NCBI GenBank assembly: GCA_903926465.1
Contig: CAIYJE010000098.1
Location: 1-64,000, forward strand
DNA from: an uncultured Planctomycetales bacterium
Lineage (GTDB): Bacteria; Planctomycetota; Planctomycetia; Isosphaerales; Isosphaeraceae
Direction of reading: 5' to 3'
Length of the DNA stretch: 64,000 nucleotides
Shown here: positions 1 through 64,000 of the stretch, in pieces
Layout of the letters: the number at the start of each line of letters is the position of its first letter
Numbering within the stretch: position 1 is the first letter of the stretch
The notes under the pieces: model-generated
Databases searched by the model: none
Told to the model about the DNA's origin: nothing
The model's input: the letters and a program-made list of their open reading frames with translations, nothing else
Translations under genes and position numbers: made by a program

Positions 1-215
1 CAAACCAGCGAGCCTAGGGTACGACGATTGGTGGTTGGAGGTGGAATGGTTGGAAGGTCACATCCTGTAAGCGGAGAGACCTGGGTGATCCAAGGTTGGT
101 GTTCATGCTCGAAAGCGAGCCGAAGAGCCAGTCGCCCAGGAGTCAGAGCACCCATAGTAGCGTGGAAGCCGGGTAACTCCGGGGGAGCGAAGGGGTGCAG
201 GAAGGTGGAGACGTG

Positions 216-1547
216 ATGTCAAAGTCGACGGAAGATCAACCGGCAGTAGTGCTGGAAACAGCTAAGCGCACCGGAGACTCCCCGCCCCAATGGGGTTGGG
301 TGGAACCGTCGGTTTGGACAGAGCGGATGCTGACAGCCCTCGAACAGGGGGTCAAGGGAGGCCGATGGTTTAGCTTGATGGACAAGGTACATCCTGAACG
401 AACGCTCATAGCAGCGTTTGAAGCAGTCGCCCGTAACCAAGGGGCGGCCGGGGTGGATCATGTCACAACAACGATGTTCGAGGCACACCTGGCATCGAAT
501 CTGAAGAATCTTAGCGAGGACTTGCGGACGGGTCGTTACCGCCCGCAGTCGATCCGCCGACACTACATCCCCAAACCTGGGAGTGAGGAGAAGCGACCGT
601 TAGGGATCCCCACTGTTCGAGACCGGGTGGTCCAGACGGCGTTGCGTTATGTGCTGGAGCCGATATTTGAGCGGGACTTTGCGAAACACAGCTATGGCTT
701 TCGCCCCGGTCGGGGCTGCAAAGACGCGTTGCGTTGCGTGGAGAAACACTTGAAAGAAGGCTACACGTATATCGTGGATGTCGATCTGAAGAGCTACTTT
801 GACACGATACCACACGATGGCCTGCTGTCTCTGATGAGCCAAAAGGTATCGGATGGTCGGGTGCTGTCGCTGGTGCAAGACTTCCTCCACCAAGGCGTAT
901 TGGACGGCCTGGAGGAATACACGCCCGAAACCGGCAGCCCTCAGGGTGCGGTAATCAGCCCGCTATTAAGCAATATCTATCTGAATCCCCTGGACCACTT
1001 GATGGCCGAGGAAGGTTATACGATGGTGCGCTATGCGGACGATTTCGTGATTCTATGTCGGAGTGCGGAGGAGGCGCACCGCGCATTGGAGCAGATTCAA
1101 CACTGGACGGCCACCGCCGGCCTGACGCTACACCCCACCAAGACGCGGATTGTAGACGCAACGACCGACAGCTTTGACTTTCTGGGCTACACCTTTGAGG
1201 GCGGCACCCGCCGACCCCGCAAGAAAAGCCTGACAAAGTTCAAAGATACGGTTCGTTCCAAGACCAAGCGTAACTCTGGCCGAAGCTTGCCGAAGATCAT
1301 CGAGAGTCTTCACCCAACCCTGCGGGGTTGGTTTGAATACTTCAAGCACAGTCATCGTTGGACATTCGAAAGAATTGACGGTTGGATACGGCGACGTCTC
1401 CGAGCCATTCTTCTTCGACGCGGTGGTAAACGTGGCGTCGGTCGGGGACTAGCCAACTATCGATGGCCCGATGCGTACTTTGAGGAGCGTGGGTTGTACA
1501 GCCTTCAGACGGCCCATGCTCTCGCCTGTCAGTCCTTGCAAAGGTGA
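216..1547 (+). CDS. ltrA: Group II intron reverse transcriptase/maturase
   Basis: Intron-encoded protein that helps the intron RNA fold and splice and copies it into DNA at new target sites. The 443-residue product has the N-terminal RT0-like segment (GAAGVDH), fingers/palm motifs (KRPLGIPTVRDRVVQ, YGFRPGRG), the catalytic YADD box (RYADDFVIL) and PQGAVISPLLSNIYL. A maturase X/GIIM domain follows (HPTLRGWFEYFKHS). I see no C-terminal HNH endonuclease, so insertion would depend on nicked or single-stranded targets. The ATG at 216 is preceded by GGTGGAG; an in-frame upstream ATG at 195 is less well placed. The reading frame is intact, so the element may still be active. Confidence 0.93.
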   Translation: MSKSTEDQPAVVLETAKRTGDSPPQWGWVEPSVWTERMLTALEQGVKGGRWFSLMDKVHPERTLIAAFEAVARNQGAAGVDHVTTTMFEAHLASNLKNLSEDLRTGRYRPQSIRRHYIPKPGSEEKRPLGIPTVRDRVVQTALRYVLEPIFERDFAKHSYGFRPGRGCKDALRCVEKHLKEGYTYIVDVDLKSYFDTIPHDGLLSLMSQKVSDGRVLSLVQDFLHQGVLDGLEEYTPETGSPQGAVISPLLSNIYLNPLDHLMAEEGYTMVRYADDFVILCRSAEEAHRALEQIQHWTATAGLTLHPTKTRIVDATTDSFDFLGYTFEGGTRRPRKKSLTKFKDTVRSKTKRNSGRSLPKIIESLHPTLRGWFEYFKHSHRWTFERIDGWIRRRLRAILLRRGGKRGVGRGLANYRWPDAYFEERGLYSLQTAHALACQSLQR

Positions 1548-1554
1548 ACCACCT

Positions 1555-1637
1555 TCGGGAAAGCCGTATGCGGGAGAACCGCCCGTACGGTTTGGAGGGA
1601 GGGGGGGCACAAACCAATGTGTCCTCCCTACCCCTAT
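1555..1637 (+). ncRNA. Group II intron domains V and VI
   Basis: The catalytic 3' end of the intron RNA. Domain V is the near-complementary hairpin AAGCCGTATGCGG / CCGCCCGTACGGTT with an AGC triad close to its 5' base, as in known introns. A purine-rich/pyrimidine-rich stem follows (GGAGGGAGGG paired with CCTCCCTACCCC), containing the candidate branch-point adenosine near 1629. Boundaries are approximate. Confidence 0.8.
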
Positions 1638-1699
1638 CATGTTAGCCGAGGGTGATACCACTCGTTGTAAATCACAGATCTTGAAACCCTCGGGAACAG

Positions 1700-1872
1700 G
1701 CCTGCTCTGGTGGCATGGATGACACCGTCTGCGGGTCATACGTGAAGTGTGACAAACGACACGTGCCTGCTCTGGTGGCATGGATGACACGTCTTCGGGT
1801 CATCCGTGAAGTCAAGCCATGGGAGAGGGCCTGCTCTGGTGGCATGGATGACGCCGTCTGCGGGTCATACGT
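1700..1872. repeat. Three tandem hairpin-forming repeats, period about 65 bp
   Basis: Three copies of a 44-49 bp unit starting at 1700, 1765 and 1829. Each begins GCCTGCTCTGGTGGCATGG and contains an ATGAC...GTCAT stem; in the middle copy the stem extends to GGATGAC/GTCATCC. The copies sit between the intron 3' end and the stop of the DUF1501 gene on the other strand, where they could act as transcription barriers. Only three copies, with unequal spacers (about 15-16 bp), so this is not a CRISPR array. Confidence 0.75.
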
Positions 1873-1884
1873 CCCACTCAGTGC

Positions 1885-3222
1885 TCAGCCAATAAGCTGG
1901 CGAATGGGCTGGGCGGTAGGCGGCAGTACGAACGAAGGCCGGCCGGTGCGGTCTTCGATCATGCTGCCAGGGTCAATACCCAGGTTGTGATAGATAGTGG
2001 CCAGCACGTCGAGGTAGTGAATGGGGTTACCAGCAGCGTAGCCGGCCGACTTGTCGGTGGTGCCGATCGTTTGCCCAACATTCATGCCGCCACCAGAGAA
2101 GAGGGCGAAATTGACTGGCGCCCAGTGATCTCGTCCGCCGTCTTTGTTGATCTTGGGGGTGCGTCCAAACTCACCCCAAACCACCACGCTGACGTCATCT
2201 TGCAGCCCACGCATGTAGATATCATCCACAAGGGCACTGATCCCCTGGTCAAACAGAGGTAGGTGCTGCTTGAGGTGGCTAAAGTTGGCGCCGTGGGTGT
2301 CCCAGAAGCCGTAGGCCACGGTTACCACCCTGGCACCGGCTTCCACCAGACGACGTGCCTGCAGCAACTGGTCGTTCCACATCGGAGCGCCATCGCCCAG
2401 GTGTTTGGGCGAACCCTTGCCGTACCGGTCGCGGATTCGAGGATCTTCTTTATCCAGGTCGAGCGCAGTGGCCACCTTGCTGGCAGAGATCACTTCAAAC
2501 GCGCGACCAACCATGTCATCCATGCCGGCCACGGGCTGAGATTCAATCGACTGCCGCCAGCCATCAAACGCCGTGAGCAAATCACGCCGGCTTTCAATCC
2601 GATCGGCCGCCACATGTGTGGGCCGCATCAGTTCCACGTCATCGCCACTCAACCGGGCCGCCCGGTAAGAGGCGCCAACACGACCGGGACCTGGTGAGTT
2701 GTAGGGACGGTGCTGCATCACCGGTGAAAGGTCCACAAACGGTGGCACCACGGGATCGACCGGCCCCTGAATCTTGGAGACTACCGAGCCGAAGTGGGGG
2801 GTGCCTTCGCTTTGAGACGCCGCCATGAGCTTTCCAGTCATCTGCTGGAAGCTCGAATGCTCATCCTTTTGACCGACCAGCGACCGAACCACAGCGAGCT
2901 TGTCGGCCACCTGAGCCAGACGAGGCAGGTGCTCACCAAACGAGATTCCCGGTACGCTGGTGGCAATTGGCTTGAACTCGCCACGCACTTCGGCTGGCGA
3001 CTCTGGCTTGAGGTCGAATGTGTCTTGGTGGGCCATTCCGCCCGAAAGGTAAACCAGGATCACCGATTTATGCGATTTTGCCGGACGATTCTCGGCCCGA
3101 GCTTCCAGCCTGAGCAGATCGCTGAGCGCCAGGCCACCGAACGTCAGGCCGCCGACCTGAAGAAACCCACGCCGGGAAACCCCATCGCAGTAATTCCAGG
3201 CCGGTCCGTTTATGCGCAGCAT
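1885..3222 (-). CDS. DUF1501 family exported protein
   Basis: A 445-residue member of the DUF1501 family, which is very abundant in planctomycetes and related to the alkaline phosphatase/sulfatase superfamily; biochemical function is largely unknown. The N-terminus has a twin-arginine-type signal (SRRGFLQVGG), so Tat export is inferred. The family pattern VYLSGGMAHQDTFDLKP lies near residue 60, and GEFGRTPKIN with DHWAPVN is near the C-terminus. The ATG at 3222 is preceded by AGGGGAG at good spacing; a TTG two codons earlier is less likely. Members usually sit beside a DUF1549/DUF1553 cytochrome-type gene. This copy stands alone, with an intron and repeats behind it. Confidence 0.88.
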   Translation of the reverse strand: MLRINGPAWNYCDGVSRRGFLQVGGLTFGGLALSDLLRLEARAENRPAKSHKSVILVYLSGGMAHQDTFDLKPESPAEVRGEFKPIATSVPGISFGEHLPRLAQVADKLAVVRSLVGQKDEHSSFQQMTGKLMAASQSEGTPHFGSVVSKIQGPVDPVVPPFVDLSPVMQHRPYNSPGPGRVGASYRAARLSGDDVELMRPTHVAADRIESRRDLLTAFDGWRQSIESQPVAGMDDMVGRAFEVISASKVATALDLDKEDPRIRDRYGKGSPKHLGDGAPMWNDQLLQARRLVEAGARVVTVAYGFWDTHGANFSHLKQHLPLFDQGISALVDDIYMRGLQDDVSVVVWGEFGRTPKINKDGGRDHWAPVNFALFSGGGMNVGQTIGTTDKSAGYAAGNPIHYLDVLATIYHNLGIDPGSMIEDRTGRPSFVLPPTAQPIRQLIG

Positions 3223-3356
3223 GATCAATCTCCCCTCTATCGGTTTACCAATTAAAGTTTAACATTTTTCACGCCAGAAGAAAGCCATTTCCGGGCGATA
3301 CCTGGCGGCGTTGGTGCAAAAGCCAATCGAACAATCCAGTCCAGATTTCCTAACCA

Positions 3357-3479
3357 CTGAATAACAATTGCGATAGGTGCTAGACCCAGGAGCAGATCAC
3401 CATAGGATTTCCGATGAAGGGCAGCCGCCCTCGGCTGTCCCTTGGGGTTGTTTTGATGGGCAATTTCATCGTGATCCGC
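3357..3479. mobile_element. Small TIR element (non-autonomous transposon-like), family 1
   Basis: Member of a dispersed family in this window with imperfect 14-bp terminal inverted repeats (consensus GCGGTTcACaATTG) and a central CAGCCG-CCCT-CGGCTG hairpin. Here the left end is CTGAATAACAATTG and the right end reads GCGGATCACGATGA on the other strand. This is the most diverged of the four copies. The spacer 3223-3639 holds this element and a terminator-like hairpin; I see no gene in it. Confidence 0.5.
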
Positions 3480-3591
3480 AACCGAAACGGCCAGCCCCAG
3501 CATGCAACCCAGTACTCTGTTCAACCGACGCGATTTATCCCCTGTCAGACGCCCAGAGGATGCCGGCTTCAGGCTCGCAGCGGCCCAAGAG

Positions 3592-3632
3592 ATTGGGCTG
3601 GGCCCACCGGAAACGGGTGAGCCCAGCCCAAT
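3592..3632 (-). terminator. Terminator-like hairpin after the glycoside hydrolase gene
   Basis: The near-perfect arms ATTGGGCTGGGC / GCCCAGCCCAAT extend through CACC/GGTG around a short loop, directly downstream of the stop at 3640. The following T-tract is weak, so this may be a bidirectional or factor-assisted terminator. It would end the type VII-like operon. Confidence 0.65.
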
Positions 3633-3639
3633 CCAGAAC

Positions 3640-5886
3640 TCAAGGCGTAAGCAAGTAGAACGGAGCCGTGATCAGCAAATGCCCGCCATGAGGTGTCTCA
3701 CGGCTGGCCGAGTCAATCACCAGCAGCGCTTCCCAGGTAAGCGGCTTGTGAATCACGCCGTCATTATCGCCACCCCAGTGCGTCCCCAGCGCGGCCTGAT
3801 TCAGAGGGATCCGGATCGGGGTCCACTCATTGGCCGGCGGGGCTGGAAGGTCAATCTGGAACACCTGGCCGGTGGCGTCTCGCAACCGAGTCCGCAACAG
3901 GTCGCCTTTCAGGTCGCCCAGAACCCAAAGGCTCGCAGCTTCCGCCGCGGCAGGTACAGCCAGCGAGCCGTTCGGAACCAGGCTCACATATCGCCAGCCC
4001 TTTTCGAACTGGTAACTGAAGTCCAACCCCGCCACCGAAGGGGCCGTGGGGTCAAGCGCCACCGCCGCAACCGGCACCGTCTGCTCGGCCTTGTTATCCA
4101 CCGAAAGTACGCTGGACCAGCCGGTCTTGACCCCCGGAGCGGTCGGGAAACCGGCCAGTGGGTGAGCCTGCACGGTCACCGAACTGGTCACCGGTTGCTT
4201 CTTCTCATCAAGCAGGTAGTAATCCAGCAGCGCGGCCGGCCGAGCCAGACGCGTGGTGAATTGCTCATCTCCATCACCAATTACCACGGGCTGAAGTCCA
4301 ACCACCGCCGGTGGCTGCCGGGTCATCACCTGGAGCAAGCCTTTGAAGCCTTTGCGAGCGGGGCTCTTCACCGAGACCCGCACCCCAGTCGCATCTGGCA
4401 CGGCCGCCAGTTCCAAAGGATCTGCACGCCAAAGATCGACCAGGGTCGAGAATTCTGTCTCGGCTTCGCCTTCAGCCCACTTCACCAGAAAGTACCGGTG
4501 AGGAGCCCGAGTGGCCACCGGTGCCAGAGGCAAACCGAGCGCACCGGCCGAAGGTCCGTCGAACTGGAACCGGGGATTGGGCGTCCCCTGGCGAATGGTG
4601 GCAATAATCTTGATGGGTGCGCCTGTGGGCGTTATCACCTGCAAGGGAACGTGATCTGGCTGGTCGCCAATTTCCGCAATGGCTCCCGGGGCGATCCGGA
4701 TCATGGCCAAGGTGCGCAGATCCTTGTAATTCGGGTGATCAGACCCCACGCTTTCAATCTTGGGCAGATCGGTAGACCGCTTGCCGGCCGAATCGGGCTG
4801 CCAGCTCACCAGCAAGTAATCGTTCGCGTCTCCCTTCTGGAACAGCAACCGCCAGGTTGGATCATCGGCGGCCGCAAAAAGCCGGTGCCGGAAGCTATAG
4901 CCATTGAGCGCGGAAATGAGCTTCTTGGCGGCCTCAAACGACGGTTTGGGGGTTAGATCCTGACGTACCGTGCCAAACCGGTGCTCGGTTTCCGCCGGGT
5001 CCGCGCCATCGTCTTTCCAGTCATAAAAAACGGACAGGTAGATCCCCTGGCTCAGATTCACCAGCCACTGGCGAACCAGATAACTGGCTTGCTCATCCTC
5101 TGTCAGACGGCCGTTGGCGGTGCTGTATCCCCACTCAGATGAGATGAGGGGCAACTGGCGTCGATCTATGGTCGAGTAACGCGCAATCAGGGCCCGAAGT
5201 CGGCCGTAATCATCGACCACGGTCTCTGGGGCCGACTCACGATAGGGGTGTACCGAGACCGCATCGACCTCGTTCAGAAGTCCCCAGCGAAACAATTGTT
5301 CGAGGTATTCCCAGGGGAACCCGGAAGTGCCAGGCCCGATCACCGTGGCGTCTGGATCAGACGCTCGCAAGGTTCTGGCCGTGGCAACTGCCAGCTTGGC
5401 GTAAGCAGTTGGGTCTGGTGCCGGCTTCCAGAACTGCGCCAGGTTTGGCTCGTTCCAGATCTCCCACATGACCTGCTTGCCGGCAAAGTGGCGGCCGGCC
5501 TGGGCGGCAAATTCCAGGAAGGCCGTTTTGGCCTCATCGCTGGCAGGGGCTTTGCCGCCATCGTACAGGTCGTTGCCGTAATCCAGGATGAACAAAATCC
5601 GTCCGCCGGCCCCTTTCACCGCGTCCACCAGCCGGTCATAGGCAGAGAAGTCAAACTTCCCCTTTTCACGCTCAACGGCGGCCCAGGTGAGGTCGGTTCT
5701 GACCCAGTGGTAGCCGGCCTCGGCCCAGCGTTCCATCTCGCCAGGCTGGGGGTCTGTGAAGTGAATGTTGACCCCAAGACCGTCAGGCACTTCCGCCGAG
5801 GGAAGCGCACCGGTCTTACGTGTCAGGCCAGGGGTTGGAATCTGGGCAAGGAGGCAGGCACCCAGTAGTAACGTCGACGCCGTCAT
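3640..5886 (-). CDS. Secreted clan GH-A glycoside hydrolase (GH5/GH39-like)
   Basis: A 748-residue exported protein with an N-terminal signal peptide (residues 1 to about 15). A TIM-barrel glycosidase domain follows: WEIWNEPN near 141-148 supplies the likely acid/base Glu146, and LISSEWGYS supplies the likely nucleophile Glu251, the arrangement of retaining clan GH-A enzymes. SVHPY near 211-215 is also typical. The C-terminal half (about 360-748) has no motif I recognise and looks like beta-sandwich modules. The ATG at 5886 overlaps the stop of the upstream ATPase gene as ATGA, so the two are translationally coupled. Substrate unknown. Coupling to a type VII-like ATPase is unusual, and whether the enzyme leaves by Sec or works with that system is open. 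Confidence 0.8.
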   Translation of the reverse strand: MTASTLLLGACLLAQIPTPGLTRKTGALPSAEVPDGLGVNIHFTDPQPGEMERWAEAGYHWVRTDLTWAAVEREKGKFDFSAYDRLVDAVKGAGGRILFILDYGNDLYDGGKAPASDEAKTAFLEFAAQAGRHFAGKQVMWEIWNEPNLAQFWKPAPDPTAYAKLAVATARTLRASDPDATVIGPGTSGFPWEYLEQLFRWGLLNEVDAVSVHPYRESAPETVVDDYGRLRALIARYSTIDRRQLPLISSEWGYSTANGRLTEDEQASYLVRQWLVNLSQGIYLSVFYDWKDDGADPAETEHRFGTVRQDLTPKPSFEAAKKLISALNGYSFRHRLFAAADDPTWRLLFQKGDANDYLLVSWQPDSAGKRSTDLPKIESVGSDHPNYKDLRTLAMIRIAPGAIAEIGDQPDHVPLQVITPTGAPIKIIATIRQGTPNPRFQFDGPSAGALGLPLAPVATRAPHRYFLVKWAEGEAETEFSTLVDLWRADPLELAAVPDATGVRVSVKSPARKGFKGLLQVMTRQPPAVVGLQPVVIGDGDEQFTTRLARPAALLDYYLLDEKKQPVTSSVTVQAHPLAGFPTAPGVKTGWSSVLSVDNKAEQTVPVAAVALDPTAPSVAGLDFSYQFEKGWRYVSLVPNGSLAVPAAAEAASLWVLGDLKGDLLRTRLRDATGQVFQIDLPAPPANEWTPIRIPLNQAALGTHWGGDNDGVIHKPLTWEALLVIDSASRETPHGGHLLITAPFYLLTP

Positions 5887-8800
5887 GGTTCGACTCCGAG
5901 AGACTTTGTTCGGCCGGCCCAGCGTGCGGTTGCCGCACTGAGCCAGTCGTCGGGGGGGACATGGTACGGTCGGAACTTCTCAAGCCGCGTCTGATCGTCG
6001 GTCACGAACAAAGCGCGGTGTGGGCCCAGGCGGTTGGCCAGCGGACTATCAATGATCGAGGCCGAGTCATTCGCACTCATCGAGAAAAGAATGCGCATCT
6101 CAAACTCCCGGAGCAAAGTCCGGTCCAGCACGCGCTGGAGACTGTTCAGGGTATCGAACCAGGTCACAATGTGAATCCCAACTGCGGGCCCTTCTCGAAC
6201 CAGTTCGCCAAACTGCTTGGATGGGCTGGGCTTCTGAACCTCGTCAGATTTGCCGAAACTGTAGCCGAAATCGTCGTCGCTTTTGCGAATATCCCTGAGC
6301 CTGGCCGCATCAAACAAGAGTAAAAACGCGGGTGGCGAGCCGGCGGCATCAACCTGGCGCTGGGCCAGGTCGTCCGACAGCTCATCGAGGAAGCCGGGAA
6401 GCTCCCTGGGTCCACCCACCTTTACATGGTGGGGTAGGCGGGCAGCCAGAGACCGCAAAACCTCGGCCGCAACATCATCGGTGGCCGTGGGATCCACCAG
6501 ATAGATCCGTACCGCCCCAGGCGCGTATTGCGCACACAGACTCAACATGGTGGCCCCAAACAAACCCCGGGCACCATCAGAATCTTGCCCCACCACCAGT
6601 AAGTGGTGCCCACCCTGGCGACGGAACACGGCGGCGGTTGGATCTTTGATCGCCACGGCATCTCCAAGCCATGCACGCGGCGAGGCCGGTGGAGTGGGCC
6701 AGGAATCGGCCTGGATCAACTGATCGAGCGTCACATTCTTCCGCAGGTCTGAGGGGAGATTCCCCTCGAAGACGATTCTGGGCCGAATCTTGCCGGCGTC
6801 TCGGGTTCGGGCCAGCTCTCGAATGGTGGCCAGGTACTTTTCCCGGTGCGCATCGGAAAGCCAGACCACCTGGAACACGTGGTTCCCTTCCACCATGCCG
6901 TTGGCATCATTGTAAATGGCCTCACCAGGACGAGACAGCAGCCGAGCCGCCGCGTTGTCCTCGCTCAGAATCAGGTGGGCGTCTGCCTCGCTGCACTGAA
7001 GCGCAATTCGTACCGCCATCTGGCCCAGAGTGCTGCGGGCCAGCGAGTAGGCACCGCTCAGGGTCTGAGAACCAAGATTGACATGAATTCCGAACGCTCG
7101 CCCCTGGCGCACCAGGCGGTCGAGCAGCAGCGCGGCATCTTGCGCAACCTTGTCTTCCTCGATGAAGAACTCCTGGAACTCGTCAACAATCAGCAGCGTT
7201 CGGGGCAAGGGGGCGGCCCCGGGCACCTCTCGGTAGCCTGCCATATCTTGCACGCCCATCGTTCGGAACAGGTCGCCGCGGCGGGTCAGTTCTTCATCCA
7301 GCCGCTGGAGCACGCTCAGGCCAAACTCACGTTCGCTCTCAATCGCAATCACTCTGGCGTGCGGCAGTTCTTGCTCCGCGTAGGTCTTGAATTCCACACC
7401 CTTCTTGAAGTCGATCAGATAGAACTCGATCTCATCGGGACTGTAAATGAGCGCGGAGTTGGTGATGAGCGCATGCAGCAGTGAGGATTTGCCGGACCCG
7501 GTGCGGCCCGCAATAAGCACATGCTGTGACGTTCCCCGTCCGAGCTTCATCGACTGGAGCTTGGTTGCCCCCGCGCGTCCGAGCGCCACATCGATTCCGT
7601 GGCGGGTGTCGCCGGTCCAGTAACGGTCTGGGCTAGGCGCAACGGCTTCAAACGGAACCTCAACACGACTGGCCGACCGCGTGGCCTCTCCAATTTGATG
7701 CAGCAACGGAGTAAGCACCGCGTCGGCAGGCGGCACGTCGGGCTCTAGCTCGAAGGGGGCAAAATCTCGGTTCTTCCAGAGAAACCGTGCGCGTTTCGGC
7801 TCCCATACCAGCGTTTCAGCGTGCGCTTCAAGTTCTTCAATCTTGACGCTGGCTGGTAACGGCTGGTCTTCGTCTACCATGAGCAGCGTGTAAATTCCGC
7901 AACGAGCACCGCCGGTGGCCAGGCTCATTAGCCGTTGCGCACTCTGATCCTGGAAATGCGCGGGGAAGTGAGAAACCACCAGCACTCGGTACGGTTCGGC
8001 CACTTCGCCAGCCTGGTGGTTGTACTCTTCCAGAGTCTTGAACTCGTTCCTGAGGAACTGCTGGATCACATTTTCCATGTGCAGGCTGAGGTCGGCCAGA
8101 CGCTGCTCAATTTGCGCGGGTTCGGTCCAGATTCGGCTGTTGACCATCTGTTCCGAGTAATCGGCCAGGTGCATGAAGGCCGCGAAGTGCCTGCCCAGCC
8201 CCACGGGATCGAGAATGGTGAACCGGATCTTGCCTGGCGGCAGCGACGTCAGATATCTCAGCATCACGCCTTGCAAAATGGGCACGCCTGCGGCTTTGCC
8301 GGCCCCGGCAGCCCTGATGAGCAATGAGCCGCGGTCTGGGAACGTCAAAAGCGAGGGCAACTGACCTGTTCCCGGAACCTTGGGCGTTAACTCCGGGAAC
8401 GCGTGACTTGGCACACCGTGGGGAATCTTCTCCAGGTCGATCGCCATCTGGCCAAACCGGAGCGCGGGCGGCACCTCCACAGACGGCTTCCACTGGACCG
8501 GCGATTGGTTCCAGTCCAGGAACCGCCTACTGGCCTCTGCATTCACAAGGTCAATCGCCCGCTCCGCGCTCTCCAGCCCGCCATTCCAGCGTGTGACCAG
8601 GCGAGACCATTCTCGCTGGTACCGCTCTTCGGTTTCCTTGGTGCCCAATGCAAGGTCGCTCTCAATCCTTGCACTCTCCGCTTTCAGCCGCTGCGCGACC
8701 TCTGTTACCTTCCGCGTCTGCGTTTGCTCGGCCTCGGCCAGCTTCTGGTCCCGAAGATTCTTGGCCTTTTCCAGCCTGATCTTTGTGCTCTCTTCCAGCG

Positions 8801-9884
8801 CCTCCAAGGTGCTATTCGTCCGCTCCTCGATTTCCGACATCCGGCGAGCGAACACCTTGCTGACCTTCTTGATCTCCGTGTCTCGTTTGACTTGCAGTTG
8901 CTCACGTTCGGCCTTCAGTCGGCCGGCCCCCTGTTCGCCGCACTGGCGTCCCAAATCCTCAGACCTCCGGAGCGCTGCCAGCAGTTCTGGGACCCGGTCC
9001 TGAATCTCAGCCCGCGCCTTCCCTTCCAGAAATCGTTTGATCCCGAACCCGCTCGCCAGAGCAACCAGAATTGCCACCGGAATGCCAATCCAAACGTTGA
9101 TCAGAAACCCAAGGACCACTCCCAGAACGATCAAAGGGCCCAGAAAAAGCCAGGTTACGCCGGCGCCAGCAAGAAATTGAGGCAAACTCAAACTTGCCAG
9201 TTCCAGGATTCGCTCTTCAACGTCCGTCAACGCCTCTCGAAGCTTGGGGAGCGGCTCAGCAGAGTCTGGCTCTGGTTCCTCGGTGTCTGGTGGTACATCC
9301 GTGGAAATCTGATACTTTGCATACGAGTCCAGAACGGTCTGGGCCTCTCCCTCCCTGAGCTGGAACCGGCTTCGCTCATCGGCCAGTTGTTGCTGGAACC
9401 GCTCGTATCCCGTAAGGCTGTTCTGTTCAGATGCCTCGGAAAGCGCATTCGCTTCCCACTTGGCCTGATCGTGGGTCTGAGTGGCCTCGTCTTTATCGTC
9501 GATAGCCTGCCGGGCAACCTTGGCCCTGGTAGATTTGTCATGCTCGCGAGCGGTCAGGGTTTCCGTTTCATACTCATGCAAAACGTTATTGCGAACCCGA
9601 TCAAATTCCGCCTCGGCCTGACTTTGCGTCTTGCTGGTTTCCGCTTTGAGGGCGGCAAGTTGATCTCGGTGGCTGGTTCCCGCAGACTGGTTGCGTGCCT
9701 CCCTCAGAGAGACGACCTCGCTTTCGCCACGAGCCCGTTCGGCCGCCAGCGTTTGCAGCTCACGTGGAATGAGCGCGGGGAGGCTGGGCCATGGGGTATT
9801 TGCTGGAAACGGCGATGGAACATCCACAGGCTTACCAGCAGTTTCTGGGGGGTTGGCCGGGTTCTGAGAGGGTTGTAAGTTCAT
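5883..9884 (-). CDS. FtsK/SpoIIIE-family (EccC-like) membrane ATPase
   Basis: Motor ATPase of the FtsK/HerA class, here with the three-module build of type VII secretion EccC proteins. The N-terminal 220 residues are charged and predicted coiled coil. Two membrane segments follow near 230-285 (LFLGPLIVLGVVLGFLINVW and VAILVALASGF), then a second long coiled coil. Module 1 near 520 has a degenerate P-loop (AAGAGKAAG). Module 2 has a canonical Walker A (GRTGSGKSS, near 795) and Walker B (LLIVDEFQEFF, near 900). Module 3 near 1090 has lost the P-loop lysine (GQDSDGARG). I placed the start at ATG 9884, 16 bases after the preceding gene; an ATG at 9947 would overlap that gene. No SD is evident at either. 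Genes for two WXG100-like proteins lie just upstream. Confidence 0.88.
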   Translation of the reverse strand: MNLQPSQNPANPPETAGKPVDVPSPFPANTPWPSLPALIPRELQTLAAERARGESEVVSLREARNQSAGTSHRDQLAALKAETSKTQSQAEAEFDRVRNNVLHEYETETLTAREHDKSTRAKVARQAIDDKDEATQTHDQAKWEANALSEASEQNSLTGYERFQQQLADERSRFQLREGEAQTVLDSYAKYQISTDVPPDTEEPEPDSAEPLPKLREALTDVEERILELASLSLPQFLAGAGVTWLFLGPLIVLGVVLGFLINVWIGIPVAILVALASGFGIKRFLEGKARAEIQDRVPELLAALRRSEDLGRQCGEQGAGRLKAEREQLQVKRDTEIKKVSKVFARRMSEIEERTNSTLEALEESTKIRLEKAKNLRDQKLAEAEQTQTRKVTEVAQRLKAESARIESDLALGTKETEERYQREWSRLVTRWNGGLESAERAIDLVNAEASRRFLDWNQSPVQWKPSVEVPPALRFGQMAIDLEKIPHGVPSHAFPELTPKVPGTGQLPSLLTFPDRGSLLIRAAGAGKAAGVPILQGVMLRYLTSLPPGKIRFTILDPVGLGRHFAAFMHLADYSEQMVNSRIWTEPAQIEQRLADLSLHMENVIQQFLRNEFKTLEEYNHQAGEVAEPYRVLVVSHFPAHFQDQSAQRLMSLATGGARCGIYTLLMVDEDQPLPASVKIEELEAHAETLVWEPKRARFLWKNRDFAPFELEPDVPPADAVLTPLLHQIGEATRSASRVEVPFEAVAPSPDRYWTGDTRHGIDVALGRAGATKLQSMKLGRGTSQHVLIAGRTGSGKSSLLHALITNSALIYSPDEIEFYLIDFKKGVEFKTYAEQELPHARVIAIESEREFGLSVLQRLDEELTRRGDLFRTMGVQDMAGYREVPGAAPLPRTLLIVDEFQEFFIEEDKVAQDAALLLDRLVRQGRAFGIHVNLGSQTLSGAYSLARSTLGQMAVRIALQCSEADAHLILSEDNAAARLLSRPGEAIYNDANGMVEGNHVFQVVWLSDAHREKYLATIRELARTRDAGKIRPRIVFEGNLPSDLRKNVTLDQLIQADSWPTPPASPRAWLGDAVAIKDPTAAVFRRQGGHHLLVVGQDSDGARGLFGATMLSLCAQYAPGAVRIYLVDPTATDDVAAEVLRSLAARLPHHVKVGGPRELPGFLDELSDDLAQRQVDAAGSPPAFLLLFDAARLRDIRKSDDDFGYSFGKSDEVQKPSPSKQFGELVREGPAVGIHIVTWFDTLNSLQRVLDRTLLREFEMRILFSMSANDSASIIDSPLANRLGPHRALFVTDDQTRLEKFRPYHVPPDDWLSAATARWAGRTKSLGVEP

Positions 9885-9900
9885 GGAGGAATCACGGGGC

Positions 9901-10113
9901 TCAAGAAAGGTCGCGATAGATTTTGGAAAAAAGGTCTCGAAGATCATCCATCGCCCGCAGGGCCTTGGACGCGTGATTCAGAAGGGGCTCGATCTGGTGC
10001 TGCTCAAAGTCTTTCCGCACCTGATCACGCCAATCATGCTCTGTGCCGTCCCAGGCCTCTTTCAGCGCCTTGGTGGCTTGCGATAGCTGGCCAATACCGG
10101 ATCCAAAATACAT
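9901..10113 (-). CDS. Short WXG100-like protein (70 aa)
   Basis: A 70-residue, all-helical, charged protein with no signal peptide. The segment AWDGTEHDWRDQVRKDFEQ has the look of the WXG100 turn and second helix: an aromatic-x-Gly/Asp turn followed by a conserved Phe seven residues on. The larger WXG100 protein of the locus has the matching SWRDREHDKF. It is shorter than the usual 90-100 residues, so the first helix is abbreviated. It starts 3 bases after the stop of the previous gene and ends 16 bases before the ATPase start, clearly in one operon. Inferred role: a small type VII substrate or pairing partner. The assignment rests on pattern and context. Confidence 0.7.
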   Translation of the reverse strand: MYFGSGIGQLSQATKALKEAWDGTEHDWRDQVRKDFEQHQIEPLLNHASKALRAMDDLRDLFSKIYRDLS

Positions 10114-10116
10114 GAC

Positions 10117-10791
10117 TTAACCCTCGGCTGTCTCTGGTGAAGGAATCTGGGCCTCATTGGTTTCCGAGCTGCTGTGAACTTCTGGAGCGGCAACCGCAGG
10201 CTCAGAAGCTGTCGAAGGATGACCGTCGCCGGCAGGCTCGTCCAGCGGCCTGGCCACCGAAGCCCTGAGGTTCTCGGCCCGCACGTCCCGGGTGGTCTGC
10301 GTGGATGGCGGCCCGCCAGAAGCATACTCTTCCAAGGCGCGGATCATCCGATCAAGCATCGCCAGGCCGCGTTGCAGGTCGCCACTCACGCAGTCACCCA
10401 GCGGCTGTGCGGCCCCTCGATACTCCATGAGGGCCTGCTGGAGTGGCTGTTGCCAGCGTTTAACCCTGGCAAGCTGGGCCTCTGCATACTCCAGCTTTTT
10501 CGTGGCCATCCGCACAAGCTCCTTGGGCTCTGCAAGGTTCCCCTCGTTCCCCATCACCTGCGAGGTTCGCTTCCTGAACAATTCCGCCTTGTAGGTGGCC
10601 AGTTCCTGACGACAGTGGCGAATCTGGCTATCCCAGTAAAGACGTCGATCGTTTTGCAGCCAGTTCACCATCCGAGAAATTTCCATCTCGGTGGCTGAAA
10701 GTGCATTGCGCGCATCGTCGCCAAATAAACAGAGCGCCGTGTGCACATCTCGCAGAACCTGGATACTGGATACATGGACCGGGAGCGCCAT
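10117..10791 (-). CDS. All-helical protein of the type VII-like locus, unknown function
   Basis: 224 residues with no signal peptide or membrane segment. Residues 1-160 are heptad-rich amphipathic helices (AELFRKRTSQVMGNEG and AQLARVKRWQQPLQQAL among them). The last 60 residues are Pro/Ser/Glu-rich and probably disordered. A good SD (AGAGGAG) precedes the ATG at 10791. It lies between the WXG100 gene and the 70-aa WXG100-like gene, ending 3 bases before the latter. The size, helical front and disordered tail would fit a secreted helical substrate or an assembly/chaperone factor, but I do not recognise the family. Confidence 0.75.
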   Translation of the reverse strand: MALPVHVSSIQVLRDVHTALCLFGDDARNALSATEMEISRMVNWLQNDRRLYWDSQIRHCRQELATYKAELFRKRTSQVMGNEGNLAEPKELVRMATKKLEYAEAQLARVKRWQQPLQQALMEYRGAAQPLGDCVSGDLQRGLAMLDRMIRALEEYASGGPPSTQTTRDVRAENLRASVARPLDEPAGDGHPSTASEPAVAAPEVHSSSETNEAQIPSPETAEG

Positions 10792-10880
10792 TGAAATCTC
10801 CTCTTTGCCACCACCAGGGCGAAACCGCTGAATTTCCCGCCAAAACCGATACGCTCCGGTTTCCAGTAGGCACCTTTACT

Positions 10881-10968
10881 GCGATTAACGATTGAGGCGC
10901 ACAGCCGGGAAAGCCGCCCTCGGCTTTCTCTTGGACGTGTTTGTGCGTGCAACCCAATTGTGAACCGC
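10881..10968. mobile_element. Small TIR element, family 1, inside the type VII-like operon
   Basis: About 88 bp with terminal inverted repeats GCGATTAACGATTG and (other strand) GCGGTTCACAATTG, 11 of 14 matching. It has a perfect 8-bp internal hairpin GAAAGCCG-CCCT-CGGCTTTC at 909-928 of this kilobase. It fills about half of the only sizeable gap in the operon, between the WXG100 stop and the next SD. It may be a late insertion and could attenuate transcription into the downstream genes. Confidence 0.6.
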
Positions 10969-10977
10969 GATCGCCGC

Positions 10978-11250
10978 TTAACGCTGACGCAGGTACTCCT
11001 CAGCGCGATCGGCTTTTCGAAGCAAGAAGGGGACGTGCTGCTCTGAAGACTCCAGGAACCGCGCAATCACCTGGGCCGTCTGCTGAAACTCATCGACAAA
11101 TTTATCGTGCTCGCGATCTCGCCAGCTTGTGGCCAGACCAGCAAGCTGGCCATTCAGGGCCTGCATCTGAGCCTGAAGCTGGCCATTGAAATTCTTGAGC
11201 GAGAGCGCGAAGCGGCGCAACTCGGCCGGATCAACATGGGCCTGAGACAT
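10978..11250 (-). CDS. WXG100 family protein (ESAT-6-like)
   Basis: A 90-residue helical-hairpin protein with no signal peptide, the size and build of ESAT-6/EsxA-type substrates of type VII secretion. Helix 1 spans roughly residues 8-40. The turn carries Trp in ATSWRDREHDKF (about residues 41-52), so the classical W-x-G is W-R-D here. Helix 2 continues to about 85. The start at ATG 11250 (MSQAHVDPAELRR) gives the expected length, although an in-frame upstream ATG exists at 11310. First gene of the locus that continues to the FtsK/EccC-like ATPase. Family members form dimers that are exported by EccC-type motors. The WXG100 assignment is fairly secure; export is inferred. Confidence 0.83.
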   Translation of the reverse strand: MSQAHVDPAELRRFALSLKNFNGQLQAQMQALNGQLAGLATSWRDREHDKFVDEFQQTAQVIARFLESSEQHVPFLLRKADRAEEYLRQR

Positions 11251-11426
11251 GAGAGGACTCCCGCAATGCGGCCGCGTGGAGGGAGGGAAAGACCCTGGAT
11301 GAAATGCCACACACTAGCGTACTCCTGTCCACCCGCCGACTCAAGCGGGCCATCACCCACAACGCCATTCCGCCATGGCTTTAATCCTGTTTTCGCCAAT
11401 TGCACAAGTTATGGTATTCCCAAAAA

Positions 11427-11463
11427 GCAACCAGGCCAGGAGCATGACTCCTGGCCTGGTTGC
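11427..11463 (-). terminator. Strong terminator hairpin
   Basis: Perfect 16-bp arms GCAACCAGGCCAGGAG / CTCCTGGCCTGGTTGC around a 5-base loop. On the minus strand it follows the stop at 11513 and is trailed by CTTTTTGGG. It separates the upstream exported-protein gene from the WXG100 gene, so the type VII-like operon probably has its own promoter in 11251-11426. Confidence 0.85.
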
Positions 11464-11512
11464 CTTTGATCAGAAATCGTTCAGGGCCGGCAAGAACGGC
11501 ACGAACAGCCGC

Positions 11513-12037
11513 TCACTCGGGTTTGGCGGAACCCTGCTTCAGATCGATTTTGGGCTGGGCTTTTTCAGGCAGAACGAGTGCTTCCGGAACCTGCTTGAAC
11601 TCTCGACGAATGGCGTCTGCCCCGTTGGCCCCATCGATGTAGACCCAGGTCTTGCCATCGTCGCCCGAGTAACCGATCAGGAACGATTTGACTGTGAGCA
11701 GAGCCACCGGCGTATCAAGCACCAGGGTTGTTGGGATCACGCCATAAAGACCGTCTGCCCCCTTGACCAGTTTGGAAGGAGTTTCGGTCTGGCCTGAAGC
11801 GAATTTGGTTCCTTTTTTCGCCATCTCCCCCATCCCCTTGGAAACCAGTTCGATCATCTGCTCTTTGCCGCCAATCCGCTTTACAACATCCGGGTGAGTC
11901 AGGTCCGCTAAGGTCCTGAAATCTCCATCGACCGTGGCCTTGAGGCATTGCTTGGCACCCAGGTCCATCGCCTCTCGCTGAGGATCGAGCTGTCCCTGAG
12001 AGATACAGGCCAGAAGCAGAATACAAAGTGCTTGCAT
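11513..12037 (-). CDS. Exported protein of unknown function
   Basis: 174 residues with a short signal peptide (LCILLLACISQGQ). The mature part resembles small NTF2/SnoaL-like folds (DGDFRTLADLTHPDVVKRIGG, a typical first-helix segment), which often bind small ligands or serve as accessory domains. That comparison is by pattern only. The C-terminal 25 residues are polar and probably unstructured. Monocistronic: a terminator follows and a repeat-rich spacer precedes it. Confidence 0.7.
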   Translation of the reverse strand: MQALCILLLACISQGQLDPQREAMDLGAKQCLKATVDGDFRTLADLTHPDVVKRIGGKEQMIELVSKGMGEMAKKGTKFASGQTETPSKLVKGADGLYGVIPTTLVLDTPVALLTVKSFLIGYSGDDGKTWVYIDGANGADAIRREFKQVPEALVLPEKAQPKIDLKQGSAKPE

Positions 12038-12091
12038 CGGAAAGTGCCTGGTTGAATGTGAGGAAGTGAAGGGGCCAGAACAAGAAACCAG

Positions 12092-12145
12092 TTCAAAACC
12101 GGGTCTGGCTCAAGGTCCGCAAGTCGCCTGTCCCAGGTTTTGAAA
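12092..12145. repeat. Hairpin repeat, family 2, copy 1
   Basis: A palindromic unit with outer arms TTCAAAACCGGGTCTGG / CCTGTCCCAGGTTTTGAA and an internal ...GTCCGCAAG... segment. Two related copies lie at 26022 and 63078. It sits in the 12038-12662 spacer with a pseudogene fragment; no intact gene is seen there. Confidence 0.75.
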
Positions 12146-12311
12146 TCGCCTCTACGTGAAGGAATTTCAGTTCCGGGAAAGTTCCTACAGCCTAATTCAT
12201 TGTCTCAAGAATGGTCAGGGGTGGTCAATCAGAGAGTGCTGAAACGATTCAGGCGAGCGGTTCCAGGCAGGTATCAAGAACCTCGCGGCGGCAAGGCTTG
12301 CACCGATTTAC

Positions 12312-12456
12312 CACTCTCCTTCAGCATCGCTTCAGTAGCGTCCAAATTCCTTTGTGATAATCGACCTGGTGAACCGACCCGGTCGGGCAAGAACGGCGGA
12401 TAGGCCGCTCCGCAATTCACCGCCAGCCGTACGCAACAGCCATTGAAGCAGAGGAC
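12312..12456 (-). pseudogene. C-terminal remnant of a GT61-like glycosyltransferase
   Basis: Translation of the minus strand gives CVRLAVNCGAAYPPFLPDRV and then GRLSQRNLDATEAMLKES. This aligns closely with the C-terminus of the intact gene at 15297-16436 (CYARLAVNCGAAYQPFLPER, GRLSQENLDAIKAMLKLS). The stop codon is lost and nothing recognisable of the upstream 330 residues remains. It is a decayed partial paralogue, 3 kb from the living copy and in the same orientation. Confidence 0.85.
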
Positions 12457-12662
12457 AAATCGACGGGCACTGCGTCTTCTTGCTCTCTGGTTCCCTCCTT
12501 TGCACCAGGTTTAGCAATACCTGTGCTTTTTGCCCCCTTCATCTTTTTTATCCTTCGCCGGGTTTGACTGGCCCTGATCGCCATTCGCCGGATAATACTT
12601 GGATGGAGAGACCTGCTCCCATTGCCCCAGCCTTTGTGAAGACTCCACCGGATCCTTTAAAG

Positions 12663-13973
12663 ATGTTACAGATCAAGAAATACGCGTTTGTTATCACCCT
12701 GGTGCTGCTGGCCCGGCCGGCACTGGTTCGGGCCCAGGGGGCGATCCACGCGGTACGCTACGAGCCTTCCAGCACCACCGGTGAGCTGGTGTTTGGCGTG
12801 ACCTATCGCGTCTGGATTCCCGAGGGGGTGAAGCGGCTTCGGGGGGTGATCGTACACCAGCACGGCTGTGGCAAAGGGGCGTGTGAGGGGGGCCTGACCG
12901 CGGCCGATGACCTACACTGGCAGGCGTTGGCCGCCAAGTGGGACTGCGCACTGCTGGGCCCCAGCTTCGAGCAGGAAGACGCCCAGAACTGCCGGCTTTG
13001 GTGCGACCCCCGCAACGGCTCGCGGGCCCGGTTCTTGCAGGCCTTGAAGGATTTGGCTCAGAAGAGCGAACACCCGGAACTGGCCACCGCGCCCTGGTGT
13101 CTCTGGGGCCATTCCGGTGGCGCATTCTGGGCCAGCCTGATGATGATCTCAGATCCCGACCGTGTGGCCGCCGTCTGGCTCCGTAGCGGCACGGGCTTTT
13201 CTGCCTGGGAGAAAGGGGAGATCCCCAAGCCAGCCATCCCCGAGGCCACCTACCGGATTCCAACGATCTGCAACCCCGGCCTGAAGGAACGAGACGAATC
13301 GCAATTTTCCGGCGCATGGACAGGGGCCGAGTCAATGTTCAAGGCCTACCGGGCCCAAGGGGCCCTGATCGGCTTTGCCCCCGACCCCAAAACCAGCCAC
13401 GAATGCGGAGACAGCCGGTACATGGCGATCCCGTTCTTCGACGCCTGCCTGGCGCTTCGACTGGGAGACGGCGACAGACTTCAGCCCGTTCCCGTAAACC
13501 AGGGCTGGCTGGCCACCGATTGGCAAGCCCCCGCCGTCGAATTCGCCAAGTTTGTAGGGGACCGATCCCAGTCCAACTGGTTGCCAAGCGCCTCATTCGC
13601 CCAGGTATGGCATGAATACCTGACTACCGCTCAGGTGGCCGACTCAACTCCGCCACCGCCCCCCACGACGCTCAAGGCCACGCCTACCGGTACCGGCGCA
13701 ATCCAGCTGGACTGGCATGCCACCGCCGACCTCGAAAGCGGGCTAGCCGGTTTTGAGATCCTCAGAGACGGCCAGGTGATCGGACACCTTCCGGAAAAAC
13801 CGGCCGGCGGCTTCGGCAAACCGCTGTTCCAGGGCATGAGCTACCACGACACGCCCAGAACTCCCATTCAGAAAATGGAATTCGTGGATGCGACCGGCAA
13901 GCCGGACTCCACGTATCAAGTTCGTTCGATCAACACGGCCGGGCTGAAATCGGCGCCGGTTGGCTCAAAATAA
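12663..13973 (+). CDS. Exported alpha/beta hydrolase with C-terminal FN3-like domain
   Basis: A 436-residue protein with a clear signal peptide (MLQIKKYAFVITLVLLARPA, cleaved near VRAQG). The catalytic fold is alpha/beta hydrolase: VIVHQHGCGKGAC resembles an oxyanion-hole strand, and the nucleophile elbow is GHSGG with Ser151. Several cysteines (CEGG, NCRLWCD, TICN) could form disulfides outside the cytoplasm. Residues from about 335 look like a fibronectin type III domain (LKATPTGTGAIQLDW, FEILRDGQVIG). The domain order resembles secreted esterases/PHB depolymerase-like enzymes. The start at 12663 is chosen because it gives the signal peptide; upstream in-frame starts add an unlikely leader. 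Substrate unknown. Confidence 0.8.
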   Translation: MLQIKKYAFVITLVLLARPALVRAQGAIHAVRYEPSSTTGELVFGVTYRVWIPEGVKRLRGVIVHQHGCGKGACEGGLTAADDLHWQALAAKWDCALLGPSFEQEDAQNCRLWCDPRNGSRARFLQALKDLAQKSEHPELATAPWCLWGHSGGAFWASLMMISDPDRVAAVWLRSGTGFSAWEKGEIPKPAIPEATYRIPTICNPGLKERDESQFSGAWTGAESMFKAYRAQGALIGFAPDPKTSHECGDSRYMAIPFFDACLALRLGDGDRLQPVPVNQGWLATDWQAPAVEFAKFVGDRSQSNWLPSASFAQVWHEYLTTAQVADSTPPPPPTTLKATPTGTGAIQLDWHATADLESGLAGFEILRDGQVIGHLPEKPAGGFGKPLFQGMSYHDTPRTPIQKMEFVDATGKPDSTYQVRSINTAGLKSAPVGSK

Positions 13974-14174
13974 CGCGTTAAAACCTGGCAACTTGAGTTT
14001 GCACCGGGCTACGTTTTGCAAGGCCCATCGCTGCACACCGGCAACGGAATGGATCAAAGACGTGGAGCAGAAGAGGGCAGGCATTGTATCCTTCTGCCCT
14101 CTGTCTCCCTGGTATGCACTCCATCGTGCATTGCCCTTCATTTGTTTCTTTTGCAGGCTTTCAAGTTCCGTGGA

Positions 14175-14672
14175 TCACGTATGCCGCTGCTCACGGAATC
14201 TTGGTAGACCAATCGGCGTGATGATCACGGCTAGAAACCACAGCATGGGGCCGCTGACGGTGGCAACATTGAGTTCAATGATGCCCGATGTGACCAGTGC
14301 AAACAAGAAAGCCATGTCTCCAATTCCGATGACGAAAACACCAATTCCATAAGCAGCCCACGACGCCTGCCTCCAGATCATGATGCCGACAACGATCCCC
14401 AAAACGCCATAACCGCCAACGTCGAGGCAGAAATTCAGGATCAACTGGGCATGAGCGGATACTGTGGCCGGATCTGTTGCGTGCTGAAACGTGGCTCGGG
14501 GGGCATTCTTACCACCAATCAGCATCTCCCATTGGCCTTGCCCCTTTCCGACAAGATATTGATGGATTCCCTCGTATCCCACCCAGAGATGAAGAATTCC
14601 CCAGAGAACGAATGCAGCCGCTCCGACTTTTGCGGAAATGCCAATCCCGTTCGTCTCTTTCGTCAGATTCAT
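14175..14672 (-). CDS. Four-helix integral membrane protein, unknown
   Basis: 165 residues with about four hydrophobic segments (near 12-30, 80-98, 104-125 and 132-152). I do not recognise a family beyond small multi-spanning membrane proteins. It is transcribed divergently from the HxlR-type regulator at 14790, with an inverted-repeat operator between them, so it is the probable target of that regulator. GAGAAG precedes the ATG. Confidence 0.72.
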   Translation of the reverse strand: MNLTKETNGIGISAKVGAAAFVLWGILHLWVGYEGIHQYLVGKGQGQWEMLIGGKNAPRATFQHATDPATVSAHAQLILNFCLDVGGYGVLGIVVGIMIWRQASWAAYGIGVFVIGIGDMAFLFALVTSGIIELNVATVSGPMLWFLAVIITPIGLPRFREQRHT

Positions 14673-14734
14673 GAGCTTCTCACTGTATTTCGATGCGAAA
14701 TCCCTTGGACCACGTTATAGTAAACCTAAGGCTC

Positions 14735-14757
14735 AAAAGGTAAAGTAGGCACCTTTT
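14735..14757. promoter_or_regulatory. Candidate HxlR operator
   Basis: Perfect 7-bp inverted repeat AAAAGGT...ACCTTTT with a 9-base spacer, centred in the 117-base intergenic region between divergent genes. A TATAAC -10-like hexamer for the membrane-protein gene lies next to it on the minus strand. The dyad is where an autoregulating dimeric winged-helix protein would bind. Confidence 0.6.
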
Positions 14758-14789
14758 GGTAACCTACGCACCCCAAGGAATCCATGTAG

Positions 14790-15161
14790 ATGTCTGATAT
14801 CCAAGAACGGTTGCGTGTTATGGGTAAAGACTGCCCACTCTGGCAGATGTTTGACCTGGTAGGGGACCGCTGGTCAGCGATCATCTTGTTCGTGATTGGG
14901 GATGGCGTTAAGCGGTACAGCGAACTGCAAAAGCAGATTTCCATGGTCAGCAAGAAAATGCTGACCCAAACGCTCAGAAATCTGGAACGTGACGGTTTAG
15001 TTGATCGCAAGGTGTATGCGGTCGTTCCACCCAAGACGGAATATCGACTGACCGATCTGGGCAAGAGCATCCTGAAGCCGATACGTGGCCTGACAGATTG
15101 GGCCAGTGAGCATCAGCAAGAATTACGTGCGATTCAAGCGAAGCGAGACAAAGGCGATTAA
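14790..15161 (+). CDS. HxlR family winged-helix transcriptional regulator
   Basis: 123 residues. It has the HxlR pattern throughout: DCPLWQMFDLVGDRWSAIIL at the N-terminus with the family's conserved Cys (DCP), the recognition region YSELQKQISMVSKKMLTQTL and the wing YRLTDLGKSI. HxlR-type proteins bind as dimers and often respond to aldehydes, thiol stress or quinones through the N-terminal Cys. It probably represses itself and the divergent membrane-protein gene. The stop codon falls inside the left end of a small TIR element, so the last residues (KGD) may have been supplied by the insertion. Confidence 0.9.
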   Translation: MSDIQERLRVMGKDCPLWQMFDLVGDRWSAIILFVIGDGVKRYSELQKQISMVSKKMLTQTLRNLERDGLVDRKVYAVVPPKTEYRLTDLGKSILKPIRGLTDWASEHQQELRAIQAKRDKGD

Positions 15162-15260
15162 TCATTGACATCGGTTCATAATAGAAAAACCACACACGCA
15201 ATAAACACCAAGAAACAGCCGGGGGCGGCTGTTCTAGATGTCAACCCAATCATGAACCGC
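15154..15260. mobile_element. Small TIR element, family 1, overlapping the HxlR gene end
   Basis: 107 bp bounded by GCGATTAATCATTG and (other strand) GCGGTTCATGATTG, 11 of 14 matching. The central hairpin is AACAGCCG-GGGG-CGGCTGTT. The left TIR contains the TAA stop of the regulator gene. Confidence 0.65.
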
Positions 15261-15296
15261 TAACGATCGTAGATTGCCTTGTATATTGGTTCTTCT

Positions 15297-16436
15297 TCAA
15301 CTCAACTTCAGCATCGCTTTAATGGCGTCTAGATTCTCCTGCGATAATCGACCTGGAAAACCAACCCGTTCGGGCAGGAACGGCTGATAGGCGGCTCCGC
15401 AGTTCACCGCCAGCCTCGCATAACAGTCATTAAAGTACCCATGCAAGTGAACTTCCGTGACTTGCTGAAGATTCTGGCACCAGACCATGTTCACCAAGCC
15501 TGCTCCGTGGGTTCCACCCAGCCGCTTGGCGTTCATCAAACGCTGAATTTGTTGCTGAAAAGCGAGATCCTGAAGGTAAAGCACCGTCCAGCCACATTCG
15601 GACGCTAACCTGTCTACCCGCGCCGTATCATCACAGGAACGCTTTTCGTTCACCCGCCTCCCAACCCAGATTGACTCTCCCGCTGGGCCGTTGGGGGTCA
15701 AGGGCCCAGCCAGATCGTTTCGAAGGGTACAGACCAGTTCCTTTCTGCAGAAACCAGACTGATCCACTTTCCTTGCAATGAGCAACGTTGGCATACGCAG
15801 TGGATTTTCATGTTTGTATACCTTGAGAGTTTGGCCTAGCCTTGCTTCCAAAATCTCCAAGGCACCCATCACATAAGGTCCGACTCGGCTAGAGATCAAG
15901 AGCCCAACATCGGGCATCTGGTTCAAGACGGTGATCAACAGAGGCAAAGACTCCGCCACGAAGTGGAAGTAACCGAGATCGTCGACCGCAAGATAAGGTC
16001 CGTCCGCAGGCCCAGGGACCGTTTTAACCAGTGTCCGATGTTCCATGAAGCCTGGAATCTGCATGCGAACCAGGCCGCCCGCAACGCTTTCCTGAATCGC
16101 ATCGCCACCTGGCACCCAGGAAAGTCCGGATCGAAGATCCACGCACATATCTCGAACCTGGCACAATGTCAGGCGATCAAAAGCCTTAGAAGGTGTGAAG
16201 AATGGGCCAAACTGGCTCAGGCAACGGTAGTCTTCTACAACCGGTGGATAGAGTTCCTTGACCCAATCCAGTCGGGTTGCAAGCTCAGGCCGGTAGCATC
16301 GGGTTTCGATACGATTGATCGAACCGTACATCTGGGAAACGGTGCCCCCAAAGACAAACCGCTCCCAGCTTTTCCAAGTTTTCCTCGCACGAATCGCCCA
16401 TGAATTCCTGCTGAGGTTCGAGATCAAAGGAGACAT
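15297..16436 (-). CDS. GT61 family glycosyltransferase
   Basis: A 379-residue protein with the family hallmark GGTHGAGLVNMVWC (about 310-323) and an upstream IWVGRRVN strand. These are typical of DUF563/GT61 enzymes that transfer sugars to polysaccharides or glycoproteins. There is no clear signal peptide, so it is probably cytoplasmic or membrane-associated. The ATG at 16436 lies at the edge of a 184-bp tandem duplication, so this region's upstream sequence exists twice. A decayed C-terminal paralogue lies at 12312. Acceptor and donor sugars cannot be told. Confidence 0.82.
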   Translation of the reverse strand: MSPLISNLSRNSWAIRARKTWKSWERFVFGGTVSQMYGSINRIETRCYRPELATRLDWVKELYPPVVEDYRCLSQFGPFFTPSKAFDRLTLCQVRDMCVDLRSGLSWVPGGDAIQESVAGGLVRMQIPGFMEHRTLVKTVPGPADGPYLAVDDLGYFHFVAESLPLLITVLNQMPDVGLLISSRVGPYVMGALEILEARLGQTLKVYKHENPLRMPTLLIARKVDQSGFCRKELVCTLRNDLAGPLTPNGPAGESIWVGRRVNEKRSCDDTARVDRLASECGWTVLYLQDLAFQQQIQRLMNAKRLGGTHGAGLVNMVWCQNLQQVTEVHLHGYFNDCYARLAVNCGAAYQPFLPERVGFPGRLSQENLDAIKAMLKLS

Positions 16437-16798
16437 GCATCACTTAGCTTTCACGCTTGCCGGGAAGCGGCCAGAGACCAATACAAACGCACCAGAATTG
16501 TCCTGGAAACGCCACGTAGTATTCAAAGTCCCTCGACTCTCCGAGTCGAGCCTTCGGGCAGGCCAAAGACCAAAGAACACGACTCGGAGAGTCGTGCGAC
16601 AATCAAACAAATGGAGACATGCATCAATTAGCTTTCACGCTTGCCGGGAAGCGGCCAGTGACCAATGCAAAACACACCAGAATTGTCCTGGAAACGCCAC
16701 GTAGCATTCAAAGTCCCTCGACTCTCCGAGTCGAGCCTTCGGGCAGGCCAATGCCCAAAGAATACGACTCGGAGAGTCGTGCGACAATCAAACAATAA
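16431..16798. repeat. 184-bp tandem direct duplication upstream of GT61 gene
   Basis: Two copies (16431-16614 and 16615-16798) differing at only a few bases. Each holds the hairpin CTCGACTCTCCGAGTCGAG and a second dyad ACGACTC...GAGTCGT. The first copy begins at the GT61 start codon, so the copied segment is the gene's 5' leader/promoter region. No gene seen in 16437-16929. Confidence 0.9.
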
Positions 16799-16929
16799 GC
16801 GGTGATGTTCAACGAGAATTCGCGAAAAAGCCAAGCAGAACAACAACTGCCCACGGCTTTGTCTCGGTCCTCAATTCCAAGAATCCGTAGCCGGCTTACC
16901 TTGCCGTGAACAGCGCAAGTCAGGCAGGC

Positions 16930-18390
16930 TCAGGCCAGGAGCTTCGAAACGACCTCACCATAAACATCGGTCAAGCGATAGTCACGCCCTTGAGACCGGT
17001 AGGTCAGCCGGGTGTGATCCAGCCCCAGCAGATGCAAGATGGTGGCCTGGAGGTCATGAACGTGAACCGGATCCTGAACCACATGAAAGCCCAGGTCGTC
17101 GGTGGCGCCCAGGGTTTGGCCAGGCTTGATCCCGCCGCCGGCCAGCCACACGGTATACGCCTGGGGGTGATGGTCTCGGCCCTGGCTGCGTCCCAGCGCG
17201 GCATTGGATTCCACCATTGGCGTACGGCCGAACTCGCCACCCCACACCACCAGCGTCTCGTCCAGCAAACCCCTCCGCTTCAGGTCGAGTATCAGGGCCG
17301 CGCTGGCCTTATCGGTCTGGCCACATTGGCTCTTCAGGCCGCCCGCCACATCCGAGTGATGATCCCACCCCTCGTGATACAGGTTAATAAACCGCACCCC
17401 CCGTTCTACCAATCGGCGTGCTAGCAGGCAGTTGTTCGCAAACGAGGCCTCACCTCGCTTCGCACCATACATTTCCAAGGTCTCAGGCGTTTCATCAGAC
17501 AGGTCCATTAACTCAGGCGCGCTAGACTGCATCCGGTACGCCATCTCGTACTGGGCAATTCTGGTGGCAATTTCAGGGTCACCCACCCGTTCGTGATGCT
17601 GGCCGTTGAGTTTACCGAGCAGGTCCAGTGAATCACGCTGAAGCCGTGCGTCCACGCCCGTCGGGTTCGAGACGTTGAGGATTGGGTCCCCCTTGGATCG
17701 GAACACCACCCCCTGGTACGAGGTGGGCAGGAAGCCGCTCGACCAGTTGGCGGTTCCGCCGCTGATCCCAGATCCAGACGACATGACCACAAAACCAGGC
17801 AGGTCCTGAGACTCACTTCCCAGGCCATAGGTGACCCAGGAACCCATGCACGGCCGGCCCGGTATCGGCGAGCCGGTGTTCAAGAAAATTTGCGCAGGAG
17901 CGTGGTTGAACTGGGTGGTGGAAACAGACTTCACAATGGCAATGTCATCCGCCACGGTGGCCAGGTGCGGCAGCATCTCGGAAAGTTCAGCGCCGCTCTG
18001 CCCGTGCCGGCTAAACTTGAAGCGTGAGGCCATCAGGCTGGAATCAGGTCTGATGAATGCATAACGTTGATCCTTCACCACCTCGGCCGGTACCGGCTGA
18101 CCATCAAATCTGGCCAGTGTGGGCTTATTGTCAAACAGGTCAAGCTGGCTCGGGGCACCTGCCATGAACAAGTAAATGACATGCTTGGCCCTGGGTGCGA
18201 AGTGGGTAGGCTTCACGCTCAACGGATCGGCAACCGGAGACCGGCCTTCGCCCCCGCGCGTAAGGGCAGAAGTGGCCATCATGCTGGCCAGCGCCATCTT
18301 GCCCACACCAATGCCGCACTGCTCAAAGAAGTGCCGGCGGGTCGTCTGCAACAGGTCGGCACCAGTACGCCGTTTATGTTCACAGTTCAT
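16930..18390 (-). CDS. DUF1501 family exported protein
   Basis: 486 residues. It has a Tat-like start ([13 protein letters not shown]), then the DUF1501 hallmarks: [49 protein letters not shown] and the C-terminal [16 protein letters not shown]. It starts 6 bases after the stop of the DUF1549/DUF1553 gene, the standard planctomycete pair. Their products are thought to act together outside the cytoplasm, perhaps in carbohydrate use, but the reaction is not established. Confidence 0.92.
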
Positions 18391-18396
18391 CAGCGG

Positions 18397-21300
18397 TCAC
18401 TCCCGGGTCAGGGTTTCGTCAAGGTTCAGAACAACGCGCGCCAGGGTTGTCCAGGCCGCAAGCTGTTTGGGTTCCAGGTTGCCCACCTGGTCACCGGCCA
18501 AGGGGCCGGGGTTCAGTTCGCCACTCTCCATCCGAGCAAGCTGGGCCTGCAGGAACTGCGCAAGTGTGGATTGTTCGCGAGGATCGGCCGGCCGGCCCAG
18601 GCAAAGCTGAACCAGGCGATCAATCCCTGCGCTGGTGTTACCAGGCGTTTCCTTCAGAACACGCCTGGCCAGTTCACGGGCCGCGTCTACAAACACCGTG
18701 TCATTGAGCAGGGTCAGGGCCTGGAGCGGCGTGTTCGACCGTTCGCGTCTTGCACAGGTGATATCCGAGGTTGGCCCGTCGAAGGTGATATTTGCCGCGT
18801 AAGGCGCAGTGCGCTTGACGAACGTGTAAAGGCCGCGCCGGTAACGATCGCTCCCCGCGCTGGTGGGCCAGCTTCCGTTATAGGCCAGAGACGTGGCGGC
18901 GGCAGGCTGGGGTGGGTAAACACTCGGCCCACCCATCCGCTGGTCAAGCAGTCCGGCTGCCGAGAGCGCAATGTCTCGTACAACCTCGGCCTCAACACGA
19001 AACCGGGCACCACGCGCCAGCAGTTCGTTCCTGGGATCTCGCTCAAGCAGGTTCTCAGGCACGGCCGATGCTTGTTTATAGGTCGCACTGGTCACAATCT
19101 GTCGATGAAGCTGCTTCCGACTCCAACCGCTGCGCTGGAATTCGATCGCCAGCCAGTCCAGGAGTTCGGGATGCGTGGGCCGCTCTCCACGGGTGCCGAA
19201 GTCTTCGACCGTATTGACCAGACCTCGTCCAAAAAAGGCCTGCCAATCTCGGTTCACCACCACGCGTGCCGTCAACGGATTCTGTTCATCCACCAGCCAG
19301 CGTGCGAAGGCAAGCCGATTGACCGGCTCTGATTCCGGTAGCCGATGGAGCACACCTGGAACGCCCGGCTCAACCGCGGCAACCGGTTTCAAGAACTCAC
19401 CGCGCTCATGGCTGCGTGTAATCCGTTTATGCTGAATGGGCCGCTCTTCCATCACCAGCGTTTGAACCGGCGCGGGTCTCTGCTTCCGCAGCTCTGCAAT
19501 CTCCGCGCGGGCAGCCGCCAGCTCTGGCGCCACCGCAACAAACTGGTTCAGAATCTGGGCCACCTGATCCGCAGAACGCTTAGCACGCAACGTAAGCAGC
19601 GCCTCTTCCACGTTTGCGGGGACTGGCGTGGCCTTGACCTGGCCCCCTTGCGTGGTAACCGCCAGGCGGAACCGCCCGATGGTCATCTGGTGAATGCCAA
19701 ACTGATGCAGCACCAGTCGGATCTTACCTCCGCGCTCGCTTTGCAACGGCACTTTTAGCGGGAAAACCGCGTGGTGCGGCTTACCAACTGCGCCCTGAAT
19801 TGACCACCCCGTATCCTGCTTGCCGTCAATCGCCTGACTGACTTCCTTGCCACCCTGACTGAAATCGGCCGTGGCGTTCTGGAACGCCAGCGGGCGTGTC
19901 TGGCTCTTGTCACCGTCTGGCAAGAATGAGCCTTCAACCTCGGTCAAAATGAAGTCACCCACAGAGAAGAGCGGGGCCCGGCCAGGGCCGCCGTCTGGGT
20001 GGCTCTCATGAGGCAAAACCTCAAGCCGGATGGCCGTCACCGGTCCCAACTGTGCTGGAATGTCCAGTTCCAGTTCGGTCACGTCATTATTCGGCTTGTC
20101 GCCAGAAACCAAGACCGAGCCGTCTGGCAGCAGGTCAAGGCTGGCCCCCTTGCGTGAGAGCATCGACTCTGGGCGAACCACCCACCAGCGAACAGGAGAG
20201 ATGGCGGCTTCCCAGGCAGCTTGCTTGCGGGACAGATGAATCGCTCTCCGTTCAGGCTCGGGCTTCGTATCCGTTCCGCCGGCCTGAACCGCCGATCGGC
20301 CAGAGACCTTGAACCGACCCAAGGTGTGGTTGCCGCCATACTTCTGCTCAAGCACCATAATCAAGCGAATTCCTTGCTCGCCCGGCAAGACCAGCGGGCT
20401 GGCAAGCATCAGGGTAAGGGCATGGTTGGTGTTCAGCCGCCCAGAGCCCTCGTCAACCGCCCAACCCGAGCTGTCGTTTGCGTCCAGCACTCCGGCTGGG
20501 TCAAACTTCGGCTGGCTCAAATCTGCAGTGGCCTGGGCAATAGGAACCGCCACGGATGCGCCACCACCAAGCGGCTCGGCTTGCACCTGAACACCGGTCA
20601 AAACAAAGTTTCCATGAGCCGTCCGGCCTGGCCCCTTGCTGGGCAAACCTGCGTCGGTTAGCGCTTCCAGCCGCAAATGGGTGAGATTGGTCTGGCTGGT
20701 GGTCAGTTCCAGGGTGTAGGTGACCTTGTCGGGCGAATCTCCGCTCACCAGAACCGATTGATCTCCCAGGGTGGCAAACTTCACGCCTGCAACGTCTGCA
20801 GCCACAACACCGGCCGGCATGAGAACCTGCCAGCCTTCTTCCGGATCCTCAGCGGGAAACTTGGAGGGCAGTTCCGCGGTCTTGGCCACAATCTGCTGCT
20901 CAATCTCGGCCCGCTGGGCTTCCCGTTTGGCATCCGGAACGGTCATCTCTGGTTCATCAACGTTATCCAGAAACGCCATCAAGCGGTAATATTCATTTTG
21001 GTTGATAGGATCATACTTGTGGTTATGGCACTGGGCGCAGTTCAAGGTTAGCCCCAGCCAGGCGGTTCCCGTGTTCGCCACCCGATCAACGAGAGACGCG
21101 AACCGGAACTCTTCGACGTCGATCCCACCCTCTTCGTTGGTCATGGTGTTGCGGTGGTAGCCGGTGGCAATCTTCTGCGCGGGGGTGGCGTTGGGGATCA
21201 GGTCGCCGGCAACTTGATCGATGGTGAACTGGTCAAAAGGGAGATCGGAGTTGAGGGCCTCAATCACCCAGTTTCGGTAGGGCCAAATCGGGCGATCTCG

Positions 21301-22104
21301 GTCTTTCTCAAAGCCGTTGGTGTCTGCATAGCGGGCCATGTCTAGCCATCTTCTGGCCCAGCGCTCACCATACCTCGGGCTATCAATCAGGCGATCGACC
21401 AGCCGCTCGTAGGCATCGGGACGGCTATCGGCTTCAAACGCCGCCACTTCTTCTGGGGTGGGCGGAAGCCCGATCAGATCGAGCGATAATCGCCGGGCCA
21501 GGGTGCGCCTGTCCGCTTCAGGCGAGGGCTGCAGGCCCTCATGGTCGAGCCTGGCCAGCACAAATGCATCAATGCTGTTCCGCATCCAGCCTGGATTCTG
21601 GACCTGGGGAAGTGTAGGCCAAACTGGCGAGCGGAACGACCAGTGATTCAGGGCTGCGGCCTTCACAGCCGAGTCTGTGGTTATCGGCCCGCCGGTCCAG
21701 GCCGCCCCCTGTGCAATCCAGTCCTGGAGCAGCCGGACCTCGGACGCTGTAAGCTGGGTGCCTTTTCCCTTGGGGGGCATGATCCCGGCAGCATCGGCCC
21801 CGCTCACCTTCTCTAGCACCAGGCTATTTTCTGCCTGCTCAAGATCAACAGAGCTACCGTTCAATCCACCGGCAAGCCAGCCGGCCCGATCGGCCAGCGA
21901 GAGCCCCCCTTTGTGTTCTTCAACGCTATGGCAAGGGAAGCAGCGGGTGGCAATCAGCGGCCGGATCTGCTGTTCGAAGCCGTCGGGGCCGGCAACCTGG
22001 GGCTCATCTGCACCGGCGGCAGGCGAGTTCAGCAAACCCAAGGCGAGCCAGGGAACCACACAGCAGATCAACCGGAATCGAGGAAAGTCGAAAACGCGTA
22101 ACAT
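18397..22104 (-). CDS. Planctomycete cytochrome c-type/DUF1549/DUF1553 protein
   Basis: A large exported protein (1235 residues) with a signal peptide and one haem-binding site, CFPCH, at 55-59. It then has DUF1549 (ALNHWSFRSP, FVLARLDHEGLQPSPEAD, DLIGLPPTPEEV, RYGERWARRWLDMARYADT), a long central insertion of beta-rich segments (about 390-840), and DUF1553 (NRLAFARWLVDEQNPLTARV, RERSNTPLQALTLLNDTVFV). The HNHKYDPI stretch near 365 is a family signature. It is the first gene of the two-gene operon with DUF1501. Divergent from the racemase operon across 162 bases. Confidence 0.93.
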   Translation of the reverse strand: MLRVFDFPRFRLICCVVPWLALGLLNSPAAGADEPQVAGPDGFEQQIRPLIATRCFPCHSVEEHKGGLSLADRAGWLAGGLNGSSVDLEQAENSLVLEKVSGADAAGIMPPKGKGTQLTASEVRLLQDWIAQGAAWTGGPITTDSAVKAAALNHWSFRSPVWPTLPQVQNPGWMRNSIDAFVLARLDHEGLQPSPEADRRTLARRLSLDLIGLPPTPEEVAAFEADSRPDAYERLVDRLIDSPRYGERWARRWLDMARYADTNGFEKDRDRPIWPYRNWVIEALNSDLPFDQFTIDQVAGDLIPNATPAQKIATGYHRNTMTNEEGGIDVEEFRFASLVDRVANTGTAWLGLTLNCAQCHNHKYDPINQNEYYRLMAFLDNVDEPEMTVPDAKREAQRAEIEQQIVAKTAELPSKFPAEDPEEGWQVLMPAGVVAADVAGVKFATLGDQSVLVSGDSPDKVTYTLELTTSQTNLTHLRLEALTDAGLPSKGPGRTAHGNFVLTGVQVQAEPLGGGASVAVPIAQATADLSQPKFDPAGVLDANDSSGWAVDEGSGRLNTNHALTLMLASPLVLPGEQGIRLIMVLEQKYGGNHTLGRFKVSGRSAVQAGGTDTKPEPERRAIHLSRKQAAWEAAISPVRWWVVRPESMLSRKGASLDLLPDGSVLVSGDKPNNDVTELELDIPAQLGPVTAIRLEVLPHESHPDGGPGRAPLFSVGDFILTEVEGSFLPDGDKSQTRPLAFQNATADFSQGGKEVSQAIDGKQDTGWSIQGAVGKPHHAVFPLKVPLQSERGGKIRLVLHQFGIHQMTIGRFRLAVTTQGGQVKATPVPANVEEALLTLRAKRSADQVAQILNQFVAVAPELAAARAEIAELRKQRPAPVQTLVMEERPIQHKRITRSHERGEFLKPVAAVEPGVPGVLHRLPESEPVNRLAFARWLVDEQNPLTARVVVNRDWQAFFGRGLVNTVEDFGTRGERPTHPELLDWLAIEFQRSGWSRKQLHRQIVTSATYKQASAVPENLLERDPRNELLARGARFRVEAEVVRDIALSAAGLLDQRMGGPSVYPPQPAAATSLAYNGSWPTSAGSDRYRRGLYTFVKRTAPYAANITFDGPTSDITCARRERSNTPLQALTLLNDTVFVDAARELARRVLKETPGNTSAGIDRLVQLCLGRPADPREQSTLAQFLQAQLARMESGELNPGPLAGDQVGNLEPKQLAAWTTLARVVLNLDETLTRE

Positions 22105-22266
22105 CGGCTGTAGCTCTCCGGCTCTGGTCAGGCGGGGCAGCCCGGTCGGTCTTGAACGGCATAGGTTATTCTATCCAGACCGGGCCGGCGAACCACCACC
22201 CCGCCCGGTTCACAACCAAGACCCACTCCTCGTTTGAGCCGCTGACCAGCAAGAGATCCAGAACCT

Positions 22267-23379
22267 ATGCGCATCTCTCAGGTTGAACTCAGGAAGGTCT
22301 CATTGCCGCTGGTCCGGCCCTTTCGGACCAGTTCGAGCTATCGCCAGTCTATTACCCATGTTCTGGTGCGGGTGCAGGCAGAAAGCGGACAGGTGGGCTG
22401 GGGAGAATGTTCGGCGCCGGTTGACCCTTACTATTGCGCAGAGACAACCGGGACCTGCTGGCACATTTTGAAAGAGTTTCTCGTTCCTTCGCTTCTGGAG
22501 CAGGATTGGAGGGAGCCTGGAGAAATTGCACCCCTCTTTGGCCCGATCAAGGGGAACCGGTTCGCCAGGGCCGGCCTGGAGATGGCCTGTATCGACGCCT
22601 GGTGTCGTGAAAATGGCCTCTCGGTGGCCCGCTGGCTGGGCGGAATCCGAGCGCGGATTGAGTCTGGGGTGAGCCTTGGAATCGAAACCGACCTGGGCCG
22701 ATTGTTCGCGATCATTGACCAGCATCTGGCCGAAGGATACGCCCGGATCAAACTGAAGATTGCCCCAGGCCATGATCTCAACCTGGTTCGCAGCGTGCGA
22801 TCGGCTTATCCCAGCCTGAAGCTCCAGGTCGATGCCAACTCGGCCTACACCCTAACCGACACAAACACGCTGCGGCAGCTCGATGACTTGCAGTTGCTCT
22901 TGATCGAGCAACCGCTGGGGGATGACGATCTGATCGACCACGCCGAACTCCAGAAGCAACTGGTTACCCCTTTGTGCCTGGACGAGAGCTTGCACTCGCT
23001 GGACGATGTGCGAAAGGCCCTGCAAATTCAGGCTTGCCGGGTGGTCAACATCAAGCCTGGGCGGGTGGGCGGGCTGGTAGAGGCCAGGCGTATTCATGAC
23101 TACTGTCAAGCCAGAACGATTCCGGTTTGGTGCGGCGGGATGCACGAATTTGGGATTGGCCGGGCGGCCAACGTGGCACTGGCGAGCCTACCGGGATTTT
23201 CCTTGCCCGGAGACGTTTCAGGATCGAGCAAGTATTTTGAACACGACCTGGTTACGCCGGCCATCGAGGCGGAACGAGGAACGATCTTCGTCTATTACGA
23301 ACAGCCAGGGCTGGGAGTTGAACCCCAGCTTGACCGCATCGAGCATCACACCACCGCCTTCTGGAGTTCCGCATCGTGA
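22267..23379 (+). CDS. N-succinylamino acid racemase/o-succinylbenzoate synthase-like
   Basis: Enolase-superfamily enzyme of 370 residues. KLK supplies Lys162/Lys164, VDANSAY Asp189, IEQP Glu214, LDES Asp239 and NIKPGRVGG Lys263: the two acid/base lysines and three Mg2+ ligands of the MLE subgroup. The C-terminal WCGGMHEFGIGRA and LPGDVS segments match OSBS/NSAR proteins. Sequence alone does not separate menaquinone OSBS activity from N-succinylamino acid racemase. The neighbours decide: the next two genes, with 4-base overlaps, are an M20 amidohydrolase and a GNAT acyltransferase, the known partners of NSAR in converting D- to L-amino acids. No other men gene is seen nearby. Confidence 0.85.
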   Translation: MRISQVELRKVSLPLVRPFRTSSSYRQSITHVLVRVQAESGQVGWGECSAPVDPYYCAETTGTCWHILKEFLVPSLLEQDWREPGEIAPLFGPIKGNRFARAGLEMACIDAWCRENGLSVARWLGGIRARIESGVSLGIETDLGRLFAIIDQHLAEGYARIKLKIAPGHDLNLVRSVRSAYPSLKLQVDANSAYTLTDTNTLRQLDDLQLLLIEQPLGDDDLIDHAELQKQLVTPLCLDESLHSLDDVRKALQIQACRVVNIKPGRVGGLVEARRIHDYCQARTIPVWCGGMHEFGIGRAANVALASLPGFSLPGDVSGSSKYFEHDLVTPAIEAERGTIFVYYEQPGLGVEPQLDRIEHHTTAFWSSAS

Positions 23380-24566
23380 GCCCGATCCCCATAGAACCCA
23401 ACCTTCTGGCCACCCGACTGGTGGAGTGGCTAGAGGCCAACCGTCAGAACATGGTGGAGGCCGCTGTTGAACTTGCCAGGCATGAATCGCCCAGTTCAGA
23501 CCGCGTGGCCTTGGAAAATCTTGCCACGCTCGTCCGGCAGCGCTTCCAGGATGCCGGCGCAACGGTGGAAAGCCTGACTGTTGGAAACTCGGCCCCCAAC
23601 CTCAAACTCCGGTTCGGTACACCAGCCGTGCCAGGCCAAAGGTCAGTTCTGGTTCTGGGCCATTATGATACGGTCTGGCCCCTGGGAACCCTGGAAACCA
23701 TGCCAATTCGGCTCGAAGGGAGCCGGCTGTTTGGGCCTGGCCTGTATGACATGAAGGCCGGCCTCATCATTTTTGAGTTCGCCCTCAGGGCCATCACTGC
23801 ACTCGGCCAGACTCCCGCCCAACCTGTGCATGGCCTGATTACCTGCGATGAGGAGATTGGCAGCCCCTCGTCTCGTGAATTGATTGAGACCGAGGCACGC
23901 AACGCGTGTTATGCCTTGGTGTTAGAAGCCCCACTCGCCGACGGCCGGCTGAAGACGACCCGAAAGGGGGTAGGGGCCTATGTGCTGGAGATCCAGGGGC
24001 GGGCCGCCCATGCGGGGGTTGAGCCGGAAAAAGGGGTGAACGCGTTCCTGGAACTGGCGCACCAAATTCTTGCAATCTATGCGCTGGCATGCCCTGAACA
24101 AGGAACCACGGTGAACATCGGCCTGATTGAAGGGGGGCTTGCCAGCAACATTATTCCGCCCCACGCCACGGCAAAGATTGACGTGCGGGTATCCACGGCC
24201 GAGGAAGCAGACCGGATTGATGCGGCGCTGCGTGCGCTTAGCCCGGTGCTACCCGAGGCAAAACTGACGGTCTCTGGTGGCTTGAACCGGCCACCCATGG
24301 TCCGTACCAACGCCGCCGGCCAGCTGTTTGAGCGAGCGCGAACGCTTGGCCATTTGCTGGGCGTTTCTCTGGGGGAAGGGGGCACCGGCGGCGGCAGCGA
24401 TGGCAACTTCACCGCCGCGCTCGGTATCCCCACGCTCGACGGGCTCGGTTGCGCCGGCGCGGGGGCACACGCCACCCATGAGCAGATTCTTGTGGATTCA
24501 CTCCCCGTTCATGCGGCTTTGCTGGCCCTTTTGATCCTCAATCCCGATCTGGAGCACGCTCGATGA
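23376..24566 (+). CDS. M20 family peptidase, probable N-succinyl-L-amino acid hydrolase
   Basis: A 396-residue cytosolic dizinc amidohydrolase of the M20 (carboxypeptidase G2-like) family. It has VLGHYDTVWPLG with the first His/Asp, GLYDMKAGL with the bridging Asp, CDEEIGSPSS with the general base and metal Glu pair, a dimerisation domain around 180-290, and GAGAHATHEQI with the last His ligand. The GTG start at 23376 overlaps the racemase stop as GTGA. In the NSAR pathway this step releases the free L-amino acid from N-succinyl-L-amino acid. Carboxypeptidase-type activity on other acyl amino acids is possible. Confidence 0.85.
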   Translation: MSPIPIEPNLLATRLVEWLEANRQNMVEAAVELARHESPSSDRVALENLATLVRQRFQDAGATVESLTVGNSAPNLKLRFGTPAVPGQRSVLVLGHYDTVWPLGTLETMPIRLEGSRLFGPGLYDMKAGLIIFEFALRAITALGQTPAQPVHGLITCDEEIGSPSSRELIETEARNACYALVLEAPLADGRLKTTRKGVGAYVLEIQGRAAHAGVEPEKGVNAFLELAHQILAIYALACPEQGTTVNIGLIEGGLASNIIPPHATAKIDVRVSTAEEADRIDAALRALSPVLPEAKLTVSGGLNRPPMVRTNAAGQLFERARTLGHLLGVSLGEGGTGGGSDGNFTAALGIPTLDGLGCAGAGAHATHEQILVDSLPVHAALLALLILNPDLEHAR

Positions 24567-25435
24567 TTGACCGGGTAACCATCCGCCGCCCCCAGAGCCC
24601 CGCGGAATATCTGGCCCTCCAGAATGTCCAGCGCCTGGCTTGGGAACTGACCGACGATCGGTACCTGGTGCCGGTTGCCACCCTGATTGGTGCCGATCGC
24701 CACGGCGGCGTGGTGCTGGGTGCATTTGAGGAAAGCGGCGAGGCGGTTGGAATGTCGTTTGGCTTCCTGGCCCGGATTCGAGGCCAGATCGGTTTGTATT
24801 CCCAGCTCACCGGGGTAGCTGCGGGGCATCAGGGTCGGGGGATCGGCAAACGGCTCAAGCTTGCCCAGCAAAAGCTGACCAGGGTGCAGCAACTCCCGGT
24901 CATTGCCTGGGCGTTTGACCCGCTCCAGTTCCGGAATGCCCAGTTCAACCTCACCCACCTGGGAGCGGCTGGCCATGAGTTCGTTCCAGACATGTACGGC
25001 CCACGCACCGACCGGCTGAACGCCAATACCCCAACCGACCGCCTGATTGTAGAATGGAAAGTGGAGCCGACCGCCAGGCGTGCCGTCGCTCCAAAGCCTC
25101 ATTCGGAGGCCCAGGACCTGGTCACCGTTCGGGAACTTGTGCCCAGATTCTCAGGATTTGTGCCAGCCGGCCATTCCCCCGTCCTGATCTCAATTCCCAC
25201 CAATATCGGCCTGCTCCGTCTGCAACGGCCAGACCTGGCCCAGGCCTGGCAGAACGCCGCGAAAGAGGCGTTCCTGACGGCATTTGCAGCCCTTTATGTG
25301 GCAACCGGGGTCCAGCTGAACCCCTCAGACAGCCGAACGGCCCAATACATTCTGGAACCCGCCTCCTGGCTTCAGGAACGGGCCGTGACGGTCATCTCTG
25401 GCCCTGATCACCGAGAAAACCGGCGCATGGTTTGA
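24563..25435 (+). CDS. GNAT acyltransferase, probable D-amino acid N-succinyltransferase
   Basis: 290 residues. The first 170 form a GNAT domain with the acyl-CoA pyrophosphate loop HQGRGIGKRLK and an upstream strand LYSQLTGVAAG. The HFDPLQ-like motif (AFDPLQFRNAQFNLTHLGA) is characteristic of the COG3375 group. The C-terminal 110 residues form an extra domain seen in that group. It overlaps the M20 gene as ATGA. In the Geobacillus NSAR system the matching gene succinylates D-amino acids to feed the racemase, so the same role is inferred here. Confidence 0.8.
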   Translation: MIDRVTIRRPQSPAEYLALQNVQRLAWELTDDRYLVPVATLIGADRHGGVVLGAFEESGEAVGMSFGFLARIRGQIGLYSQLTGVAAGHQGRGIGKRLKLAQQKLTRVQQLPVIAWAFDPLQFRNAQFNLTHLGAAGHEFVPDMYGPRTDRLNANTPTDRLIVEWKVEPTARRAVAPKPHSEAQDLVTVRELVPRFSGFVPAGHSPVLISIPTNIGLLRLQRPDLAQAWQNAAKEAFLTAFAALYVATGVQLNPSDSRTAQYILEPASWLQERAVTVISGPDHRENRRMV

Positions 25436-25489
25436 ATCCAAGCGATTGCGACCGAGCATCGGCAAGGTTATAAAACGATCTGACAGTCC

Positions 25490-25505
25490 GGCGTCGGCCG
25501 ACGCC
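25490..25505. terminator. 16-bp perfect palindrome after the racemase operon
   Basis: GGCGTCGGCCGACGCC, 55 bases beyond the GNAT stop and 35 bases before the next start. There is no T-tract. It could be a weak terminator or a protein-binding dyad. Confidence 0.4.
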
Positions 25506-25539
25506 CCAGACTCATTCCACACCGGCCAGGAACCCCACC

Positions 25540-26013
25540 ATGCTCCGGCGCAAAGATGAGGCACAGGCCCTCGAAGCCATCCAGAAAATCGGCGGTCGCG
25601 TTTACCGAGACGAAGCCGCCGATGGGAAACCCGTTGATCAGGTTAACCTGGGTGCCACCAAAGCCACCGATGCCGACCTTGAACACCTGAAGGCGTTCCC
25701 CAAACTCAAGAAGGTCATGCTCAACGGAACCGGCACCACAGACGCCGGCCTGGCCACCCTGGGTAGCCTGAGCACGGTTGAAAAGCTGTACCTGGTGGAT
25801 TGCAATATCTCGGACGCCGGCCTTGACAAGCTCAAGGGGCTCGGTAGCCTGCAAGTTCTCAGCCTCGTCGGTACCCCGATCACGGATGCCGGCCTGGACC
25901 ACATCAAGGCCATTGGCTCGCTGAAGCAAGTCTTTCTCTCGGGGACCAAGGTCACCGACGATGCCGTCAAAAAGCTGCAAGAAGAAAAGAAAGACCTGAA
26001 GATCGAACGATAA
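25540..26013 (+). CDS. Small leucine-rich repeat protein
   Basis: 157 residues made almost entirely of 24-residue LRRs of the cysteine-free internalin/RI-like type common in planctomycetes. The repeats (VNLGATKATDADLEHLKAFP, KLYLVDCNISDAGLDKLKGL, LSLVGTPITDAGLDHIKAI and LSGTKVTDDAVKKLQEEKK among them) make about four to five full turns. There is no signal peptide, so it is probably cytoplasmic and a protein-interaction scaffold. A family-2 hairpin repeat begins 9 bases past the stop and may end transcription. Confidence 0.85.
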   Translation: MLRRKDEAQALEAIQKIGGRVYRDEAADGKPVDQVNLGATKATDADLEHLKAFPKLKKVMLNGTGTTDAGLATLGSLSTVEKLYLVDCNISDAGLDKLKGLGSLQVLSLVGTPITDAGLDHIKAIGSLKQVFLSGTKVTDDAVKKLQEEKKDLKIER

Positions 26014-26021
26014 TGAAGCGG

Positions 26022-26075
26022 TTTAAACCCGGGACCGGCCCCAAGACGGCAACACACCTGTCCCGGGTTTGAAAT
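26022..26075. repeat. Hairpin repeat, family 2, copy 2
   Basis: Arms TTTAAACCCGGGACCGG / CCTGTCCCGGGTTTGAAATC, directly behind the LRR gene stop. Close relative of the copies at 12092 and 63078. Confidence 0.75.
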
Positions 26076-26113
26076 CTCCAGGCGCAAGCCTTGCTCCAAG
26101 CCACAAATCCGGC

Positions 26114-27112
26114 TCAGAGCGCTTCTTCTAGCAACGGCTCTGCAAGATTGTGCCCCGCGGCAACTTCAAGATCGGCCGCAGTCACTGGAGCATCATCCAG
26201 TTCGGGAAGTCGCTCTGTTCTGGACCGGTTCAAAAGCGCGATCCGGGCTGAATTCAGGCCGGCCAGCCAGGCAGACGGTACCAGCACCAGCATAAATCCC
26301 AACGCCATCTGCGTATGGATTTGCCGGCCCCAGATGGCAATATCCAAGCCGAGTGCAAACACAACCTGAGTCAACCCAATGACCGCCATCCTGGCGGGTT
26401 TACCATTGGTATACGCTTTGGTCAGGCAGTATTGGCCCGTTGTGCCGGTAAGCGTTACCCCCAGCATGAGCAGCAGGGTCACTCCGTCCGTAGACAGGCC
26501 CTTGAGCACGCCAGGCCGAAGGACCAAGCCCGTGGCCGAGATCACGGCCGCAACGCCAGCAAAGTGCGCGATGACCGCCAGCGGGGCAACCGAGCGAAGC
26601 CGATTCAGCCCCAGCATGGCCACGGCGGTTGAGAATGAACTGACAAGCGCCACGGTAGAGGCCAGGCTGTCTCCATCCATGTGAGGCTGTTCAATCAACA
26701 TAATTCCAGCGATGCCACAGAACACGCCAAGCCACTCCCATACCGAAGGAACCTCTCGCAACGCCAAGGCTGTTAGCAGCACAATCCAGAGCGGGTAGGT
26801 GTGGGTCAGCGTGAGGGCATCGGCCAAGGGCAGCCTGGCGAGTGCATAGAAATTGCAAACCAGGCTAAAACTTCCGGCCACGCTCCGGATCCAGAGGCTA
26901 CGAGGACGGGCAAAAACCAGCCGGATGCCCGACAGGCGTGCCAGTACCACTGCGGTCAGGCACATGAACGCCGCCCGCACAAAGGCCACAATCAGCCAGT
27001 CGCACCGATCACCAAGCGCATGGGTCATGGCGCCCATCGAGGCAAAGCTGAGCGCTCCCAGAATCATCCAGAACGAAGCCTCGAATTCACGATTTCTCTG
27101 CAGCAAACGCAT
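26114..27112 (-). CDS. EamA/DMT superfamily transporter
   Basis: 332 residues with ten predicted membrane helices in two homologous five-helix halves, the drug/metabolite transporter plan. The first half includes FASMGAMTHALG and FYALARLPLADALTLTHTYP, a typical EamA boundary, and the second includes GTTGQYCLTKAYTNGKPA. The C-terminal 35 residues are acidic and cytoplasmic. Substrate cannot be predicted; relatives export amino acids, nucleobases or take up S-adenosylmethionine. Confidence 0.85.
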   Translation of the reverse strand: MRLLQRNREFEASFWMILGALSFASMGAMTHALGDRCDWLIVAFVRAAFMCLTAVVLARLSGIRLVFARPRSLWIRSVAGSFSLVCNFYALARLPLADALTLTHTYPLWIVLLTALALREVPSVWEWLGVFCGIAGIMLIEQPHMDGDSLASTVALVSSFSTAVAMLGLNRLRSVAPLAVIAHFAGVAAVISATGLVLRPGVLKGLSTDGVTLLLMLGVTLTGTTGQYCLTKAYTNGKPARMAVIGLTQVVFALGLDIAIWGRQIHTQMALGFMLVLVPSAWLAGLNSARIALLNRSRTERLPELDDAPVTAADLEVAAGHNLAEPLLEEAL

Positions 27113-27220
27113 GTCCGCCGGTCTTCTGACCAGGCGCTCCAGCCTGGAACGCGGCCAACCGCCGTCCTCCTTGAGGCTCGATCGCTTACCTCAGAACTTC
27201 TGACAACCGCTTGTCAGCGC

Positions 27221-27472
27221 TCATTGCTCGATCCTTTTGTGGGCCAAAGGCATGAGTAATCCCAAAATGACCAGCAGCAGTGCAAGCACCGCACTGGCCA
27301 GAACCCCCAGAAAGATCTCACCAGGCGTACGCCCAAACCGCACAGTTCCGCGCAGGGCCAAAATCATGACCCCAGGTGCGAACACAAAACAGGCCAGCTG
27401 AGCCATGGTCGCCACTCTCTGATCGGTCGCCACGTGCCGCTCCAGAATCCGCTTCCAGTTCAAGCTGCTCAT
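27221..27472 (-). CDS. Small two-helix membrane protein
   Basis: 84 residues from the ATG at 27472 (MSSLNWKRILERHV); a 22-residue upstream extension is possible. Two hydrophobic segments (QLACFVFAPGVMILAL and LGVLASAVLALLLVILGLL) and a basic tail. I do not recognise it. It lies between the EamA gene (108 bases, same strand) and a divergent flavoprotein gene. Confidence 0.55.
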   Translation of the reverse strand: MSSLNWKRILERHVATDQRVATMAQLACFVFAPGVMILALRGTVRFGRTPGEIFLGVLASAVLALLLVILGLLMPLAHKRIEQ

Positions 27473-27681
27473 GGATTCGAACTCGCTGACAAAAGGCGGA
27501 ACCGATGGCTGCAACAACCGGCCTTTCGGTCTGGCCAATCCAAGGTCTGAAGTATACCAGTTCCAGGGGCGATACCAGAAGTCTGCCTGGATGGCTCACA
27601 CCTGGCTCGCCCCGTGCCGTATCATGGATATTCTGAAGTCAGACAGTGCGATTGACTGTGAACTGGGAGCGGGGCTGGTTG

Positions 27682-29046
27682 ATGAGCGAGCAAGCGGCGG
27701 AAGCCCCTTATGATGTGGCTGTACTTGGGGCAGGGGCTGCCGGCCTGATGGCGGCAATTCGTGCAGCCGAACTTGGCGCACGCGTGATTTTGCTGGAGAA
27801 AAACCGCAAAACCGGCGTCAAGATTTTGATGTCGGGCGGCACGCGGTGCAACATCACGAACGCTCGGGGGCTCAGAAATCGCTCCGTGGTTACCGGGCCG
27901 GCCGATCCACTCTACGATCCCCGAGAGGCCCGTGGCGCGGCCAGCATCATGGCGGCATTCGGGCCTGGAGGCCCGTTCCTGCGGCCTGCCTTGAAAGCAT
28001 TCTCCGTAGAGCAGTCGGTCTCGTTCTTCGAAGCCGAAGGGGTTGCCACCAAAATCGAGGGGAACGGGAAAGTTTTCCCGGTTTCCGACCGCTCGGTTGA
28101 CGTTCTTGAAGCACTCCTGCGCAGGCTTGAACGCTCTGGCGCAACCCTGAAAACCTTGAGCCCGGTCCAGAGCCTTGAGGATTCAGGAAATGATGCGCAG
28201 CGATATTTCCGGGTACGCACGAACGATCACGAGATTCTGGCCAAGAACGTGATTCTTGCCATGGGGGGCCAGTCTTTTCCGGGCTCCGGCACCACCGGCG
28301 ACGGCTTTGCCATCGCGCGCCGGTTCGGCCATACGATTATTGACCCAAAGCCAGCACTGGTGCCGTTACGGGTGGCACCCGAATGGGTAAGCGACCTCCG
28401 CGGAATCACCATTCCAGACGTTATTGCACGCGTGGTTGATGCCTCGGAACGAACTCTGAGCGAACGCCGGGAGGCCATTCTTTTCGCGCACTTCGGACTG
28501 ACCGGCCCGGCAATTCTGGATGTGAGTGGGGCCGTGGCCCGCAACGATCGGCCAGCCGAACTCTCGCTGCGGATCGACTTTGCGCCCGACCTCACAGAAC
28601 CAAAACTCAACGACGATCTTGCCCAGCGGGCCAGGCAGGGCCGCCCTTTGGTCGCCAATTTGCTCCCCGAATTCCTGCCACGCAGACTTGCCGAAGCGCT
28701 GATCACTCACGCCGGTGTGCCGGCGGGCAGATTGGGCCCGGAACTCACGCGTGACGAACGGCAACGGATTGTGGCCGCGGTCAAGCGGCTCTCGTTACCG
28801 ATCACGGGCACGCTCGGTTTTGCCAAGGCCGAGGTCACCTGCGGAGGCGTGTCTCTGGAAGAAGTGAACCCGGAAACGCTGGAGAGCCTGCTCAAGCCTG
28901 GGCTTTTTCTCTGTGGGGAAGTGCTGGACCTCGATGGTCGAATTGGCGGCTATAACTTCCAGGCCGCCTGGAGTACCGGCTGGCTGGCCGGCCAGATCGC
29001 GGCCAAGCCCTTCCAACCATCGGCACATCCAAGCTTGACTGTTTGA
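27682..29046 (+). CDS. BaiN/HI0933-like NAD(P)/FAD-dependent oxidoreductase
   Basis: A 454-residue flavoprotein. The N-terminal dinucleotide-binding motif is VAVLGAGAAGLMAAIRAAE with the acidic residue LLEKN at the end of the second strand, followed by the family signature GVKILMSGGTRCNITN. It also has ILAMGGQSFPGSGTTGDGFAIARRFGH and the C-terminal GGYNFQAAWSTGWLAG. Relatives reduce C=C bonds, but most, including YhiN/HI0933, are uncharacterised. ATG 27682 has GGGAGCGGGG upstream; a GTG at 27646 is in frame. Confidence 0.88.
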   Translation: MSEQAAEAPYDVAVLGAGAAGLMAAIRAAELGARVILLEKNRKTGVKILMSGGTRCNITNARGLRNRSVVTGPADPLYDPREARGAASIMAAFGPGGPFLRPALKAFSVEQSVSFFEAEGVATKIEGNGKVFPVSDRSVDVLEALLRRLERSGATLKTLSPVQSLEDSGNDAQRYFRVRTNDHEILAKNVILAMGGQSFPGSGTTGDGFAIARRFGHTIIDPKPALVPLRVAPEWVSDLRGITIPDVIARVVDASERTLSERREAILFAHFGLTGPAILDVSGAVARNDRPAELSLRIDFAPDLTEPKLNDDLAQRARQGRPLVANLLPEFLPRRLAEALITHAGVPAGRLGPELTRDERQRIVAAVKRLSLPITGTLGFAKAEVTCGGVSLEEVNPETLESLLKPGLFLCGEVLDLDGRIGGYNFQAAWSTGWLAGQIAAKPFQPSAHPSLTV

Positions 29047-29125
29047 AACAGGCGAGTGGTGAATTCAGCCTGGGTTACCGCAGCACCCTTCTAGAAGAAC
29101 AGCGAGAGCTCCAAATCAATGGCGA

Positions 29126-29268
29126 TTTTGGGATCAGAGCCCGCAAAAGAAGCAGCGGACGGGGTACTCCTACTAGCCCGACTCGTGAGCTTTAAAGTTG
29201 CGCTTTTTGAGCCCCGAGTCCCCAAAATAGCAGCGAACGCGGTACTCCTGTTAGCCCCACGAGTGAGC
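29126..29268. repeat. Two direct repeats of about 65 bp
   Basis: Copies 29126-29190 and 29203-29268 share the core AGCAGCGnACGnGGTACTCCT and then TAGCCC...GTGAGC. They lie in the non-coding stretch 29047-29759 next to a TIR element. No gene seen there. Confidence 0.65.
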
Positions 29269-29302
29269 GAGGGATTCTTCGTGTCAGTCTTTTTTCAGGG
29301 GT

Positions 29303-29522
29303 TTTATAGCGGTTAACATTTGCGTTGCACACAGAGTGAGCGCCTTTTCTGGTGTTCCTTTTCCGAATGTAGGACAGCCGCCCTCGGCTGTCTCTGAATT
29401 CCTGGGCCGTTACGAAGATGACAGCCGAGGGCGGCTGTCCTACATCGAACGAAGATCAAGACACTGAGGCGTGACACTAAGCAAATCCTTTCGTGTACAA
29501 CCCACTCGTGAACCGCTATAAA
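29303..29522. mobile_element. 220-bp TIR element, family 1, longest copy
   Basis: Perfect 12-bp ends TTTATAGCGGTT / AACCGCTATAAA, with the inverted similarity continuing inward for a further 15 or so bases (ACATTTGCGTTGCACA against the right-end ACGAGTGGGTTGTACA). Inside is a second, perfect 26-bp inverted repeat (29367-29392 and 29420-29445), formed by two opposed copies of the CAGCCGCCCTCGGCTG hairpin. No coding capacity, so any movement would need a transposase supplied from elsewhere. Confidence 0.75.
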
Positions 29523-29759
29523 CTTAAACAAGAGAAGCCAAAAGAAATCCACTCGCTAATGCTTTGGGCTCGTCTCAGAATAGAATCCTTCGCTCACGTC
29601 TCGGGCTCATATTTCCGGCGTTTTGCCTATCAAAACCCCAGGAAGCGCAAAACGATTCCCTGCAAGCCCGCTGAATGATCATCAAAAGGAAAAACCCAGG
29701 GCGTGGGAGGCACGCCTTGGGTCTCGTAATTCAATGCACGCCAATCGAGCACAGAGAGA

Positions 29760-30302
29760 TCACACGCCGACCAAGTCAGACGTGTAAGTTGGCTCTAGAT
29801 TGGGTGTGGTTTCCGCATCAAAGAATGTAAATTCGGTGAAGAGATCGTCACCGTTCGCGAAGGTGGTCTGGTAATCTTCATGATCCAGACTACAGGCACC
29901 CGAGCCGAGCCAGAGGACTAGGAATGATCCAGCAATCACGGCCAGCGGAGTGAGCGTTGGTGATAGCCACAGGACATGATTGGCACTAAGCCAAGAGACT
30001 TCATAAAGCTTGACGAGGGTGAACAGGCTGAGCAGCGAAACCTGTACGCCAAGAAACGCGGCGACCCGGCCAAAATAACCTAGCACCAGCAGCAGGCCAG
30101 AAACAATGGCCACACAAGGCAGCACGTCTAGCAACCAAGCCTGAAGTGGAGTGCCGGCTTCGGCGAGGGTCGTTTGTAAGAGCGTGGGTTGAACGTAATG
30201 CGCCGCACCGGCAACCAGTAGCGGCAGCCCAGCGGCCAGCCGAGGTACGAGCATCCATCGGCCCGCATCCGTCTGCTGGATCGATCGCAGGGCACTTTTC
30301 AT
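29760..30302 (-). CDS. DoxX-like membrane protein
   Basis: 180 residues with four hydrophobic helices over residues 20-140, the DoxX/SURF4 plan (RLAAGLPLLVAGAAHYVQP, LDVLPCVAIVSGLLLVLGYFG, LSPTLTPLAVIAGSFLVLWLG), and then a 45-residue acidic tail (LDHEDYQTTFANGDDLF). DoxX-family proteins are quinone-linked or redox-associated membrane proteins, but function is often unknown. The acidic tail is unusual and resembles the acidic composition of the unknown protein encoded at 31292-31804. Three hairpins lie in its leader. Confidence 0.75.
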   Translation of the reverse strand: MKSALRSIQQTDAGRWMLVPRLAAGLPLLVAGAAHYVQPTLLQTTLAEAGTPLQAWLLDVLPCVAIVSGLLLVLGYFGRVAAFLGVQVSLLSLFTLVKLYEVSWLSANHVLWLSPTLTPLAVIAGSFLVLWLGSGACSLDHEDYQTTFANGDDLFTEFTFFDAETTPNLEPTYTSDLVGV

Positions 30303-30354
30303 CGGTCCAAAACTCCTTCTTCAAGGTGTCGGATCAGGTTTCTAGCAGTGCTTT

Positions 30355-30444
30355 TCCCAAATAGTTTTGGGAGGACACCGCCCTGAACCCTGTGGGGCCA
30401 AATGGCCCGCCTTGGCTCACCCTGTCTGTGAGCACGATAGGGTG
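30355..30444 (-). promoter_or_regulatory. Three consecutive hairpins in the DoxX gene leader
   Basis: On the minus strand, within 150 bases upstream of the start: CACCCT...AGGGTG, GGGCC-ATTT-GGCCC and TCCCAAA-ACTA-TTTGGGA. Their order and spacing could form a structured 5' leader. They do not match any riboswitch class I recognise. Confidence 0.35.
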
Positions 30445-30834
30445 GATTGCAACCACGGTGCCAGAGCGATAATATTCTCATAAAATCGACGCAAGTCGCT
30501 ACATTGAAATAACTTAAATCGCATAGAAATCCCGATCAAGAAACTGGCACGTTCTCCGCCGGTGCCTCTGATCCAGGCATGATGCTGATTTCCTGGGGTT
30601 CAAAGGCAATTTCATCGTCCTTTGCAAACCCGATTCTGGCAGGCCCATGGCATGAGCCTTGAGATATCCTGGAAATCCCAAGGGCCGGCCAAGGAGCCAT
30701 CGTCTCTCTGGATCAAACCGCCAGCATATATCCTGGGTAAAACCCAGCATTGGTCATCAACGCTTGAATATGAACCAAGGAGAACATTGGAAAGATCCGT
30801 TTTGAGAACTTTCCAAGCATTCAAGCGGTATTCC

Positions 30835-31075
30835 GTTAACAATCGGCCCTCGCTCTTTTCCGGACTGAAGGCCCGGTTCCAAGAGCCCAACCCATTGAGG
30901 GGCACCCCATGCCTCACGATCTGGAGAAGCCATTCTGACAAAGTCGCTCGCCTCTCCGAGGCGAGTTCTGGTACCTGCAAGGGTTGGCCTGAGTGAACGC
31001 AGTTCACAGCTCGAAAGAGCCGTGAGACGTTCACAGGATTACTCAATCCCTGGGCGGACAGAACCATCCTTACAG
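30835..31075. repeat. Family 3 dispersed structured repeat, copy A
   Basis: About 240 bp that align end to end with 49804-50050. Shared parts include AAGGCCCGGTTCCAA, the hairpin GTCGCTCGCCTCTCCGAGG, GTGAACGCAGTTCAC and GCTC(G/C)AAAGAGCC. It lies in the gene-free region 30445-31291. An open frame over this stretch on the minus strand follows the repeat and is not credible as a gene. Confidence 0.8.
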
Positions 31076-31291
31076 CAGGGAAACGGTCGGGTTTCGACGG
31101 TTCTGAATCAGGCTGAATGGTTACAGTTTTTTGTCTAGCAGGACCAGACGTCTCGCTTGAGCTTTGATCTTTCAGGCCCCAAGACCCACTGAGAACTCGA
31201 AGCCTGTGGGCCTTGAAAACAAACTGGCCAGGCGTGCATTCCAGGGTGTGACCACCCCGGAATGCCTGGAACCCAAAATTCAAAGCCCTGA

Positions 31292-31804
31292 TCACACTTT
31301 GGCTTCGGGGTGCAAGAACTCATAGAACTCGCGATTCACCAGCAAGCCGGAAACGCCGGTCTGGGGGCTAAACCAGACATGCTGCGGGTTGTAAAGAAAC
31401 GAGCCAGGCACAATCGCCCCTTGAGGATCGACCATGAAGTGCCCCAGAACCTCTTCCGGTTCAGGCTCCTCTTCTGGACCGATCTCGCAACGAGGATCAA
31501 CCAGGTAAAGCGGCTGGCCGGCCACCTGCTGCGCTCCACCATTGAGTTCGGGTGAATGCTCTGCCTGAGTATTCATGAACGCGGTGAAAGATTCTACGAA
31601 CTCCGGGTTGGGTACGAAGGTGTTCACATCGAACTCACCATTTTCATCCGGTGTGAAGTCACCCACAAAGCAACCACTGAAGATGCCCACCGAGCCGGCA
31701 AGCACAGGGTCTAGATAGGCAACCACATGCCTGCTCTTCCCTTCATCGTCGATCTCATACATGTTCAACAAACTGAGTTCTTCACCGCTCTCGGTCTCTT
31801 CCAT
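31292..31804 (-). CDS. Acidic protein of unknown function
   Basis: 170 residues from the ATG at 31804 (MEETESGEELSLLNMYE), which has GAGGAGAG upstream. Strongly acidic, with no signal peptide or membrane helix. It has segments VVAYLDPVLAGSVGIFSGCF, DPRCEIGPEEEPEPEEVLGHF and a C-terminal YNPQHVWFSPQTGVSGLLVN. I do not recognise the family. The good ribosome site and composition support it as a gene. Confidence 0.62.
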   Translation of the reverse strand: MEETESGEELSLLNMYEIDDEGKSRHVVAYLDPVLAGSVGIFSGCFVGDFTPDENGEFDVNTFVPNPEFVESFTAFMNTQAEHSPELNGGAQQVAGQPLYLVDPRCEIGPEEEPEPEEVLGHFMVDPQGAIVPGSFLYNPQHVWFSPQTGVSGLLVNREFYEFLHPEAKV

Positions 31805-31967
31805 CGGTCTCTCCTCGTAATCACCCGATTCGCTCAACAATGAAGGGTCCGTAATACCTGGCCGGGGCAAGTCAAACTCTCAGGCCGATGATTCCGAGTT
31901 TTCAGAGCATTGCCCGCATTTGCCGGTTGCTGGATAAACTTTGCGGAATGACGCAACCAGATCGTGC

Positions 31968-33347
31968 TTACAAGATATACCGGCTGAGATCCTCGTCCTG
32001 AACCAGGTTATCCAGCCGATCACGTACGGTCTGGGCGCTGATGACCACTCGCTCTCCCGCCTTGTCGGCCGCGTCAAAGCTCAACGGCTCCAGCACCCGC
32101 TCCAGCAAAGTATGCAAGCGTCTGGCACCAATGTTCTGAGTGGTGCGGTTCACCTGGTGCGCAATGTCGGCCAGGGCGTCGATCGCGCTATCGTCGAACG
32201 TAACGTCGACCCCCTCGGTGCTCAGCAGGGCTTCATACTGCTTGATCAGCGAGGCGCGTGGTTCACGCATGATCCGGGCAAAGTCGTCGCGGCTCAGGTC
32301 TGAAAGCTCGACCCGGATCGGGAACCGCCCCTGAAGTTCGGGCATCAGGTCGGATGGCTTGGACTTGTGAAAGGCCCCCGCGGCAATGAACAAAACGTGA
32401 TCCGTTCGCACAGGGCCGTAACGGGTATTGACCGTGGTTCCTTCCACAATGGGAAGCAGGTCACGCTGCACCCCCTGGCGAGAAACATCGGGCCCCTTGC
32501 CGCCATCCTCGCCGGCCACCTTGTCCAGTTCGTCAAGAAATACAATTCCAGACTCTTCGGCCAGCGTGACAGCCTGCTGGTTCACCTTTTCAGGCTCAAT
32601 CAGGGCCTCGGCCTCTTGCGCAATCAAGATTGGCCGGGCTTCTTTCACGGTCATCTTACGATTTTTGGAAGGCTTGGGAACCAGCTTCTCGAACATGGAT
32701 TGGAGTTCCACCTCCATCTGCTCCATGTTGTTCCCCGCGCCCAGAATGGAGACGGGTGCCATGGCACGCCCCTGGATCGAAATCTCCACCTCGCGATCGT
32801 CTAGGTCGCCCGCTTCCAGCCGGGTCCTGAGTTTTTCGCGTGTCCGTTGCCGACGTTCGGCTTCTTCGTCGGGCGGGTTTGCAGTGGCCCCCGTAGGATC
32901 GAACCAGCCCCTTGCCGGCCCAGCAGACGGAGGAACTGGCAGCAATAGGTCGAGCAGGCGATCATTGGCCCGCGCCTCGGCATGCTCTTGAACCCGGCGG
33001 CGCTCGGTTTCTTTGACCAGCAAGATTGCCGCCTCGATCAGGTCGCGGACGATGCTTTCCACATCGCGACCAACATACCCAACCTCGGTGAACTTGGTGG
33101 CCTCCACCTTCACGAAGGGAGCACCCACCAGTTTTGCAAGCCGCCTGGCGATCTCGGTTTTGCCCACGCCGGTGGGGCCAATCATCAAGATATTCTTGGG
33201 CGTAATCTGAACGCGCAGCTCTTCAGGCAACTGACGTCTGCGCCAGCGATTCCTGAGGGCAATCGCCACGGCGCGCTTGGCATCAGACTGGCCCACAATG
33301 TCACGGTCAAGCTCGGCCACAATCTGACGCGGTGTCAACTCGGTCAA
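31968..33347 (-). CDS. hslU: ATP-dependent protease ATPase subunit HslU
   Basis: The AAA+ unfoldase that feeds proteins into HslV. 459 residues with [20 protein letters not shown] at the start, Walker [10 protein letters not shown] near residue 57, the family-specific I domain (about 110-230), Walker [12 protein letters not shown], the sensor region [12 protein letters not shown] and the C-terminal LSRYIL tail that docks into HslV. The TTG start at 33347 overlaps the hslV stop as TTGA, so translation is coupled and stoichiometry likely fixed. Confidence 0.97.
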
Positions 33348-33901
33348 GGTAAAACCTCCAGCGTCACAAACTCGTTGGTGTAGATGTCGATACCAGAGGC
33401 TATTGCCAAAGACTCTCGCACAATCTCAGGCGCAGTCAGCGTTGTATGCTTGATCAGGGCCCGGGCGGCGGCCAGGGCGTAAGCCCCGCCAGAACCGGCC
33501 GTCAAGATTCCATCGGAAGGTTGAATCACGTCCCCCATTCCACTCACCAGCAGGCTGTGCCGGGCGTCGGCCACAATCAGCAAAGCCTCCAGCCTGCGCA
33601 TTGCCCGATCGGTCCGCCACTGCTTGGCCAGCTCGGTGGCCGCCTTGGGGACATTGCCATTGTATTCCTTGAGCGATCCTTCAAAACGCTCAAGAAGGGC
33701 AAAGCCATCGGCGGCGCTTCCAGCAAAGCCGGCGATCACTCGCCCATCCAGCAGCTTGCGAACCTTGGCCGCATCGGCCTTCATGATGGTTTGGCCCAGA
33801 GTCACCTGACCATCGCCGCCCACGGCCACCACGTCTCCCCGGCGGACCGAAACAATGGTCGTGGCATGCCATTCCAACCTTCCGCGATCCCGATCCGCCA
33901 T
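33344..33901 (-). CDS. hslV: ATP-dependent protease peptidase subunit HslV
   Basis: The proteasome-like peptidase of the HslVU complex. 185 residues from the ATG at 33901. The catalytic N-terminal threonine is in [12 protein letters not shown], so a 13-residue propeptide ([13 protein letters not shown]) must be removed. This is longer than the single Met of E. coli HslV and more like extended forms. [33 protein letters not shown] and [11 protein letters not shown] are standard HslV segments. First gene of hslVU. Confidence 0.95.
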
Positions 33902-34156
33902 GCGGCTGTCTCCCGCTTGATTCCGTGGAACCTGGCCGTTAAGACGGCCGCCCGCGTTTGGGTTTGCGCTCCCCTTCACACCAAAGGACAAGCCGGCAGG
34001 CTCGATCGCCGAGTATCTTGGGAGCGGATGACCGTTTTCCTTCGAGCGCAAGCCATCATCTTAACAAAAGACCGACCAGGGCAGGGCACTGGCCCAAAAT
34101 CAGCCTTCAGGCCTGGATGCACTTCCGCGTGAGCCTGAGTGCCGCTTGCAGTCCAA

Positions 34157-35713
34157 TCAGGGGAGCTTCAGTTCGACGATGTGGGTCTGGGTGGCGCCGT
34201 TCTCGGTTCTCACAATCTGGAACGCATGCTGGCCATGCCCCATGAGAATCTTGGCGAGATCGGCTGGGCTGGAGAGGGTGCGGCCATCGATGGCCTCGAT
34301 CAGGTCCCCTTCATGAAACACACCGGCCAGTGAGCTTCTCGGTTCGATACGGGTGATCAGGACCCCCAATGCGCCTTCGGCCAGGCCAAGGCGACGAGCC
34401 GCCACGGGGCCATCTACCTGTGCGGTCTCCAGGCCGCGGGTCTGAGCGGGCGCGGGGGGCGTTCGATTTGAGGGCGGAGCGTCGGCTCCCTTGGGCCGCT
34501 TCATAAATCCGCCAGGGGCTGTGCGAGCCGCCTCTGCGTTGGCCGGCTTCACCAGTTCAGACCGGTCGGCCACCTTCACTTCCACAGAAACCGGTTTTTT
34601 GTCTCGCCAGAGTTCCAGCGTGGCCTGGTCGCCAATGTTGGTGGTGGATACCAGGTTGATCAGGTGGTTGTAGTTGATCACGTCGGTTGCATTGAATTTC
34701 AAAACGATGTCACCCGGGCTAATTCCGGCAACCTGGGCAGGAGATCCGGGCTGAACGGAGCCCACCCGAGCACCCCGGGGCCGTTCCAGGCCGGCGTCGG
34801 CTGCGTCACGCGCAGAGAGCTCTTGAAGTTGGACGCCGATAGCTCCCCGGCTCACGCGACCAACCCTGACAAGCTGATTCATGGCCCAGCGGGCCAGGTT
34901 GATGGGGATGCTGAACCCCACCCCTTCGTTTCCTCCACCGTTGGAGGCAATGGCCGTGTTGATCCCGATGACTTCCCCCTTCATGTTCACCAGGGGGCCG
35001 CCGGAATTGCCAGGATTGATGGCGGCATCGGTCTGCAGGAAGTCTTGATTCTCAACCCCATCGTCTTCCAGTTCCGCCTCGTATCGACCCCTGGCGCTGA
35101 TAATTCCCTGGCTCACCGAGTGGGTCAGGCCGAACGGGCTACCCACGGCCATGACACAGGTACCCACAATGGCCTGATCAGAATCCCCCAGCCGGGCGGC
35201 CGGAAGATCGACCTGATCCAGCTTCATCACGGCGACATCGAGCTTGGGGTCATTCCAGACCTGGAGCGGCTTGATCACACGGCCATCGTTCAGGAGCAGG
35301 CTGATCTCGGCGGCCGTTGCCCCTTCCACCACGTGATTGTTGGTCAGGACAAATCGATCTTTGCCGCCATCAAAATCGGCTCGCGTGATCACACCAGAGC
35401 CGGTCTCCTCAAAGCGAGCCGGTGTTCCGTCCTCGCGGCGACCATTCTTTCGCGAGATGATATGAACCACGGTGGGAGAAACGACGCGTGCCACTTGCGA
35501 AAAGGTGCGATCTATCCCTTTAAACTGCTCATATTGCCGAGCAAGTTGATCATAAGGGTCATCCACGGCCGCAACGGCCGATTTTAGCCCAGCCCCAGGC
35601 TCTGCCTGGGCAGACAGCGACGGGCCGGGAACGAGCCGGGCAAGCCCCCACCCCAGGCTTACTCCAAGAACGAGCCATCCCGCAAAGTACGGCAGATACT
35701 GGTGGCGTGGCAT
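34157..35713 (-). CDS. HtrA/DegP-family periplasmic serine protease
   Basis: 518 residues: an N-terminal signal anchor (about 8-27), a trypsin-like domain with catalytic triad His127 (LTNNHVVEG), Asp159 (DPKLDVAV) and Ser237 (INPGNSGGP), and a PDZ domain at about 290-375 (GVQLQELSARDAADAGLERP). A Pro/Ala-rich linker and a second PDZ-like domain follow (GALGVLITRIEPRSSLAGVF). Inferred role: quality control and stress protection outside the cytoplasm. AAGGAG lies 8 bases before the ATG. Confidence 0.93.
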   Translation of the reverse strand: MPRHQYLPYFAGWLVLGVSLGWGLARLVPGPSLSAQAEPGAGLKSAVAAVDDPYDQLARQYEQFKGIDRTFSQVARVVSPTVVHIISRKNGRREDGTPARFEETGSGVITRADFDGGKDRFVLTNNHVVEGATAAEISLLLNDGRVIKPLQVWNDPKLDVAVMKLDQVDLPAARLGDSDQAIVGTCVMAVGSPFGLTHSVSQGIISARGRYEAELEDDGVENQDFLQTDAAINPGNSGGPLVNMKGEVIGINTAIASNGGGNEGVGFSIPINLARWAMNQLVRVGRVSRGAIGVQLQELSARDAADAGLERPRGARVGSVQPGSPAQVAGISPGDIVLKFNATDVINYNHLINLVSTTNIGDQATLELWRDKKPVSVEVKVADRSELVKPANAEAARTAPGGFMKRPKGADAPPSNRTPPAPAQTRGLETAQVDGPVAARRLGLAEGALGVLITRIEPRSSLAGVFHEGDLIEAIDGRTLSSPADLAKILMGHGQHAFQIVRTENGATQTHIVELKLP

Positions 35714-35865
35714 GGGATGGATCTCCTTGGGATGGTCGGATCAGCTCGACTTCCGCCGATCGTCGGCCAGACACCGGAGGTCATTGGCCCGAACGCTGGT
35801 CAATTTAGTCGGATCGATTCGGCCTGTCAAAGACAGATCCCCACTTGGAAGCTGGAGAAACGCCA

Positions 35866-35890
35866 ACGGCCGCCCAGAAGGGGCGGCCGT
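35866..35890 (-). terminator. Terminator-like hairpin after the DksA/TraR-type gene
   Basis: Perfect 10-bp arms ACGGCCGCCC / GGGCGGCCGT with a 5-base loop, about 30 bases downstream of the stop at 35921. Only a short broken T-tract follows. Confidence 0.6.
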
Positions 35891-35920
35891 GGACAGGTTC
35901 GGGCAGTTGATAGAGACCTA

Positions 35921-36412
35921 TCAGCGACCGGTCTCGCTCAGGTCCATTTCGAAATCGCTCAGATTGATCGGGGTATCACGTTCCGAATCGTCTGATCGCT
36001 TGTCGTCGAGTTTATCCCAGCGTGGGGCCGAGCTGTACCCGCGAAGTCCGGAGGATGAGCCAAATTTCTCGCTCTCACGCTGGCACTCAATGCAGGTACT
36101 GGTGTAGGGCAATGCGTTCAGCCGAGCTTCTGCAATTTTTCCGCCGCAGTGTTCGCAGCTTCCGTACATCCCTTGCTCAATCCGTCGCAAGGCATTCTCG
36201 ATCTGCTCCAGCTCGCGGCTTTCAATTTCCGCAAGTTGAGTGCTGATCTCGTCATTCGCCGTATCCACGGCGGCATCCGCTGTATCTCCAACCTCGAAGG
36301 TGGATGCATATTCGCTAAGCGATTCAAGATCGCCTGATAAAGCTTTACGAAGGGCATCGCGGCGCTTGACCAGCCGTGAATGCAGTCGGATCAGTGCGTC
36401 TTTGCGAGCCAT
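35921..36412 (-). CDS. DksA/TraR-type C4 zinc-finger protein
   Basis: 164 residues. It has an N-terminal coiled coil (residues 5-75) with DTADAAVDTANDE near its tip, where DksA carries its functional acidic residues. The zinc finger is CEHCGG...CIECQ at about 95-119 in the order typical of DksA. The C-terminal 45-residue extension is polar and acidic. DksA-type proteins bind RNA polymerase in the secondary channel and tune transcription with ppGpp. ATG 36412 has GGAG upstream. Whether it is a true DksA cannot be decided from sequence. Confidence 0.82.
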   Translation of the reverse strand: MARKDALIRLHSRLVKRRDALRKALSGDLESLSEYASTFEVGDTADAAVDTANDEISTQLAEIESRELEQIENALRRIEQGMYGSCEHCGGKIAEARLNALPYTSTCIECQRESEKFGSSSGLRGYSSAPRWDKLDDKRSDDSERDTPINLSDFEMDLSETGR

Positions 36413-36981
36413 GATTTTCTCCGGGTGTGTTTCGCGCACCGTCGAGCGGGTCTGACTACCGGTCTCGGGACGGTCGCTTGATCTTGGTCCAAACCCAACC
36501 GAAGCGAGAGAGTACGCCTGTTAGCACGTTCCCAGTCGGCCATCGGAAAGTTCAAACGCCAACAAGGCATCCGGTCAAAGGGCCGGTGGAAAACGTTCCA
36601 CCGAGTGCGCTATCCCTTGAGCCACCGCAGACCCAGTGCTCGAGTCACTGCACATTATGCGCCATGAGACAAGGGCAACCGGTCAGAAACAGCAACTCGA
36701 AGTAATTTACGATCGATTCGACCGAACGGTTTCCGAAAATCCGAAAAACCGTTGAATTCATTGGCAGAGAAGGGGCCGCACAGAAGTTATCCTCCGCAAA
36801 GTCGCAGATTGGTTTTTGGAATTTTCTCCAAATTACCAAAATTGACTTGGTAACCCTGGAACTTAAGACAGCGAACCAGAACCTGAACAAGCCCATGCCC
36901 CAATGAATGCATGCAAGACAGTTAGGACCAAAAAGAATAGTCAAACGAGAGGGCTTGGGTCAACTGTTCCGGTGGGGCAGT
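36413..36981. other. 569-bp spacer without a recognised feature
   Basis: AT-richer than the neighbours, between the DksA-type gene start and the stop of the next minus-strand gene. I find no convincing gene, RNA or repeat. Confidence 0.5.
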
Positions 36982-38517
36982 TTACTTCAGTCCGAATCGA
37001 CTGACGACCGTTGGGGGGCTTCCGGGCTTCTGAACAAACGTCACGACTTGGAGCGAGTCTCCGCCGGTTTTGAAAACCCACTGGATCACGATATTCCCCT
37101 GGGTGATCTCGATTGAGCGGTAGCTAGGCTTCCCCTGGCGGGCCAAAACTTCGTCGGTGGTCAGGCCAAGCAGTGGATCTTCCCCCATGTTCGCCGGCCG
37201 GTCAGAATCCCCAGCGGGGCCAGCTAAAGAGGTTGGGCGGTCTGCTCCGGCCTCCAGCCATCGCCCCCCCTCCTTGCGAAATCCCAGTTTCCGAAAACTC
37301 TCGATGGCCGACTGGGGATCGATCTGGTCGGCCTCGTTCAGCAAAGCAACTGCCGTGGCTTTATCTTGGAGCCAAAGCAAATACTTATCGGCCAGTCCCA
37401 CACGTCCTTCGGCATCGCTGGGGCCCAGCTTTCTGATTCGCTGGTTGTTGAGCCAGGAACGCTTCAGCTCCTTGGCTTTGTCTGGCTGGTCTGCAATTTC
37501 AAACTGACGGGCGAGGTTGGTGACCTCGCTCTCTCGCAGGTTGGCCACATCGGCCTCGGCGGCGGTCAACCCCCGATCTCTGAGCTGGATGGCGAGTTGC
37601 GGCCGATCTGGTAGCACGGTTCGAGCCTGGGTTGCCAGCTCAAAGGCATCACTCGGCCGGGCCTCAACCTGGGCCATCAGCCCCTTTTCACGCACATCGG
37701 CCAGCAAGTTCCGGTCCAGGGCGGCACGGATTTCCGGGTCCGCTTTGAGGTAAGTTTCTTCGGGGCTGGCCCGATAGGCGGCAAGCGTTTGGGCCCAGCC
37801 GGTTGGGGACGCGCCTCGCACCCGCTTGGAATCTGGAAAAAGTTCCTCGACCTCGGTGGCCAGCTTCTGAAAATCGTCGGGTTTCCGAGCCGCGGCCAGA
37901 AGTCCCAGTAAGCCACGGTGCGCCACGGCTGAAGGCGTCGGTTCTGCTACCTTCGCCTGGCGTGCTTTCCGAGCCACGGCCACAACGGCATCGGGCGTTT
38001 TGACCTCAGGCGTGGCGGCTTCAATTCGCACACACTCGGCTTCAACTTCCTTGGCCCGCTTCAGCAGAGGCTCATCCTTGTACATGGCAGCCCTGCGCAA
38101 CGCCCAACGAGCCCACCCCTGACGCCTGGGCAGTTCACCTGCCGGCAACGGTCGAAGTGCCGCTTCGAACCGCTCCAGGTCTGGTGCCTGAACCTGGAGT
38201 GAGCGAACCTCCACCACCAGCTTGTTTCCCTGACGTTTCAGGGTTCCCTGTGCCCGCACAGACTTTTGCTTGGGCGCTTCCTTGAAGGCGAGATTGGGCG
38301 GCAAGACCAGCGGCACCGTGGTCAGGTCGAGTTCGATCTCGTCGTAGCCTCGGCTGGGATGAACGTGATAGTAGATCACCCGGCCATCCACCAGCAGCTC
38401 CTTGCCCACGAGGTCGGCTCGTTTGGCAAGCTCGGTCACCTCCACCTCTGGCAAACCACCCCCCTGGAGCGGAGCGAAGACGGTCGCGGTAAGCGCGACC
38501 AGAAACGTGCCAATCAT
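36982..38517 (-). CDS. Exported repeat-rich protein, unknown (partner of next gene)
   Basis: 511 residues with a signal peptide (MIGTFLVALTATVFAPLQGG). A small OB-like part follows (residues 20-110: LLVDGRVIYYHVHPSRGYDEIEL), then alpha-helical repeats of TPR character (ARWALRRAAMYKDEPLLKRA, LADKYLLWLQDKATAVALLN). The C-terminal module LLGLTTDEVLARQGKPSYRS resembles SmpA/BamE-type (DPF) folds in which a short helix precedes a strand. The ATG overlaps the stop of the upstream gene as ATGA, so the pair is coupled. Function unknown. Confidence 0.75.
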   Translation of the reverse strand: MIGTFLVALTATVFAPLQGGGLPEVEVTELAKRADLVGKELLVDGRVIYYHVHPSRGYDEIELDLTTVPLVLPPNLAFKEAPKQKSVRAQGTLKRQGNKLVVEVRSLQVQAPDLERFEAALRPLPAGELPRRQGWARWALRRAAMYKDEPLLKRAKEVEAECVRIEAATPEVKTPDAVVAVARKARQAKVAEPTPSAVAHRGLLGLLAAARKPDDFQKLATEVEELFPDSKRVRGASPTGWAQTLAAYRASPEETYLKADPEIRAALDRNLLADVREKGLMAQVEARPSDAFELATQARTVLPDRPQLAIQLRDRGLTAAEADVANLRESEVTNLARQFEIADQPDKAKELKRSWLNNQRIRKLGPSDAEGRVGLADKYLLWLQDKATAVALLNEADQIDPQSAIESFRKLGFRKEGGRWLEAGADRPTSLAGPAGDSDRPANMGEDPLLGLTTDEVLARQGKPSYRSIEITQGNIVIQWVFKTGGDSLQVVTFVQKPGSPPTVVSRFGLK

Positions 38518-39908
38518 GGTGCGGGACTCCGTGCGGCCGAAGCTTCGATACTGATGGTCTCACGAGGCGACCAGCCCTGGCGTTTAAGGTTCTCAAAGCG
38601 GGTCAGCAAAACACCACTCTCGGGCTCAAGAGAAAACTTCCACTCCCCACCTTCCAGCTGGCAGCCTGCCAACCGGGCCCCGAATAGAACCGAGTCTCCC
38701 TCTTTCAGAGACTGGCCTTCAAAGAGCTTGAATTGCTGGAGATCAATGCGACCGATTTTCGAGGGGGTTGGGCCTCGACCCAGCAGCACGCGATAGAGCA
38801 AGGGGTAGGCCCCAGCCGAGGCCCCAGGGGGGGGAGGGCCTTCGATCTCGGTATCCAGAATGATGGCTCGCCCTTTGTATGCAATTTCAAATCGCCGCTT
38901 CCAGGCCTCAGCATCGGTCCGAGCCGCCTCATCAAGGATCTCGTCGAGCCGATAGGTGCAGAGATCCGCAAAAATGGCGGCCTCTGCGGCAAACTGGACC
39001 GCCTGACTGGTGCGTTCATCACGGCTGCCGAGCGTCTTGAACGACGCTGCGGCACGCCCTAGCTTCAGTTTGGCCTGGTCATAATCTGCCTGCTCAAATG
39101 CCTCCATCCCCTCAACAAAGTTGACCTCGGCCGTGTGCGGCAACTGCTCTCTGTAGGTTCGCCAGGCATTGTAGGCCAGGGTCGAACAAACCACCCCAAT
39201 CACCGTCAAAACCGACAGCAGGCCCTTTCGGCGCACCGCCCAGCGGGCCAGCCGAACCTTGAATGGCTCGTACGCAAGGTCATCGGAATCGTGATCCTCG
39301 ACCTCGTCAAACTCGTCCGCCTGATCGGCCGCATCGCCCCGCCCTCTGCGGGAATCTCTTGAAGTTCGAGGGGCTGCGGAACGATGATCAGATCCAGAGG
39401 CCGGCGGTTCCGCAGTCTGAGAACGGCCGGCGGGCACAGGCTGCGAGGGAGACTGGTACTCAGCAAGAATCTCTTCATCCGACAGGGAGAGTGGCTCACT
39501 GGCGTCCTGCGACGAATCTTCATCGAGCCAGACGATCTTCTTGGAGCCGCCACCGGTTCTGGCCCCTGCCGGAACATCGGAATACTCGATCGGGGAATCT
39601 TGCAAAGCCGCAGCTTCGCGTGCACCTTTTTGAAAAGCTGTGCGTGTGGACGGTTCATCATCCGCGGAAACTGGCGGCAAGTCGGGCAGGGGAGACCGGG
39701 GAAGCACAAAGATTCCGCTGCCACAGGTGGGGCACCTGAGGGCCTGGTAGCTCTCTGTACGTGTTCCGTGCAAATCATGGCCGTGCAGGCAACTCAGCAC
39801 GTAGTGCTGAATCTGAGGTTGAACGCCAGTCGATTGACCCGGGATCAATTTGCGGTTTCGGCCAAACACGGGCAACCTTGCCTTGAGGCCTGGAGAGTGG
39901 AATCTCAC
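38514..39908 (-). CDS. Zinc-ribbon membrane protein with extracytoplasmic domain, unknown
   Basis: 464 residues. The N-terminus has a zinc ribbon-like pair of cysteine motifs (CLHGHDLHG, CPTCGSGIF near 55-60). A long acidic/Ser-rich disordered stretch follows to about residue 220, then one membrane helix (LLSVLTVIGVVCSTLAYNAW) and a helical TPR-like outer domain (GMEAFEQADYDQAKLKLGRAA). The topology suggests a link between a cytoplasmic zinc-binding head and an outer part, which could contact the exported product of the coupled downstream gene. I do not recognise a family. Confidence 0.72.
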   Translation of the reverse strand: MRFHSPGLKARLPVFGRNRKLIPGQSTGVQPQIQHYVLSCLHGHDLHGTRTESYQALRCPTCGSGIFVLPRSPLPDLPPVSADDEPSTRTAFQKGAREAAALQDSPIEYSDVPAGARTGGGSKKIVWLDEDSSQDASEPLSLSDEEILAEYQSPSQPVPAGRSQTAEPPASGSDHRSAAPRTSRDSRRGRGDAADQADEFDEVEDHDSDDLAYEPFKVRLARWAVRRKGLLSVLTVIGVVCSTLAYNAWRTYREQLPHTAEVNFVEGMEAFEQADYDQAKLKLGRAAASFKTLGSRDERTSQAVQFAAEAAIFADLCTYRLDEILDEAARTDAEAWKRRFEIAYKGRAIILDTEIEGPPPPGASAGAYPLLYRVLLGRGPTPSKIGRIDLQQFKLFEGQSLKEGDSVLFGARLAGCQLEGGEWKFSLEPESGVLLTRFENLKRQGWSPRETISIEASAARSPAP

Positions 39909-40308
39909 GTCTCATATTCACTGGAAATACTTGATCCTTAGATTATCAAGCACATGTCCGTGGCGGTCAACGCGCTGGAACGCTTCACGTCTAAACCTGA
40001 GCACCGCCAGACCGCCTTGAAGCTCAACGATCACGCCGGGCGTGAGCAGGTCCCACGGAAAGCCACCCGCGAGCCTGGGACCAAAACGGCCTACTTTAGC
40101 CACATTTCTTATTAGCTGGGCCAAGCAACCGGAGCCTTTTTCAGAGTTCTCTGGAGAGCTTGCATTTGACGGCAGCAGCCGAGAGCCTTACATTATTGGC
40201 TCGGGAATTTTTTCGTGGACAGCTCACATAGCCACAGAACGGTTGCTTTGCGTCTTTTCGCGTGAAGAGTCTCAACCGGGAATCAACGATTTTTCGAGGA
40301 GCAGAACC
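39909..40308. other. Divergent promoter region and rpsB leader
   Basis: 400 bases between the zinc-ribbon gene and rpsB. The length allows an untranslated leader for rpsB, which is autoregulated in many bacteria. I could not identify a specific structure. Confidence 0.4.
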
Positions 40309-41241
40309 TTGGCACTTGCGGTCAAAGACCTGATCGACGCCGGCGTACACTTCGGACACCGTGCCAGCCGGTGGAATCCGAAGATGAAGCCGTACATCTA
40401 CGGCAAGCGAAACCTGATTCACATTATCGACCTGAAGGAAACGGTTCGCGGACTGCTTCGCGCCACCAAGTACTTCAATCGCGTGGCCTCCCAGAACGGC
40501 CTGATCCTGTTCGTTGGAACCAAGCGACAGGCGGCTGAAATTCTGGTTGAGCAGTGCCAGCGCTGCCAGATGCCTTACGTGACGGAACGATGGTTGGGTG
40601 GAACACTCACCAACTTCCGCACCATCCGTAGCCGCCTTGAACGGCTCAGCGAACTTGAGACCATTCTCGATAGCGAGCAGGCGCTCAGCTATTCGAAGAA
40701 GATGATCTCTACGCTCACCCGCGAGCGTCGCAAAATTCAGCGCAACCTGGAAGGCATCCGCAGCATGACGCGGCTGCCCGAAGCCCTCTTCGTGATCGAC
40801 CCCCACCGCGAAAAAATCGCTGTGAGCGAAGCCCGCAAGCTGGGCATCAAGGTCGTTTCACTTCTGGACACCGACTGTGATCCAGACCTGGTCGACCTGC
40901 CGGTACCCGGCAACGACGACAGCCTTCGATCCATTGAGCTCATCATGACCGCGCTCGTGGACGCAATCATCGAAGGCAAAGCCTCTGCCCCGCCAGAGCC
41001 CCCACCACGCCCTGAAGGCGAACGGGATCGTGAACGCGGTGATCGACGCGGAGATCGTCGTGGCGGCGGCGGTGGCGGACTGAGCGACCGTCGTGGCGGT
41101 GCAGACCGTCGCGGACCAGCACCTGCTCCTCGGACCGAGGCCGTAGCGCCTGCAGCCGCAGAGGTTGTGGAAACCGCAGAAGCCGCTCCAGTTGTGACCG
41201 AAGTTGCCGAAGTCTCGGTGGACGCTGTCACCGAGTCTTGA
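40309..41241 (+). CDS. rpsB: 30S ribosomal protein S2
   Basis: 310 residues. S2 signatures: [20 protein letters not shown] near the start, [37 protein letters not shown] and the late [19 protein letters not shown]. The TTG start at 40309 follows AGGAG; longer in-frame starts give a leader not found in S2. The last 85 residues are an added low-complexity tail rich in Arg/Gly/Asp ([20 protein letters not shown]) and then Ala/Val/Glu, absent from E. coli S2. First gene of rpsB-tsf-pyrH-frr. Confidence 0.97.
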
Positions 41242-41268
41242 GCCGCTCCCCGATAGCTTGATTCAAAA

Positions 41269-41304
41269 CATACGCCCGGCACACGCAATTGTGCCGGGCG
41301 TATG
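41269..41304 (+). terminator. Hairpin between rpsB and tsf
   Basis: Perfect 15-bp arms CATACGCCCGGCACA / TGTGCCGGGCGTATG around a 6-base loop, 27 bases after the rpsB stop. With no strong T-tract it may attenuate rather than end transcription into tsf. Confidence 0.7.
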
Positions 41305-41489
41305 TCCATGATTTCAAAAAAATCCCGTTCGAGTGACAAGTCAGGAATCACAGATTTCGGGGTTTGAGTGTAAGACCCGATCCATGATCTTTCTCCCCCT
41401 CTTGATGATTCCTGGCAGGTTTGCCTGTAGCGCATTCCGTCCTCGATGACCTCAATTCAACGATTCATCACGCTCAAGGAGTTTTCGAC

Positions 41490-42362
41490 GTGTCCAATAT
41501 CACCGCCGCAATGGTCAACGAACTGCGACGTACAACCGGCCTCGGCCTGATGGAGTGCAAAGCGCTCTTGAAGGAAGCCGAAGGTCAGATGGAAAAAGCT
41601 GTTACCCTGGCCAAGGAACGGGGCCTGAAGCACGCTGAAAAGCGGGCCGGCCGATCTGCAAATGCTGGCCGCGTGGAAGTCTCTTTGGCGCCCGACGGGC
41701 ACTCTGGGGCCATGGTCGAACTCAATTGCGAGACCGACTTCGTGGCTCGTAATGATGACTTCAAAGTACTGGCCAAAGAACTTGCGGAACTGGTGCTAGC
41801 CACCGGTGGCAATGATGTTGCCACGGTTCTGGAGTCGAAACTGCCGAAGCAGGGCAAGACTGTGCGTGAGGCTTTGACCGACCTCAACGCACGGACCGGC
41901 GAGAACGTGATTCTGGCCCGCGTGGCTTGCTTCAAGGGAGCTGGCCAGGTGGACTACTATATTCACTTCGACGGCATGAAGGGGGCCCTGATCCAGTTGA
42001 CCGGGCCTGCCGAACCAACGCTGGTCAAAGATATTGCCATGCACGTGGTGGCCACCCCTATCAAGCCTTCAGGCGTGAGCCGCGAAGACGTTCCTTCGGA
42101 ACTCGTCGCCGAGCAGAAGCGGATCTTTGAAACCCAGATCGCGAACACCATGGGAGACAAGCCCGCTGCGGTTCGTGAGAAGGTTGCCGGCGGCAAGCTG
42201 GATTCTTGGTACAAAGAAACCGTACTTCTGGAGCAGGAGTTCATCAAGGACCCTGCCAAGAAGGTGATCGACGTTCTGACTGCGGCCAGCAAGTCTCTGT
42301 CCGTGAAGGGTTTTTCACGGTTCTTCGTGGGTGAGTCTGCCGAAGCACCTGCAGCCGAGTGA
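41490..42362 (+). CDS. tsf: Translation elongation factor Ts
   Basis: Guanine-nucleotide exchange factor for EF-Tu. 290 residues: a UBA-like N-terminal domain (VNELRRTTGLGLMECKALLK), the core with VELNCETDFVARNDDF and a dimerisation/C-terminal part (AMHVVATPIKPSGVSREDVP). The GTG at 41490 is preceded by AAGGAG at 8 bases; upstream in-frame starts lack this and extend beyond family length. Confidence 0.97.
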   Translation: MSNITAAMVNELRRTTGLGLMECKALLKEAEGQMEKAVTLAKERGLKHAEKRAGRSANAGRVEVSLAPDGHSGAMVELNCETDFVARNDDFKVLAKELAELVLATGGNDVATVLESKLPKQGKTVREALTDLNARTGENVILARVACFKGAGQVDYYIHFDGMKGALIQLTGPAEPTLVKDIAMHVVATPIKPSGVSREDVPSELVAEQKRIFETQIANTMGDKPAAVREKVAGGKLDSWYKETVLLEQEFIKDPAKKVIDVLTAASKSLSVKGFSRFFVGESAEAPAAE

Positions 42363-42388
42363 CCCCTGCGAGTAGCGGATTTCTATAC

Positions 42389-42412
42389 GCGGGCGGCTGA
42401 TAAGCCGCCCGC
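42389..42412 (+). terminator. Hairpin between tsf and pyrH
   Basis: Perfect 10-bp arms GCGGGCGGCT / AGCCGCCCGC with GATA loop, 26 bases past the tsf stop. Only a weak pyrimidine tract follows, so read-through to pyrH is likely. Confidence 0.65.
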
Positions 42413-42432
42413 TTCCTCAAAGAGGTACCTAG

Positions 42433-43206
42433 ATGGACAGCAAGAACCCGATCGGCCCTCCTGTATTTCGACGCGTTCTGCTCAAGCTTTCCGGCGAGAG
42501 CTTCGGCAGGGCCCAGGAAAACATTCCGCTCAGCGTCGAGGAGATCAGCAAGGTTGCCCGGCAGGCGGCCAGGGTCTCCAAGCATGGGGTTGAACTGGCG
42601 ATTGTTGTGGGTGGAGGAAACCTGCTGCGTGGTGCAACACTTTCACGCGGGCAAACCGTCATCAAAGAATCTACAGCCCACTACATGGGCATGATGGCCA
42701 CGGTTATCAACGGCCTGGCGCTTCAAGACGCTCTTGAAGGCGAGGGAATTGAAACCCGGGTCATGACCAAAATTCACATGGCCGAGGTTGCCGAGCCATT
42801 CATCAGGCGGCGGGCGCTCAAGCATCTTTCCAGCGGCAGGGTGGTCATTCTGGCAACCGGAACAGGAAGCCCGTTCGTAACCACCGATACAGCGGCGGCC
42901 GTGCTGGGTCAGGAAATTGGCGCAGAGGTCTTGATGAAAGCCACCAAGGTGGATGGCGTTTATTCCGCCGATCCGGAAAAGAATCCGCACGCCGTTCGGT
43001 ATGACAACTTGACCTACGAACAGGTGCTTCGCGATGGCTTGAACGTCATGGACATGACCGCCATCGGCATGTGCCTGGATAACAAACTCCCGATCCTCGT
43101 ATTCAACTTCAAGAAGGAAGGGAATATCGAGCGGGCCATTGCAGGCGAGCAAATTGGGACCTGGCTTGGCCCCAACCCAAGGCCCAAGCCCGCCAACCTG
43201 GTCTAA
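42433..43206 (+). CDS. pyrH: UMP kinase
   Basis: Phosphorylates UMP to UDP in pyrimidine synthesis. 257 residues of the amino acid kinase fold: [22 protein letters not shown], the allosteric GTP region, [17 protein letters not shown], and [16 protein letters not shown] which binds UMP/ATP. Position between tsf and frr is the usual bacterial order. Confidence 0.97.
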
Positions 43207-43347
43207 GTTCCAAGCTCGGCTTGGTTGACTCATCCGGTAGGCTTACTCAAGATCCAACGACGCGGAGTTTTTCCGCTCTCCTCCATTCGACCATTCAGAC
43301 GTTTGGCCCACCCGGTAGGGTGGGTCTCCGTGCCCCAGGAATTCGTC

Positions 43348-43911
43348 ATGAGCAGCATTGAAGAGATCTGCATCGAAGCCGAAGAACGCATGGAGAAGAC
43401 CATTTCCCTTCTCGGCGATCACCTCAAAGGAGTGCGCACCGGGCGTGCCAACACCGGTCTCGTGGATTCGATCCGCGTTGAGTACTACGGCTCACCAACC
43501 CCGCTCAAGCAACTTGCCAGACTCAGCACCCCTGAGCCTCAGCAGATCCTGATCCAGCCGTTTGATCAGACCGCCATCGGAGACATCGTCAAGGCAATCC
43601 AAACCAGCCCGCTGGGCCTGACGCCGGTCTCTGATAACAAGGTGATCCGGCTGAATATTCCAAGTCTCTCGGTCGAACAGCGCAAGAAGCTGGAAGCCCG
43701 CGTGAAGGAACTGGCCGAAGAGGCACGCATTTCCATCCGGAACATCCGACGGGATGCCAACAAGCATGCCGATACCTCGATGGCCGATAAGGCACTGACC
43801 GAAGACGACCACGACAAGTGCAAGGAAGAGGTCCAGGACCTCACCAAGAAGTTCGAAGGCAAGGTCAACGAGATCGCCGAGAAGAAAGCCGCCGAAATCC
43901 TTCAGGACTGA
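43348..43911 (+). CDS. frr: Ribosome recycling factor
   Basis: Splits post-termination ribosomes with EF-G. 187 residues with the two-domain RRF pattern: LKGVRTGRANTGLVDSIRVE, YYGSPTPLKQLARLSTPEPQ, VIRLNIPSLSVEQRKKLEA and RNIRRDANKHAD. ATG 43348 gives the standard length. A perfect CCCACCC-GGTA-GGGTGGG hairpin at 43307-43324 lies just before the ribosome site and may affect its translation. Confidence 0.97.
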   Translation: MSSIEEICIEAEERMEKTISLLGDHLKGVRTGRANTGLVDSIRVEYYGSPTPLKQLARLSTPEPQQILIQPFDQTAIGDIVKAIQTSPLGLTPVSDNKVIRLNIPSLSVEQRKKLEARVKELAEEARISIRNIRRDANKHADTSMADKALTEDDHDKCKEEVQDLTKKFEGKVNEIAEKKAAEILQD

Positions 43912-43921
43912 CCGATTGTCG

Positions 43922-45046
43922 ATGTTGAGCCACGTCCTGAAAACGTCTCCGCTCCACCCCAAGTTTGCCCAGCGAGATCTAACCGAAGTGAACGCAACAC
44001 GAAGGTGTATGCAGAAGCTTGCCGAGGGTGGGGTGCTTACGACCGATGAGGCCGACGCCGCCATCACCCAGATCATCGATGCCCAGGCCAGCGAAGTCGA
44101 GATCGCTGGTTTCCTGGGCTTGGTTGCGGCTTTGGGCGAGACCGCGGATCTGCTTGCGGGTGCCGTTCGAGCGGTCAGACGACGAATGACGGCCCTGGAG
44201 CTTGCCCCAAAGCTCAGACCGGTTCTAGACACCTGCGGCACAGGCGGCGACGGTGCGGGGACCGTGAACATTTCCAGCGCAGTTGCCATCATTGTGGCGG
44301 CCTGCGGGGTACGCGTTGCCAAGCATGGCAACCGCTCTGCCTCGGGTCGCTCTGGCAGTGCCGATGTGTTCACAACGCTCGGCATCAAAATCGACGCCGT
44401 TCCTTCGATCTTGGAACTCTGCCTGGCAGAGACAGGCATCGCATTTCTCTTTGCCCCCCAGTTTCACCCGGCCCTCAGACATGCGGCCCCGGTCAGAAAA
44501 CAACTACCGTTCAGGACCCTTTTTAACCTGGTCGGCCCCTTGGCCAACCCCGCGCGTGCGGAATTTCAGTTGATTGGCGTGCCCGATCGTGAACGGGCCG
44601 AACTGGTTGCCGCCACCATCGCCCGGCTTCAGCAGATCGACGGATCAGAGGCATGGCCCCGCCAGGCAGTTGTCGTTTATTCAAGCGATGGGCTCGATGA
44701 AGTTTCATTGGGGGCCACGACCTACCTTCACCATGTGGGTAGCAACCAGGCAGCCCGCGTGGAATCGGTTGATGTCCAAGACTTCAAGCTTCCTGCCGTG
44801 AAGATTGAAGACCTGGTGGTCCCAGACGTTGATGGATCAGCCCGCGCCATTCACGCGGTTCTGGCCGGAGAGCAGGGCCCCGTGCGAGACACGGTCCTGG
44901 CGAATGCCGCAGTTGCGCTCAAAATGGTGGGTAAGGCCACCGATCTGGCTGCAGGAGTGCAGCTCGGAGCCAGAGCCATAGACACTGGAGCGGCAGCTAA
45001 ACTCCTGAAGAGCTGGGCCGACATCAGTCACCAGACGGCGAGTTGA
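43922..45046 (+). CDS. trpD: Anthranilate phosphoribosyltransferase
   Basis: Joins anthranilate to PRPP in tryptophan synthesis. 374 residues with the PRPP loop DTCGTGGDGAGTVNIS, KHGNRSASGRSGSADV, FAPQFHPALRHAAPVRKQL and FNLVGPLANPA. It follows frr by 10 bases, probably on the same transcript, and no other trp gene is nearby. I chose ATG 43922 over a TTG two codons earlier. The 3' end overlaps the convergent GNAT gene by 23 bases. Confidence 0.93.
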   Translation: MLSHVLKTSPLHPKFAQRDLTEVNATRRCMQKLAEGGVLTTDEADAAITQIIDAQASEVEIAGFLGLVAALGETADLLAGAVRAVRRRMTALELAPKLRPVLDTCGTGGDGAGTVNISSAVAIIVAACGVRVAKHGNRSASGRSGSADVFTTLGIKIDAVPSILELCLAETGIAFLFAPQFHPALRHAAPVRKQLPFRTLFNLVGPLANPARAEFQLIGVPDRERAELVAATIARLQQIDGSEAWPRQAVVVYSSDGLDEVSLGATTYLHHVGSNQAARVESVDVQDFKLPAVKIEDLVVPDVDGSARAIHAVLAGEQGPVRDTVLANAAVALKMVGKATDLAAGVQLGARAIDTGAAAKLLKSWADISHQTAS

Positions 45047-45527
45047 TCAGGTTGCCCCAGATCTGCTCATAGACCTGGTATCCACCAGGCTCAAACCCCG
45101 CAGCTCGATAAACCTGCTGGGCATGAAGATTAGCATGCTCCACATAGAGCCGTAACCCAATCACATTCTTCTCAAGTTCGGCCGTGCGTCTGATGTGGGA
45201 AATCAGGGCCCGAAAGACTCCGCAGCGGCGATGCTCGGCACCCACGTACACACTCTGAAGCCACCAAATCCAGCCGTTGCGCCAGTCACTCCACTCGCGA
45301 CTGATAGCAGCCTGGCCCACAACCTGCCCCAAACTTTCAACCACCCAGTAGCGGAGTCGCTGATCAGGTTCGACCAGGGCCTGGCTCACTCCGGCTTCCA
45401 AGATCGTGAAGTCAAGCGCCTTGCTCTCGGTTTCAAACGCCAGGGCAGAGTTAAACCGCACCACCTGTGCAAGGTCAGACGGTACGGCGTCTCTGACGAC
45501 AAGGGATATCGTTCCTGGATCACTCAT
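45024..45527 (-). CDS. GNAT family N-acetyltransferase
   Basis: 167-residue single-domain GNAT protein: IWWLQSVYVGAEHRRCGVFR holds strand 4 and the acetyl-CoA pyrophosphate loop (RRCGVFR in place of RxxGxG/A), and LYVEHANLHAQQVYRAAGFE is the canonical end of the fold. Substrate unknown. It follows the rhomboid gene with an ATGA overlap, so they are co-translated, which may just reflect compact packing. Confidence 0.85.
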   Translation of the reverse strand: MSDPGTISLVVRDAVPSDLAQVVRFNSALAFETESKALDFTILEAGVSQALVEPDQRLRYWVVESLGQVVGQAAISREWSDWRNGWIWWLQSVYVGAEHRRCGVFRALISHIRRTAELEKNVIGLRLYVEHANLHAQQVYRAAGFEPGGYQVYEQIWGNLINSPSGD

Positions 45528-46489
45528 GACCGTTCGCTGCGTCGCGAGCGGGCTCGGCGGCTAGCCTCGTCGAGAATGGTCTTTTCTTCCTCGGTCAGTG
45601 CCAGTTTTCCTTCACGAAGAATCTTAGCGAGCACTTCATCCAGCCGCGTATCTAGCTGATCTTCAGGCAGTGGAGGAGCCACTGCGGGCCGAGCGCTCCG
45701 ACTGGTATCCGTCCGGATCGTGGCCGTTTTGCGGGAGACTGGCTCGCGATCGGGTGGATCAATCACGCGAAGTCGGGGCCGGTGAACTCTGGGCTCAAAA
45801 TACTGGCTCAACCGCCAATTGAGTTTGCGGTACGCAAATCCAAACAACGCGCCCGAAAGGTGGGAAGCAAACGCGATTCGGGTCCCTTCCGGGGCCTTGC
45901 CATCCTGAAATTGCTGGAGCAGAGAGAGCCCGTCGAACGCCAGGTAAATGACCAGCATGACCCACATCCGCATGGGCAGGATGAAGAAAACCAGCACTTC
46001 GCGGTTGGGGTAGAACAGCGTGAAGAGCACAGACACCGCCATGATAGCGCCAGAGGCGCCCATCATGCGTGTACCTGGATCACGGCCCCCCGGCATGAGG
46101 TAATCAAACACGGCCCAAACGAACGTGCTGAACACGGCTGCGGCAAGGTAAAAGAAAGTGAACTCCTTCGTGCCCTGGAGCGACTCCATTTCACGGCCGA
46201 AGAAGTACAGAAACATCATGTTGAACACGATGTGATAGATGTCGACCGGACTGTGCAGAAAGGGCGCGGTGATTAACCGCCAGATCTGAAATTTCTCGAG
46301 AATGGCAGGACTGTTGGCAGAAAAAGCTTCAACGAGCCAGCTTTTTCCGAACGGCCCTTGCGAGAAAATTTCCAGAATATAAATGGCAATATTGATCACG
46401 ATGATCGTTCGGCAGGCAGGCGCCATGCCGGAAAACCAGTTCGAAAACCTGGAGTCTTCGCGATAATACTCGCGGTCGTAAATTCCCAT
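45524..46489 (-). CDS. Rhomboid family intramembrane serine protease
   Basis: 321 residues with six or more membrane helices. Catalytic dyad: Ser136 in MMGASGAIMA and His200 in FASHLSGALFGFAY. HIVFNMMFLYFFGREME supplies the conserved His/Asn of helix 2. The C-terminal 80 residues form a charged cytoplasmic tail (DQLDTRLDEVLAKILREGKL) that is common in planctomycete members. The start at 46489 (MGIYDREYYR) is preferred over one six codons upstream. Confidence 0.9.
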   Translation of the reverse strand: MGIYDREYYREDSRFSNWFSGMAPACRTIIVINIAIYILEIFSQGPFGKSWLVEAFSANSPAILEKFQIWRLITAPFLHSPVDIYHIVFNMMFLYFFGREMESLQGTKEFTFFYLAAAVFSTFVWAVFDYLMPGGRDPGTRMMGASGAIMAVSVLFTLFYPNREVLVFFILPMRMWVMLVIYLAFDGLSLLQQFQDGKAPEGTRIAFASHLSGALFGFAYRKLNWRLSQYFEPRVHRPRLRVIDPPDREPVSRKTATIRTDTSRSARPAVAPPLPEDQLDTRLDEVLAKILREGKLALTEEEKTILDEASRRARSRRSERS

Positions 46490-46651
46490 GGGCCCCCACG
46501 CCCGCACGTTAGACTGGCAAAAACCATTGCATCACTCGGTGACGCTCCGTTTCATTATCATACTGACCTCCTGATTGGGAGTGTCAACGATTTTTGAAGA
46601 TTGCTGGAAAAGTTGATTAAAAAAATTGACCGGCCCTAGCATTGCGGCCCA

Positions 46652-47029
46652 TCAATCCGAGTTCAGCGCATCAAGCGCTTCACGCCGGCTGTTATAAATA
46701 GGCCAAAGCGTATCAAACCGCGTAATCTTTAAAAGCTGGCGAATATCGGCAGAGACGCCCGATAATGCCATATTTCCGCCCCGTTCGGAGATGGTTTTCC
46801 AGCAACGAATCAGCATGGCAAGGAAGGGCGACCCGAAACTGCCAACATTTCCGAGGTCAATCACCAAAAGTGGCGTGCTCGCCTCTCGCAGAGGTTCCAG
46901 AATGAGGGCGGCAGCCCCCTCGGCAAGTGCGGGAGGCATGCGTTCCAGACTATGGGCTGCAATCACGACCAGAATGTCGCCATGCTTCTCAATGATTAAA
47001 GCAGTTTCGGAGTCGGCAGAGGAACGCAT
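46652..47029 (-). CDS. STAS-domain protein (anti-sigma factor antagonist type)
   Basis: 125 residues: ILVVIAAHSLERMPP, then LLVIDLGNVGSFGSPFLAML with the serine that is phosphorylated in SpoIIAA/RsbV-type proteins, and GGNMALSGVSADIRQLLKIT. Such proteins release sigma factors from anti-sigma kinases or act in stressosome-like switches. No kinase or sigma gene is adjacent, so the partner must be elsewhere. Confidence 0.85.
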   Translation of the reverse strand: MRSSADSETALIIEKHGDILVVIAAHSLERMPPALAEGAAALILEPLREASTPLLVIDLGNVGSFGSPFLAMLIRCWKTISERGGNMALSGVSADIRQLLKITRFDTLWPIYNSRREALDALNSD

Positions 47030-47187
47030 GGGTCTAGCTCTTGGACAGGCACCAGAATGGAGGCTTTGTCACCCCAAACTAGTGGTCTGAGAGTTTTCCC
47101 ACAACCATACCCTGGCCGTTTTTGGTTACCGTTTCACCCGCTCCAGTCGAATCTGCCCTGAAAAGCAGGTGAGCCGACCCAGACTGC

Positions 47188-47415
47188 TCAGGCAGACGGA
47201 CGGTAATTGGCAAAGGCTCGAACCACTTCGTACAGGTCGGGGGTCACCAGGACCTTGTCCTGCTCAAGATCACGCAACCAGGAGTAGTTGTCGCGAAACG
47301 CCTGAGACAAGATCGGATAAAGGTCAGCCAGGCGAATCGGGATTCCAGGAGAATCGGTATCCTGAATCGACTCATCATCGGGGCGGGGAAAAATTCGAAG
47401 ACGTGCAGTAGCCAT
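47188..47415 (-). CDS. Small conserved-looking protein, unknown
   Basis: 75 residues, start preceded by AAGGGGG at good spacing. DLEQDKVLVTPDLYEVVRAF suggests a small helical domain. No membrane segment or signal peptide. Unknown family; kept because of the ribosome site and protein-like composition. Confidence 0.6.
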   Translation of the reverse strand: MATARLRIFPRPDDESIQDTDSPGIPIRLADLYPILSQAFRDNYSWLRDLEQDKVLVTPDLYEVVRAFANYRPSA

Positions 47416-47763
47416 GGGTTATCCCCCTTGATCTCGACCTGCGCCTCTTCCCGCCCCCAGACGGCGGAAGAAGGTATCAGGCCTTGCTCCTAGTCCAACC
47501 GCTTCCCAGGGATTCCCCTGTTTGGCAAAGGTCGGATCTCATTCCAATTTTCATCATCGGTCCGATTCTGCCGCTCCCATCATTCTTTTTCCAACGATCT
47601 TGACGATTGCAACGAATACCAGAGCCGGCAAGCCCACACCGGCTTCATTTTTCTGGAGCCAGCGCAGGGTCATCGGACATACTGAAATGGAAAGCTGCTC
47701 CAGACTTGCAGCATGATTGGCTCGCCAGTTCAGAAATCTACACCCACCAAGCCGGGTCACAGC
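47416..47763. other. 348-bp spacer between divergent genes
   Basis: Promoter space for the small protein (minus) and the DapA-like gene (plus). I see no repeat or RNA. AT-rich tracts around 47540-47600 may be promoter sequence. Confidence 0.35.
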
Positions 47764-48663
47764 ATGAAGCCTATCCACGGAATTGTTCCGCCCCTGCCCA
47801 CACCCATGACCGCAGATCGCTCAGCAGTTGATCTGGGCGCTTTCCACAAGCTGGTGAGATATCACCTTGATGCAGGGGTCCACGGACTCTGGATTCTTGG
47901 TACCACCGCCAGGTTCGACCTGCTCACGGACCACGATCAGCGCAAGCTTGCAGAGGTGGCCGTTCAGGAAAACCGCGGCCAGGTTCCGCTGGTTCTGAAT
48001 GTCTCCGACCAGGGGACCATGCGAACCCTGGCCAGAGCCCAGCTCTTCAAGGACCTTCCCTACGATTACTACGCGGCACTCCCTCCGTGGTATCAACCGA
48101 TGACCCGGGCCGAGATCCTCGACTACTTCGTCTCGCTGGCCGATCAGCTCGACCGACCGCTCTTCATCTACAATGCGCCTTGGATTTGTAACCAGCTCAC
48201 GTTCGAGGAACTCCGGAAGCTGGCCGAGCATCCTAGAATTGCCGGCTGCAAAGATGTAACTCCCGTCCTGGGCCGACCGCTGACCTGGAAGGAAGACGAG
48301 CGAAAAGACCTGAACTTCAGCTATTTGCACGGGTCAGACCTCATCGGCGAGTCTACTGAAATGGGGTCCGATGGGTTCGTCAACTCCCTATCAGACCTTG
48401 CCCCCGCCCTTGCGGTTGCCATCTGGAACGCATCAATTGCCAAGGATCACGGCCGCGTGGAAAGACTTCAGGCCCAGTTCAGTCGCCTCGGACGCGCAAC
48501 CGGTTTTGGGTCATTCCTGAGCTGCCTGGATGCTGCCGGACGGAACCTGGGACTCTTCCAGAGCATGCTCCCCGCTCCACTCCGCCCCCTCGATGCCGAG
48601 ACCGAAAAACGAGTTGTCGCCGTATTCCAGCGTACCGGCACTCAGCCAGCCCCCAGCTCCTGA
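47764..48663 (+). CDS. Dihydrodipicolinate synthase/N-acetylneuraminate lyase family aldolase
   Basis: A 299-residue class I aldolase of the DapA superfamily. The Schiff-base lysine is Lys163 in IAGCKD, and Tyr136 of FIYNAPW is the proton shuttle. The GTTGE carboxylate-binding loop of true DapA is GTTARF here, which argues against lysine synthesis and for another pyruvate-type or sugar-acid substrate. The start at 47764 (MKPIHGIVPPLPTP) has family length; an upstream start at 47713 is possible. A terminator follows. Confidence 0.82.
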   Translation: MKPIHGIVPPLPTPMTADRSAVDLGAFHKLVRYHLDAGVHGLWILGTTARFDLLTDHDQRKLAEVAVQENRGQVPLVLNVSDQGTMRTLARAQLFKDLPYDYYAALPPWYQPMTRAEILDYFVSLADQLDRPLFIYNAPWICNQLTFEELRKLAEHPRIAGCKDVTPVLGRPLTWKEDERKDLNFSYLHGSDLIGESTEMGSDGFVNSLSDLAPALAVAIWNASIAKDHGRVERLQAQFSRLGRATGFGSFLSCLDAAGRNLGLFQSMLPAPLRPLDAETEKRVVAVFQRTGTQPAPSS

Positions 48664-48712
48664 TCCAGGGCCCGCTTGCTCCGTGGCTCACGCCATAACT
48701 GAGAAAGCTCCA

Positions 48713-48754
48713 CAGGGAGAAGGGCCCATGACCACGCCCTTCTCCCTGTTTTTT
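48713..48754 (+). terminator. Rho-independent terminator of the DapA-like gene
   Basis: Perfect 13-bp arms CAGGGAGAAGGGC / GCCCTTCTCCCTG followed by six T residues. Confidence 0.92.
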
Positions 48755-48944
48755 CTGTCAGCCTGCTTTCCAGACCTCCCCGCAATCGACACGCCATAAG
48801 CCAATATCAACAATAGGCTTACGCTTCTCAAAAACAGGCCGGAATCCACGGCGACAGTCTTGGGACGATTTGTTAAAGTTCCGACCTCACCTGGCCGAAG
48901 GATTGGCCAGAACGACTCGCGAAGCCTCAAGGAGGAGCCACGGC

Positions 48945-49778
48945 ATGGGGGCGATTTCCCTCCGCGCAAGCGGTTACAGTCTCTGTGCTTGTACAATAGC
49001 TCTGGTTGTAACGTCGCTCATTCCCTCACTCTCTTACGGGGCTGGGTTCCGCACCCGAAATTTTGTGGTAACTGCCCCCACCGCCATGGCCGCAAAAACG
49101 GTGGGCGAGCGAGCGGAAGCCTACCGGAAAACGATCGCAATTGCCTGGCTCGGCCAAGAATTGCCCGCGTGGTCCAAGCCATGCCCGATCACGGTCAAGC
49201 TGACCGGCGGCGAGGCTGGCGGAGTGACCACGTTTGACTTTGATTCCAAGCGGAACGCCGTGGCGGATCAGGTCATTACCGTGGAAGGCTCGCTCGAACG
49301 AGTTCTGGCATCGGCGCTGCCGCACGAGATCACCCACACCGTTTTCGCTGCATTTTTTGGCGGCCCCATGCCCCGCTGGGCCGACGAAGGGGCATCGCTT
49401 TTAAGCGAAGACCTGCGTGAACTCAAACGCCAGGACCAGATTGTGGCCGGCCTCCTTTCACGCAAGGGAGATATGCCGCTAGCCGAACTGTTCAAGCAAG
49501 AGGAATACCCGCCCGATCTTCTGGGCTTTTACGGCCAGGGATACTCGGTTGCCCGGTTCCTCATTGAGATTGGCGGACGCCCTCGCTTCTTGCAATTCGT
49601 ACGTGATGGTCAGTCTGCCACCTGGGACGACGCGGCTCGCAAACATTACGGCCTGGCCAACAGTCGAGAACTCGACCGGGCCTGGCGGGCCTGGTACATG
49701 GTGGCCATTCGCCAATCCAATGGCGGAGATCCGCCATTACTGGCGCGGGCTCAGTCTCCTGAAGCTGAGACGGAATAA
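48945..49778 (+). CDS. Exported gluzincin-type zinc metallopeptidase
   Basis: 277 residues with a signal peptide (SLCACTIALVVTSLIPSLSYG). The zinc site is HEITH in LPHEITHTVFAAFFG (an HExxH motif), and the third ligand is probably the Glu of RWADEGASLLSED, 24 residues on. This fits the peptidase MA-like group seen in planctomycetes. GYSVARFLIEIGG and LDRAWRAWY are typical of the C-terminal helices. AAGGAGGAG precedes ATG 48945. Substrate unknown. Confidence 0.83.
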   Translation: MGAISLRASGYSLCACTIALVVTSLIPSLSYGAGFRTRNFVVTAPTAMAAKTVGERAEAYRKTIAIAWLGQELPAWSKPCPITVKLTGGEAGGVTTFDFDSKRNAVADQVITVEGSLERVLASALPHEITHTVFAAFFGGPMPRWADEGASLLSEDLRELKRQDQIVAGLLSRKGDMPLAELFKQEEYPPDLLGFYGQGYSVARFLIEIGGRPRFLQFVRDGQSATWDDAARKHYGLANSRELDRAWRAWYMVAIRQSNGGDPPLLARAQSPEAETE

Positions 49779-49803
49779 TTTGTACCCGTTCAGCCTAATT
49801 CCG

Positions 49804-50050
49804 TAAGCGATGCTGGAACCCTTGTTTTCTGGGCGGAAGGCCCGGTTCCAACAGCCCGGCTTGTAATTGGGTCGAAGTGCGACGCCCCATGGCTCACGCC
49901 CCGGAGGAGCCGTTCAGACAAAGTCGCTCGCCTCGGTCGAGGCGAGTTCGTGTTCCTGCAAGCATTGGCCCCTGTGAACGCAGTTCACGGCTCCAAAAGA
50001 GCCGTGCGACTTTCACAAGATTTCCGGTTCCTGGTCGGACTGATCCGTCT
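49804..50050. repeat. Family 3 dispersed structured repeat, copy B
   Basis: About 245 bp homologous to 30835-31075. It contains the hairpins CTCGCCTCGGTCGAGGCGAG, GTGAACGCAGTTCAC and GGCTCCAAAAGAGCC in the same order. It fills much of the gene-free stretch 49779-50231; the remainder is promoter space for the VWA gene. Confidence 0.82.
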
Positions 50051-50231
50051 TTCTAGCACGGAAACTCCAGGCTCTCAGATGGTGGCATCTGGAAGCCGAC
50101 GGTATGGATGCCCTCAAGAATTTGAAGCTGGACTTTATTCTGCCCGGGATGAACCTCGATACTCAACCCACGGTCTGGTACTCTGACTGTACTGGCGAAT
50201 TTACCACCAGGTTGAATTTTAGAGGTGACCC

Positions 50232-51512
50232 TTGCAAACTCCCGCGATTAACGTCCAGCTGAGCAAACCGCTGGCCTGCACAGACGACAGCGTGACCATT
50301 GATGTTCTCGTCCAAATTGTTCCTCCGCACCCCAATGTTCAGGTAGAACGGCCACCGCTCAATCTTGGTCTGGTGCTCGATCGTTCCAGCTCGATGGCCG
50401 GCGACTCCAAGCTGCCCTATGCCATCAAAGCTGCCGTTTATGCCGTTGAGCAGTTGTTACCCACCGACCGGGTCAGCGTGACCCTGTACGACGATAAGAT
50501 TGAAACACCGGTGCCAAGTACGCTGGCCACCAACAAAAAGGCCATTGTTCAGGCCCTTGAAAAGGCCAGACCCCGAGGTTCTACAGACCTTTATGGCGGC
50601 TGGCTCAACGGCATGACCGAAGTGCGCAAGTTTCTGATGAAAAGCGGAGTGAATCGCGTCTTGCTGCTCTCAGACGGTCAGGCCAACCAAGGAGTGACAG
50701 ACCCCAACGAGATCGCCAGAGGGGTGGCAGATGTGGTTGGGCAGGGGATCTCCACCAGCACCATCGGCGTTGGAACAGACTACAACGAACATCTGATGCT
50801 TCAGATGGCCCAAGCTGGTGGCGGCAACTACTTCTTTGTGAATGACCCGGAAGGGTTCCAGGCCATCTTTCAGACCGAACTTCACGGCCTGATGAACATG
50901 GTGGGGAAGAACGTCTCGCTCGGAATCTCAGGAACCGCAGGCGTGACAGTGATCGACCAGCTCAACGACTACGGAAAGCTCCCAACCGGCAACTTCAAGC
51001 TCCCAGAAATGGTTGCCGGAATGCCGATCGTTTCCGTTTTTCGCTTGAAGGTTGCCGCAAGGTCCCAGGCTGGAATCCTTTGCAGTATTCGCCTGGCCTG
51101 GGACAACCCCGCCTCCGGTACCCGAGAATCGCGCACCACCCAGGTTCCCACGCACTCCCCGGTGCCCTTCGCCGAGTGGAATCGACTGCCAAACAATCCC
51201 GAAGTCACCCAGCAAGCCGGCCTCCTCTTCAACGCTCGCGCCCAGCGCGAGTTCAGCGAAGCCGTTGAAGCCGGGAACCACGAAAAAGCCAAGAAATTGC
51301 TCTCCCAAAATCTCGAATTTCTGGCCTGCCTCCCACCCTCGCCCGAGATCAGTAACGAAATTGCCTACGACATGCAAACCATGGCGATTTTTGAAAGCGA
51401 TGCCCTGCATGCAAAAAAACGCGGGCACTACCGATCCGCTGCTCGCCAGCAGGCCCTGCTTGAAAAGATGAAAGATCTACCCGGACAGGAACCCCCAAAT
51501 TCCAATTCCTGA
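50232..51512 (+). CDS. von Willebrand factor A domain protein
   Basis: 426 residues with no signal peptide. The VWA domain at about 40-215 has the complete MIDAS: DRSSSMAG (DxSxS), the Thr in GSTDLYGG and the Asp in LLSDGQANQG. A VIT/C-terminal-like beta domain follows (SLGISGTAGVTVIDQLNDYG), then helices (EFSEAVEAGNHEKAKKLL). The TTG start at 50232 follows AGAGGTGA. MIDAS proteins bind partners through a metal ion; cytoplasmic ones often work with AAA+ ATPases, none of which is adjacent. Confidence 0.85.
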   Translation: MQTPAINVQLSKPLACTDDSVTIDVLVQIVPPHPNVQVERPPLNLGLVLDRSSSMAGDSKLPYAIKAAVYAVEQLLPTDRVSVTLYDDKIETPVPSTLATNKKAIVQALEKARPRGSTDLYGGWLNGMTEVRKFLMKSGVNRVLLLSDGQANQGVTDPNEIARGVADVVGQGISTSTIGVGTDYNEHLMLQMAQAGGGNYFFVNDPEGFQAIFQTELHGLMNMVGKNVSLGISGTAGVTVIDQLNDYGKLPTGNFKLPEMVAGMPIVSVFRLKVAARSQAGILCSIRLAWDNPASGTRESRTTQVPTHSPVPFAEWNRLPNNPEVTQQAGLLFNARAQREFSEAVEAGNHEKAKKLLSQNLEFLACLPPSPEISNEIAYDMQTMAIFESDALHAKKRGHYRSAARQQALLEKMKDLPGQEPPNSNS

Positions 51513-51652
51513 CCGTACATTTCACCACCCAATCTCCTGAGTCTGGTCCGGCTCAAAAGACCTCCGAAATCAAAATGAATGGGTCTCGCTGGCTCCAGAA
51601 TGAAACTGGTGCCAGCGCTCATTCCTTGATCCACGGCTGATTCCCTGACCCC

Positions 51653-51695
51653 AACTGGAACAGGTTCGCAATGCGGTTGCGAACCTGTTCCAGTT
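51653..51695. terminator. Perfect 18-bp inverted repeat between convergent genes
   Basis: Arms AACTGGAACAGGTTCGCA / TGCGAACCTGTTCCAGTT around a 7-base loop, in the 300-base space between the VWA gene and the convergent lipase-like gene. No T-tract on either side. Likely a bidirectional transcription barrier. Nothing else is seen in 51513-51812. Confidence 0.6.
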
Positions 51696-51812
51696 GTGGT
51701 TCGAGGTCAGGCTTCCCCGGTTCGACAGCCTCCCTGGGCTATCGCTTGGGCGAGTTTCTCTTCTGTCGCCCAATCAAGAACCGCTGGAACCGTGACACGC
51801 GATCAACCGCAC

Positions 51813-52547
51813 TCACCAGCCAACGGTATTGATGTGCCAGCGAACCGCCTGCATGTGATCGCTTTTGAACGGGTTGATCCAGCCACGTAATTTGCGCGGG
51901 GCCGCGACCTGAGTATCAACAACCCCCGAACGATTGGCGGGTTTCCCGAACCCACTTGCCCCCGGCACCCAATAATGATCGACCCGGTTCGCCGCCGATC
52001 CTACCGCCTGCTGGTCAAAAATGACCTTATGAGAAGAGCCCACGGGGTCTAGCAAGATCACCTGGTCCAGCGGCCGACCCGTGAGCGCCACATAATGCCT
52101 GGCCGCTGCCGCCACCACCGTGCAACCCGCACTCTGACCGATTAGCCGGATGCTGGCTGGATCAAGCCCGGTCCCAACCAGGGCCTGTGCCAATTTTTGT
52201 CCCTGGCTCACCGCACGATGCTGGTCTGACTCCAGAGAAACCCCCAGCGGAGCCGCCGCGTTCCAGTCCCAATCCAGCACATTCACGGCATTACCGGAAC
52301 GCGCAGCCAGCGAGTCGGCATATCGCTGGGCAACAGAAACATGCATCCACGGGTGCAGCGGATTCAGCCCGTGAGCCACCACGAGGGTCGGTTTGGTCGG
52401 ATCGGGCGGGCTTTGGCTCGGCACGCCGGCCGTTCGATTCACCAGAGTTCCAGGCGAGTTGTCCCTGCCAAACTCGAACAGTCTTACGGCAGGGGGTGCG
52501 GGATCGGCCGCAAGCAGAACGATTGCCGAGATAAGCGCAAATTGCAT
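51813..52547 (-). CDS. Exported alpha/beta hydrolase (lipase-like)
   Basis: 244 residues with a short signal peptide (MQFALISAIVLLAADPAPP). VVAHGLNPLHPWM is the oxyanion region, the nucleophile elbow is IGQSAGCTV (GxSxG with Ser), and VILLDPVGSS is a typical acid strand. It resembles the pancreatic-lipase-like fold used for planctomycete exported lipases. The substrate is not determined, and the catalytic His is probably in DHYWVPG or SDHMQAVRWH. Confidence 0.75.
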   Translation of the reverse strand: MQFALISAIVLLAADPAPPAVRLFEFGRDNSPGTLVNRTAGVPSQSPPDPTKPTLVVAHGLNPLHPWMHVSVAQRYADSLAARSGNAVNVLDWDWNAAAPLGVSLESDQHRAVSQGQKLAQALVGTGLDPASIRLIGQSAGCTVVAAAARHYVALTGRPLDQVILLDPVGSSHKVIFDQQAVGSAANRVDHYWVPGASGFGKPANRSGVVDTQVAAPRKLRGWINPFKSDHMQAVRWHINTVGW

Positions 52548-52829
52548 GGACGTGCTGCATTCAAAAGTCGGGAGGTTCTCAGATGTACTTCAACCTTAGC
52601 ACCAGCCAGATCAAGAGACGTTCCGGACCGGCTGGGAATGTTCCGGAATGTAGGGATTGAGACGACCAGGAAAGACTATCCGGTCCGCCAAGATCCCAGC
52701 GAGCTTGATGCCTGAGCTTGTTACAATTGCACGAAGTGCCGCAGTCATGGCAAGATAAGACAAGTTTCCTGCCTTCGTCTTTCCCACCCTGCCTTAATTC
52801 CTTCCCGCCTCTCAAGCTGGAGCGATCTC

Positions 52830-54122
52830 ATGAACAAACCTCGGTCCTCACGCCGTACGTTCCTGATGAACTCGGCGGCCACGGTTACCGCCACCTCTGC
52901 GCTGGCCACGCTTGACATTTCACAAAATGCCTACGCCGGCGGCAGCGACCTGATTCGCATCGGACTGGTAGGCTGTGGCGGACGTGGCACCGGAGCCGCC
53001 GAACAGGCACTCACGGCCGACTCCAACGTCAAGCTCGTGGCCATGGCCGACGTCTTTGCCGACCAGATTGAGTCTAGCCTTTCAACCCTCAAGGGATCGA
53101 CGGTCGGTCCACGTGTTGACGTGGCAGACTCTCACAAGTTCACCGGGTTCGATGGCTACAAAGCCGTGATCGACGCCGTGGACCTGGTGTTGCTGACCAC
53201 CCCACCTGGGTTCCGCTCCATCCACTTCGCGCACGCTGTGGAAAAAGGGAAGCACACCTTCGTTGAGAAGCCCATGGCCGTAGATGGCCCCGGCCTTCGC
53301 AGCTTCCTGACAACCGCCAAGCTCAGCAAGGAAAAAGGGCTGTCCGCGGTCAACGGCTTCTGCTGGCGTTACCACATTCCTCGCCGAGAAACCATGAAGC
53401 AAGTCTTCGATGGTGCCATTGGCAACATTGTGGCCATTGAAACCACCTACAACTCTGGTGGTGTTTGGGAACCACGTCGGACCCGCGACGAGTGCAAGAG
53501 CGAAATGGAATACCAGCTCCGCAACTGGTACTACCACGACTGGTTGAGCGGCGACCACATTGTGGAACAGGCTGTGCACGGCATTGACACCATGGGCTGG
53601 GCCATGGGTGACAAGCTCCCAGAGAAGTGCTGGGCGGTGGGCGGCCGGCAAGCCCGGACCGACGCCAAGTACGGCAACATCTGGGACCACTTCTCCGTGG
53701 TCTATGAATATCCCAACAATGTTCGCGGCTACCACCATTGCCGCCACTGGCCCAATACCCCACCCCAGGTAAAAGATTTCGTTCTGGGCTCAAACGGTAC
53801 GGCCGACGTTTTCGGGAACCGGATTGAAGGTGCCAACAAATGGCGTTACCGGAACACCGAAAATCAAGAATTCAACATGTATCAGAAAGAACATGATGAG
53901 ATGTTTGCCGCCATTCGTGCCGGCAAGCCAATCAATAACGCAGAGCAGGGCGGCCTGAGCACGCTGCTGGCCATCATGGGCCGGATGGCCGCCTACACCG
54001 GCCAGACCATTACCCCCGAAATGGCCTTGCAGTCTGAAGAAGCCCTGGTACCAGCCACCTTCGCCTGGGGCGATGCCCCCAAGCGGCCCGTTCCTGTTCC
54101 CGGCGTTACCAAGTTCATCTGA
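52830..54122 (+). CDS. Tat-exported Gfo/Idh/MocA family oxidoreductase
   Basis: 430 residues. The Tat signal is SRRTFLMNSAATVTATSALA, followed by a Rossmann domain (IRIGLVGCGGRGTGAAEQ), the EKP motif in VEKPMAVDGPG and the catalytic/C-terminal domain (WYYHDWLSGDHIVEQAVHGI). Such exported members are abundant in planctomycetes and are thought to oxidise sugars with tightly bound NAD(P), carried folded through Tat. A strong terminator follows, so it is probably monocistronic. Confidence 0.93.
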   Translation: MNKPRSSRRTFLMNSAATVTATSALATLDISQNAYAGGSDLIRIGLVGCGGRGTGAAEQALTADSNVKLVAMADVFADQIESSLSTLKGSTVGPRVDVADSHKFTGFDGYKAVIDAVDLVLLTTPPGFRSIHFAHAVEKGKHTFVEKPMAVDGPGLRSFLTTAKLSKEKGLSAVNGFCWRYHIPRRETMKQVFDGAIGNIVAIETTYNSGGVWEPRRTRDECKSEMEYQLRNWYYHDWLSGDHIVEQAVHGIDTMGWAMGDKLPEKCWAVGGRQARTDAKYGNIWDHFSVVYEYPNNVRGYHHCRHWPNTPPQVKDFVLGSNGTADVFGNRIEGANKWRYRNTENQEFNMYQKEHDEMFAAIRAGKPINNAEQGGLSTLLAIMGRMAAYTGQTITPEMALQSEEALVPATFAWGDAPKRPVPVPGVTKFI

Positions 54123-54177
54123 TCGGGTCGCGGAATCCAAGCGGATCCCGCCATCGGCCTGAGCTCTCGTAGCCTTC

Positions 54178-54227
54178 TCCGCTCGACAAGGGACAGCATC
54201 TGCCCCTTGCCGAGCGGTTTTTTTTTT
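54178..54227 (+). terminator. Rho-independent terminator
   Basis: Stem CCGCTCGACAAGGG / CCCCTTGCCGAGCGG, one mismatch, followed by a run of T residues. It ends the Gfo/Idh/MocA transcript. Confidence 0.92.
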
Positions 54228-54312
54228 GAAAAGATCGCTCTCTACCGGTTTACCTCTCTCTCAGCAAAGTCTTCAGTTTTCAGGCGGAACAAAACCGCAA
54301 GGAGTGTGATCG

Positions 54313-55728
54313 ATGGTGCGCTGGAGCTGCCTGGCAGTCCTCTCGATAGCGTCGATCTTGCCGCCTGCCGCCATGGCTCAGGCTGAACCAGGATGGGTCG
54401 ATCTGCTCGCAGAGAAAGACCTTGCAAATTGGATCTTGCCGCATGGGCAATGGCAGTTTGTCTCGGGAGTATCACTTCGCCAAGGTGATGCCACCCTGCT
54501 CACCGCAACGGAACCTGCCGGCCCCATCCTTTACAACGGACCCGCCGGGCGCACCCCCAACCTGCTCTCCAAGGAACAGTTCGGAGACGTTGAACTGCAC
54601 ACGGAGTTCTTGATCCCCAAAGGATCCAACTCCGGAATCAAGTTCCTTGGCGTCTATGAAGTTCAGATCTTCGATAGCTTTGAGGCCAAAACCCTCTCGG
54701 CCAGCGGCTGTGGCGGCGTCTACCCTCGCGCGGAACTCGTTCCCTATCACCATATTGACGAAGGCTACCCACCCCTGGTCAACGCCTCGCTGGCGCCTGG
54801 AACCTGGCAAACCCTCGACATTGTCTTTCGGGCCCCAAGATTCGATGCCCAGGGCCGGAAGATCGCCAACGTCAAATTTGAATCGGTGGTGCTCAACGGC
54901 AAAACCATTCACTCTCAGCTCGAAGTTCCGTTCCCCACCGGCCACGCCTGGCGCGGGCCGGAACAAGCCGAAGGGCAGATCCTGCTTCAGGGAGATCACG
55001 GCCCGGTAGCCTTCCGGAACCTCAAAATCAAACGCCTGGCTCCACCAGTGCCAGCCACCCAGACTCCCTCGGAAATTAACAAGCAATTTGTAGACCCCAG
55101 CCTGGACCCAAGCGCATTTGTGGCCAGGTTTGAGACCGAGAGCCGGGAAATCTTCACGAAACGTGATGCAATTGCCGCGCTGGTGCAGGCGCAAGCGGGT
55201 GAGTCGATCGCGGATGTGGGCGCGGGCACCGGACTGTTCACTCGCCTCTTTGCCACCCAGGTTGGTGCGGCCGGCAACGTTTACGCGATTGATATTGCCA
55301 CGCCATTCTTGTTCCACATCGCCGAGAACGCCAAGAAAGACAAGCAATCTCAGATCAAAACCGTCATCGGTCGTTCAGACTCAATTGTGATGCCGAATGA
55401 GTCTTTGGATGCCGTGTTCCTGTGCGACACCTACCATCACGTGGAAGCGCCTGCAAAATTCCTGGCGTCCATCCATCGCGCCCTCAAGCCAAACGGGCGC
55501 CTGATCCTGGTGGAATTCGACCGGCAGGAAGGGAAAAGCAGTGAGTTTATCCTGAAGCATATCCGGGCCGACCAGGCCACCTTCAAACGAGAAATTGAAC
55601 AGGCTGGTTTCCGCCCCGAGGCCCCCGCTTCCACCCTACCACTCCAAGAAAACTTTGTGGCCACGTTCCGCAAGACAGACGCCCCCCGCGATCATTCCCA
55701 ACCCGCGGAAAGCGAACGGGCACGATGA
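54313..55728 (+). CDS. Exported fusion: DUF1080 (glycosidase-like) plus SAM methyltransferase
   Basis: 471 residues with a signal peptide (LAVLSIASILPPAAMAQAEP). Residues 27-240 are a DUF1080/3-keto-disaccharide hydrolase-like beta-sandwich (GDVELHTEFLIPKGSNSGIK, WQTLDIVFRAPRFDAQG, GQILLQGDHGPVAFRNLKIK). Residues 265-455 are a class I methyltransferase with motif I DVGAGTGLF (301-309), AIDIA at strand 2, DAVFLCDTYHHVEAP at motif II and PNGRLILVEFDRQE at motif III. A methyltransferase needs SAM, which is not known outside the cytoplasm, so the signal peptide is puzzling. The stop overlaps the APC permease start (ATGA). The fusion is in one uninterrupted frame. Confidence 0.85.
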   Translation: MVRWSCLAVLSIASILPPAAMAQAEPGWVDLLAEKDLANWILPHGQWQFVSGVSLRQGDATLLTATEPAGPILYNGPAGRTPNLLSKEQFGDVELHTEFLIPKGSNSGIKFLGVYEVQIFDSFEAKTLSASGCGGVYPRAELVPYHHIDEGYPPLVNASLAPGTWQTLDIVFRAPRFDAQGRKIANVKFESVVLNGKTIHSQLEVPFPTGHAWRGPEQAEGQILLQGDHGPVAFRNLKIKRLAPPVPATQTPSEINKQFVDPSLDPSAFVARFETESREIFTKRDAIAALVQAQAGESIADVGAGTGLFTRLFATQVGAAGNVYAIDIATPFLFHIAENAKKDKQSQIKTVIGRSDSIVMPNESLDAVFLCDTYHHVEAPAKFLASIHRALKPNGRLILVEFDRQEGKSSEFILKHIRADQATFKREIEQAGFRPEAPASTLPLQENFVATFRKTDAPRDHSQPAESERAR

Positions 55729-57188
55729 CAAGCCGCCCGGTAGCCGTTTCAGACCAGCCGGTTCCTGAACCGCCACACCCAGACCACCGGACCTTTGGCC
55801 TGGGCACTGCCACGCTGGTGGTGGTGGCCAGCATGGTTGGCTCTGGCGTGCTCACAACGTCTGGCCTGACGGTCTACTTCGTCGGCAGCAATCAGCTCAT
55901 GCTCTGGCTATGGCTGGCGGGCGGCGTGCTTGCCATCTGTGGCGCATTGACCATTGCGGAACTGGCCTCCAGCCTTCCCGAATCGGGCGGCGATTATGTT
56001 TTCTTGCGCGAGGCTTACGGCCCGCTGGCCGCCTTCCTCTCTGGCTGGGTTTCATTTCTGATTGGTTTTGGGGGCCCAATTGCGGTCTCAGCCTCGGCCT
56101 CGGCCCGCTATTTCATTGAGCCCTGGAAACTGGCGGAGCCAACCAGGAGCCTGGTCCAGCATGGAATTGGCACGGTTGCCATTCTCTTGCTGGCGCTGGT
56201 GCACGCGTCTGGACGTAAACAAGGGGCCTACGTCCAGGTGGGAACCACCCTCATTAAATGGACCGTGCTGCTGCTGTTGACGGTCTTCGGCCTGGTTGCC
56301 GGATGGGGGAACTGGGCCAACCTGCAAGATCGGCCGCCGCTGGACGTAAACCGATGGACGGCAATGCTCTATTCGCTCGTTTATGTTTCTTATGCCTACA
56401 CGGGCTGGAATGGTGCCGGCTACATTGCCGGCGAGGTCAAACAGCCGCAACGCCTGATCCCAGCTTCGATTCTGCTGGGAACCGGGGCCGTGATGCTGCT
56501 CTATCTGGGCCTGAACCTGGCTTACGCTCTGGCGCTCTCGGCCGATGACGTACGGCAGCTCGTGGAAGTTCCAGGACAGCCCGTGGACCCCAACCGGGTG
56601 GCACCGATCGCGCAGATTGTTGCCGATCGGCTGTTTGGATCGACCTGGAGCACGGTGCTATCAACCGCAATTGGGCTCACGCTTTTGGCGTCCGTGAGTG
56701 CATTTGTACTCACGGGTCCGCGAGTGGCGTTTGCCATGGCCCGCGCTGGGCAATTTCCGGCATTTGCGGGAAAACTCTCGGCCCAGGGCACACCCAGCAA
56801 CGCCACCTGGCTTCAGGCCGGCTGGGCGATCCTCTTGCTCTGGTCGGGCACGCTTGAGAGCCTGCTCAGTTACTCAAGCGTGGGCCTTGCCCTGATCTCG
56901 CTTCTCACAATCAGTTCCGTCTTCGTCCTGCGCCGGAGCAGACCTGAACTCCACCGGCCATTCCGAACACCGGGGTACCCCTTGGTACCGGCCATCTATT
57001 TGCTTGGAACAGGGCTACTGACAGCCGCCGCATTTGTGCGGAGCCCGCTGGAATCCAGCCTTGCCCTGGGCTCGATTATGATTGGCATCCCTTGCTACTA
57101 CGGCCTGGTTAAACGGGGGCCGACCAGGCCGGCCCCAGACGCGGTAAACCAGCTCGGCAGCGCCGATCAATCTACCGCCACGCACTGA
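55725..57188 (+). CDS. APC superfamily amino acid permease
   Basis: 487 residues with about 12 membrane helices. Helix 1 has the unwound substrate motif VVASMVGSGVLTTSGL, and YVSYAYTGWNGAGYIAGEVK is the APC helix 6 region. It is translationally coupled to the DUF1080-methyltransferase fusion. Likely imports or exchanges amino acids; specificity unknown. The end overlaps the convergent hydrolase gene by 22 bases. Confidence 0.9.
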   Translation: MTSRPVAVSDQPVPEPPHPDHRTFGLGTATLVVVASMVGSGVLTTSGLTVYFVGSNQLMLWLWLAGGVLAICGALTIAELASSLPESGGDYVFLREAYGPLAAFLSGWVSFLIGFGGPIAVSASASARYFIEPWKLAEPTRSLVQHGIGTVAILLLALVHASGRKQGAYVQVGTTLIKWTVLLLLTVFGLVAGWGNWANLQDRPPLDVNRWTAMLYSLVYVSYAYTGWNGAGYIAGEVKQPQRLIPASILLGTGAVMLLYLGLNLAYALALSADDVRQLVEVPGQPVDPNRVAPIAQIVADRLFGSTWSTVLSTAIGLTLLASVSAFVLTGPRVAFAMARAGQFPAFAGKLSAQGTPSNATWLQAGWAILLLWSGTLESLLSYSSVGLALISLLTISSVFVLRRSRPELHRPFRTPGYPLVPAIYLLGTGLLTAAAFVRSPLESSLALGSIMIGIPCYYGLVKRGPTRPAPDAVNQLGSADQSTATH

Positions 57189-57856
57189 CCAGGCTCCAGC
57201 ACCACGGGCCGAGCGGTGGTTTCGGCCTTCACCCGTGAGGCCCAAGCCTGAGCATCCTGGGCAATGAGGTCGAACGTGCCGTAATGGATGGGCATCACGG
57301 TCTTGGGCTGGAGCAACTTCACAGCCTTGATCGAATCATCTGGGCCCATGGTGAAGTTGTCGCCAATGGGGAGAATGGCCAGATCGATGCCATCTTCACC
57401 AATGAACTTCATATCGCCGAAAAGCCCCGTATCACCGGCGTCATAAATCCGTAGCCCATCCTTGAGGAACAGGTGTAAGCCTGCGGGGTTACCGCCATAA
57501 GAACCGTCTGGCAACGCTGACCCGTGAATGGCCTGGGTCAGCTTGAGTTTGCCGAACGGGAACAGGTGGCTACCGCCAATGGACATGGGGTGGGCCTTGG
57601 CAACCCCTTGGTTCATGAGCCAGGTGACAATTTCGTAGTTGGAAACCACGGTTGCACCCGTTCGGAGCGCAATGGCGATGGTGTCTCCCAGATGGTCTGA
57701 ATGGCCGTGGGTGACAAGAATGAAGTCGGCCGCCACGGCATCGGCCGTGGTGGTTGCCATGGGATTCCCGGTCAGAAACGGATCGATCAGAATGCGAACC
57801 CCATCGGTCTCCAGCAACAAGCAAGAATGGCCCAGCCAGGTCAGTTTCGTGGACAT
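57167..57856 (-). CDS. UPF0173-type metallo-beta-lactamase-fold hydrolase
   Basis: 229 residues: STKLTWLGHSCLLLETDG, THGHSDHLGD (HxHxDH), the metal-bridging Asp in IYDAGDTGLFGDM and MPIHYGTFDL for the last His. This is the YtkL/UPF0173 group of cytosolic metal-dependent hydrolases of unknown substrate. The start at 57856 (MSTKLTW) gives the family length; nine extra codons upstream are possible. Confidence 0.92.
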   Translation of the reverse strand: MSTKLTWLGHSCLLLETDGVRILIDPFLTGNPMATTTADAVAADFILVTHGHSDHLGDTIAIALRTGATVVSNYEIVTWLMNQGVAKAHPMSIGGSHLFPFGKLKLTQAIHGSALPDGSYGGNPAGLHLFLKDGLRIYDAGDTGLFGDMKFIGEDGIDLAILPIGDNFTMGPDDSIKAVKLLQPKTVMPIHYGTFDLIAQDAQAWASRVKAETTARPVVLEPGQCVAVD

Positions 57857-58094
57857 TGAATTAACTCTCCCAAACCCGCTCAATCGAGCAATTTTTCCGG
57901 TATTGGACCCTGGATTTTATGACCATACCGAGCGGCGGCCCACTCGACCAGCACTCTCTCGCCCAGCCCCTCCGGCCGCGCGATCTGCGCAGCCTGCAAA
58001 ACCGCTGTATTGCAGAGAATCCCGACCCGGAACCAGACAGATGTTCGCGTTCGGCTTGACAGATCCTGGCAATAACCCATAATTAATCCTGCAA

Positions 58095-58168
58095 GGGCGA
58101 TTAGCTCAGTTGGCTAGAGTACCAGCATGACACGCTGGGGGTCACAGGTTCGAGCCCTGTATCGCCCA
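58095..58168 (+). tRNA. tRNA-Val (anticodon GAC)
   Basis: Full cloverleaf: acceptor GGGCGAT/ATCGCCC with discriminator A, D arm with TTAGCTCAGTTGGCTAGAG, anticodon stem CCAGC/GCTGG with loop ATGACAC (anticodon GAC), T arm ACAGGTTCGAGCCCTGT. The CCA end is not encoded. Confidence 0.97.
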
Positions 58169-58230
58169 TTTTGAAAAGCCTTGTCGTTAGCCGCTAAGGC
58201 TGTCACGTCAAGCAAAAGTTAAGCGATCTG

Positions 58231-58277
58231 AAAAGCTCATGAAACCGGTACGATTCCGGTTTCATGAGCTTTTTTTA
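58231..58277 (+). terminator. Rho-independent terminator after tRNA-Val
   Basis: Perfect stem AAAGCTCATGAAACCGG / CCGGTTTCATGAGCTTT with a T-tract of seven, 63 bases past the tRNA. Confidence 0.93.
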
Positions 58278-58769
58278 TTGACTACGTTTATAACGAAGTG
58301 TTCAATTCCAGCATTCCTCCGGTCATATACCGGTTATGTAAAATTGTTGGCAGGATGAATCATCAATATCAGTCTCTTCTTGCGAGTGGCCTACAACGGT
58401 TGGATTCGGCTGAGTGGCTAATATTTTCCACCAGCTCCCTGAAGCGAACAGGCTATGATTCGCCGCTTTTTTCGAATGAGCGAGCGAATACTCTCTCCAG
58501 AATTGCGAATCCCTTGTAATGGAGAAAACAAAGCCTGTTCTCGATACAGGGTTGTGAACAGTCATCATCAATCGCGTGACAATCTCACAAAGACGGCTCA
58601 TCATCTAGAGTCCAGAGACCAGGACCGATTTTTTCAGGTATCCTTGATTTTCCACAGAGAATCGCCAGCCAGAGCAAGGTTGAGTCGGACCAGACGTCCT
58701 GCCAGTTTGTGAATTGAACCGATCGAACTAATGCCCGACCGTCCAGACCTGTCTCCGAGGACTGAAATC
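58278..58769. other. 492-bp spacer without recognised feature
   Basis: Relatively AT-rich. No gene, repeat or RNA structure I can support. Contains the promoter for the beta-helix gene; a GAGGA site lies 9 bases before ATG 58770. Confidence 0.45.
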
Positions 58770-61757
58770 ATGCCTGCAACTTTCAAGCTGACATCGGCCA
58801 CGGTCATGGGTGACGGACTCATCCTTCGGATGCAATACGAGGCTGGGGTGGCTGTTGGCCAGCTTCCCCTGAATCGGTTGACAGCCACCGGCCTCCCAGA
58901 TTACCTGCCCGGACTCAATCAGGGGCTGGTGGTCACGGTAAATGAGGCCCCTGCGGAAGTGATCGGCCTGCAGTCTGAAGATTACAACATGCCGCTCCCC
59001 TGGCTGGTGCCACAAGCCGGGCAGGGGGGCCAGCCGGCCGATGGCACCTACTTCTTCCTGCTGGCCATTCAAGACTCGGCCGGTAACGAAGTTCTTGTTG
59101 GCCCAGCAATTCTGGGGTACATGGCCGACGCCGCCGAACAGGGTACGTTTATCGGCACCAACCAGTTGGTGAAATTCTCGTGGCGCAAACCGGTGCCACG
59201 CGGGGGTAAGCTTAACATTTACGCCTGCAAGAAGCTGCCGCTCTACGGGAACCTGAAACGGATCGCCTCGATTCCCTCAGAAGACCTGACCAGCCCAACA
59301 ACCTTCACCCTTGGAGCATTTGACGGAGATTACGCCACGTTTGAGCCGAAGTCGGTCACCTGGACCGTCACATGCAAGCTCAACACGCCCGTGGTCATGG
59401 GAGCGCCCGCCAAGGTCAATGCTCCCGCAGCATTGATCGTTGACGAACGAGGCAACACCACGGCGGCAGCTACAGACTTTGAAGCAGTCAACAACTCGGT
59501 TGTGGGCACCAACGGCTTTCTGGCCACCAAAGAAAACCCCACCGCCACCAGCGACACCTTCAAGTTCAAACGTACCGTTCATGTTAGCTCCAGCAAAGGT
59601 TCAGACTCCAAGGGAAACGGCTCACTGGCCAAACCGTTCAAGTCGGTCGGCCACGCCATGAACCAGACGGCAAGCGGATCTAACGTCTGCTTCCGTTTCC
59701 TCCGTGGCGATATCTGGCCGGCCGATGTCTGGACCCGCGCGTACTGGGGCTCGGGGGTTAGCACCCCAAGCCTGTTTGAGAGTTACTGGAACCCCAAGTA
59801 TGGGGAAGACCCAGGCATTAGACCAATCATGAGCGTTGGCGACCCGTACTACGGCATGCCGAGCAAGAATCTGGATGCCTCAGCCGTCATCTTTCAGAAC
59901 GCCAATGATTCCACCCGATCAACCGTGGGGAATGGCGATAGGCCGTATCTCTACTTCCGAGGAATTGCATTCCGGGCAGATCCAGACTACCCGAACCCTC
60001 AAACTGTCTGGCCGGCCGTCACAGCCGAAGATTTTGTGGTGCTCAGTGACTGCGAGTTTCAGAACATGGTGCTGATGGGAACCTATGGCGCGCCCCAGTT
60101 CAATGCCCCCGTGGGCTGCATGTTCCATCGCACCACGGTCCACTCTGTGCATGGCTCACCCCTGAACACACATGCGGATAAGGGCTCGGCCGGCACAACA
60201 TTCGTGTTTCCCGATCGGTTTATCAACCCTTGGGCAGGCTATGCCTCGATGGGTGCCAACCTGATCGTTGCTGGCCAGGAATATATCCGGCTATTCAACA
60301 TGAGTACCCGCTGGAAAATCGGCGGCTGGAAGGTCACCGTCAGCGAAGGCCGAAACCACGAAACCAAGGTCTTGACCAAGCATGACGACGGGAGCGGCTC
60401 CAAGTGGGCCGTAGACTCACCTTTCACCGGCACCTATTCCCGAGAAGGCTGCTCGATCTCTTTGGATCCCACAGATCAAAGATTCAAGATCCTTGCCGGC
60501 AAAGGGGCCAGCGACAAGACCTACTCCATTAGCAAGTACAACGCGGCAAAACGAACGGCCACGGTTTCGCCGGCTCTGCCCGAGGTTGACTTCACCAGCA
60601 AAATTGCATTCCTGCCGCTGGGCGCCTGGGATCTGGGCGGCCATATCCAAGGCTTCTACGCCTCCCATTGCGGAGACTGGCTCTTCTCCCAGAGTACGTT
60701 TGACAAGAACGGCTGGAACTGGCACGACGACACCTCGACCTACAACGACATTTATAATCACAACATCTATCTTTCTGGCATGTGCAGAGACGTGGTTACG
60801 CATAGCTGCTACTTACTGCGTGCAAACTCGCTAGGCCTTCAGCAGCGAGGCGGCGGCGTCACCGCGTACAATGTGTTCGCAGAGAATACACACGGATCTA
60901 ACATGCTGGGCGGCGGTACGGTTTACAAGAATTTGTACACGAACCAAGGGCTGCTTAACTTCTCTCTCTCCACGGCACCGTCTCATTTGCCAATTTCAAT
61001 CTATGATTCCAACATCGTATTGAAATCACACGGTTGGACAGAAGCCCGCGTGGCGAATAACACCTTCACGGGGATGTGCGGAATCAATATTTACGAGATT
61101 GCTTACGCACACAGCCATGTGGCGTTACGGCACAACACCTATGTGGATGCAGGTTCCATGAACCTGGGCAACAGGCTGCCCGTGCCGGGCAAACTCAAAA
61201 TGCAGTACAACCTGATTGTGAACCGACCGAAGACCGGGGTCGACTACAAAGGCTCTCCCTTGCAATCCTTGGTCCTTTCACCGTTAATTCCAAACTGGCA
61301 AAACAACGGAATTGCCACGGTCGCTCCCAATCTGGCGAACCAGGTGGATATTGACTATAACGCCTACCTGATCTCCGCCCAGCCCTCTGCGTTCGCCTGG
61401 CCAGATATCACCACACGCAATTTCTCGGATTGGAAAGCGAAAGGGCGTGACAAGAACGGAATTGCGCTGGCCAAGCCACCTGCCTTTGCCGAGGATTCTT
61501 ACTCCCTGGAAAGCTGGGCGAGCGCTAGCGGCATGGGCAACAGTTTCGAGTCTTTTTGGCAGGAACTTCGAGAACGCCAGGAAGGAGTCTGGGAGCCACA
61601 CCATGACGCTGCCAATTGCTATCAAGCGTTTGCCGCAGCTTATACACCAACGCCAGCCAGCGTGCCAAAAATCAATGACAGCAAGACAGGATTCTATGGG
61701 GCTTCCGACAATCGGGCGGCCAAGGATACCTCTCGGGCCAAGCCTGGTAAGAAGTAG
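58770..61757 (+). CDS. Large right-handed beta-helix protein
   Basis: 995 residues from ATG 58770 (MPATFKLTSATVMGDG); a start 13 codons earlier is possible. No signal peptide or membrane helix. Residues 1-240 look like two beta-sandwich/Ig-like domains. From about 265 the pattern VHVSSSKGSDSKGNGSLAKP is the classical opening of pectate-lyase/PbH1 beta-helix domains. Asn-rich turns follow (NNTFTGMCGINIYE, LRHNTYVDAGSMNL, SQSTFDKNGWNWHDDTSTYN). Such folds bind or cut polysaccharides, or act as tailspike-like adhesins. Monocistronic by spacing. Lack of a signal peptide leaves its location open. Confidence 0.78.
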   Translation: MPATFKLTSATVMGDGLILRMQYEAGVAVGQLPLNRLTATGLPDYLPGLNQGLVVTVNEAPAEVIGLQSEDYNMPLPWLVPQAGQGGQPADGTYFFLLAIQDSAGNEVLVGPAILGYMADAAEQGTFIGTNQLVKFSWRKPVPRGGKLNIYACKKLPLYGNLKRIASIPSEDLTSPTTFTLGAFDGDYATFEPKSVTWTVTCKLNTPVVMGAPAKVNAPAALIVDERGNTTAAATDFEAVNNSVVGTNGFLATKENPTATSDTFKFKRTVHVSSSKGSDSKGNGSLAKPFKSVGHAMNQTASGSNVCFRFLRGDIWPADVWTRAYWGSGVSTPSLFESYWNPKYGEDPGIRPIMSVGDPYYGMPSKNLDASAVIFQNANDSTRSTVGNGDRPYLYFRGIAFRADPDYPNPQTVWPAVTAEDFVVLSDCEFQNMVLMGTYGAPQFNAPVGCMFHRTTVHSVHGSPLNTHADKGSAGTTFVFPDRFINPWAGYASMGANLIVAGQEYIRLFNMSTRWKIGGWKVTVSEGRNHETKVLTKHDDGSGSKWAVDSPFTGTYSREGCSISLDPTDQRFKILAGKGASDKTYSISKYNAAKRTATVSPALPEVDFTSKIAFLPLGAWDLGGHIQGFYASHCGDWLFSQSTFDKNGWNWHDDTSTYNDIYNHNIYLSGMCRDVVTHSCYLLRANSLGLQQRGGGVTAYNVFAENTHGSNMLGGGTVYKNLYTNQGLLNFSLSTAPSHLPISIYDSNIVLKSHGWTEARVANNTFTGMCGINIYEIAYAHSHVALRHNTYVDAGSMNLGNRLPVPGKLKMQYNLIVNRPKTGVDYKGSPLQSLVLSPLIPNWQNNGIATVAPNLANQVDIDYNAYLISAQPSAFAWPDITTRNFSDWKAKGRDKNGIALAKPPAFAEDSYSLESWASASGMGNSFESFWQELRERQEGVWEPHHDAANCYQAFAAAYTPTPASVPKINDSKTGFYGASDNRAAKDTSRAKPGKK

Positions 61758-62164
61758 TCACAGTCAGCATCCCCAGTGAGTTACCAAGGGTGAGCCATGC
61801 CTTTCCGTTCTGTCTCTGGCCTGGCCGAGATAAGGATCGGGCATGGAGCCTGGAAGAGTCTTACCTACGACCAGGATCGCCAGTGGGACCAATCCCAATT
61901 CCACTGCTATGCCGGCATCCTCGACATTTTGTGGATTTTCTGACTCCAGGAGATGTTGCTCCTCGGCTGCAAGGCTTGCATTGTTCATTCCACCGAACAC
62001 TATGGTATTATCCCGGTTGATGGCAAAGGCCGCCATGAATGCCCTGTTCAAGAAAACCTCATGGTCTTCCCAAAAGCGAACGCCCCGCAGCCAATCTGAA
62101 GTGCAAGGCGAGTTCCGGCGATCCGTTTCCGCAGATCGATCAACGAAGTGAGGAGTTTGAGAAG
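61758..62164. other. 407-bp spacer without recognised feature
   Basis: Open frames here lack ribosome sites and protein-like composition. I see nothing else supportable. Confidence 0.4.
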
Positions 62165-62959
62165 GTGATCAAGAGCGTGTCCAGGGTGATCGATGCCATG
62201 CCGTTGCTTGCTCAACCTCATTTTCGGCGCCAGGCGTTTGCGAGCGCAGAGCGCGCGGCAAGACGATCACTCCCGCTGGGGATACGGCGTCTGATTTCTC
62301 ATGGTACGGCCTTTGAGTGCCCGGTTTGCGAAAGCCGAGTCTCCAGGTTTCGCGATTTCGGCAATTGCAAGAACGCGTGGTGTCCGGTTTGCGGATCGAT
62401 GCCGTGGCACCGGCTCGCCTGGTTGTTTTTCCAGAACAAGACTTCGCTCTTCGATGGTTCACCCAAACGGTTGTTGCACATAGCCCCCGAGCCAGAACTG
62501 GCGAAGCGCTTCCTGGCTGTGAAAGGCCTGGATTATTTGCCTGTCGATCTTGATCCACGCAGACCTTATGTCAAGGAGCGCATGGATATTACCGAGATTG
62601 AGTATCCAGATCATTCGTTTGATGGAATTCTGTGCAGTCATGTCCTTGAACATGTGCCCGATGATCGTAAAGCGATGCGCGAATTTCAACGTGTGCTAAA
62701 GCCAGGTGGCTGGGCGTTGATCATGGTACCGCTGCAACTCAATCCGACCGTGGAAGATCCAACCTGCACCGACCCCCGAGAACGCGAACGCCGGTTTGGT
62801 CAGTTTGACCACGTTCGGATCTACGGCCCGGACCTGGCAGATCGACTGAGTGAAGCTGGCTTCAGTGTCTCGCAGTTCTCGGGCAGGGATCTGCTTTCCT
62901 CCGATGCCGAAGCGCACCGCATGAAGATGTGGAGCAAAGCGTTCCACTGTAGCAAGTAA
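62165..62959 (+). CDS. Zinc-ribbon class I SAM-dependent methyltransferase
   Basis: 264 residues from a GTG with AGGAG 9 bases upstream. The N-terminal part has a zinc ribbon (CPVCESRV near 55, CPVCGSMPWHRL near 76). It is followed by a Methyltransf_11-type domain with LLHIAPEPELAKRF at motif I, a divergent glycine loop, LPVDLDP at strand 2, SFDGILCSHVLEHVPDD at motif II and LKPGGWALIMVPL at motif III. Relatives often lie in polysaccharide or glycosylation loci; substrate unknown. Longer in-frame starts reach 62039 but lack a ribosome site. Confidence 0.82.
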   Translation: MIKSVSRVIDAMPLLAQPHFRRQAFASAERAARRSLPLGIRRLISHGTAFECPVCESRVSRFRDFGNCKNAWCPVCGSMPWHRLAWLFFQNKTSLFDGSPKRLLHIAPEPELAKRFLAVKGLDYLPVDLDPRRPYVKERMDITEIEYPDHSFDGILCSHVLEHVPDDRKAMREFQRVLKPGGWALIMVPLQLNPTVEDPTCTDPRERERRFGQFDHVRIYGPDLADRLSEAGFSVSQFSGRDLLSSDAEAHRMKMWSKAFHCSK

Positions 62960-63077
62960 GCCTTGGGCCGTTGAGTCATCGGTAACCAGATGTTCCAGGT
63001 TCCGTTCTGGTCCGTCTATTCCTCGCTTCCGCTTGTAAGATTCGTGGATTCATTTCGGTTAACGATTTATGTAATCG

Positions 63078-63133
63078 TTTCCAAACCGGGACTGGCTCCG
63101 AGTCCGCAAGGTGCCTGTCCCAAGTTTGGAAAT
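63078..63133. repeat. Hairpin repeat, family 2, copy 3
   Basis: Outer arms TTTCCAAACCGGGACTGGC / GCCTGTCCCAAGTTTGGAAA, with GAGTCCGCAAG between them. Same family as 12092 and 26022. Confidence 0.78.
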
Positions 63134-63183
63134 CACCTCTCAGAGAAAACGCCCTCATCCGGTCTTCGGCCACCTTCTCCCGC

Positions 63184-63467
63184 ACGCGGGAGAAGCGGTT
63201 AAGACCGCCGGTTCAAAATGGGGCGACAGTTCCACGTTGGGCAATTGAACTCATAGAGATGCACGATTGCCTTTGCCAACATACGTGCCCGATGAGACTA
63301 AGACCCGGGCCGGCCTCTCATACGGATTCCAGCCCGAAATAGCGCGCCCTTGGCTCCAGACAGTCGAACAAAAGGTTACATGCCAGTCCGCTAACGCGCT
63401 ATTTCTGGCTGGAATCCGTATCACTCACGCGGAAGGAGCGGTTAAGACCGCCGGTTTCACATGGGCG
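63184..63467. repeat. Direct-repeat-flanked element with 27-bp inverted repeat
   Basis: Two direct copies of AGCGGTTAAGACCGCCGGTT (63194 and 63437), themselves hairpin-forming (GCGGT-TAAG-ACCGC) and preceded in both cases by ACGCGG, lie 243 bases apart. Between them an inverted repeat matches at 26 of 27 positions (63320-63346 and 63395-63421) around a 48-base spacer. No coding capacity. It occupies most of the 62960-63570 spacer. Confidence 0.8.
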
Positions 63468-63570
63468 AAGGGTGATGAAAAGAAAGGCCAGAACCGGCTT
63501 CTGGGAGTGAATTCCAGGAACCGGTTCTGGCCTGAAGACGTGGCACATTGGCCAGCAACGCTAGCCGAGG

Positions 63571-64000
63571 TTACTTGGCAAACCGTGGGTCATCGGCCTT
63601 GCCGCGCGCCAGGGTATACGCCAGCAGGTCGAGAACTTCTTCCTCGTTAAGCTGGTCGAGCAGTTCACGAGGCATCAAAGATTCCAGCGAGCCCGCAACC
63701 TCTTCGATCTTCGCCCGCTCAATCTCCACGAACTTGCTGGCATCTTCGGGATCAGTGATCACCACAATGCTCTTGGGGTTTTCCGTGATAATCCGGCCGG
63801 TCAGCGTTTTGCCATCCGTCGTCTGAATAACGCTTGCCTTGTACTGGTCGGAAATCACCTTACTGGGCATCACAATCGCCTCTACCAGGTCTTTCACCTG
63901 AAAGCGACCGCCAGCCTGAGTGAGGTCTGGGCCAGTGGCACCACCGTCGTCACCGTAACGATGACACACGATGCAGCGGGCCGCCGCAAACGTTTGCTTG
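63571..64000 (-). CDS. Pirellula/Verrucomicrobium-type haem-binding protein, C-terminal part
   Basis: The gene enters from beyond the window end; 143 codons including the stop are visible. The visible part is the C-terminal cytochrome c-like domain typical of large planctomycete exported proteins: haem site CIVCHRYGDDGG, then GPDLTQAGGRFQVKDLVEAI, PSKVISDQY, and a conserved ending ELLDQLNEEEVLDLLAYTLARG. Full-length members usually carry an N-terminal membrane-bound dehydrogenase/beta-propeller domain, which would lie outside the window. Inferred role: electron transfer outside the cytoplasm. Confidence 0.88.
   Translation of the reverse strand, partial: KQTFAAARCIVCHRYGDDGGATGPDLTQAGGRFQVKDLVEAIVMPSKVISDQYKASVIQTTDGKTLTGRIITENPKSIVVITDPEDASKFVEIERAKIEEVAGSLESLMPRELLDQLNEEEVLDLLAYTLARGKADDPRFAK

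What the first reader, a model, noticed from the sequence alone, without database searches (positions are those of the whole stretch)
5883..11250. Compact type VII secretion-like locus in a planctomycete
Seen: four same-strand genes run as WXG100 (90 aa), all-helical 224-aa protein, 70-aa WXG100-like protein, and a 1333-aa FtsK/EccC-like ATPase with two membrane helices, long coiled coils and three P-loop modules of which only the middle one keeps a full Walker A. Known: EccC-type ATPases export WXG100 proteins in actinobacteria and Firmicutes. Here there is no EccB, EccD, EccE, EssA or EssB homologue and no mycosin, so the system would be minimal or built differently. The outer two ATPase modules appear catalytically dead, and two coiled-coil arms replace the usual accessory domains. 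I know of no characterised planctomycete example.
Basis: partly seen in the sequence, partly recalled or inferred. Interest (0 to 1): 0.82.

Follow-up and report, generated by a model that had tools for sequence, protein, structure and literature searches.

The report
Minimal four-gene export-like module in planctomycetes
The window holds a complete, conserved set of four genes, a motor protein plus three small helical proteins, related to the type VII protein-secretion machinery of other bacteria; this kind was noted in passing in a 2012 survey, but I found no experimental test of what it does in planctomycetes.

Summary
Four minus-strand genes (WXG100 90 aa; helical 224 aa; WXG100-like 70 aa; three-module FtsK/EccC-type ATPase) lie where stated, and only the middle ATPase module keeps Walker A (0/31, 30/31, 0/31 relatives). 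It is a true system. In 294 planctomycete genomes the ATPase occurs in 41, the WXG100 in 40 of those 41 and in none of the 253 others; the two other small proteins follow the same pattern, usually one copy each. In one lineage the four genes are scattered round the chromosome yet all are kept. No neighbour is conserved. The ATPase forms a clade of its own (100/100), apart from EccC and FtsK in the rows tested, with plasmid cousins in Rhodococcus, Caballeronia, Deinococcus and Helicobacter. In the Helicobacter cousin the protein in the 224-aa position ends in a WHH/colicin-type nuclease and is followed by a SUKH immunity gene. I infer that the 224-aa hairpin is the carrier, here without payload, and that the module works like a stripped-down type VII exporter. 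Export is not shown. The kind is not new: Zhang et al. 2012 (PMC3482391) noted it, planctomycetes included; H. pylori HP0062 is the nearest solved WXG100.

The parts
10978..11250 (-). WXG100 protein, 90 aa, W-x-D turn; invariant P8, W43, D45, F51, F55, K79, A80, Y86, L87 in 23 homologues
   Evidence: Pfam WXG100 9.9e-9; alignment A1; best PDB match HP0062 of H. pylori 6e-13, then EsxB/EsxA; the only PF06013 match in the whole genome
10117..10791 (-). 224-aa helical protein ('mid'): long two-helix hairpin (residues 10-79, 87-157) plus a variable low-confidence tail; candidate carrier
   Evidence: AlphaFold2 model, helix blocks mostly at mean pLDDT 93 or above, tail about 50-65; family A3 found only in genomes that have the ATPase, apart from 3 marginal partial hits
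9901..10113 (-). 70-aa second WXG100-like protein with invariant W28-x-D30
   Evidence: A2 alignment; hhalign to A1 E 7.7e-7, prob 92%; EsxA match 1.3e-4
5883..9947 (-). Membrane-anchored three-module FtsK/EccC-type ATPase, 1354 aa (likely start 9884, 1333 aa)
   Evidence: Pfam FtsK_SpoIIIE 5.9e-36; NCBIfam EccCa 104 bits vs FtsK 36; model pLDDT 87.9, best Foldseek match EccC 4nh0 2.2e-33
9228..9770 (-). N-terminal coiled-coil-like arm of the ATPase (about residues 60-240); read from sequence, not modelled
   Evidence: sequence; poorly conserved across relatives
9042..9179 (-). Membrane segment of the ATPase (about residues 257-302); hairpin of two helices in most relatives
   Evidence: hydropathy: 277-295 in the window protein, two segments in 24 of 30 relatives
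8523..9035 (-). Second coiled-coil-like arm (about residues 305-475); read from sequence, not modelled
   Evidence: sequence
7638..8495 (-). ATPase module 1 (residues 485-770): RecA-like, no Walker A in any homologue
6768..7625 (-). ATPase module 2 (residues 775-1060): catalytic; Walker A GRTGSGKS at 814-821, DEF Walker B, RQGRA; 58-71% identical to the 28 other homologues aligned
   Evidence: alignment A5
5913..6695 (-). ATPase module 3 (residues 1085-1345): RecA-like, no Walker A in any homologue

Best explanation
It is a self-contained, four-protein machine that works like a stripped-down type VII exporter and belongs to a separate family of WXG100 + three-module ATPase systems. Shown: the four proteins form one functional unit (near-identical presence/absence, kept even when unlinked); the motor has a membrane segment and a catalytic RecA module between two modules without Walker A; two partners are WXG100-like and the third is modelled as a long helical hairpin. 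Inferred: the two WXG100-like proteins pair as targeting partners; the long hairpin is the carrier that the motor recognises and pushes through or into the cytoplasmic membrane; its variable C-terminal tail is what is carried. In plasmid cousins a toxin-like domain sits in that place (clearest in Helicobacter); in the window it is only a short low-confidence tail, so here the substrates are probably the hairpin proteins themselves.
For: Co-occurrence: ATPase in 41 of 294 genomes; WXG100 in 40 of those 41 and 0 of the 253 others; mid and small the same, apart from 3 marginal partial mid hits. Scattered but retained: in G105 the four genes lie at 0.23, 0.71, 1.94 and 2.66 Mb of one chromosome-sized contig. 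Conserved order in most linked loci (47 of 80 named loci show WXG-mid-small-ATPase). WXG100 kinship. EccC-type architecture. Carrier idea: in Helicobacter plasmid pNHP190012_1 the protein between WXG100 and the ATPase ends in WHH nuclease (1.1e-11) and colicin-DNase (9.8e-9) domains and is followed by a SMI1/KNR4 immunity protein (1.6e-6); in Phycisphaerales the mid protein carries an Imm33-like domain (7.2e-8 and 6.3e-7). Plasmid cousins match all or most of the planctomycete ATPase profile (267-568 bits) while EccC matches only around the P-loops (70-126 bits). Clade 100/100.
Against: No export data. No EccB/EccD/EccE/EssB-like partner or outer-membrane part found at the locus, and no conserved neighbour that could supply one. 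No YxxxD/E export signal in the two WXG100-like proteins (0 of 23 each). The ATPase exposes almost nothing to the periplasm by hydropathy. In the Caballeronia and Helicobacter cousins I found no clear membrane anchor on the ATPase or its close partners. One WXG100 per genome and no payload in most planctomycetes, unlike type VII systems with many substrates. The mid protein has no Pfam LXG match, and homology between planctomycete and cousin mid proteins is weak (Rhodococcus 1.5e-6; Caballeronia 0.0064; no Helicobacter hit at the reporting limit), so their equivalence rests mainly on position and helical character.
Confidence: 0.5

Rival explanations
1. A membrane-bound motor that uses the WXG100-like hairpins as adaptors for work inside the cell or in the cytoplasmic membrane (assembly or remodelling of an envelope structure, or unfolding of a partner), with nothing exported.
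For: One copy of each gene, no payload in most members, no export signal, no outer-membrane part, almost no periplasmic mass; chromosomal and retained when scattered, as for a housekeeping function.
Against: Closest systems with WXG100 plus EccC-type ATPase are exporters, and a cousin carries a nuclease with an immunity gene. Patchy distribution (41 of 294) argues against housekeeping.
Confidence: 0.28
2. An intracellular conflict or defence module: the ATPase controls toxic effectors within the cell, and the planctomycete version is a domesticated, toxin-free derivative.
For: Cousins sit on plasmids; those in Caballeronia and Helicobacter show no clear membrane anchor; Caballeronia neighbours include Card1-like CARF nuclease, VWA, PP2C and kinase genes; the catalytic module also scores 87 bits to SspH defence ATPases; an ATPase in Rhodococcus is fused to TerD.
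Against: Nearly all planctomycete ATPases have membrane segments; the profile score to EccC is higher than to SspH; a SUKH immunity gene fits delivered toxins better; no toxin in most planctomycete members.
Confidence: 0.14
3. A DNA translocase of the FtsK kind whose WXG100 neighbours are incidental.
For: The catalytic module superposes on FtsK at Z 31, rmsd 2.6 over 281 residues.
Against: Near-perfect co-occurrence with WXG100 even when unlinked; a separate full FtsK exists in the genome (213 bits); profile 36 bits to FtsK vs 104 to EccC; tree separates it from FtsK.
Confidence: 0.05
4. A decaying remnant of a mobile type VII system.
For: Zhang et al. 2012 call this kind 'mobile versions of T7SS'; outer ATPase modules have lost Walker A.
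Against: The same losses are fixed in the homologues examined, the catalytic module is 58-71% identical to the window's across the 28 others aligned, and all four genes are intact and retained together.
Confidence: 0.03

Closest known systems
'Solo WXG' systems with a three-module YueA-like ATPase (Zhang et al. 2012, PMC3482391, Table 1 footnote 6)
   Same: WXG protein plus a distinct ATPase with three HerA/FtsK domains, only the middle one active; planctomycetes are on their list
   Different: They give one footnote and call them mobile; here the set is four genes, single-copy, on chromosome-sized contigs in several genomes, and the two further helical proteins are part of it
HP0062 cluster of Helicobacter pylori (PMC3397514)
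   Same: Small homodimeric helical hairpin with a WRD turn, in a cluster with an FtsK/SpoIIIE gene; best PDB match of the planctomycete WXG100 profile, 6e-13
   Different: Function unknown; the H. pylori ATPase gene itself could not be fetched; a Helicobacter plasmid cousin carries a nuclease payload and shows no clear membrane anchor
Type VII secretion, T7SSa-T7SSj (EccC/EssC = TsxC, EsxA = TsxA; PMC11217815)
   Same: WXG100 plus an EccC-type multi-module FtsK ATPase; in EccC too the first ATPase is the catalytic one (own knowledge)
   Different: Most have a YukD/EccD-like protein, further membrane proteins and four C-terminal NTPase domains; here three modules, two coiled arms and three small hairpin proteins
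FtsK/SpoIIIE DNA translocases
   Same: Fold of the catalytic module (Z 31)
   Different: Weak profile score, separate clade, WXG100 partners, genome has its own FtsK
LXG effectors of T7SSb
   Same: A helical N-terminal part followed, in cousins, by a variable payload and an immunity gene
   Different: No Pfam LXG match to the 224-aa protein; no payload in most planctomycetes

Membership tests
WXG100 superfamily | Match to the Pfam WXG100 profile over its cut-off | tested here: met
   PF06013 9.9e-9, 35.8 bits vs cut-off 27.3
WXG100 superfamily | W-x-G in the turn | tested here: not met
   W-x-D in 23 of 23; HP0062 has WRD too
WXG100 superfamily | NCBIfam WXG100_ESAT6 type VII target cut-off | tested here: not met
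   31.2 bits vs 44.85
Type VII secretion system | EccC/EssC orthologue by curated cut-off | tested here: not met
   104 bits vs cut-off 509 (EccCa), 103 vs 347 (EccCb), 102 vs 778 (EssCb)
Type VII secretion system | WXG100 protein functionally tied to an FtsK-type ATPase | tested here: met
   40 of 41 vs 0 of 253 genomes
Type VII secretion system | YukD/EsaB/EccD ubiquitin-like part | tested here: not met
   7 of 10 carrier genomes have none; the 3 hits lie next to ThiF/E1-like, JAB-like and (in two of the three) E2-like proteins of ubiquitin-like operons, read by eye. T7SSd also lacks it
Type VII secretion system | EccB | tested here: inconclusive
   0 of 10 genomes, but the control rang nowhere
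Type VII secretion system | EccD membrane part, EccE, EssA, EssB, mycosin | not tested
   none conserved at the locus; genomes not searched for them
Type VII secretion system | C-terminal YxxxD/E export signal | tested here: not met
   0 of 23 in WXG100 and small, 1 of 23 in mid, last 25 residues
Type VII secretion system | Protein export | not testable with these tools
   needs secretome or fractionation experiments
Solo-WXG / three-module ATPase kind (Zhang 2012) | ATPase with three FtsK/HerA modules, only the middle active, with a WXG protein | tested here: met
Solo-WXG / three-module ATPase kind (Zhang 2012) | Mobile | tested here: not met
   on the 6-8 Mb contigs of G024, G105, G152, G291, usually single copy; cousins are on plasmids
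FtsK/SpoIIIE DNA translocases | Profile and tree placement | tested here: not met
   36 bits vs cut-off 1566 for DNA translocase FtsK; separate clade 100/100
LXG effector | Pfam LXG domain | tested here: not met
   no match among families up to E 1

The most novel reading that the evidence does not exclude
A four-protein exporter for bacteria with two membranes, in which a single protein carries the membrane anchor, coiled-coil arms and motor, and the long hairpin protein is carrier, substrate and structural part at once; toxin delivery in mobile cousins was turned into a fixed housekeeping or surface function in planctomycetes.
Probability: 0.25. Interest if true: 0.8.

Novelty: new variant of a known kind. 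Interest (0 to 1): 0.55.

Why it matters
Type VII secretion has been worked out in Gram-positive and mycobacterial cells; a WXG100-motor pair in bacteria with an outer membrane has been listed in surveys but not confirmed as a secretion system. This module is small (four genes), sharply defined by co-occurrence, present in named planctomycetes (Singulisphaera sp. GP187, Gemmata sp. IIL30, Limnoglobus roseus), and its WXG100 is related to a long-standing orphan of H. pylori (HP0062). It offers a minimal case for asking what a WXG100 motor needs in order to work, and whether diderm WXG100 systems export anything.

Tried and rejected
Conserved neighbours: large single-linkage clusters were kinase/response-regulator chains and antisense ORFs; kinase immediately upstream in 2 of 82 loci, compared with 1.8% of all called neighbours, so rejected. 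Mid protein vs PDB: best Foldseek E 0.033, generic coiled coils such as SMC arms, uninformative; sequence search of PDB likewise. Homology of mid to WXG100 not shown by clean profiles (prob 14%); earlier cross-hits came from profile drift. Viral contigs: 65 FtsK-like relatives, none with an end-to-end ATPase match or WXG100. Padloc gives SspH (87 bits) and mad8, below the EccC score; not followed as membership. Register of the three modules against EccC is unsettled: sequence favours module 2 = EccC ATPase 1, the 4nh0 superposition spans model 1-856 on EccC 419-1315 and would align modules 1-3 with ATPases 1-3. First tree had a very long EccC D3 branch; rebuilt without it and one short FtsK row. 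Helicobacter chromosomes and other phyla could not be sampled (genome-contig scan spent). Sutcliffe 2011 and Unnikrishnan 2017 are not held.

Full report
OBSERVATION. Pfam calls WXG100 (9.9e-9) and FtsK_SpoIIIE (5.9e-36, three stretches). The genome (6.9 Mb, 207 contigs, 99.7% complete) has no other PF06013 match and a separate canonical FtsK (213 bits).

IT IS A UNIT. Searching 294 genomes of the phylum with the ATPase finds it in 41. A WXG100 profile built from 23 of these loci finds a match in 40 of the 41 and in none of the 253 others, nearly always one place per genome (G232 has a second partial match). The mid profile gives true hits in 39 and three marginal partial hits elsewhere; the small profile 40, all in ATPase genomes, with a few weak extra hits mostly onto the WXG100 itself. 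The one ATPase genome without a WXG100 hit (G219) is an 80%-complete, 880-contig assembly. In most linked loci the order is WXG-mid-small-ATPase (47 of 80 named loci), but in one family (f2) genes are scattered: in G105 the ATPase lies at 0.23 Mb, WXG100 at 0.71, small at 1.94 and mid at 2.66 Mb of one 6.8-Mb contig, and in G087 they lie on four contigs. Linkage is therefore not what keeps them together; joint function is the simplest reading. No other neighbour is conserved. A pattern scan of 84,980 species genomes gave at least 595 matches; among the best 80, those named to phylum or below are all Planctomycetota (Singulisphaera, Gemmata, Limnoglobus, Paludisphaera, Aeoliella, Schlesneria, Phycisphaerales), and two are titled only 'bacterium'.

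THE PARTS. WXG100: length 90 in nearly all aligned members, W-x-D turn in 23 of 23, C-terminal KAxxIxxYL; best solved relative is HP0062 of Helicobacter pylori (6e-13), then EsxB and EsxA. Small protein: W-x-D in 23 of 23 and related to the WXG100 by profile-profile comparison (E 7.7e-7). Mid protein: model with two 70-residue helices and a low-confidence tail; across planctomycetes the tail is variable and rich in A, P, S, G and E, and in several Phycisphaerales it holds an Imm33-like domain (7.2e-8 and 6.3e-7, over the cut-off in two). ATPase: membrane segment, three RecA-like modules in a good model (pLDDT 87.9, pTM 0.80). Walker A occurs in 0/31, 30/31 and 0/31 members for modules 1, 2, 3. 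The closest Foldseek match over the whole length is EccC of Thermomonospora (2.2e-33); the catalytic module by itself also superposes closely on FtsK (Z 31), as expected for this superfamily.

RELATIVES. tblastn of module 2 against plasmids gives Rhodococcus (7e-70), Caballeronia (5e-58), a second Rhodococcus, Deinococcus and Helicobacter (1e-37), then EccC at about 1e-14. The cousins match all or most of the three-module planctomycete profile (267-568 bits), EccC only around its P-loops (70-126 bits). In the tree of module 2 the family is one side of a branch at 100/100; only four EccC proteins and four FtsK-like rows were included, several branches are long, and the root is unknown. WXG100 homologues sit beside the ATPase in Caballeronia (3e-27), Helicobacter (1e-17), Rhodococcus AH-ZY2 (5e-13) and Deinococcus (7e-11). 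The protein in the mid position is larger there: in Helicobacter sp. NHP19-012 it is 340 aa and ends in WHH-nuclease (1.1e-11) and colicin-DNase (9.8e-9) domains, followed by a SMI1/KNR4 immunity protein (1.6e-6). In Caballeronia (436 aa) and Rhodococcus (314 aa) there are C-terminal domains without a Pfam match; that they are toxins is a guess. I found no clear membrane anchor on the Caballeronia and Helicobacter ATPases; in Deinococcus, Rhodococcus pseudokoreensis and planctomycete G107 a separate neighbouring protein has membrane segments.

HOW IT PROBABLY WORKS. Shown: composition, co-occurrence, predicted fold, one module with catalytic motifs. Inferred: WXG100 and small form a helical pair; the long hairpin is the carrier; the motor, held in the cytoplasmic membrane, drives the carrier through or into it. 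The tail takes the place of a payload. I put export at about one half. Against it stand the missing envelope parts, the missing YxxxD/E signal, the apparently anchorless cousins, the weak sequence link between planctomycete and cousin mid proteins, and the lack of any export data.

KNOWN OR NEW. Zhang et al. [quoted passage not shown] A 2023 review (PMC10765036) says WXG100 plus FtsK in Gram-negatives is not confirmed as secretion, and PMC3397514 describes HP0062 with a WRD turn and an FtsK/SpoIIIE gene in its cluster. What I did not find described is the strict four-gene set, its single-copy chromosomal and non-mobile nature in planctomycetes, the second WXG100-like protein, and the long hairpin as carrier.

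LIMITS. Other phyla and Helicobacter chromosomes could not be sampled; the EccB search had no positive control; EccD membrane part, EccE, EssA, EssB and mycosin were not searched genome-wide; coiled coils were not modelled; no complex prediction was possible; gene calls in relatives come from a simple script of my own.

Noticed in passing
window 3640-5886 (-): A 748-aa GH5/GH39-like glycoside hydrolase gene (Pfam Cellulase 4.1e-12) starts inside the ATPase stop codon (overlap 5883-5886); it is not conserved next to the module elsewhere.
   Followed up: partly
window 195-1547 (+): Group II intron reverse transcriptase/maturase (RVT_1 8e-43, GIIM 3.1e-16).
   Followed up: no
L190 5885-8217 (G000:C67, own genome): The YukD-family match of the genome is a ubiquitin-like protein beside what read as E2-, ThiF/E1- and JAB-like proteins; similar operons in L191 and L192. 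A bacterial ubiquitin-like system, not part of type VII secretion.
   Followed up: partly
L109, L136, L161 (Phycisphaerales/Phycisphaeraceae) and L142 (unnamed bacterium): The mid protein has a C-terminal Imm33-like domain of about 100 residues; two of the matches pass the Pfam cut-off, two do not.
   Followed up: partly
L174 3922-16819 (Caballeronia plasmid pSBC2-5): WXG100/ATPase locus flanked by VWA, Card1-like CARF nuclease, VWA, PP2C phosphatase, protein kinase and AAA genes, recalling the kinase/phosphatase/VWA parts of T7SSc.
   Followed up: no
L173 5709-6177 (Rhodococcus sp. AH-ZY2 plasmid): The ATPase cousin has an N-terminal TerD domain (1.2e-20), with TerD and DUF475 genes nearby.
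   Followed up: no
L092 3173-7292 (G079): The planctomycete ATPase is split into 634 and 644 aa genes, like EccCa/EccCb, followed by a 94-aa protein with two membrane segments.
   Followed up: no
L064 6042-12569 (G107): Divergent member: WXG100, a 972-aa ATPase without a membrane segment, then a 983-aa protein with three membrane segments and a weak HEAT match; no mid or small gene found.
   Followed up: no
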